Virus record (IMG/VR): IMGVR_UViG_3300021371_000091
Span: 1-25,833 of that record
Length of the DNA stretch: 25,833 bases
DNA from: a virus
Direction: 5' to 3' (one strand)
Shown here piece after piece: positions 1 through 25,833 of this stretch (its first letter is position 1; each line of letters begins with the position of its first letter). Below the pieces are notes generated by a model. It worked only from the letters and a program-made list of their open reading frames with translations. It made no database searches and was not told the DNA's origin. The translations under genes were made by a program, and so were the position numbers.

Positions 1-49
1 CTGTCCAATTACCCATAGTAGAAGCTGTAGAAGAACCTACGCTTATCAC
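1..49 (-). CDS. Start of an unidentified gene, runs off the left edge
   Basis: An open frame begins at a GTG whose last bases overlap the TGA stop of the upstream gpZ-like gene (GTGA overlap). It has a Shine-Dalgarno-like GAGG 8 bases upstream. Only 16 codons are inside the window (reading ISVGSSTASTMGNWT after the start). An in-frame ATG at base 16 is an alternative start. Too little remains to name a product; the overlap and ribosome site suggest a real co-translated gene. Confidence 0.45.
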   Translation of the reverse strand, partial: MISVGSSTASTMGNWT

Positions 50-696
50 TTAGCAGTCCTCAGTGCATACCTAAGTCTTTTAGCAAAGTTGGAATCAAAC
101 CCATTCCTTTTAGAGAATGCAATACCATTACCTATTTTTTCAAATGGATACAATGCTTTATATTTAGCCATCTTTGTTAGTTTAGCTACCTGTCTTATCC
201 TTGCACCGCTTGAAGTATTGGTTGATGTTCTTCCATATCTTTCCCAAATACCTTCTGTACCTTTGCCACCTTTAGGAACGCCAAAGAAATATTTTTTCTT
301 ATTTCTTTTTATTTTATTCATTGCACCTTTGGTTATATTTCCTGATGCATATTGCGTTATGCCTGATGTGTTCTTACTACTAGGAACAACAATAGAACTA
401 CGCTTAGGCGTTCTTGTTCCACCATCTACTTGTAGTTGCATGTAGTCTTCTCTTTTCTTATCAACATAAACTACTGCTGTAAGTTGTGTCTTCTTAGCTT
501 TATCAACCCTAAAAGCCTTTTGTGTATAAGGTGTTGGGTCATCAAACTTTTGTTTAGTTTGTTTTTTGTAAGTCTTATGTAATGCAAACGCTGTATCGTT
601 TAGAGCTAACATAGTTGCAAAAGGTATTTGTTTCTTTTGTATAGAGCTCAATCCCTTTGTTACTTCTTTTATATTTGATTTGATATTTACTCTCAT
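46..696 (-). CDS. Minor tail protein Z-like structural protein
   Basis: A 216-aa basic protein. Its N-terminal half resembles lambda gpZ-type and related podovirus structural proteins: a helix with PFATMLALNDTAFAL (residues about 25-39), then the stretch FDDPTPYTQKAFRVDKA (about 51-67) that is typical of this family, then a beta-rich part starting TAVVYV. The middle is rich in Gly, Ser, Lys and Arg. In lambda, gpZ acts in tail completion and head-tail joining, so a virion-assembly role is inferred. The ATG overlaps the TGA of the preceding 52-aa gene (ATGA), so translation is probably coupled. It is odd that this gene lies at the end of the replication region, far from the other virion genes. 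The similarity is by motif reading only. Confidence 0.6.
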   Translation of the reverse strand: MRVNIKSNIKEVTKGLSSIQKKQIPFATMLALNDTAFALHKTYKKQTKQKFDDPTPYTQKAFRVDKAKKTQLTAVVYVDKKREDYMQLQVDGGTRTPKRSSIVVPSSKNTSGITQYASGNITKGAMNKIKRNKKKYFFGVPKGGKGTEGIWERYGRTSTNTSSGARIRQVAKLTKMAKYKALYPFEKIGNGIAFSKRNGFDSNFAKRLRYALRTAK

Positions 697-851
697 CCCT
701 TTCTCCAGTAAGACTTGCCTTTAAACTTTAAACCAATCTCTTTAGCTTTCCTTCTAGCGGTAGATGGACTACAACCAAAAGACATTGCTGCATCATGTGA
801 TGACTTACCTTGCTTAATCATTTCCTTCAATTTTTTCTTATCTACTTCCAT
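693..851 (-). CDS. Small helix-turn-helix protein, 52 aa
   Basis: This short gene starts with an ATG directly after the TAA of the DUF3310 gene and ends in an ATGA overlap with the gpZ-like gene. The protein begins MEVDKKKLKEMIKQGKSS and continues with HDAAMSFGCSPSTARRKAKE, a compact helix-turn-helix of the resolvase/homing-nuclease type: a first helix with paired alanines, a G-C-S-P turn, and a recognition helix rich in Arg and Lys. The C-terminus (KFKGKSYWRKG) is basic. A DNA-binding or transcription-regulating role is inferred. The protein is too short to carry a catalytic domain, and it could equally be a remnant of a larger nuclease or terminase small subunit. Confidence 0.7.
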   Translation of the reverse strand: MEVDKKKLKEMIKQGKSSHDAAMSFGCSPSTARRKAKEIGLKFKGKSYWRKG

Positions 852-1088
852 TTATAAGTTTTCATAATGTTCTATTAACTTATCAATATACCATTTAGCC
901 TTTTGTAAGTCTTGTATGTTGGCATCCTTCATACGATGTCTATGAATATACTTAATGGCTGAACCCTCTAAATAACTAGGAAACTCTGAGCCTAGTTGTT
1001 GTTTTATGTACTCAATGCACTCTACCTTTCCATTGTTATAGTGTGCTGGTTTGTGTACTGGGTCATGCTTTTTATTTCTAATGCTCAT
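852..1088 (-). CDS. DUF3310 protein (T7 gp1.7-like nucleotide kinase family)
   Basis: A 78-aa protein with a near-complete DUF3310 signature: DPVHKPAHYNNGKVECIEYI near the start, then AIKYIHRHRMKD and a closing helix with KAKWYIDKLIEHYE. The family includes T7 gp1.7, described as a nucleotide kinase, and is common in phage replication and nucleotide-metabolism regions; activity here is inferred. I chose the ATG at 1088 because AGGAG lies 10 bases upstream. The same frame is open to an ATG at 1160 (24 more residues), which also follows a GAGGAG but with only 2 bases of spacing, so a longer form cannot be excluded. Confidence 0.85.
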   Translation of the reverse strand: MSIRNKKHDPVHKPAHYNNGKVECIEYIKQQLGSEFPSYLEGSAIKYIHRHRMKDANIQDLQKAKWYIDKLIEHYENL

Positions 1089-1149
1089 TTTTATTTCACT
1101 CCTTTTAAATAACTTATTAGCCTTTGTTTGAAAAGACCACTCTAAAAAT

Positions 1150-1335
1150 CTATCTAACATTTCTCCTCACTATTTCATTCTTACATTTTTGTATGACCTT
1201 TTTCTTAGAACTTGATGATTCAATATAATCAGTTAATTCTTTTATTGTCATACTTTTAATATAAGAGTGTTCTACTGTTATTTTCCCAGTAGCTCTATCT
1301 CTTACCTTTACACTTGGTTTGAATTTAATTGGCAT
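1150..1335 (-). CDS. Conserved small phage protein, 61 aa
   Basis: A 61-aa basic protein beginning MPIKFKPSVKVRDRATGKI, followed by EHSYIKSMTIKELTDYIESS and a Lys/Arg-rich tail. Proteins with this layout (an MPIKFKPS start, a short beta segment with a TGK turn, then helices) are familiar small genes of marine phages, but I know of no function. Its start lies inside the end of the upstream nuclease gene (28-base overlap), implying coupled translation. There are no membrane segments or recognisable catalytic residues. Confidence 0.7.
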   Translation of the reverse strand: MPIKFKPSVKVRDRATGKITVEHSYIKSMTIKELTDYIESSSSKKKVIQKCKNEIVRRNVR

Positions 1336-1781
1336 TTATGTTCCTCAGTTAATTTATCTATTCTTATACAATATTTTTCAAAAGTAGATGTTGGTATCAA
1401 GTAGGCATCAATCTTTTTGCCTTGTATTCTGAACCCAACACCTTTTAAAATCTTCTCATCTTCGATGCATTTATTTATATTTTCAGTTTCAATCCAATAT
1501 ATTTTTGAATTAGTTATATACGCAAATATGTTAGCGGTTGTTGCAGATATACCTGACTTTACGTTTTGACATGATGATTCTATAAATATATTACCAGTAC
1601 TATCTGTTTGTGCATCACGCTTTACTTCAACTGTTTTGTTAATTTCAGGAATCATGATGTCATATTCTTTATGATAACCATCTTGCTTGTAAGCTGTTTT
1701 ATACTTTTTAAGTATCAACTCTAATATTAGACCTTCTCCTTTTTCACCAAAAGGTAAATCTCTATCTCGAAATTCATTCAC
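1308..1781 (-). CDS. PD-(D/E)XK nuclease, small
   Basis: A 157-aa protein with a readable PD-(D/E)XK core: GEKGE with Glu16 in the first helix, Asp41 in KEYDIMIP, and Glu52-x-Lys54 in TVEVKRD. These are the expected metal-binding and catalytic residues of the restriction-endonuclease fold. The following FIES and NIFAYI segments fit the remaining strands and helix. Phage proteins of this size and fold include Holliday-junction resolvases and structure-specific nucleases, so a role in recombination or packaging cleanup is inferred. The start is a GTG that overlaps the TGA of the preceding 43-aa gene. Substrate cannot be told from sequence alone. Confidence 0.75.
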   Translation of the reverse strand: MNEFRDRDLPFGEKGEGLILELILKKYKTAYKQDGYHKEYDIMIPEINKTVEVKRDAQTDSTGNIFIESSCQNVKSGISATTANIFAYITNSKIYWIETENINKCIEDEKILKGVGFRIQGKKIDAYLIPTSTFEKYCIRIDKLTEEHKCQLNSNQV

Positions 1782-1909
1782 TTTTCTTCTTCCTTATCTT
1801 TTTTCTTTTTCTTTTTCTTTTTGCCAAAGATAGCTTCCCAGTTATCTTCATATCTTTTTGTATTCTCTTTCCTTCGACCTGAGCCTTTGCCACCATGCCA
1901 CTTAGTCAT
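1778..1909 (-). CDS. WHGGKGS-type small basic protein, 43 aa
   Basis: The protein reads MTKWHGGKGSGRRKENTKRY, then EDNWEAIFGK and a run of eight lysines mixed with a short acidic end (KDKEEEK). The WHGGKGS opening followed by an NW..IF segment is a recurring small protein of marine phages with no function known to me. AGGA lies 6 bases before the ATG, and the start overlaps the end of the upstream gene by 8 bases. Its TGA overlaps the GTG of the nuclease gene. The lysine run is encoded by repeated AAAAAG units and could vary in length. Confidence 0.75.
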   Translation of the reverse strand: MTKWHGGKGSGRRKENTKRYEDNWEAIFGKKKKKKKKDKEEEK

Positions 1910-2396
1910 AACTTATCCTTTGAAAATTAACAGCCTTATCTAATTTAGATAACAACTCCTTAGCCTTCATAAAATCTTCAGGTATACATCTTAATAATTC
2001 TTCTATGCTAAATATCATCATGTCAGGCTCATCTTTGTGTATCTTTAATAAACTAGGTTTCTCATCATCAGTATCACAAACTAAAGCAGTCTTCTTATCA
2101 AAGTTAAAACATCTAGTATTTGGTTGTATTCTCATATAACCACTTTGTTCACATTTCTTATTAAGTGAATCAAAGGCTCTAGTCATCATTTCAACCATCT
2201 TAATCTTTTCTTTAACATGACCTTTGTAAAGTGCATCCTTAAGCATAGATTCTGCTCTACAAAACTTAATCTCAAAATCTACACCCAACATCTTAAATAT
2301 TCTTTTCCTAGAACCCCACCTCTCAAAAGATTCAGCTTCATATATTCTTAACTTCTTCAATTCACTTTCAAAAGATTCATCTAAATATGTCTTCAT
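1902..2396 (-). CDS. Unrecognised protein, 164 aa
   Basis: I do not recognise the family. The protein is mostly helical and charged, with many Lys and Glu residues. It begins MKTYLDESFESELKKL and has scattered cysteines, a segment with CFNFDKKTALVCDTDDEK (about residues 94-111), and a C-terminal helix with SKLDKAVNFQRI. I place the start at the ATG at 2396, which has GGAG 9 bases upstream; an in-frame TTG at 2411 lies before that site and is unlikely. The ATG overlaps the TGA of an upstream aromatic-rich frame. Lying between a primase-helicase and small nucleases, it may belong to the replication group, but that is only context. Confidence 0.75.
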   Translation of the reverse strand: MKTYLDESFESELKKLRIYEAESFERWGSRKRIFKMLGVDFEIKFCRAESMLKDALYKGHVKEKIKMVEMMTRAFDSLNKKCEQSGYMRIQPNTRCFNFDKKTALVCDTDDEKPSLLKIHKDEPDMMIFSIEELLRCIPEDFMKAKELLSKLDKAVNFQRISYD

Positions 2397-2578
2397 TGGT
2401 TTGGTCTCCAATCGTGAAATTCATAGTGGTTTGGGTTGGTTGCTTTAGAAAAGCAAACCAAACCAACCAACTTTTTGATAATTTGGGCTAAAAAACCAAA
2501 CCAAAACAGACCAAAACCAAACCAAAACCAAACCATATCAAAATACCTCATTATCGAAAGATTTTGACTGGTAGCCAT
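2393..2578 (-). CDS. Doubtful aromatic-rich ORF across a repeat tract, 61 aa
   Basis: A frame of 61 codons starts inside the end of the primase-helicase gene (41-base overlap) and ends with a TGA that overlaps the next gene's ATG (ATGA). Its middle, MVWFWFGFGLFWFGFLAQII, is the translation of GGTTTGG/GGTTTTGG repeats and looks like one very aromatic membrane segment. The overlaps at both ends favour a gene; the repeat-driven composition and weak start (AAGG only 2 bases before the ATG) favour an untranslated DNA element or a leader whose translation couples the neighbouring genes. I cannot decide between these. Confidence 0.3.
   Translation of the reverse strand: MATSQNLSIMRYFDMVWFWFGFGLFWFGFLAQIIKKLVGLVCFSKATNPNHYEFHDWRPNQ
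2397..2535. repeat. CCAAA/CCAAAA repeat tract, possible origin or hairpin element
   Basis: Between the primase-helicase gene and the next gene, the plus strand carries CCAAA and CCAAAA units in close series at 2496-2506 and 2511-2534. More CCAAA/CCAA units lie at 2453-2470, and the opposite orientation (GGTTTGG, GGGTTGG) appears at 2397-2404 and 2428-2440. The inner part can fold: TTGCTTT (2440-2446) pairs with AAAGCAA (2450-2456) around an AGA loop, and bulged GGTT/CCAA pairing extends it. Strand-biased iterated repeats beside a primase-helicase gene suggest an initiator-binding or origin site; this is inference. Confidence 0.6.
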
Positions 2579-4418
2579 AGCCTTCTTTGTAATGCACTAA
2601 ATCATGTGCTTTTAAATCCGCTAATCTAGTCTTTAACGTACTATCTTTAATATCCATTCTAGCTGCTAATATTGAATACTTAACCCAAACACTAATAGGG
2701 TCATTTGGCTCTTTTTCCTTCTGATATTCTTCTATAGCATCTAATGTTTCTTTTCTTGCTGATGTAAGCATCATCTCTTTAGGAGACTCTAGCGTTAGTT
2801 TCAGTACACCTGAAGTAACATTACTAAAGCCAAAGACTTCTACTTCATGGAACTTAAAGTTCATAGGTTGTATTGGTCTACCATCTTTAACAAGTGTTTG
2901 GTCAACAGATACAAGCATAGCATCATCATCACCGCTTCTCTTAACCCTAAATTCATAGTCAAGTGCTGCTGGTAATACAGAACTTCCTCTTGCTCTTGCT
3001 GAAGACCCATGACCAGTATGATGTACTATCACTATAGAAGCATTAAACTCTTCTTTAAGCATGTCTACACGCTGTATAAAGGTATTCATGTCTTTAGTGC
3101 TGTTCTCATCTAATCCATAGTTTCTAGCAAGGGTGTCGATGATAATCATGCCTATACCATTGTTTTCAGCTTCTATATCTCTACAAACCTGTTGCAAGAT
3201 AGCAAACTCCTCATCATCACCTATTCTTGAACCTCTATTAGATACAAGTAAAGGTTTCTTATCTAAATTCATGCTATAGAATTGCTCATAGGCTTTTATA
3301 CGTCTACCAACTGCATTTGTGCCTTCTCCTGCAAGATAAAGTACAGTTGATGGTTTGGTTTCATATCCATAGAAATCCTTACCTGTAGCAACTGCACAAC
3401 CCATAGCAATAGCTACAAATGATTTACCTGTCTTAGGTGCACCAAATATAGAAGTAACAGTTCCACGTTCTATGCATCTATCCACCAACCAATCAGGCTC
3501 AGTAATATTAGCCATGATTTCATTAACTGTTTGGAAATATAAACTTCCTTTTGGTCTTTTTGCTGTATTGCTTGTTATGTAATCTTCCAATGATTTAGAG
3601 TCTGCAAAATAACCTGATTCATACGCATCCCATAAATCATCTTTTTCATTAAAATCTTTTGGTGGTTCAGCAATTAAAACACTACAACCATTTTGTTTTA
3701 GGTGACTAGAAATCTCATTAGCAACCTTCTTACCAGCTTCATCATTATCAGGAAATATCCAAACCTCTCTACCATAGATAGGTGACCAGTCAGCTTTTTG
3801 CCAACTATTAACACCACCATGCCATGTACAAGCATCTCCATCTTTCCTTATAGCTTCACATCCACGTAACGCTTTTTCACCTTCATTGATAATAATAGGT
3901 TTATTAGGAAAGTTATTGGTGTAGTAAATAGGTAATAACCCTTCAGGTCTTCGCATAGACCATGAACCATCAGGATTCATACTGAAGGGTGCATACTTTT
4001 GTTTGATGGGATGTCCATTAGGAAACCTCATAACCCAAAAATTAGTAGAATACTGCACTTTTACTATTGCTTGAGAATGAAGTTCCCTCATTTGGACTTT
4101 TGTAAAAGACCTTGCATTGCCCTTGTTAGTGCTATTTGGGGGAGTCACACTAACGCTGAGTAAGGAGTCATTAGGCAATGCTTGGTCATAACCAAACTGT
4201 TTTAAAATTGTTGACACATCTTCATTGAGGTATTTTATTAAATCTACAACCCCACCACCAAAACCTTCTTCAAAGTTATAGAAAAGGCCTTTTTCTAGGT
4301 TTAGAACCATACTCCCATGAGTATTCCATCTCATTTCTGTAGATGAAATACTCTTAGGCTCACCTAATAGCTGCTTTGCTACTTCAGGTGCGATTCTTTG
4401 CCAATCTACGCTTGACAT
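2538..4418 (-). CDS. Primase-helicase (Toprim plus RepA-type AAA ATPase)
   Basis: A 626-aa protein with three parts. Residues 1-100 resemble a primase N-terminal domain (KGLFYNFEEGFGGGVVDLI) but contain no cysteines, so the zinc site seems lost. Residues about 170-270 form a Toprim domain: an acidic INEGEKA, then FPDNDEAGKK and a late acidic motif. Residues about 310-530 form a RepA/RecA-like helicase: Walker A GAPKTGKS (about 326-333), Walker B MIIIDTLARN (about 425), and the IVIVHHTGH sensor (about 465). The C-terminus looks like a winged helix. It should prime and unwind DNA at the phage fork. The ATG follows the TAG of the SSB-like gene with no gap and no obvious ribosome site, so translation is likely coupled. 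Confidence 0.9.
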   Translation of the reverse strand: MSSVDWQRIAPEVAKQLLGEPKSISSTEMRWNTHGSMVLNLEKGLFYNFEEGFGGGVVDLIKYLNEDVSTILKQFGYDQALPNDSLLSVSVTPPNSTNKGNARSFTKVQMRELHSQAIVKVQYSTNFWVMRFPNGHPIKQKYAPFSMNPDGSWSMRRPEGLLPIYYTNNFPNKPIIINEGEKALRGCEAIRKDGDACTWHGGVNSWQKADWSPIYGREVWIFPDNDEAGKKVANEISSHLKQNGCSVLIAEPPKDFNEKDDLWDAYESGYFADSKSLEDYITSNTAKRPKGSLYFQTVNEIMANITEPDWLVDRCIERGTVTSIFGAPKTGKSFVAIAMGCAVATGKDFYGYETKPSTVLYLAGEGTNAVGRRIKAYEQFYSMNLDKKPLLVSNRGSRIGDDEEFAILQQVCRDIEAENNGIGMIIIDTLARNYGLDENSTKDMNTFIQRVDMLKEEFNASIVIVHHTGHGSSARARGSSVLPAALDYEFRVKRSGDDDAMLVSVDQTLVKDGRPIQPMNFKFHEVEVFGFSNVTSGVLKLTLESPKEMMLTSARKETLDAIEEYQKEKEPNDPISVWVKYSILAARMDIKDSTLKTRLADLKAHDLVHYKEGYGYQSKSFDNEVF

Positions 4419-5036
4419 CTAAAATGGTATATCGTCATCGCTAAGTTCAGTCTTAGCTACCATTTCAGCTACTTTATCTGCTAGTCCCTCATTAGGAGAA
4501 ACAAAACCATCATCATTATCAACTGGTGCATCAGGGTCAACATACCAATCAGGTACTTGAAAACCTCTATCACCCCACTTAACAAATTCAAATGTAAGTT
4601 CAGATGAACTACCCATACCTACTTGAATAGGTTTAGAGCCTTTGTATTCCATTACTGGTAACTTACCTACGTTTGCATCTTTCTCATGCCAAAATGTTCC
4701 TAGTATCTTATTAAAAGCACTAGATTCAGCAAAAGTAAATCTTTGCCATAACATCGCATGACCACCATCAGGCATTACCCAACATGAAAATGCTCTTTTC
4801 CAATCATCAGCAGGTTTAGGGTCTACAACACCAAACTTTGCATCCCATTGATATTCAAAGCCATCAGACTTAGTATAACGACCCCAACCTGACTTGAATG
4901 TATCAATGTCAAGTTGCAAGTATTTAAAGTCTATTGGTGTTTCTCCATTTGCAAAAAACTGTTGACCTATTGTTTTAAAGCCAAAGTAAATTTGCGGTTT
5001 CTCTTCGGAATTCGTCATTCCTCCTAAAATATCCAT
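4419..5036 (-). CDS. SSB-like single-strand DNA-binding protein
   Basis: A 205-aa protein with a beta-rich, Trp- and Phe-rich body and a long acidic C-terminal tail ending exactly in DDDIPF. That ending matches the tip of bacterial SSB proteins, which recruits SSB-interacting partners. The body does not read as a textbook SSB fold, so I rest the call on the tail, the aromatic content and the position directly before the primase-helicase and downstream of a RecE-like exonuclease. The role would be to coat single strands and recruit replication or recombination proteins. AGGAG lies 6 bases before the ATG at 5036; an ATG six codons later follows AGGAGG too closely. It could instead be a single-strand annealing protein. 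Confidence 0.7.
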   Translation of the reverse strand: MDILGGMTNSEEKPQIYFGFKTIGQQFFANGETPIDFKYLQLDIDTFKSGWGRYTKSDGFEYQWDAKFGVVDPKPADDWKRAFSCWVMPDGGHAMLWQRFTFAESSAFNKILGTFWHEKDANVGKLPVMEYKGSKPIQVGMGSSSELTFEFVKWGDRGFQVPDWYVDPDAPVDNDDGFVSPNEGLADKVAEMVAKTELSDDDIPF

Positions 5037-5052
5037 ACTATACTCCTATGGT

Positions 5053-5262
5053 TTAATGTATTGTTTTATCAATACTGTTTATATAATCAGTTTCAAGTTG
5101 GGTGTAACACCTTTCCTTAAAACTTTCGTAATCCTCGTCATTAATAATGCCAAGAAATTCACATGCAACTAATATCTTGTCAAAAGACATTCTGCAATAT
5201 TGTTCAAAATCTTCTTCTAGTAAATAACTATGTAAGTCCATTAGCCTTTTGTACGACTTCAT
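5053..5262 (-). CDS. Unrecognised acidic helical protein, 69 aa
   Basis: A small, mostly helical, Glu/Asp/Tyr-rich protein (SYLLEEDFEQYCRMSFDKIL, then NDEDYESFKERCYTQLETDY) that I cannot assign. The ATG at 5262 has GAGG 4 bases upstream and lies 35 bases inside the end of the nuclease gene; an ATG at 5241 is a possible shorter start. It sits between a nuclease and the SSB-like gene with only a 16-base gap to the latter, so it is probably in the same operon. Confidence 0.6.
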   Translation of the reverse strand: MKSYKRLMDLHSYLLEEDFEQYCRMSFDKILVACEFLGIINDEDYESFKERCYTQLETDYINSIDKTIH

Positions 5263-5653
5263 CTAACCTCTCACATACTTCTGATAGTGGACACATGTAG
5301 TATTGTTCCCAATTCTTTTTATACCCACTCTCCATTAGATATAGAGGTATCACACACATAATCTTGCGTCTATCATACTTATAAATTAATACTGGTATTA
5401 GGTCATCATTAGCACTCTCAACTGCTTGATTCCACCAGTCGTTTTTAAATACATCACTTCTACCAGTGCCTTTGTATCGTTTACATTCTATTGCCAAGTT
5501 ACCCCAGTAAATATCAGCCATGCCTTTGGTTTGATATTGGTCTAGGTTTCTTTTAACAGTCTCAGTGCTGCCTTTAGATGCAAGATAAGTATTAATCTTT
5601 TTGCATATAACTCTTTCGAAAGCTGCACCTTTTGTTCTGCTGTTAATTGGCAT
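5228..5653 (-). CDS. PD-(D/E)XK nuclease, resolvase-like
   Basis: A 141-aa protein with a clear PD-(D/E)XK core: Glu13 in KGAAFERVI, Asp47 in KGMADIYW, and Glu56-x-Lys58 in LAIECKRYKG. After it come WWNQAVESAND and PVLIYKYDRR, a helix and strand seen in Holliday-junction resolvase-like phage nucleases. The expected role is cutting branched DNA made during replication and recombination. AAGGAG lies 10 bases before the ATG, which overlaps the end of the previous gene by 11 bases. Its partners in the same operon are the RecE-like exonuclease and the SSB-like protein. A Holliday-junction substrate is inferred, not shown. Confidence 0.8.
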   Translation of the reverse strand: MPINSRTKGAAFERVICKKINTYLASKGSTETVKRNLDQYQTKGMADIYWGNLAIECKRYKGTGRSDVFKNDWWNQAVESANDDLIPVLIYKYDRRKIMCVIPLYLMESGYKKNWEQYYMCPLSEVCERLDEVVQKANGLT

Positions 5654-5837
5654 CTATAAAAATCTCCTTCTTACCAGTAGCATGATAAGTAATAGTTAAT
5701 GTATCTCCATCTTTAACTTCTGTATAACCAGCACCATTATTAACGTGGATATACCATTCATCTTTCTGCTTGTTCAGCTTTAATCTTTGCGTTTCAACTA
5801 TATCGCTATACTGAGTCATGGTTCTTCTCAGCTTCAT
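5643..5837 (-). CDS. Unrecognised small protein, 64 aa
   Basis: An N-terminal helix (QYSDIVETQRLKLNKQKDEW) is followed by a short beta-rich domain with the segments WYIHVNNGAGYTEV and LTITYHATGKKEIFI. I do not recognise it. The ATG at 5837 follows GGTGA by 2 bases; the ATG at 5819 is an equally possible start giving 58 aa. The start overlaps the RHH-like gene upstream, and the stop overlaps the resolvase-like nuclease gene downstream. Confidence 0.55.
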   Translation of the reverse strand: MKLRRTMTQYSDIVETQRLKLNKQKDEWYIHVNNGAGYTEVKDGDTLTITYHATGKKEIFIDAN

Positions 5838-5970
5838 AAGTCACCATGCCTAGTTTAATTAGCATTTGACTAGCTTGTTCTATTGTTAGGTTGTTTTGTA
5901 TTGCAAAGATTTTTATATCTTTGTGTAGCTCTTCAGGAATCCAAAGTGCTTTTTTAATTACTTCATCCAT
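5806..5970 (-). CDS. Ribbon-helix-helix-like small protein, 54 aa
   Basis: The protein reads MDEVIKKALWIPEELHKDIK, then IFAIQNNLTIEQASQMLIKL and a charged tail. A short strand with a P-E-E-L turn, a helix, a loop with N-N-L-T and a second helix is the order seen in CopG/Arc-type ribbon-helix-helix repressors. GGAGA lies 9 bases before the ATG at 5970. It overlaps both neighbours. A dimeric DNA-binding regulator acting in the early region is inferred; the fold call rests on length and helix pattern, not on a decisive motif. Confidence 0.6.
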   Translation of the reverse strand: MDEVIKKALWIPEELHKDIKIFAIQNNLTIEQASQMLIKLGMVTYEAEKNHDSV

Positions 5971-6106
5971 TGTTTTGACTCTCCATATTTATATTAAAAT
6001 TAATTTGATAATAAAGCAAAGACTTTATTACATCTTTCTCCAAAAACCTTATACTGTTCTTAAGGGCAAAGGATAAACTCTCCATACTATACTCTAATAC
6101 TCTCAT
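5963..6106 (-). CDS. Possible small protein, 47 aa
   Basis: An open frame between the RecE-like gene and the RHH-like gene, beginning MRVLEYSMESLSFALKNSIR and ending NMESQNNG. Its TGA overlaps the start of the RHH-like gene. No strong ribosome site precedes the ATG at 6106; the second ATG (base 6085) lies in a 13-base sequence also found at the start of the SSB-like gene. No family recognised. It could be a leader peptide coupling translation to the RHH-like gene. Confidence 0.45.
   Translation of the reverse strand: MRVLEYSMESLSFALKNSIRFLEKDVIKSLLYYQINFNINMESQNNG
6009..6030 (-). other. AT-rich hairpin, 8-bp stem
   Basis: TAATAAAG and CTTTATTA flank a 6-base loop with no mismatch. It lies inside the 47-aa frame, upstream of the RHH-like gene. 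No T-run follows it on the transcribed side, so a terminator role is not supported; it may be chance in AT-rich DNA. Confidence 0.3.
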
Positions 6107-6123
6107 TATCTTTTTTGCCCTTA
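6061..6123. repeat. 10-bp perfect inverted repeat around a gene start
   Basis: TAAGGGCAAA at 6061-6070 is matched by TTTGCCCTTA at 6114-6123, 43 bases apart. The right arm lies 2 bases past the RecE-like stop, and the arms enclose the start of the 47-aa frame. In RNA they could pair and hide the AAGGG that is the only Shine-Dalgarno-like sequence before base 6106; in DNA they could be an operator half-site pair. Confidence 0.5.
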
Positions 6124-6124
6124 C

Positions 6125-6952
6125 TTACAACACCAAATCAATAACATTAGGACTATTGTAAATACTTAAAGGCTTACCCTTCTTGTATTCTTTATAGTCT
6201 TCTAAGTAAGCTGCCATGATTGACCAACCAAAGTCCATTTGCTCTTTAGTCATCCTAAATACTTTAGAAGCATAAGGGTAAGTCTTTTCTTGGGCAACAA
6301 ACATAAAGTCAGTTACCTTATAACCAGCAGCTTCCATGCCACGTCTATAGTATGCTGCTTGTAAGTCGTATCTAAACTTTTTAACAGACTTTGCAAAGGT
6401 GTAAGGTTCAACTGATTGAGTAGTCTTGTAGTCCACTATAACTATCTCATCTTTTGAATCAGTATTATCTAAAGGTGGACATATCAAGTCAGGTCTACAT
6501 TTACACAACACATCATCTTCATACCAGTAAAAGCTAGACTCAGGAACTTTGCCTTTAGCATCAAGATAAGCATTACCTTCATAAATCATCTTATCCTTCA
6601 TGCCTTGTATAAGTTCTACATCAGCTTCTTTAAGCACAATAAGACCACGCTTCTCGTACTCTTCTTTAAGTTCTTTATTTGCCTTTGTGTAAGGACTACC
6701 GCTAATTACAACCACTTCCTTATCAAAGGCTTCCTGACCTTCTACAAGTAATGAATGAGCTGCAGTTCCAAACCTCATGGCTGGTGTTGTTTCTTGTTGA
6801 TGCTCTAGTGCATGTAATTGTGATTCACCAAACCTTCTAATGAAACTACTGCTAACACCAACACCTGCATGATAGTCTTTGTTAGGTATATCTTTAAACA
6901 CCCATGCTTTGCCACGTTGCTCTGATTGGTATTCTTTTAACTCTTCTATCAT
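6125..6952 (-). CDS. RecE-like 5'-3' exonuclease (PD-(D/E)XK, DUF3799 type)
   Basis: A 275-aa protein with the RecE/exonuclease VIII nuclease layout: RFGTAAHSLLVEG with His66, KCRPDLIC with Asp155, IVDYKTTQ with Asp174-x-Lys176, and FRYDLQAAYYRRG, which carries the Gln-Tyr motif (Gln198) of RecB/Cas4-type nucleases. It would resect double-strand ends to leave 3' single strands for annealing-based recombination. GGGGG lies 7 bases before the ATG, which overlaps the preceding TGA (ATGA). At 275 aa it is the compact catalytic form, lacking the long N-terminal part of E. coli RecE. No clear RecT follows; the SSB-like gene further along the operon is the only candidate partner seen. Confidence 0.85.
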   Translation of the reverse strand: MIEELKEYQSEQRGKAWVFKDIPNKDYHAGVGVSSSFIRRFGESQLHALEHQQETTPAMRFGTAAHSLLVEGQEAFDKEVVVISGSPYTKANKELKEEYEKRGLIVLKEADVELIQGMKDKMIYEGNAYLDAKGKVPESSFYWYEDDVLCKCRPDLICPPLDNTDSKDEIVIVDYKTTQSVEPYTFAKSVKKFRYDLQAAYYRRGMEAAGYKVTDFMFVAQEKTYPYASKVFRMTKEQMDFGWSIMAAYLEDYKEYKKGKPLSIYNSPNVIDLVL

Positions 6953-7125
6953 TGCACTACCCCCATAAGGTAAGCTATCTCAGTCAAAGACTCTCTAACC
7001 TTATGCTCATCATTACCAACTTGCACTTTAGTCTCACCAGTTATGAAGTCTTTGTAATAACCTCTTACCTCTCTTTTAGGTAGGCGGATTTCTCCGCCAC
7101 CTAATATATTAAATACTACTTCCAT
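6949..7125 (-). CDS. Unrecognised small protein, 58 aa
   Basis: Encodes MEVVFNILGGGEIRLPKREV, then RGYYKDFITGETKVQVG and a C-terminal helix ending LMGVVQ. No family recognised. AGGAGA lies 5 bases before the ATG; the TGA overlaps the RecE-like ATG. Codons 9-17 overlap a strong GNRA-loop hairpin. It is probably co-translated with the exonuclease. Confidence 0.65.
   Translation of the reverse strand: MEVVFNILGGGEIRLPKREVRGYYKDFITGETKVQVGNDEHKVRESLTEIAYLMGVVQ
7077..7103 (-). other. RNA hairpin with GAAA tetraloop inside a small gene
   Basis: In the transcript, TAGGTGGCGGA pairs with TCCGCCTACCTA around GAAA: 11 base pairs with one bulged A, GC-rich in an AT-rich region. GAAA is a GNRA tetraloop. 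It lies within codons of the 58-aa gene, about 25 bases past its start. Confidence 0.6.
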
Positions 7126-7211
7126 TTATCTCTCCTTTTATCTGACTCAATCGCCATAAGTATTACCAAGCAAGATATATATCCCACTATTAACATGATT
7201 ACATATTCCAT
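7116..7211 (-). CDS. Small single-span membrane protein, 31 aa
   Basis: Reads MEYVIMLIVGYISCLVILMA followed by IESDKRRDKWK: one hydrophobic segment (residues about 3-20) and a basic tail, so probably an inner-membrane microprotein with its C-terminus in the cytoplasm. Its ATG overlaps the TAA of the upstream gene (TAATG), and its stop overlaps the start region of the 58-aa gene. Function unknown. Confidence 0.55.
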   Translation of the reverse strand: MEYVIMLIVGYISCLVILMAIESDKRRDKWK

Positions 7212-7486
7212 TACTTCAATCTCCTCAGCCTAGCCTTCTCGTTGTTGTGTTGTCTTGTCTCCTCATTCAAAGGTGCATGTAACGCATCCAAGAAGTCTAA
7301 GGCTATCTTCCTTTGCTCTTTAGTTAGTTGCACCAGTATTTTGTAATCTGACCTTCTATACATAGGGTACTGGTAAAAACACTTATCCCTATTTTTGTAT
7401 TCCCAAAGAACTGGTTTATCTATGCCTTCTATATGGTCTTCCCAAATATAAAAAGCATCATCAAATCTTTCTGCAAATCTTTCCAT
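7211..7486 (-). CDS. Unrecognised protein, 91 aa
   Basis: A small protein rich in aromatic and charged residues (FDDAFYIWEDHIEG, then DKCFYQYPMYRRSDY) with a helical Arg/Lys-rich C-terminus (NNEKARLRRLK). No family recognised. It starts in a TAATG overlap with the upstream gene, with GGGGTG shortly before the ATG. It belongs to a run of small early genes ahead of the exonuclease. Confidence 0.65.
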   Translation of the reverse strand: MERFAERFDDAFYIWEDHIEGIDKPVLWEYKNRDKCFYQYPMYRRSDYKILVQLTKEQRKIALDFLDALHAPLNEETRQHNNEKARLRRLK

Positions 7487-7767
7487 TACTTCACCCCTTG
7501 TAAAACTTTATTAACATTGTCTTGAATATATTTTGGCAAGTCTGATGTTTGGTTATCAGGGAATACTTCAAAATAATCTTTATCGACATCCCACGCAAAC
7601 ATATCATCTTTAATGTTTTTGTATTTGACAATCTCAACATAAAAATATTTTTTGTTTTTATATTCATTGATATTGTTGGTTACCCTTCTTGACTGTTCTA
7701 AATCCCATTGCCAAGAATCCTCACCATTGTCTATAGTTATATGATATTCATAAAAAACTTTTGGCAT
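7486..7767 (-). CDS. Unrecognised protein, 93 aa
   Basis: Starts MPKVFYEYHITIDNGEDSWQ and alternates short beta-like segments (KYFYVEIVKYK) with acidic loops (DVDKDYFEVFPDN), ending in a helix. No family recognised. AGGGGG lies 6 bases before the ATG. It overlaps the next gene by one base and is probably translated with it. Confidence 0.65.
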   Translation of the reverse strand: MPKVFYEYHITIDNGEDSWQWDLEQSRRVTNNINEYKNKKYFYVEIVKYKNIKDDMFAWDVDKDYFEVFPDNQTSDLPKYIQDNVNKVLQGVK

Positions 7768-7768
7768 T

Positions 7769-7918
7769 TTATTTCCCCCTCTTTTTAGTTAGTTTTACTT
7801 CGTGACCTTGTCTTTTTAATCTACCCATTTTGCTAAATGCATAAACTAAGTCGCTAGTCTTGATGGCAACTACCCAGCCTAAGCTAGGTAGTTTTACTTC
7901 TAAAGTGTATCTAGTCAT
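7769..7918 (-). CDS. Unrecognised small basic protein, 49 aa
   Basis: Reads MTRYTLEVKLPSLGWVVAIK, then TSDLVYAFSKMGRLKRQGHE and VKLTKKRGK. The start overlaps the TAG of the upstream gene by 8 bases. A strand-helix-strand pattern and a very basic C-terminus suggest nucleic-acid contact, but nothing specific. The end of the gene supplies the AGGGGG ribosome site of its neighbour. Confidence 0.6.
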   Translation of the reverse strand: MTRYTLEVKLPSLGWVVAIKTSDLVYAFSKMGRLKRQGHEVKLTKKRGK

Positions 7919-8099
7919 TTGCTGCATCCTCTAAATCCATAACAACACTTGATAGGGTTGTGTTTAAAAAATTATACAATTCTGTATCTCTTCTTAAACC
8001 AACACCTCTAGCATGACATTCGCCTTGTAAGCTACTAAGTATTGACCATGCTCTATGTGCATCATCAATCATTTTTCTTGTTGCTTTTTTCTTTCTCAT
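7911..8099 (-). CDS. Unrecognised helical protein, 62 aa
   Basis: A basic start (MRKKKATRKMIDDAHRAW) leads into helices and an acidic end (VVMDLEDAAND). No family recognised. The ATG follows GGGGGTTAAATAAC, almost the same leader as the neighbouring 62-aa gene at 8289, which suggests a duplicated start region. Confidence 0.6.
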   Translation of the reverse strand: MRKKKATRKMIDDAHRAWSILSSLQGECHARGVGLRRDTELYNFLNTTLSSVVMDLEDAAND

Positions 8100-8100
8100 G

Positions 8101-8289
8101 TTATTTAACCCCCATTTTTTGTTGTTTTTGAATCTTCTTTATTTGCTTGTCGTATGACTTATAGTTATTAAGGTATTCCTCTCTTCTAGCTAAGTTCTCT
8201 GATGGTGTTTCACCAGCGAAAGGTCTCATATTGTTATATGCTTTTAACCAATGTGTTCTTTCTTTTTTTAAGTTTTCTAGTGTGTTCAT
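8101..8289 (-). CDS. Unrecognised coiled-coil-like protein, 62 aa; first early gene
   Basis: Begins MNTLENLKKERTHWLKAYNN and ends in a basic helix (DKQIKKIQKQQKMGVK). Helical and charged throughout, so probably a small coiled coil. I chose the ATG at 8289 because AAGGAG lies 9 bases upstream; a further in-frame ATG at 8319 would have no such site. It is the first gene after the promoter-like sequence at 8327-8354, which makes it a likely early gene. Confidence 0.6.
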   Translation of the reverse strand: MNTLENLKKERTHWLKAYNNMRPFAGETPSENLARREEYLNNYKSYDKQIKKIQKQQKMGVK

Positions 8290-8326
8290 GTTATTTAACT
8301 CCTTACTTTTATTTAACATACCACCT

Positions 8327-8354
8327 ATTATACATACATAAATGAAAATGTATA
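8327..8354 (-). promoter_or_regulatory. Candidate sigma-70-type promoter for the early genes
   Basis: On the minus strand TATACA (8354-8349) is followed after 16 bases by a perfect TATAAT (8332-8327). The -10 matches consensus in full and the -35 in 4 of 6 positions. It lies in the clearest non-coding gap of the region (8290-8377), between the end of the lysis-side genes and the first early gene. AT-rich DNA makes chance matches common. Confidence 0.5.
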
Positions 8355-8377
8355 TATAAATATAGAAAATAATTAAT

Positions 8378-8824
8378 TTATTTTAAAGGGTTCAATACTG
8401 GCACTTGGCTAAGTGTATCTAAGGTTTCTTGTAAGGAATCTATCTCTAGGCTTGGAGTTATTATCTTTTTATCAAAGGTAAAGTAGGTTTGCGAAGTAGT
8501 ATTTGGTTTGAAAAGTATTCGCTTATGTTCTTGGCTAAAGAAAACGAAAGCAAGAATATCACAATGATAGTTCTTATAAATCTCTGACATTGACCTTGAT
8601 GTTTCAGATGCAAAAGTGTATTTGCCTTCTTTAGACTCTCTTCTGCTTTTAACTTGGACTGTATATTTTGCATTGGCAAATTCTACCATTAAATCTGCGG
8701 GATGTTTTTCTTGGGTTGAATAGCAAAAGTCAGCGTATTCCAATAAGAATGTTTGTACTAAGGATTCTCCTAAAGCACCAAGTCGAGAATTACTTTGGTG
8801 GTCTTCCGATGTCTTTTTTGGCAT
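8378..8824 (-). CDS. PD-(D/E)XK nuclease in the lysis region
   Basis: A 148-aa protein with a nuclease core: GALGES (Glu20), HPADLMVEF (Asp44) and TVQVKSR (Gln57-x-Lys59). The Q-x-K form of the motif is accepted in several PD-(D/E)XK families, including small endonucleases of the PDDEXK_5 type, which I consider the nearest match. The later segment CDILAFVFFSQEHKRILFKP fits the outer strands of that fold. The start lies inside the end of the lysozyme gene (35-base overlap) and no good Shine-Dalgarno sequence precedes it, so expression probably depends on lysozyme translation. It could degrade host DNA or resolve phage DNA; the target is unknown. Confidence 0.7.
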   Translation of the reverse strand: MPKKTSEDHQSNSRLGALGESLVQTFLLEYADFCYSTQEKHPADLMVEFANAKYTVQVKSRRESKEGKYTFASETSRSMSEIYKNYHCDILAFVFFSQEHKRILFKPNTTSQTYFTFDKKIITPSLEIDSLQETLDTLSQVPVLNPLK

Positions 8825-9236
8825 CTTTAGTACACAATGCTAGTTGTCGTGAATTGTAATTTGCCCTGTTTGGAGTTTGTATAGCATATTTGCTATCTAA
8901 TAATTCTTCTGATGCTTCTAACCACATCCCCATTTCCATTAAGGCTCTTGTTCTTCTAAAACCCATAAAACCTTTGATACCCATTTGAAACGACATATCA
9001 ACACAACAAAGCTGTGCTTTTTCAGGAAAGCTACGCCAAACAGTCCAGTATTCATCAAGCTGATTCATAACTCTTTTAATATCGTTATCAAGTAGATACA
9101 TAGCTTCATCTTCTGTAACACCTCTATCTTGCAAGTTTCTACCTACACCAATAGTCCATCTACCTTCACTACATTGATAAAGGGTACACATAACCCCTTC
9201 ATGCCTGACTAGCATTTCTTTAACTTTATCGTACAT
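8790..9236 (-). CDS. Endolysin, T4-type lysozyme (glycoside hydrolase 24)
   Basis: A 148-aa muramidase that cleaves the peptidoglycan glycan strand at lysis. The active-site region reads RHEGVMCTLYQCSEGRWTIG: Glu13, then eight residues to Cys22, then five to Thr28. This is the E-8-(D/C)-5-T pattern of the family, with Cys in place of T4's Asp20. Later FQMG and YAIQTPNRANYNSRQ match the T4 lysozyme C-terminal lobe. There is no signal peptide or N-terminal membrane anchor, so release should depend on the holin gene just upstream. I chose the ATG at 9236, which overlaps the holin stop region; the frame is open further upstream only through the holin gene. Confidence 0.9.
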   Translation of the reverse strand: MYDKVKEMLVRHEGVMCTLYQCSEGRWTIGVGRNLQDRGVTEDEAMYLLDNDIKRVMNQLDEYWTVWRSFPEKAQLCCVDMSFQMGIKGFMGFRRTRALMEMGMWLEASEELLDSKYAIQTPNRANYNSRQLALCTKDAKKDIGRPPK

Positions 9237-9237
9237 A

Positions 9238-9630
9238 TTATTTGTTATGGACTCCTCTGAACTTTTCTGCTGTTCTAAGTGATGACATTCCAAGTAAGGA
9301 TAAAAGAATTGTAGTAAGTTGCGAAAAATCAAACTCAAGCTTTTCAAGTTGTAAATCAGTACCGCTAACTACAGCTATCCAAGTTGCGATAGGCAAGATA
9401 ATGTAATGAGTGCAAAGAGCAAACCCACAAACATATCCAATGCAGGGTCTCCATGACGATACAAACCAGTTCCCGTTTTTCGCTTCTTCAGCATTAAGAG
9501 CAATTTGTGCTTTATCCAAAGATATAAGTTCTTTTTGTAAGTCATGTGATAGTTGTTCTTTTAAGTCTTTATCCTGAACAAATTTGTCCAAGACATTATT
9601 TGCCACTTCAGCGATTTTGGTTATGCTCAT
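9238..9630 (-). CDS. Holin, 3-TM superfamily (GTA-holin type)
   Basis: A 130-aa membrane protein. The N-terminal half is a charged helix; then NWFVSSWRPCIGYVCGFALC carries the W-R-P motif that precedes the first span, followed by HYIILPIATWIAVV and a last hydrophobic segment ending LLGMSSLRTAEKFRGV. The WRP motif and the G-x-x-x-x-R-T-x-E-K ending are the marks of the GTA_holin_3TM family. It should make the membrane lesion that lets the lysozyme reach the wall. It lies directly before the lysozyme gene, as expected. Confidence 0.85.
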   Translation of the reverse strand: MSITKIAEVANNVLDKFVQDKDLKEQLSHDLQKELISLDKAQIALNAEEAKNGNWFVSSWRPCIGYVCGFALCTHYIILPIATWIAVVSGTDLQLEKLEFDFSQLTTILLSLLGMSSLRTAEKFRGVHNK

Positions 9631-9633
9631 AAA

Positions 9634-9834
9634 TTAAATAAGAAAATCTCTCAAGAGAATCAATAGCATTGAAATGACTATTGTAGTTAGACCGCCTTTA
9701 ATCCAATTATTCAAACCAGCAATATCATCATCTAGTTTTTCAAAATGCTTAAATGCTGTAGTCCACCTTTCTGAGCATTGAATCTCATGGTTTTTAAGGT
9801 CATGTGCTACATCATTAGCGGTCTTTCTAGGCAT
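9634..9834 (-). CDS. Tail-anchored membrane protein, 66 aa, lysis-associated
   Basis: An amphipathic N-terminal helix (DVAHDLKNHEIQCSERWTTA, then FKHFEKLDDDIAGLNNWI) is followed by a single hydrophobic C-terminal span (residues about 46-64, GLTTIVISMLLILLRDFLI). The layout resembles haemolysin XhlA-type and other phage lysis accessory proteins encoded beside holins. It starts in a TAATG overlap with the upstream gene. A role in supporting or delaying the holin is inferred from position and topology. Confidence 0.65.
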   Translation of the reverse strand: MPRKTANDVAHDLKNHEIQCSERWTTAFKHFEKLDDDIAGLNNWIKGGLTTIVISMLLILLRDFLI

Positions 9835-10067
9835 TAGTCTTCCTCTACTATTTCCTCTTCTTTAGGTAGAGTTTTATCAAAGGCTTCAATTAATATGTTC
9901 TTATGATTGTTAATCATATTATATAGATTGTAACTTCTTTGTAGCTCAGCTAGTTCTCTTCCAGCTACATTTAATTCAACAGCTAAACGGGTTTGCTCTT
10001 CGTTTAAATCTTCTGCTGTATATTCTCTACCATTAAAATTAATTATTACGTTTTTCTCTTCACTCAT
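9834..10067 (-). CDS. Conserved-type small phage protein, 77 aa
   Basis: Begins MSEEKNVIINFNGREYTAED, a short beta hairpin, then a long helix (NEEQTRLAVELNVAGRELAE, then LQRSYNLYNMINNHKNIL) and an acidic end. Proteins with this hairpin-plus-helix layout occur often near tail fiber and lysis genes of marine phages; no function known to me. I chose the ATG at 10067 with GGAG 6 bases upstream; a TTG at 10079 would extend it by four residues but lies before the ribosome site. Confidence 0.65.
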   Translation of the reverse strand: MSEEKNVIINFNGREYTAEDLNEEQTRLAVELNVAGRELAELQRSYNLYNMINNHKNILIEAFDKTLPKEEEIVEED

Positions 10068-10068
10068 A

Positions 10069-10179
10069 TTACTCTCCAAGTATTTTATTTTTAATAACCT
10101 TTAGCCATTGTGGCTTCTTTCTTTTTATTATAAATAAAGCTACACCTATTACAATAATTAATCCTATTAAAGTATCCAT
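10069..10179 (-). CDS. Small single-span membrane protein, 36 aa
   Basis: Reads MDTLIGLIIVIGVALFIIKR, then KKPQWLKVIKNKILGE. One N-terminal membrane span followed by a basic tail. AGGTGA, part of the end of the upstream gene, lies 7 bases before the ATG. Its last codons carry the ribosome site of the next gene. Located in the lysis group, so a lysis accessory or spanin-like role is possible but unproven. Confidence 0.65.
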   Translation of the reverse strand: MDTLIGLIIVIGVALFIIKRKKPQWLKVIKNKILGE

Positions 10180-10182
10180 ATA

Positions 10183-10539
10183 TTATTCACCTATAGTTTT
10201 TGTTTCAGTAGTTGGGTTAATCTCTTCAGATATTTTAGAGTCTAAAGCAGATTTTAAGTTTGCTACTTCCTCTTCACCCATAATGCCTTCTACCCAACCA
10301 GTAACCACTTCATTAGTTAAGTCTGCAAAAGGTATAAAGTCAGAACCAATATCCTCTAGTGATAATGATTGTGTGCCATAAACACTAGCTGTATATGGTA
10401 CTTGCTCACCATCTACTTCATGTGTCTCGCTGCTCTCAGCGTTTAATCTCCAATGCACATTGTAGACTGTGTCACTGTGTTCTTCGTATGTGGGATAAAC
10501 ATCTACTGTTTTACAATCCCAAGTGTATGTGTTGCTCAT
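10183..10539 (-). CDS. Conserved fiber-adjacent phage protein, 118 aa
   Basis: An acidic, beta-rich protein starting MSNTYTWDCKTVDVYPTYEE, with NVHWRLNAE, SVYGTQSLSLEDIG and FADLTNEVVTGWVEGIMGEE. This order (a W-D-C strand, V-H-W, Y-G-T-Q, then an L-T...V..WV helix) is a familiar conserved phage protein encoded next to tail fibers (DUF7936-like, by memory). The molecular role is not known to me; position suggests a virion or fiber-related part. AGGAG, overlapping the fiber stop codon, lies ahead of the ATG. Confidence 0.65.
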   Translation of the reverse strand: MSNTYTWDCKTVDVYPTYEEHSDTVYNVHWRLNAESSETHEVDGEQVPYTASVYGTQSLSLEDIGSDFIPFADLTNEVVTGWVEGIMGEEEVANLKSALDSKISEEINPTTETKTIGE

Positions 10540-10551
10540 GTTATATTTCTC

Positions 10552-13500
10552 CTATATTGCTGCAATAATAAATGCTAAGAGTTCATTATACCTGACTCCT
10601 AACCTAGTTTTCTCTTCGCCTGTTGTTTCGTCTGTCCAAGTGCTTGATATAAACATACCATAATCACCTGCATCCAAACCTTCAGTACTAAAAGCCTGTT
10701 GTAAATCTTGTGCCATTATACCAAAATGTATTCTAGCATCATCACCTTTATCAGCTACAGCAGACTTCCATCTGTACTTTTTAAGCAAACCTTTAGCTGC
10801 AACTGCAACTCTAGTTTCTGCATCTGATAAATCTTTTATGTCTTGTTTTTCATTTATGTCTGATGTTTGGATAGTTCCGTTAGTGGCGTATATGTCTTGG
10901 AATCTTGTACTTGCAGTTCCTAAATCAATATGATTATCAGCATCGCCACCTGAACCATTACTAGGTTTCATTGATGCTGAATCAAACTTTATTCCTCTAT
11001 TTACTGCTGAATCTATCAAAGCACCTGTCATATCTACAGAAGCAACATTAGCTGTTCCTGAAAGGTGAAGGTCTTTGAATCTTACACCTGAAGAACCTAA
11101 ATTAATTGCATCATCTCTAGCAGCTCCTGTACTTGGATTTTCAGGAATAATATTGTTTGAAGCATCCCAAAAGTTAATTCCTGTATCGTTTGTTCCGATG
11201 CTTAAATCACCTGCTCTAGTACCAATACTTCCAACTGTTGCACCTGCTTTATTGAAAGTTATAATTTGACCATCAGTACCCTGCCTATTAAATACAGCAG
11301 TTGTATCGCTATCTCTTGCTATTTGTATATGGTCAGGTGCTATTAAAACACCTTCACCTGTGGTGTTATTGTAAAGCGAGGTATCAGTAGTACCCACCAA
11401 CAGATTGCCATCATCATTAATAGTAGCTTTTAAAAAGCTATTAAGATAAAAGTTTATATTTGAACGTGCATATATAGCCATATTATTAGATGCTGTATCT
11501 GCAATAACTTTATTTACATAATTACCATCACTTGTTCTTGATATATATAAACCATCATCTTCTAATTTAGCTTTTCTATTAGTTGTTCCTGTATCTGCTA
11601 ATACCTCACCAACATTAGCTGTTCCTGAAAGGTGTAGGTCTAGGAATCTACTAAAACCAGCACCTAAATCAATAGCACCATCTCTTGTGTTTCCATTTGC
11701 ACCTGATGGATAAATAGAATCTCCTGCTTGATGAAAGTTCAAATTTGTATCACCTGAACCAACAAATAATCTATTGCTGAGATAGCTTCCAAGGCTTCCA
11801 ACTGTTGAGCCATCTTTGCGGAAGTCTAGAATGGTGCCATCTGTCGTTAATCTATTAAAATAAGCTACAGTACCTGCATTTTTTGTTGCTATTAAGATTC
11901 CATTGGGGTCTATCTCAACTCCTGTAGTAGCAATATTTGCAGCAGTCTTCCCAACTAATAGATTCCCCGAGGAGTCTATGGTTGCTCTAGTTGTATTTGA
12001 TGTACCAAAACTTAAACTTCCTGCTTCCCTATTATTAACAAGAGCATTAAGACCATTTATATAAATTTCTAAACCATCTGTAGAGCCATCGCCTGTTGTA
12101 GAGTTTTTAAAATTAATTCTTGGAATAGTAGAGTTATATATACTTAAGCCACCACCACTAGGAACACTTGGCGAAACAGTTCCAATTCCAACGTTGCCAG
12201 CACTAGTCATAGACATAATAGTTGCTTTAGAAGTGCCATCATCATTAACACTCTTGAAGTGCATTAAGCCATCATTAACCTGTGTTAAAAAGACTCTTGA
12301 ATTAGCAGTTGCACCATTATCAGACATTATAATACTAGCTAAAGTATCACCCTCAAGAATCATCTGACCTCTATCTGTGCCACCATCTACATGAAGTTTA
12401 GTTGTGCCATAACTTGCACCATGTAAAGTTCCAGCAGTTGTTGTGCCTATTCCCAATCGTCCCGAGGCATCCAGTCTTGCTGACTCGCTACCAGCATTAC
12501 CACCTGTACCGAATGTCATGTAATTATCTGTGTATGCAGAACCTCTATAACCACGAATCCATACGTTAGGAGTTCCTGCATCATTTGTGCTAGGACTAAA
12601 ACCTAATTGACCATAAGTTCCTGCTGTGGTGCTGTTGCGTTGTATTGTTATACCATCGCCATCAGTATCAGTTTTTACATGAAGTTTTTTATTTGGCGAA
12701 TCAGTTCCAATTCCAATGTTTCCATTAGTGCCTTCAATAAACATAGCTGTACCATTGGTTTCACTACCAAATTTTACATCTCTTGTAGAATCACCTTTTA
12801 AGGTTAAAACACCACTTTCGTTTTTTAATCTACCTACAACTGTATTACCACTTACAGAACCACCAACCTGAAAAGCAGAACCATTGTTGATAGAAACATT
12901 GCCGCCTTCTATTGAAAGCTTGTCTTGTGGCGAATCAGTTCCTATGCCAATTTTTCCGTTGACAAGAATACGCATCTTTTCATGGTCTGAATCGCTGTCT
13001 CTACCTGTATAGAAACGCATATCCATCTTACCGCCACCTTCAACTCTTGTAGCAGCTATTTTTGCACCGATTGCTGTTTTATCTCCTGAACCAATCCATT
13101 CTATAGCACCACCATCTGCACCAGTATTATTTGCTGTGTTTGTCCATAACTTAAATAATCCAGTAATACCAGTATCAGCGTTGTATGCAGTAACTTTAGC
13201 ATCAGGCGAATCAGTTCCTATTCCAACTGAGCCTTCTACTACAATGGTTTGGTCAAAGATTGCAGATTTACCACCTGAGTTTGCACCAACCGCAAGGGTA
13301 TATGTTCCGCTTGTATCTGCTGCAAAAGCACTTGCAGGTGTAACGTGCATACCATCTGAAACAGATAGCTTTTGACTTGGTGCTTGTGTGCCGATTCCAA
13401 CCGAGCCTGACGAATTAATGAAGAAACGAGTATTTACACCTTGTGATAAATAAAAGTTATTTGCATAACTTGCTAACTGATATTCACCATTAGAATCTTT

Positions 13501-14892
13501 TAATGTTAAAGCAGCACCATTAGTACCACTATTAATAGATGATATTTGTCTACCCCAACCTTGAGCATTTGTAGTAGTAGTTCCACCTACAAATAGATTC
13601 TCAGCACTAGCATCCCAAAATAAACCTTGAGTTGAGCCTGTGTCGTCATAGAAGGATATGTCTCCGCCTGAGTTAATTGCTAATCTTTGAACATTATTTG
13701 TATATAAAATATGGTCATTATCAGAATAATAACGAATACCTCCATAGTCTGCACCACCGGCTATTTTTCTTGTGTTTAATGCACCTACTTGAATTATTCC
13801 ATTCGTGCCATCACTTACTGTCAATCCATCACTTGTAACTGTTCCTGTTACGTCTATGCCTGTGCTAGTTGTAGTTAAAACAGTTGAGCCTAAATGTTTT
13901 AAAGATAAAGTACCGCCAGTACCATTATCAATCATAGACATAAACTGATTGTTTTCTCTATCAGTAATATATAAGTTTGATGCTTTTAAATATAAATCAC
14001 CAGTACCAACTTCTTCTATGTAGGATGAAGTTCCTGTTGAAAATATATTTAGATTTGAATTAAATACTGCTTTGTCATTATCGCCAAAAGCAATATCAGT
14101 ACCGCCTGTAGTATTACCATTTGCTAATATTTCAGATAGTGTATCTACTGTACTAACTTGACTGTCTACATAAGCCTTGATTGATTCAGAAGTAGCAACT
14201 GTTGTAGCTGATGCAGTTCCAAATGTATCATCATCTAAAATAGCTGAACCTGTAATGCTTGTATTAATGACTGCACTTGCAAATGTTGGTGTAGAACTTC
14301 CTGCATCTAAGTAAGATTCAACTCTAGCATTTGTAAAATATAAATTTGTACCTTCTGTTAAGTCATCTGTATCTTTTGTTGCTAGTCTTGTATCAAATCT
14401 TGTATCTGTGTAATAAAGGTTAGTACCTTCTGTTAAGTCGCTTGTAGACTTACTACTAAAAGCAGAATCAAATCTTGCTGATGTGTAATATAGATTGCTA
14501 GAACCTTCACTAACACTATCAGTATCAAAAGATATGTTTGCAGTGCCATCAAAAGATGCACCATTTATTGTTCTTGCGGTTTCAAGTGCTGTAGCTGTAT
14601 CAGCATTACCCGTTACATCACCTGTAAGGTTGCCTGTGACGTTTCCTGTTAAGTTACCAGCAAATGTATTATCTGCTGTAATGCTAACCCCTGTAGTCAC
14701 CCAAGCATCATTAGCTGCATTTCTTATTTTTAAAACATTACTTGAAGTATCTACCCATAATTGATGTGCAAAGGTGGTAGAAGGTGCTGTAGCACCGCTA
14801 TTGACTGTTACTATAGCAGATAAAGCATTGTTTAAATCTGCTCTAAAATCTGCCCCTGATTGGTTTGCTAAGTTGTAATCGTGTTGTGCCAT
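10552..14892 (-). CDS. Tail fiber with C-terminal S74 intramolecular chaperone
   Basis: A 1446-aa repetitive fiber, the probable receptor-contact protein. Order: an N-terminal part; three LTEGTNLYYT-RFD repeats (about residues 125-195); a long beta-rich shaft with many GNVGIGT-SP turns; a duplicated module of about 120 aa; and from residue 1344 a peptidase_S74 domain. The latter starts SDINEKQDIKDL, with Ser1344 and Lys1349 spaced as in the endosialidase catalytic pair, and continues KYRWK, HFGIMAQDLQQAF and RLGVRYNELLAFIIAAI. S74 domains fold the trimer and then cut themselves off at the S-D site. The protein stops right after IAAI, where many relatives continue into a coiled coil. It lies between the J-like hub and the lysis group. 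Confidence 0.88.
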   Translation of the reverse strand: MAQHDYNLANQSGADFRADLNNALSAIVTVNSGATAPSTTFAHQLWVDTSSNVLKIRNAANDAWVTTGVSITADNTFAGNLTGNVTGNLTGDVTGNADTATALETARTINGASFDGTANISFDTDSVSEGSSNLYYTSARFDSAFSSKSTSDLTEGTNLYYTDTRFDTRLATKDTDDLTEGTNLYFTNARVESYLDAGSSTPTFASAVINTSITGSAILDDDTFGTASATTVATSESIKAYVDSQVSTVDTLSEILANGNTTGGTDIAFGDNDKAVFNSNLNIFSTGTSSYIEEVGTGDLYLKASNLYITDRENNQFMSMIDNGTGGTLSLKHLGSTVLTTTSTGIDVTGTVTSDGLTVSDGTNGIIQVGALNTRKIAGGADYGGIRYYSDNDHILYTNNVQRLAINSGGDISFYDDTGSTQGLFWDASAENLFVGGTTTTNAQGWGRQISSINSGTNGAALTLKDSNGEYQLASYANNFYLSQGVNTRFFINSSGSVGIGTQAPSQKLSVSDGMHVTPASAFAADTSGTYTLAVGANSGGKSAIFDQTIVVEGSVGIGTDSPDAKVTAYNADTGITGLFKLWTNTANNTGADGGAIEWIGSGDKTAIGAKIAATRVEGGGKMDMRFYTGRDSDSDHEKMRILVNGKIGIGTDSPQDKLSIEGGNVSINNGSAFQVGGSVSGNTVVGRLKNESGVLTLKGDSTRDVKFGSETNGTAMFIEGTNGNIGIGTDSPNKKLHVKTDTDGDGITIQRNSTTAGTYGQLGFSPSTNDAGTPNVWIRGYRGSAYTDNYMTFGTGGNAGSESARLDASGRLGIGTTTAGTLHGASYGTTKLHVDGGTDRGQMILEGDTLASIIMSDNGATANSRVFLTQVNDGLMHFKSVNDDGTSKATIMSMTSAGNVGIGTVSPSVPSGGGLSIYNSTIPRINFKNSTTGDGSTDGLEIYINGLNALVNNREAGSLSFGTSNTTRATIDSSGNLLVGKTAANIATTGVEIDPNGILIATKNAGTVAYFNRLTTDGTILDFRKDGSTVGSLGSYLSNRLFVGSGDTNLNFHQAGDSIYPSGANGNTRDGAIDLGAGFSRFLDLHLSGTANVGEVLADTGTTNRKAKLEDDGLYISRTSDGNYVNKVIADTASNNMAIYARSNINFYLNSFLKATINDDGNLLVGTTDTSLYNNTTGEGVLIAPDHIQIARDSDTTAVFNRQGTDGQIITFNKAGATVGSIGTRAGDLSIGTNDTGINFWDASNNIIPENPSTGAARDDAINLGSSGVRFKDLHLSGTANVASVDMTGALIDSAVNRGIKFDSASMKPSNGSGGDADNHIDLGTASTRFQDIYATNGTIQTSDINEKQDIKDLSDAETRVAVAAKGLLKKYRWKSAVADKGDDARIHFGIMAQDLQQAFSTEGLDAGDYGMFISSTWTDETTGEEKTRLGVRYNELLAFIIAAI
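11045..11972 (-). repeat. Duplicated module in the tail fiber gene
   Basis: Two copies of about 120 codons, at about 11612-11972 and 11045-11415, each run from GNLLVG through a segment with V-x-FNR...TDG...F-K-G-x-TVGS-G to LHLSGTANV. A 23-base stretch, bases 11045-11067, is repeated exactly at 11612-11634. The copies are diverged elsewhere, so the duplication is old or was reshuffled. Confidence 0.7.
12170..13410 (-). repeat. Scattered GIGT-SP coding repeats in the fiber shaft
   Basis: Short imperfect direct repeats, each with GGCGAATCAGTTCC or a variant, occur near 12170, 12440, 12697, 12931, 13205 and 13385. They encode the turn motif G-(N/K/S)-(V/I)-GIGT-x-(S/A)-P that marks each shaft segment. 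Such repeats let fiber genes gain or lose segments by recombination. Confidence 0.7.
14316..14520 (-). repeat. Three tandem repeats near the fiber N-terminus
   Basis: Three successive units of about 24 codons encode EGSSNLYYTSARFDSAF, LTEGTNLYYTDTRFDTRL and LTEGTNLYFTNARVESYL. DNA identity between units is partial, with shared blocks such as ACCTTCTGTTAAGTC. Confidence 0.7.
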
Positions 14893-14922
14893 ATTAAATC
14901 TCTGTGTCTTATTAGTTTACTA

Positions 14923-17751
14923 TTACCATGTGCTAATCGCTACCCTCTTCCATGTGTTTGTTGCAACACATACATAGATGTAGTTTGCATCGTATACTAT
15001 TGTTCCTGTAGTACCTGTTGCAGTAGCTGAAGATGGTGTTCTATTTCTAATTCTTATACTACTTGTAGTGGCATTAATTATTCCTTGCACACCCAAGTCA
15101 TTATAAATTGTAGCATCGCCATCTATAACAACATCTACCAAATCACTATTACCAGTTACAGTTAAATTACCAGCAATATCAGTCTTTGGTAAATCAACCG
15201 ATGGGATGCCCACGCCATCAGCAGATACAAATGTAAAGGTTGCTATTGTGCCTGATGCTGTAGAGCCATCATAACCCTTACCCTTGATATAAAATTTTGA
15301 TTCAGCACTTCCAGTTGTTACATAACCATTAGTCCAATCAGCTTCTAGCGTTATAAAGTCTGCAAAATAATCTCCGCCAACATCATCTCCAAAAGTTAGT
15401 TTTACACTCCCTAATTCAGAGCTTTGGTCTTTAAATGTTATAAGTTTATCTGCTGAACCTTCAATATATAAATTAACATCATCATCTCCACCAGTACCTA
15501 ATGACCAATCGTTAGTACCATTTGAGTTCCAAAGAAATCTATCTTCTAAATCTAATCTAGTATTTATTTGAAAAAAGTTTGATGTACCGCCACCTGATAT
15601 AGTTCCATAGTCAATAACATTAGAAAGAGTTTCACTACCTATTTCTACTTCACTGGTCTTAACTGGGTCATCTGCAATGGTAAATGTACTTGTTGTTGCT
15701 TCAGATTCAACACCTAAGCCATTGATAGATGTTATAGAGTAATTATAATTACTGCCTTTAGGTATAAAAGATAAGTCAGCAGAATTTGTATCTACTACTT
15801 TACTTATAACTGCATTGCTTGAGCTATCAGTTATATCTACTCTAAATTCTTTTACTGGAAAGTCAGTTGGTTCATCCCAAGCTAAAGTAGGTCTATTAAT
15901 AGCTGATGCATCTGTATCTGTAAAGACAACATTTTGCGGTGCTTTTAATGCACCTGCTGTTGGTAGGTTTACTGGGTCTGCTGTTGTCTCTATAGTTGGT
16001 ACTTCCCAAGAATAGATATCAAAATATTCTATTGCACTAACTGATACAAGACCATTTGGTTGCAGTTCTAATGCTTCAATCCTAAATACATTGTTTGAGT
16101 TAGAGGATGATAAGTCCAAACCTTCATAAGTAATATCGACAATATCACCTATGTTTAGCTTATACATTTCAGGTGTACCTAAAAACTGTATTGTTGTTTG
16201 TTTCCTACTTCTTTGCAGAATAGCTTTTGCCATATTAGATGCAATATAAGGGTCAGTAATAAATGGGAATTCTGCTTTTATCTCTAATATCTCACCATCA
16301 TCAGAATAATAATTAGGCGAAGCATCATGCAATTCTGTGACTGTATCTAACTCGTATTTCTTATTTGCATTAAAAAACTCAACAACAACTTTGTTTGCTT
16401 TTTTATCCTTAGTGCCATAATCAATAGTTATGCCTGTATCGGCTATTATATGGTCGTCTGTAATGCTAAATGTAGAACTACCAGTATCTTCTATTTGCAA
16501 TTCATACTTACCTTCAATATATGTGAAAATACCTCTCATGTTTGAAAGAAGGTCTTTAGCATTATCCATGACGTTTTTATTGGTATCTATATAACCATTA
16601 CAATGAAATCTTTTAACTTGCGTAAATATAGAACCTGACTCATCTGTGTAATCACTACCTATATCATCATCTATAATAATTTCATTAACTCTTGATTCAT
16701 CATAAAACTCATCTGTACGCCATGAATCAATGTTTTTAGAATCAACAATAATTGTTCCGCCTGAATCTTTGATAGTTATTATTTCATCTACTTTGTTTTG
16801 ATAAGAATTATCATATTCATCGATTCTTATTCTATTAGTACCTGCTGTACCACTCCATGTCACATTTTGATAACTGCTTCCATAAAAAGGTTGATTCTGC
16901 AATACATCGCATGTGTTTGCAGCAGTCTGAAATGTAGTCATGTTTATATCTGCTGTTGCTAAACCTTTACCATACTCATCATTTTGTATGTAGTCTAAAA
17001 AGCAAAGAGCAGGGTTGCTTGACCATGCAGTAGTGTCACTTCTTGGGTCATATACTTTTCTACCTTTAACTTGTACTGTTATTTGTGGTACTCCTTGATA
17101 CATGCCCTTTTTATCATAATCAAAAGAAGCTGCTATGTAGCAAATGCCATTTAACTTATGATTGGTTGACCACTGAGCAGGTATTGATGCTCTAAGCATA
17201 GGGTCTGCTGCTTGACTGGCTGCACCATGATGCAAGTTGAATACAAAAGAATATCTAAGTGCTGGATTAGTTCCTAGAGTACCTGCATTTGAGTATTGAT
17301 TATCACCGACTTGAGAAGCAGTATTTAAAGAACCTGCACCTGAAGATATTTTATCTGAACCAACATAGCCACCACCTTTGTATATCTTGCCATCAAGAAT
17401 ACTATTACCATCTATCTCAATAGTTCTACCAAGTATCTCTTCACATTCACCAACAGCTAGTGCATAAACAACAAACAAATCTCTTGACCTGTTTTGTGCT
17501 GTGTCCATATAGACTATCTGTGCACCTACTCTTCTTGTTCCATATATGACTGGTATCTTGCCACCTGCAGCAGTTTTGTTAGCCATGATGTCTTGACCTT
17601 TAGATAGCATGTCTGCCATTTGTCTAAACCCTTTAACACCAGTTACAACTGTAGCTGCTACTATTGTATATTTAACAAATTTGTTAGCTAAAAACTTAGA
17701 TATTGCAGCACCAATTTTTTGAAAAAAGTTTTTTTTCAATGGGGCATACAT
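14923..17751 (-). CDS. J-like tail tip hub protein
   Basis: A 942-aa protein with the layout of lambda gpJ-type central tail hubs: a hydrophobic N-terminal stretch (residues about 16-45), then KIPVIYGTRRVGAQIVYMDT (about 65-84), VYALAVGECEEI, and LCFLDYIQNDEYGKG, which are hallmark segments. A fibronectin type III-like domain follows at about 600-697 (APQNVVFTDTD... to ITSINGLGVESEAT), then a beta-rich C-terminal part. The protein closes the tail tube and links it to the fiber encoded next. The gpI and gpK genes that often precede J in lambda-like phages are not seen. A perfect 9-bp hairpin lies within codons 5-11. Confidence 0.85.
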   Translation of the reverse strand: MYAPLKKNFFQKIGAAISKFLANKFVKYTIVAATVVTGVKGFRQMADMLSKGQDIMANKTAAGGKIPVIYGTRRVGAQIVYMDTAQNRSRDLFVVYALAVGECEEILGRTIEIDGNSILDGKIYKGGGYVGSDKISSGAGSLNTASQVGDNQYSNAGTLGTNPALRYSFVFNLHHGAASQAADPMLRASIPAQWSTNHKLNGICYIAASFDYDKKGMYQGVPQITVQVKGRKVYDPRSDTTAWSSNPALCFLDYIQNDEYGKGLATADINMTTFQTAANTCDVLQNQPFYGSSYQNVTWSGTAGTNRIRIDEYDNSYQNKVDEIITIKDSGGTIIVDSKNIDSWRTDEFYDESRVNEIIIDDDIGSDYTDESGSIFTQVKRFHCNGYIDTNKNVMDNAKDLLSNMRGIFTYIEGKYELQIEDTGSSTFSITDDHIIADTGITIDYGTKDKKANKVVVEFFNANKKYELDTVTELHDASPNYYSDDGEILEIKAEFPFITDPYIASNMAKAILQRSRKQTTIQFLGTPEMYKLNIGDIVDITYEGLDLSSSNSNNVFRIEALELQPNGLVSVSAIEYFDIYSWEVPTIETTADPVNLPTAGALKAPQNVVFTDTDASAINRPTLAWDEPTDFPVKEFRVDITDSSSNAVISKVVDTNSADLSFIPKGSNYNYSITSINGLGVESEATTSTFTIADDPVKTSEVEIGSETLSNVIDYGTISGGGTSNFFQINTRLDLEDRFLWNSNGTNDWSLGTGGDDDVNLYIEGSADKLITFKDQSSELGSVKLTFGDDVGGDYFADFITLEADWTNGYVTTGSAESKFYIKGKGYDGSTASGTIATFTFVSADGVGIPSVDLPKTDIAGNLTVTGNSDLVDVVIDGDATIYNDLGVQGIINATTSSIRIRNRTPSSATATGTTGTIVYDANYIYVCVATNTWKRVAISTW
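17719..17739 (-). other. Perfect hairpin near the start of the hub gene
   Basis: TTGAAAAAA and TTTTTTCAA flank a 3-base loop, within codons 5-11 of the J-like gene. The stem is nearly all A-T. It sits close to the start codon and could slow initiation or early elongation, or be a chance product of A- and T-runs. Confidence 0.4.
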
Positions 17752-17753
17752 AA

Positions 17754-18302
17754 TTAACTACCCCACCTTACATCTGATTTTACCTGTGTAGCATATTCTA
17801 GACCTCTATCACCTGAGTAAACTAACTGTTGTGATTCATCTGAATAATGCCTTCCTTTTGTTAAGTTCCAATTTGCCCAATGTGAAGCAACACTAATGCT
17901 CAAGATACTGCTATCTATGTTTTCTGTGATATTTACGTTTTTAATTTGACCTGTAAAGTAATTAATAGCACCTACAATATCTTCATTGACATCAAAGTAA
18001 GCTATGTAAATATTTACAACTTTATCAGTAAAAGCACCATCCCTTACAAGTTGTCTAACTTGATTAGTAACATTAGAAAAGGATAGGTCTATGTCATTAA
18101 CTTGTAGTTGACCTGTTTCAGTTGTTGTATTGACTGCTAGAAAAGAACCACCAGCTTCATAAGAATTAGAATTATAAGTAACGTCTCTATAAAAGTCAGT
18201 TAGTCTTATAACAGTAGATAGATTTAGTTCTACAAGAAAGGCTGTTTTAGTTTGTTGAGCAGAAACTTGACTTTGTAAACCTGCTGAAAGGCTTCTAGGC
18301 AT
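17754..18302 (-). CDS. Distal tail protein, DUF2163/BR0599-like
   Basis: A 182-aa protein starting MPRSLSAGLQSQVSAQQTKT, with LVELNLSTVIRLTDFYRDV and IDLSFSNVTNQVRQLV, and ending in KGRHYSDESQQLVYSGDRGL. The N-terminal strands with the L-T-(D) turn and the Q-Q...GDRGLEYA ending resemble DUF2163/Phage_BR0599 proteins, which sit at the tail tip in lambda-like phages and gene transfer agents, and the gpL position in lambda. It lies between another minor tail protein and the J-like hub with one-base and 2-base junctions. The assignment rests on motif and position. Confidence 0.65.
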   Translation of the reverse strand: MPRSLSAGLQSQVSAQQTKTAFLVELNLSTVIRLTDFYRDVTYNSNSYEAGGSFLAVNTTTETGQLQVNDIDLSFSNVTNQVRQLVRDGAFTDKVVNIYIAYFDVNEDIVGAINYFTGQIKNVNITENIDSSILSISVASHWANWNLTKGRHYSDESQQLVYSGDRGLEYATQVKSDVRWGS

Positions 18303-18901
18303 TACTCAATAACCTCTCGTACATCAAAAGAAATGTTATAAAAACCACTAGCATCTGTTGTATATCTAATCTCATCATTTTCAAGATATACATTAAAAAG
18401 TGGTTTATTAGTAGTTACAGCTTCATTGTCAGCAACATTAGCAACTAAGTTTGGTTGTATGTTTACAGTAGCACCACCACCTGATGCAGTTACTTCATCT
18501 TGTACCATATAAACCTTTGAATGACCTGCAAACTTAATTAAGTCACCTGCTCTTAATGCATGATTAGTGTGTGAAAAACCATCCATAGGTACAGCACTTG
18601 CACCTGCTGAAGTTGCACCATTAACAAGAATATCAGTTTCACTGTGACTTACACCTTTGTTGTTTAGTGGTGCTGCAATGGTGAAGTTTTCAAATCCGCC
18701 TTTTTGTTTAGATAAAAATGCAAATATTTCCTGTGCTTTTAATTGGTCAACTGGTGGCATTTGTACTGTAAAGGAAAAGTATTGTGCACCTATTTGTCTT
18801 GCTGATTTCTTACCTGATAGGGTTTGATTTATAAGTACTGGTCTATTGTCTGTAAAAACTAATGACCTAAAATTTGGGTCTGTTGGAAATTGTCCTGCCA
18901 T
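18302..18901 (-). CDS. Minor tail protein (gpM position)
   Basis: A 199-aa beta-rich protein beginning MAGQFPTDPNFRSLVFTDNR. The segment GKKSARQIGAQYFSFTVQMP is followed by QLKAQEIFAFLSKQKGGFEN, a common pattern in tail-tip proteins encoded just after the tape measure. A second domain with GASAVPMDGFSHTNHALRAG looks like a small beta domain inserted near the middle; the end FYNISFDVREVIE is a closing strand. The role is inferred to be in the distal tail, between the tape measure tip and the hub. It abuts both neighbours with one-base overlaps. Confidence 0.65.
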   Translation of the reverse strand: MAGQFPTDPNFRSLVFTDNRPVLINQTLSGKKSARQIGAQYFSFTVQMPPVDQLKAQEIFAFLSKQKGGFENFTIAAPLNNKGVSHSETDILVNGATSAGASAVPMDGFSHTNHALRAGDLIKFAGHSKVYMVQDEVTASGGGATVNIQPNLVANVADNEAVTTNKPLFNVYLENDEIRYTTDASGFYNISFDVREVIE

Positions 18902-20658
18902 TATACTATCCCCATTTTGCCTTGTGTATTCATGGCATTGTTAATGATTTGTGTTATTAATCCTCTTCTTGATGTTAATAGCTCATCAAATCCAGCAGCA
19001 TCAACTGTTGATATGTTGAAGTTTACTGTAGCACCGCTAACTGTTTGCCCTTTTGTATGGTCTACAACTGTTTCGTTTGGATGTAGTATAGCTGGGAAAC
19101 CACCCCTTCCATCTATACCACCTGCTCTTGCACCCATTCCTGTATAACCACCACCATCTGCTGAGAATAAATCACCAAAACTACCAAAAGCTGAGCCAAA
19201 TGCACCAGTAAGAGGTTTTATTATCATTTGTTGTATTGCAATCCTTGCTAGTTGCTCAACAACGTAAGTAGCAAAACTTTCAAATTCTAATTTACCTGTT
19301 TTTAAACCATCAACAATAGCATCTTCAAACTTTTTCATTGTGTTTACTGCTGTTGTTTGCATTGTTTTATCAATATCTTCTAAGGTAGCTTGAAATACTT
19401 GCATAGGGTTTAGGTTGTCAGTCAAACCGCCTTTTAGTGATTCAAAGAATTTGTTTGATGAGCCAACACCACTTTCAACTGCAGCAATTAAATTGTCTAT
19501 GTATTCTAAAGCAGGACTTTTGGCAACATCTTCACCATACAACTGCTCATTCATTTCAATTATAGATGCCTTTACTTTTGCAATTTCAGCACCAATCTCA
19601 AAAACACCACTAATAGAACCTTTGTTTATATCAAAGAAAAGCTTGTCATCTCTTTTTAATGCTTTTTGTAAATCTTCAAGATATTTAGTTGATTCTTGTA
19701 TTTTTGCATTTATTTTTGTACTTTCATCTGCAATGTCTCCAAAAATAGTTTTACCTATCTTTGTAGAAGCAAACTCCATAAACCTTTGTTTTGTGTTATC
19801 AATAAAAGAATCTATTGCTATTATTGCTGTTCTTATGGCTTCCAATATTGAAACAGCTATTGATTGCCCTAATGTTTGAAAACCACCAGCAGCTTTTTGA
19901 TTTACAGTTATTGTATCTCCAATTTTTTCTGCTATTAATTGTAAGGCTGGAACAAATGCTGAAGTTATATTATTTGCAAATGCACCTATCTGTAGTTTTA
20001 TTACTGATACTGTATCATTAAATTTTTCAACACCTTTGATAGTGTCTTTATCTAATATAATTCCTAAGTCATTAGCTCTATCAATAAATGTTTGTAGACC
20101 ATCAGCACCATCTCTAAAGATTTCACTAAATTGTATTCCTGCTCTACCAAATAAATTAGCTAATGCTGTAGCTCTTTCAGCTTCAGAACCAAGCTCACCT
20201 AACCCTTCAGCCACATCAAATAAAATTTCTTCGTAACTTCTTAAAGAGCCATCTTGATTTTTTATTTCTACGCCTAAGTCTCTAAATATATCAGCTTGAG
20301 TTTTAAGACCTCTACCAGCATCACCTATTGACCTAGCAAATTTCTCTAAGCCTTTTTGTGTTTGTTCTACAGTAGTTCCTGACTCAATAGCAGCTAGTTG
20401 AAATGCTTGTAATGTATCAGTAGCTATACCTGTTCTTGATGCTGTTTTACCAAGAGTATCAATATAATCAAATGATTTTTTAGTGAATAAAGCTAAACCA
20501 ACAGCAGCACCAGTAGCAGCTAATCCTACTTTACCTACAGCCATACTAGCTTTACCAGCTACTGAGCCAACACCTTTAAGACCTTTAGTAACCTTATCAA
20601 ATGCTGCTTTAGTTTTATCAACTGCGGTTAATTCAAACTTTACTTTTTTATTTGCCAT
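18901..20658 (-). CDS. Tape measure protein
   Basis: A 585-aa protein that sets tail length and is threaded through the tail tube. It has a basic N-terminus with GLKGVGSVAGKASMAVGKVG and a hydrophobic stretch (about residues 36-60), then a long helical middle with an FDYIDTLGKTASRTGI segment typical of lambda-like tape measures, a predicted coil around residues 300-380, and a C-terminus with GGGYTGMGARAGGIDGRGGF and LHPNETVVDH, which match the lambda gpH-type end. From length alone, at about 1.5 angstrom per residue, the tail would be near 90 nm. Its start overlaps the end of the frameshifted GT frame by 11 bases, as usual for this gene pair. Confidence 0.9.
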   Translation of the reverse strand: MANKKVKFELTAVDKTKAAFDKVTKGLKGVGSVAGKASMAVGKVGLAATGAAVGLALFTKKSFDYIDTLGKTASRTGIATDTLQAFQLAAIESGTTVEQTQKGLEKFARSIGDAGRGLKTQADIFRDLGVEIKNQDGSLRSYEEILFDVAEGLGELGSEAERATALANLFGRAGIQFSEIFRDGADGLQTFIDRANDLGIILDKDTIKGVEKFNDTVSVIKLQIGAFANNITSAFVPALQLIAEKIGDTITVNQKAAGGFQTLGQSIAVSILEAIRTAIIAIDSFIDNTKQRFMEFASTKIGKTIFGDIADESTKINAKIQESTKYLEDLQKALKRDDKLFFDINKGSISGVFEIGAEIAKVKASIIEMNEQLYGEDVAKSPALEYIDNLIAAVESGVGSSNKFFESLKGGLTDNLNPMQVFQATLEDIDKTMQTTAVNTMKKFEDAIVDGLKTGKLEFESFATYVVEQLARIAIQQMIIKPLTGAFGSAFGSFGDLFSADGGGYTGMGARAGGIDGRGGFPAILHPNETVVDHTKGQTVSGATVNFNISTVDAAGFDELLTSRRGLITQIINNAMNTQGKMGIV

Positions 20659-21132
20659 GTTGTCTTTTCTCTTCAGCTAACTCTAAGTAAGCTATCCATC
20701 CTTGATATTCTTGGACACTAATTTGTTGGAGTTCCTCTAAGGTCTTTCCAAGTTTTTCAGCTAGTGCATATTGCACATATAAATTAGTATCCTTTATTAG
20801 TTTTTTTTCGTTTCCTCGATGGGTTCTTGACCCATGATTTTTGTAGCAACGCTTACTAATACTTCTCTATCAACGCTATTTAATAAGGCATTTTTATCAC
20901 CTAAATCAAATAACTTATCTCCATTCTCATCTAATGCTTTGTATATAAGAACATAAGCCATCATCGTTAAATCATCTTCTTTACTCATTTTATAAAGTTT
21001 AGAAGTTTCAGCTAACGTCAATGGCTTACTGAATATTCTTAGAGGTTTATCATCTACACCCCATTCAGGCACTTCGATTACTTTTACATCCTGCTCTGCA
21101 AAATGCTTTTTTGCGTTATCTATTACTGACAT
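20648..21132 (-). CDS. Tail assembly chaperone GT (product of -1 frameshift)
   Basis: The G frame ends at 20797, but the -1 frame after A AAA AAC continues open for 50 codons to a TAA at 20648-20650, giving a fusion of about 161 aa. The added part reads LIKDTNLYVQYALAEKLGKT, then LEELQQISVQEYQGWIAYLE and LAEEKRQHGK. The L-G-K-T-L-x-E-L...W-x-A-Y pattern is what T-domains of lambda-like GT proteins show. In lambda, G and GT coat the tape measure and recruit tube subunits. The fusion end overlaps the tape measure start. Without the frameshift the stretch 20659-20796 would have no gene. Confidence 0.88.
20797..21132 (-). CDS. Tail assembly chaperone G
   Basis: A 111-aa protein translated without frameshifting. 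It begins MSVIDNAKKHFAEQDVKVIE, with a short beta start and then helices (PLTLAETSKLYKMSKEDDLT, later NSVDREVLVSVATKIMG), and ends EETKKN at the slippery site. Position between the tail tube and tape measure genes, length, helical content and the frameshift site together identify it as a gpG-type chaperone, although such proteins share little sequence. Confidence 0.85.
   Translation of the reverse strand: MSVIDNAKKHFAEQDVKVIEVPEWGVDDKPLRIFSKPLTLAETSKLYKMSKEDDLTMMAYVLIYKALDENGDKLFDLGDKNALLNSVDREVLVSVATKIMGQEPIEETKKN
20800..20806 (-). promoter_or_regulatory. Programmed -1 ribosomal frameshift site A AAA AAC
   Basis: Near the end of the G gene the mRNA reads ACG AAA AAA AAC TAA. The heptamer A AAA AAC fits X XXY YYZ in the zero frame and is followed at once by the G stop codon TAA. 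The two tRNAs can slip to A AAA AAA, moving reading into the T frame. No strong downstream pseudoknot was obvious by eye. Confidence 0.85.
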
Positions 21133-21136
21133 GATT

Positions 21137-21538
21137 TTATACTTGGTCTTCTGTTAATGCACCAGTACCTTGTACTGAAATACTAGCTTCAACCAATCCA
21201 TCAAATGATGCACTTCTTGAAACACCAGTAATAATAGCTGAACCAGTATAGTAATAATCATCAGTATCAGCACCTTCAGGATAGAAAGTTAATACTACTT
21301 CTGTACCAATAGTTAAAGCACCTTGACCAGTAGTGTCACCAGCATCCCAAAATACATCTAAACTTCCTGAGAAAGAAGTCAATGATGATTTATAAGTTCT
21401 AGCAGAATCACCCATTGAAGTATCTTCTAAAGTATCAGCAGATTCTTCGATTGAGTAAGACCTAATTTCAGCCACCGCTACATTAGAGCCAATAGTACCA
21501 ACCTTTACAGTACCTTCGCTTCCTTTAAATGTTGCCAT
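21137..21538 (-). CDS. Major tail tube protein
   Basis: A 133-aa protein with the alternating beta pattern of tail tube subunits: MATFKGSEGTVKVGTIGSNV, then AEIRSYSIEESADTLEDTSM (the strand and helix seen in many tube proteins), SLDVFWDAGDTTGQGALTIG and the closing strands AIITGVSRSASFDGLVEASI. The tube forms the DNA channel of the tail. It lies just before the G/GT chaperone gene, where lambda gpV is found. The ATG overlaps the end of the preceding small gene by 14 bases. Confidence 0.8.
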   Translation of the reverse strand: MATFKGSEGTVKVGTIGSNVAVAEIRSYSIEESADTLEDTSMGDSARTYKSSLTSFSGSLDVFWDAGDTTGQGALTIGTEVVLTFYPEGADTDDYYYTGSAIITGVSRSASFDGLVEASISVQGTGALTEDQV

Positions 21539-21695
21539 TTTCTTTTACCTCGCCTTTCGGCTTTTTCTTAGAAGAAGATTTAATTTTATCTTTTGATAGG
21601 ACTGCTTCTTCTTTCCAACCCTTTTTTTTCAATGAGTCCACCTTTGAGGGATGAGCTGTTATTGAAACTTTACCATTTGGACTAATTAATTTCAT
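21525..21695 (-). CDS. Small basic protein before the tail tube, 56 aa
   Basis: Reads MKLISPNGKVSITAHPSKVD, then SLKKKGWKEE and a Lys/Ser-rich end. The start has a strong AGGAG 6 bases upstream, and the gene overlaps the tail tube start. The opening (K-L-I-S-P-N-G-K-V-S-I) with a V-x-x-L-x-x-x-G-W helix is a small phage pattern seen near head-tail genes; function unknown. Its lysine-rich tail resembles that of the 71-aa protein at 22912-23127. Confidence 0.7.
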   Translation of the reverse strand: MKLISPNGKVSITAHPSKVDSLKKKGWKEEAVLSKDKIKSSSKKKPKGEVKENGNI

Positions 21696-21707
21696 AATTA
21701 TCTCCTA

Positions 21708-22154
21708 TTATACTGCTACATCAGGATTAGTTTCCTGAACATAGTAATTAGTTAAAAAGGTTAAACTCACATATCCTAGTGGTTTTTCACCTTCACCATT
21801 AAACTCTATTTCAGTTGATTCAAGGTAAGTGTCTTTTGCCTTACCATCAAGAGTCCTGTCAGCAGCTATTGCTTCTTCAACTTCTTTACTTATTGTATCA
21901 ATCGTATCATCAAAGTCACTAGTAGCTTTTGCATATCCTTCTACCACCACTGATAATTCTCTACTCATAACCCTGTCAGTACCTATAACAATAGGTTCTG
22001 ATGTTTCTGACTTTGTATATATAACCAATGCTGGTAACTTAGAGTTTTCTATTGGATAGATTCTTGATTCATAGACATTAGAACCAGTTGTTGATAATCC
22101 AGTTAAAGTAGTACCAAAATATTCTCGTATTTGTTGTCTTATATGATTTGCCAC
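21708..22154 (-). CDS. Tail terminator or completion protein (gpU-like position)
   Basis: A 148-aa protein: a helix (MANHIRQQIREYFGTTLTGL), then VYESRIYPIENSKLPALVIY, which is the strand-P-x-L-P-A-L-x-V-Y motif common in tail terminator and minor tail U-like proteins, followed by RELSVVVEGYAKATSDFDDT, a helix with EVEEAIAADRTL, and closing strands PLGYVSLTFLTNYYV. This order matches lambda gpU-type terminators that cap the tail tube. The position before the tube gene supports it. The start overlaps the previous stop by one base. Confidence 0.75.
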   Translation of the reverse strand: MANHIRQQIREYFGTTLTGLSTTGSNVYESRIYPIENSKLPALVIYTKSETSEPIVIGTDRVMSRELSVVVEGYAKATSDFDDTIDTISKEVEEAIAADRTLDGKAKDTYLESTEIEFNGEGEKPLGYVSLTFLTNYYVQETNPDVAV

Positions 22155-22504
22155 TATATTTCCTCTAACATTAAAACAGTGAATCCTGTTCTGTCTTTTT
22201 GCACATTAACTATTGTATAGTTTTGTGCTGCTTTTAATATATTCCCATTCGTATCTTTTATAGCACTGGCGTTCAAAGTATCTCCATAAGATACATTTGG
22301 AATATCTATACTTCTACAAGTTGCCATTGGTTTAAGTGCTTCTACACCAACTCCTGAATCTTGCTCAACATATTCATTATTCAAAATGATAACAATATTA
22401 GAAGATGTGCCATTCCTTGTATAAACAGCATCAATTCCATGACCATACTCGGCATCAAGATAGCCTAGCATATCTTCTTCGGTTTCAAGCATGAACTGAG
22501 ACAT
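22154..22504 (-). CDS. Head-tail joining protein candidate, copy B
   Basis: A 116-aa protein. After an acidic helix (MSQFMLETEEDMLGYLDAEY) comes GHGIDAVYTRNGTSSNIVII, then PNVSYGDTLNA and YTIVNVQKDRTGFTVLMLEE. The strand order, the G-D-T-L motif and the V-x-x-D-x-T-G-x-x-x-L-x-LEE ending resemble lambda gpFII-type head-tail attachment proteins. The next gene upstream encodes a diverged copy with the same core. The role would be at the head-tail joint. Confidence 0.65.
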   Translation of the reverse strand: MSQFMLETEEDMLGYLDAEYGHGIDAVYTRNGTSSNIVIILNNEYVEQDSGVGVEALKPMATCRSIDIPNVSYGDTLNASAIKDTNGNILKAAQNYTIVNVQKDRTGFTVLMLEEI

Positions 22505-22908
22505 TATTCTTCCTCTAAAACCAATGAAATTAAACCTGTATTATCAGGCTCTACTGTTTGAATTGTGAAAAATGTTTGTGGGACTAAAGTGTTTCCTTTG
22601 TTTGTAGTAATTGCATTTACTAACAGCCTATCTCCTTGAGATATATGCGGTGCATCAGATGATTTTATTATTGCCCTTGGTTGAAAGCCATCTACATCAA
22701 CAGTACCGCCACCTATAGCAAAATACTCTTGGTCTATTATTAGGTTTATAGGATAAGAATCACCTGAATCAATATCGTACCAAGTATCAATCAATCTTAA
22801 TCTTGAATCCCATAATGCACTTTGAACTTCAATAAAAAAACCACTAACACCATGCCCTGTTGTGGTATCTACATAAGAATTAAAGTCTAAAGCACTCTCT
22901 AACGGCAT
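22504..22908 (-). CDS. Head-tail joining protein candidate, copy A
   Basis: A 134-aa paralog of the neighbouring 116-aa protein. Matching blocks: GHGVSGFFIEV with GHGIDAVY; INLIIDQEY with IVIILNNEY; HISQGDRLLVNAI with NVSYGDTLNASAI; and FFTIQTVEPDNTGLISLVLE with the YTIVNVQKDRTGFTVLMLE ending. Copy A has an extra segment (SALWDSRLRLIDTWYDIDSG) near residues 30-50. The two may occupy different rings of the head-tail connector or form a hetero-ring; this is inference. Confidence 0.6.
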   Translation of the reverse strand: MPLESALDFNSYVDTTTGHGVSGFFIEVQSALWDSRLRLIDTWYDIDSGDSYPINLIIDQEYFAIGGGTVDVDGFQPRAIIKSSDAPHISQGDRLLVNAITTNKGNTLVPQTFFTIQTVEPDNTGLISLVLEEE

Positions 22909-22911
22909 GAT

Positions 22912-23127
22912 TTATTTTTTAGCTCTAGTTTTAGTAGCTTTTACTTTAGAAGTTTTTAAGCCTACGCTTCTATCTTCTTTTTTGGCTTTAGGTTTTGCTA
23001 CATGAACCTCTGCTTTCTTATAAGAGCAAAGTTCACGTCCAATGTATTCAGGCAATTCAACAACATCACCTGCATGTACCTTTTTACCATCTGCGATTGT
23101 ATCGCTTGTTATTAAGTATTTTTTCAT
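22912..23127 (-). CDS. Small basic protein after the capsid gene, 71 aa
   Basis: Reads MKKYLITSDTIADGKKVHAG, then DVVELPEYIGRELCSYKKAE and a long Lys/Arg-rich tail (KTSKVKATKTRAKK). The body looks like a small beta barrel; similar short proteins lie between capsid and connector genes of many siphoviruses. I prefer the ATG at 23127; an in-frame ATG at 23169 would add 14 residues and run through the GC-rich hairpin at 23136-23155. Neither start has a clear Shine-Dalgarno sequence, so initiation may depend on the hairpin or on coupling. Confidence 0.65.
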   Translation of the reverse strand: MKKYLITSDTIADGKKVHAGDVVELPEYIGRELCSYKKAEVHVAKPKAKKEDRSVGLKTSKVKATKTRAKK

Positions 23128-23135
23128 ATTTAAGT

Positions 23136-23155
23136 TGGGGGTATTGCTACCCCCA
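23136..23155 (-). other. GNRA-tetraloop hairpin after the capsid gene
   Basis: In the transcript TGGGGGTA pairs perfectly with TACCCCCA around the loop GCAA, a GNRA tetraloop: an 8-bp, G-C-rich stem in AT-rich DNA. It starts 21 bases after the capsid stop and ends 8 bases before the preferred start of the next gene. No T-run follows, so a plain terminator is unlikely; an mRNA-stabilising or expression-lowering element is more plausible. Confidence 0.7.
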
Positions 23156-23176
23156 TTCCATTTAAGCATCAGTTAA

Positions 23177-24424
23177 TTAGTCTGAAGATTTACAGAAAGA
23201 TACTGCGTGTCTTACAGCAGTGTCAACAGTTTGTAGAGCAACAATTCTTACTCCACCTGATTGACTTAAGCTATAAGCATCTACAGTTATATCTAATCCG
23301 CCATACATACCAATTAATAAGTCTGCAAAGTTACCAAAGTAGAAATCTCCACTTGTTACTTGATTACTTCTGATTACATTATAACCATTCATAGTGTTAT
23401 CAGGAGATACAACAAACTGAGCAGTACCACTAGCCTTTTCAGTTGTTTTCAAAGTACCAAAGTCAGCAGGTCTACAAATGTAGCTTAAAGAACCAGTTAA
23501 TGCGTTGTCATTAGCAACAGCAGATTCCATAGCAACAATCTCAGCCCATGTTGGGTTAGCAGCACCAAAAGTAGTAGTGTTAATACCTGAAGTATTAGCA
23601 ATACCTGTAGGCTGACCACTTGAACCTGAACCAGCTAAAGCACCTAAATCAATAGCAGTAGCTATAGATTTTGTTAGGTCATCTCTGATTAAGTTCTCAA
23701 CATCTAATGAAGATTGTTGTAGTAATAATCTAGTTACATCTGTATGTGCACCAACTACTTTAGGTGACATAGTGACTGAACCAACTTCTAGCTGTTCAGA
23801 AGCTGAGTTACCACCTTCAGTAGCAATCCAACCTGCTGCAGCAGTAGCAGTTTTCTTAGGTATTACAACATTACCTTGTAATCCTCTAAGCATAGTAGCA
23901 CCAGCTCTCATTACTGAAGACTCATTTCTGAGAATATCAATAAAGTCTGAGCCTTTGTAATCTTCAGCAACTAGACCAGCATTATCAGTCACGTCAGCAT
24001 CCCTTTTACCCCAGTTGCTTAGAACTTCAGCAGGTAGCATGATACCTTGAGCATCTTTACCATATTGTCTAGCAGCTTCAGCAGAACATTCAAATTCAAA
24101 TGCAGCTTCTTCCTGTGCTCTTCTATCGCTTGGATTAGCCATAGCTCTAATAGCTCTTACTAGGCTAAATTCCCTTACTTCTTCTTTAGTCATGCCGATT
24201 TCTGAAGGAGTTTCTAGTGGAGTGTTGTTAGAAATATTTTCTAGCAATACACCTCTAAATTCTTCAACAGATATACCATCAGCAATCGCTTTGTCAGCTA
24301 AATCTCTTTTATTGTGTCTAGCTGCTAAATCTATAATCTCTTTTGAGTTTCTTTTAAATTCAGCTTTAGCTTCATCAATAGTTTGAGTTCTAACTTCGTC
24401 AAGATTAATATCTTTATTTTCCAT
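23177..24424 (-). CDS. Possible separately started major capsid protein, 415 aa
   Basis: The ATG at 24424 (codon 358 of the fused frame) begins MENKDINLDEVRTQ, exactly at the delta-domain start of the capsid portion. GAGGT lies 7 bases upstream. A 415-aa product is a usual length for an HK97-type capsid precursor, and an independent start would let capsid protein be made in excess over protease. Independent initiation is inferred from the ribosome site and domain edge. Confidence 0.55.
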   Translation of the reverse strand: MENKDINLDEVRTQTIDEAKAEFKRNSKEIIDLAARHNKRDLADKAIADGISVEEFRGVLLENISNNTPLETPSEIGMTKEEVREFSLVRAIRAMANPSDRRAQEEAAFEFECSAEAARQYGKDAQGIMLPAEVLSNWGKRDADVTDNAGLVAEDYKGSDFIDILRNESSVMRAGATMLRGLQGNVVIPKKTATAAAGWIATEGGNSASEQLEVGSVTMSPKVVGAHTDVTRLLLQQSSLDVENLIRDDLTKSIATAIDLGALAGSGSSGQPTGIANTSGINTTTFGAANPTWAEIVAMESAVANDNALTGSLSYICRPADFGTLKTTEKASGTAQFVVSPDNTMNGYNVIRSNQVTSGDFYFGNFADLLIGMYGGLDITVDAYSLSQSGGVRIVALQTVDTAVRHAVSFCKSSD

Positions 24425-25495
24425 TGTTATTACCTCTATATTGTTAATATTTTGTTTATCTTTAGAACGACCAACTCCAACAAGTCTTGACTGGTCAGCA
24501 GGAACGGATACAGAAGAAACTTCCATAGGTGTCCATTGAGCTTTGTAGTAATTCTCATCATCTTTGTTCATTCTAGTTAATTTATCGACTCTGTAGCCAA
24601 CTGAAATGTTCATACGTATACCATCAGCCACATCTTCAAATATTTCTTGAGCTAAAGCAGATTTACCAAATCTAACTACAGCAGTTGTCCTTTTTGCTGT
24701 CTCATCTAATTTGAATTCTTCAATTACACCAATTTGCTTTTCCATGTCATGGTCAAGTAATAATGGTGCTCTTCCTGAGTTTATAAACTCCATGTTTATA
24801 TCATCAGCAGAATGTCCTAGTACTTCCATACCAAAACTTCTTTCAACTGGCTCTTCACTAGAAACACCAACTCTAACCCTTCTGCTTTCTTCATCAATGT
24901 AAGAAGCCTTAGATAAATCAATAGTTCTATATTTCATAGGCATATCAATCACTTTTCTTTCTTCTTCATCTGATTCAAGCATAGAGACTTCATCAGTTGT
25001 TTCTACTTCATCACCTTCATGTTCTACATCCTCATGCTTCGCAAATTCAACAATAACTTTATCGTCTGTTTCACTAACATTGAGGATATGTCTATCAGTT
25101 TTATCCATAGTTTTCTCCTCTTCATTTGTTAATAAAGGATGTTTTTCTGATTCTTGCGAATCAAAACTTGTTTGTCTTTCATCTTCTTTCTTCATTTGTT
25201 CTACTAATCTTTTTGACCAAGAATAACCTGCATCACCACCCCATAATGCCCAAGCTATTCTGCCATTTGAAGGGTAGCCTTCTTCACCTTGTTTAAATCC
25301 TTCAGCTTGTTTGTCTACTTCATGCCTACTGAAGAAGCTATACATTCTTTTGATAGTTTCATCAGATAGATTTTCACCAGCTACTATTTGTCTTGCTCTT
25401 ATAGCACCGACCCTAGTACCACCTCTACCATACTCTTCACGCCAATCTAAACCTCTCTGAGCTTCTTCTTTCATGCCCTGAGTAGGATTACTCAT
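23177..25495 (-). CDS. Fused accessory domain, prohead protease and major capsid protein
   Basis: A 772-codon frame with three parts. Residues 1-100 (LDWREEYGRGGTRVGAIRAR, RHEVD, GRIAWALWGGDAGYSWSKRL) form a domain often attached to phage head proteases. Residues about 130-357 form a prohead protease with His249 in LLLDHDMEKQIG and Ser298 in MNISVGYRVD. Residues about 358-772 are the HK97-fold major capsid protein: a helical delta-like segment, then VIPKKTATAAAGWIATEGG, RLLLQQSSLDVENLIRDDL and SGSSGQPTGIANTSGI. In-frame ATGs at codons 130 and 358 each have a good ribosome site, so separate protease and capsid chains may also be made. The start overlaps the portal stop by 8 bases. Confidence 0.88.
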   Translation of the reverse strand: MSNPTQGMKEEAQRGLDWREEYGRGGTRVGAIRARQIVAGENLSDETIKRMYSFFSRHEVDKQAEGFKQGEEGYPSNGRIAWALWGGDAGYSWSKRLVEQMKKEDERQTSFDSQESEKHPLLTNEEEKTMDKTDRHILNVSETDDKVIVEFAKHEDVEHEGDEVETTDEVSMLESDEEERKVIDMPMKYRTIDLSKASYIDEESRRVRVGVSSEEPVERSFGMEVLGHSADDINMEFINSGRAPLLLDHDMEKQIGVIEEFKLDETAKRTTAVVRFGKSALAQEIFEDVADGIRMNISVGYRVDKLTRMNKDDENYYKAQWTPMEVSSVSVPADQSRLVGVGRSKDKQNINNIEVITMENKDINLDEVRTQTIDEAKAEFKRNSKEIIDLAARHNKRDLADKAIADGISVEEFRGVLLENISNNTPLETPSEIGMTKEEVREFSLVRAIRAMANPSDRRAQEEAAFEFECSAEAARQYGKDAQGIMLPAEVLSNWGKRDADVTDNAGLVAEDYKGSDFIDILRNESSVMRAGATMLRGLQGNVVIPKKTATAAAGWIATEGGNSASEQLEVGSVTMSPKVVGAHTDVTRLLLQQSSLDVENLIRDDLTKSIATAIDLGALAGSGSSGQPTGIANTSGINTTTFGAANPTWAEIVAMESAVANDNALTGSLSYICRPADFGTLKTTEKASGTAQFVVSPDNTMNGYNVIRSNQVTSGDFYFGNFADLLIGMYGGLDITVDAYSLSQSGGVRIVALQTVDTAVRHAVSFCKSSD
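24422..24437 (-). promoter_or_regulatory. Internal ribosome site for the capsid part
   Basis: GAGGT (24436-24432), a 7-base spacer, then ATG (24424-24422), inside the fused reading frame and at the protease-capsid boundary. Confidence 0.6.
25106..25121 (-). promoter_or_regulatory. Internal ribosome site for the protease part
   Basis: AGGAG (25119-25115), preceded by GA and followed by a 6-base spacer, then ATG (25108-25106) at codon 130. It lies just after a charged linker that ends the N-terminal accessory domain, where a stand-alone prohead protease would begin (MDKTDRHILNV). Confidence 0.6.
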
Positions 25496-25833
25496 CTTCG
25501 TTATCTCCGCCTTGTATATTGGCTTCTACTGGCAATTTAGAACCAAATGGTTGATAGGCTAGTTCAATACCATATTGTTTAGCTAGTTCTATCTCTTTTT
25601 GATGTTGTTCAAATAGTTCTTCAGTATCCCTACCGTAAGCTGCAGCAATATCTGAATAGCTTATTGTTCCATTTTGTAAGCCGAGTACGTTTGACTGCAT
25701 TTCTTTTAATGGGTCAATCCAAGCAAAACTTCTAGGTATGAAGTTTACTGAGTTAGAGAATTTATCAAATTTACCCATTGGTAGATTGATGTAACCTGTA
25801 GATATAGACATCTCTAACCAAGATTGAAATACT
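25488..25833 (-). CDS. Portal protein, C-terminal part (runs off the right edge)
   Basis: The frame is open to the window edge: the codons before the ATG at 25811 read VFQSWLE, so that ATG is internal and the true start is outside. The visible 115 residues carry the C-terminal signature of lambda gpB-type portals: SWLEMSISTGYINLP, FIPRSFAWIDPLKEMQSNVL, and the helix ISYSDIAAAYGRDTEELFEQ followed by KEIELAKQYGI. The portal forms the DNA entry ring of the head and binds the terminase. It is followed by the protease-capsid frame, whose ATG overlaps its end. The end is acidic (GGDNEDE). Confidence 0.88.
   Translation of the reverse strand, partial: VFQSWLEMSISTGYINLPMGKFDKFSNSVNFIPRSFAWIDPLKEMQSNVLGLQNGTISYSDIAAAYGRDTEELFEQHQKEIELAKQYGIELAYQPFGSKLPVEANIQGGDNEDE

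Follow-up and report, generated by a model that had tools for sequence, protein, structure and literature searches.

Genes and repeats at the locus

The window, by which we mean the whole stretch of DNA analysed, is a 25.8-kb virus record, from a marine phage, that carries nearly all of its genes on the minus strand. The genes and repeat features of the locus itself lie on this strand. A primase-helicase gene (626 aa, 2538..4418; assigned by Pfam, a PDB profile, and a structure model) is followed by a gene for a protein of 163 aa without a known family (1902..2393, ATG at 2393; no PHROGs family and just a weak Pfam match). Between the stop codon of the former and the start codon of the latter lies a repeat element which extends from about 2425 to 2535. 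Read along the minus strand, the element begins with an array (2535-2492), continues through an AT-rich spacer, and ends with a hairpin (2472-2425). The array (2492..2535; Tandem Repeats Finder and motif counts) consists of four GGTTTGG-type units with a period of 11 bp, the third of which is degenerate (GGTCTG). The spacer (2473..2491) is evident from the sequence and has similar counterparts in relatives. The hairpin (2425..2472; folding and hairpin score) carries the array unit on both arms (5′ arm GGTTGGTTTGG, 3′ arm CCAACCCAAACC), which are joined by the loop TCT. A lone CCAAACC, found by motif count, is located just ahead of the start codon of the next gene (2398..2404). It is replaced by CCCAACC or ATGAACCAACC in relatives with the unit GGTTGG and was not seen in every group.

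The original prediction had described a tract of CCAAA and CCAAAA repeats at 2393-2578. The tract is real and its repeat counts are beyond chance, while its bounds proved to be those of a 61-codon chance open frame from the mechanical ORF list (2393..2578), which is non-genic. A coding frame across the tract was rejected, since the listed ORF merely results from the repeats. The window contains 13 copies of CCAAACC, six of which are located at 2398-2534 (including that at 2398-2404); shuffles have a mean of 1.74 and a maximum of 6 over the whole window. Ten of the 47 AACCAA sites of the window are inside the tract. The score of 74 obtained by Tandem Repeats Finder for 2492-2535 (period 11 bp, 4.1 copies) is the highest in the window, and in a scan of the entire sequence for repeats the top score, too, came from the tract (16.9 vs. 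6.9 elsewhere). It is not wholly correct, as had been claimed, that the rest of the window is free of similar low-complexity DNA, since Tandem Repeats Finder reports a TTTTCT tract at 1782-1822. The repeats in opposite orientation that had been noticed on the left are the second arm of the hairpin. When folded as single-stranded DNA, the hairpin has a z score of −2.8 (minus strand) or −3.9 (plus strand), and the window hairpin score is 31, compared to a control mean of 8.4. An intrinsic terminator was also considered and rejected, the tract having no terminator-like site.

The 626-aa protein matches AAA_25 (1.2e-36) as well as Toprim_3/Toprim_2 in Pfam. It comprises a Toprim primase half, a RepA-type (AAA_25) hexameric helicase, and a predicted C-terminal winged helix. 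RepA of RSF1010 (1g8y) was the sole solved structure matched in a PDB search with a profile from 25 sequences (E 1.2e-10), and it was likewise the top structural match of the helicase model (Z 23.4, 2.4 A, 223 residues). The C-terminal domain is predicted to fold as a winged helix, and the top match of its model is MntR (6kta; Z 10.4, 1.7 A, 66 residues).

The original prediction had proposed cumulative GC skew as a test. The skew falls steadily along the window, where almost every gene has the same orientation, and for this reason it is uninformative about an origin. In the record of phage CRP-406 the cumulative curve peaks at base 1 and reaches its lowest point shortly before the record stops.

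Occurrence of the element in related phages

The first scan yielded 26 viral loci, 24 of which were read at the gene end. All 24 have an array and a hairpin near that end (in L026 the gene extends past the match and the element was read separately). Wider scans and named phages followed; the later loci are among the matches listed in these scans, and more exist. The position of the densest 6-mer was then recorded in 150-base windows for loci with a readable stop codon and at least 150 bases after it; 43 of 47 genomic loci entered the genomic scan. Among the viral or phage matches listed, which are not all independent, 98 of 119 loci have their densest repeat where the gene ends (3′). In 10 of the 21 exceptions the peak is about 500 or 1000 bases further on, directly past inserted genes, and another locus (L062) begins in the same way before its contig ends. 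In the remaining exceptions, either a stronger repeat is found at another place or there is little array (L026, L093, L094, L106, L115, L116, L120, L126, L129, and L139).

Removal of near-duplicates left 77 loci among the matches listed (40 viral or phage, 37 genomic). With thresholds that were chosen after the data had been seen (array score 7, hairpin score 20), both array and hairpin are present 3′ of the gene in 31 of 40 viral or phage and 13 of 37 genomic loci of this set. The hairpin exceeds the 95th percentile of control stretches from the same locus in 35 of 40 and 19 of 37 loci, respectively; many of the other 18 genomic loci have remote helicases. Among 18 named phages for which the 3′ region was read, nine carry the element: CRP-406, CGphi29, 1N2-2, JLBYU37, Haito_Bas83, rolling, GRNsp27, RHph_Y3_1, and Vibrio phage 1.210.O, in which it follows an inserted gene. 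No element was found 3′ of the gene in the other nine (Thora, Mae-JY30, Vibrio phage 168E36-1, Manatee Spring phage, fKuEco01, K1G, SETP13, BPS11Q3, and UTEC10). Kagunavirus, Jerseyvirus, and Mycobacterium phage Thora are among those without it. Three of the carriers (JLBYU37, rolling, and Haito_Bas83) infect E. coli, and the listed host of rolling is K-12 MG1655. The original prediction had looked to relatives for conservation of the repeats beside this gene. The element is kept there in many of them and is inherited together with the helicase half (see below). The proposed reading as a possible origin or initiation site is well supported by the sequence comparison, since numerous diverged phages carry the element 3′ of this helicase.

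The gene downstream of the element varies among phage groups. In one family of loci (family 1), inserted genes may separate the helicase gene from the element, which stays beside the downstream gene. One or two such genes between primase-helicase and array were translated for five loci (L050, L052, L098, L100, and L071). They carry DPAW/DPPW motifs, and we take them to be MT-A70 methyltransferase-like. Such inserted genes are listed also for L065, L066, L068, L069, and L072. The inserted genes end in WGNEV, similar to the FDNEV with which the helicase ends, as though a short shared sequence had mediated the insertion.

Several arrays were seen at other positions. A second, stronger array of ACGGCT (12-14 copies per 150 bases) precedes the helicase gene end by about 3.1-4.1 kb in L106, L115, and L116. 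ATTTGC or AAAGGC arrays (5-9 copies per 150 bases) are found about 1.7-4.2 kb after the helicase gene in L019, L021, L022, and L026. In Manatee Spring phage (L191), a GGGACA array of nine copies is situated about 1.5 kb past a repA-like gene and away from the helicase gene. A SAR86 single-cell genome contig (L145) encodes a helicase with 48% identity and carries the same kind of element (AGGGAAGTT), which hints that some members of the family may infect SAR86. In CRP-406, a hypothetical gene of the annotation, CRP406_2, shares sequence with the element (record positions 161-487, corresponding to L028 4131-4457), and its start may be misannotated.

Diversity of the word and its inheritance with the helicase half

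The short word that forms the array unit differs between groups of phages: GGTTTGG in the window group, GGTTGG in L009-L015, GGTCGG/GGTTGG in L017, TTGGGTG in L019, GTGGGGT in L021, AAGGAA in L023, CGGAA in L024, and AGGGAAGTT in L026. The wider scans and the named phages added GGATTGG, GTGTGT, GGCTGGAAA, GGGGACA, GGTACA, CGTAAC, CGTAC, GTTAG, GGAAC, CGTTCC, GCGGGACA, and GGGGGAGA, and GGGACA is also among the units of relatives. G-G structures on the G-rich minus strand, which had been suggested for the tract, find no counterpart in many of these units (CGTAAC, CGTAC, GTTAG, GTGTGT). They have no ladder of G runs and keep the architecture, and a G-quadruplex element was rejected on these grounds.

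The word changes in array and hairpin together. This was analysed for 49 non-redundant loci with a hairpin score of at least 22 and an array of sufficient length. The sharing of array 6-mers is 0.288 with the hairpin of the same locus, compared to 0.044 with the hairpins of other loci and 0.090 with shuffled sequences. Summed over loci, it is 14.1, compared to 2.4 +/- 0.5 in 10,000 re-pairings, the largest of which reached 4.9. The own hairpin ranked first in 31 of the 49 loci, and p 0.01 was reached in 34. The base pairs of the apical stems also differ among phages, and stem pairs change on both sides. Since the hairpins aligned poorly with MAFFT, these pairs were counted with the loop as anchor. 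The first five pairs are perfect by construction in such a count, so that it is their variety, together with pairs 6 and 7, that is informative (hairpin scores of 22 and above; L121, L127, L166, L172, L177, L181, L183, L185, and L186 were left out). TTTA is the commonest loop (12 of 45) and is found within CCTTTAGG in 10 of 45. The distance from unit to unit is most commonly 11 bp, followed by 10 and 12 bp, and thus close to one turn of duplex DNA (L121, L127, L172, L177, L181, L185, and L186 were left out of this count).

The primase and helicase halves of family 1 proteins have separate histories, and a sliding-window scan places the apparent exchange point at about residue 260-300, where the correlation with the word changes. 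We compared array distances with the distances of protein parts over 60 family 1 loci with a readable downstream protein (L062 was left out as its array lies past the contig end). The distance between units correlates with that of the helicase half (residues 291-626) with r 0.81, compared to 0.34 for the primase half (residues 1-270) and 0.32 for the protein of the next gene. The partial correlation of the helicase half given the other two is 0.78 (permutation p 0.001). Controlling for the helicase half leaves 0.03 for the primase half (p 0.34) and 0.13 for the downstream protein (p 0.08); all three p values ignore relatedness and serve as a guide only. Natural exchanges agree with this. In each of 30 pairs that combine similar primase halves with dissimilar helicases, the two words differ (mean distance 0.87, minimum 0.77), while in 13 pairs with unlike primase halves and like helicases the word is mostly shared (mean distance 0.16, largest 0.83). 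These correlations and exchanges indicate that the word and the helicase half travel as a module, even though the downstream gene is equally close to the array.

By analogy with Rep of SaPI or Cch2 of SCCmec, the winged helix would be the natural reader of the word. That it reads the word alone is unsupported, since many winged-helix exchanges keep the unit: in 88 pairs with like helicase and unlike winged helix the word is mostly kept (mean unit distance 0.18), as illustrated by L055/L056, where the helicases are 99.6% and the winged helices 40% alike. Winged helix and word change together in three pairs (L101/L103, L101/L102, and L023/L103). The helicase core retains a partial correlation of 0.51 once the winged helix is accounted for, compared to 0.24 for the winged helix once the core is accounted for; with other domain borders, the values are 0.49 for the core vs. 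0.16 for the winged helix. In the closest pair of groups (the window group vs. the L009 group), 12 of 21 fixed differences fall into the last 81 residues and none into residues 296-500. No alignment column separates phages with GGTTTGG from those with GGTTGG in two clades at once.

Interpretation and comparison with known systems

Readings other than an origin were weighed and are less likely. The transcribed array and hairpin could form an RNA element that regulates the following gene; the array might, for instance, pair with the hairpin or else with the CCAAACC at the start codon. A complementary unit is indeed found at the start codon in several groups, and in family 1 the element directly precedes a gene for a protein of 164-169 aa, even when methyltransferase-like genes are inserted upstream. 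Against this, the element stays while the following gene differs among phage groups, the unit does not track the protein of that gene (see the correlations above), the spacing of one turn suggests duplex DNA, and Rfam has no family at gathering score in the tract (one miRNA match far under the cut-off was taken as chance). We regard such an RNA element as rather unlikely.

A site at which terminase initiates packaging (pac/cos) would fit phages CRP-406, CGphi29, 1N2-2, and RHph_Y3_1, in which the element is about 0.6-2.5 kb before the small terminase gene (for 1N2-2 and CRP-406, this distance was counted across the ends of the record). In JLBYU37, however, the terminase is about 5 kb plus a lysis block away, the constant neighbour of the element is the helicase, and it is the helicase half that the unit tracks, which makes a packaging site most unlikely. 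Phased direct repeats combined with inverted repeats would also suit an operator or partition site of a separate small regulator, and a regulator-like gene is located upstream in 1N2-2 and CGphi29. No regulator gene common to all groups was seen, however; the gene that element-bearing phages have in common is the helicase, and we consider this reading very unlikely as well.

The interpretation which we favour, with a probability of roughly 0.8 and on the basis of sequence comparison, is that the tract is a phage replication origin, which would be read by the primase-helicase encoded just upstream and be inherited as a module with its RepA-type helicase half. It builds on the computed layout and position of the element, the way in which array and hairpin vary together, their shared inheritance with the helicase half, and the kinship of the helicase. 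Points against it are the nine named phages that lack the element, the 18 genomic loci whose hairpin does not exceed the controls, the persistence of the element beside the downstream gene when genes are inserted in family 1, and the winged-helix exchanges that mostly leave the word as it is. Binding, opening, priming, and origin activity are what we infer. The helicase half (RepA-type ring and C-terminal winged helix) would recognise a short word, specific to each phage, in the duplex DNA of the array, the units of which are about one helical turn apart. Binding would melt the AT-rich spacer and load the ring. The hairpin, with the word on both arms, would fold on the exposed strand and might fix the start of priming or a second loading event, a role analogous to that of the ssi hairpins in RSF1010.

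More tentatively, the element may represent a general class of origins of dsDNA phages. In such origins, one short word would occur twice, in phased duplex sites and in the arms of a foldable hairpin, so that the initiator would meet it in double-stranded as well as in hairpin form. The word would make up one exchangeable module together with the helicase half. The words would turn over fast, perhaps driven by nucleases that target origins, by satellites, or by competing phages, and the ring may contribute to specificity no less than the winged helix does. The element provides a sequence rule for locating the likely origin in many phages with a RepA-type primase-helicase, and the many natural pairs of helicase and word offer a means to learn how such an initiator chooses its site. 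They also raise the question why the words change so fast. With the E. coli phages JLBYU37, rolling, and Haito_Bas83, the element becomes workable in laboratory strains.

The oriV of RSF1010 (IncQ) shares the helicase family, RepA (1g8y) being the best match in sequence and structure. It also combines iterons and hairpins in one origin, according to the available part of PMC4234260. There, RepC binds the iterons, RepA unwinds and exposes the stem-loops ssiA/ssiB, and RepB′ primes at these sites. RSF1010 uses three proteins (RepA, RepC, and RepB′), in contrast to the single fusion protein found here, which includes a Toprim primase half. No RepC-type initiator family was detected among nine window proteins scanned. 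The phage units also differ from RSF1010 in being short, about 11 bp apart, and repeated in the hairpin arms.

The origins of SaPI (rep-ori) and SCCmec (cch2) resemble the phage element in having short repeats directly 3′ of a helicase gene, the product of which has a C-terminal DNA-binding domain (predicted in our case), as described in the accessible sections of PMC7581432. SCCmec has inverted repeats, too, and its iterons are the 5-bp AAGTG. The inverted repeats are reported in these sections not to be needed for binding, and the same sections contain no account of a joint diversification of array and hairpin. The helicases are of the DUF927 or D5/Primase_Cterm class in these elements, whereas that of the phages is of the AAA_25/RepA type.

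In plasmid pRN1, a stem-loop directly 3′ of the primase-helicase gene was shown to be both necessary and sufficient for origin function alongside the replication operon, and a similar stem-loop origin has been proposed for phage BIP-1 (PMC4234260, available part). Like the phage element, this stem-loop follows the replication gene and is kept in structure and not in sequence. The available text describes the pRN1 origin as being without iterons and attributes to it an archaeo-eukaryotic primase and an SF3 helicase, compared to Toprim and AAA_25 here.

As the accessible portion of PMC8263062 reports on the RepA_N/ori modules of PLE satellites and the nuclease Odn, the DNA-binding part of the initiator changes together with the origin, and they work only as matched pairs. 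This recalls the pairing of word and helicase half, although, according to the same portion, RepA_N is devoid of primase and helicase and the iterons are about 30 bp long. A search of the open-licence PubMed Central literature retrieved no description of the combined arrangement. The phage element is composed of parts that are known from these systems (iterons, hairpin, 3′ position, and matched pairs) and unites them in one arrangement.
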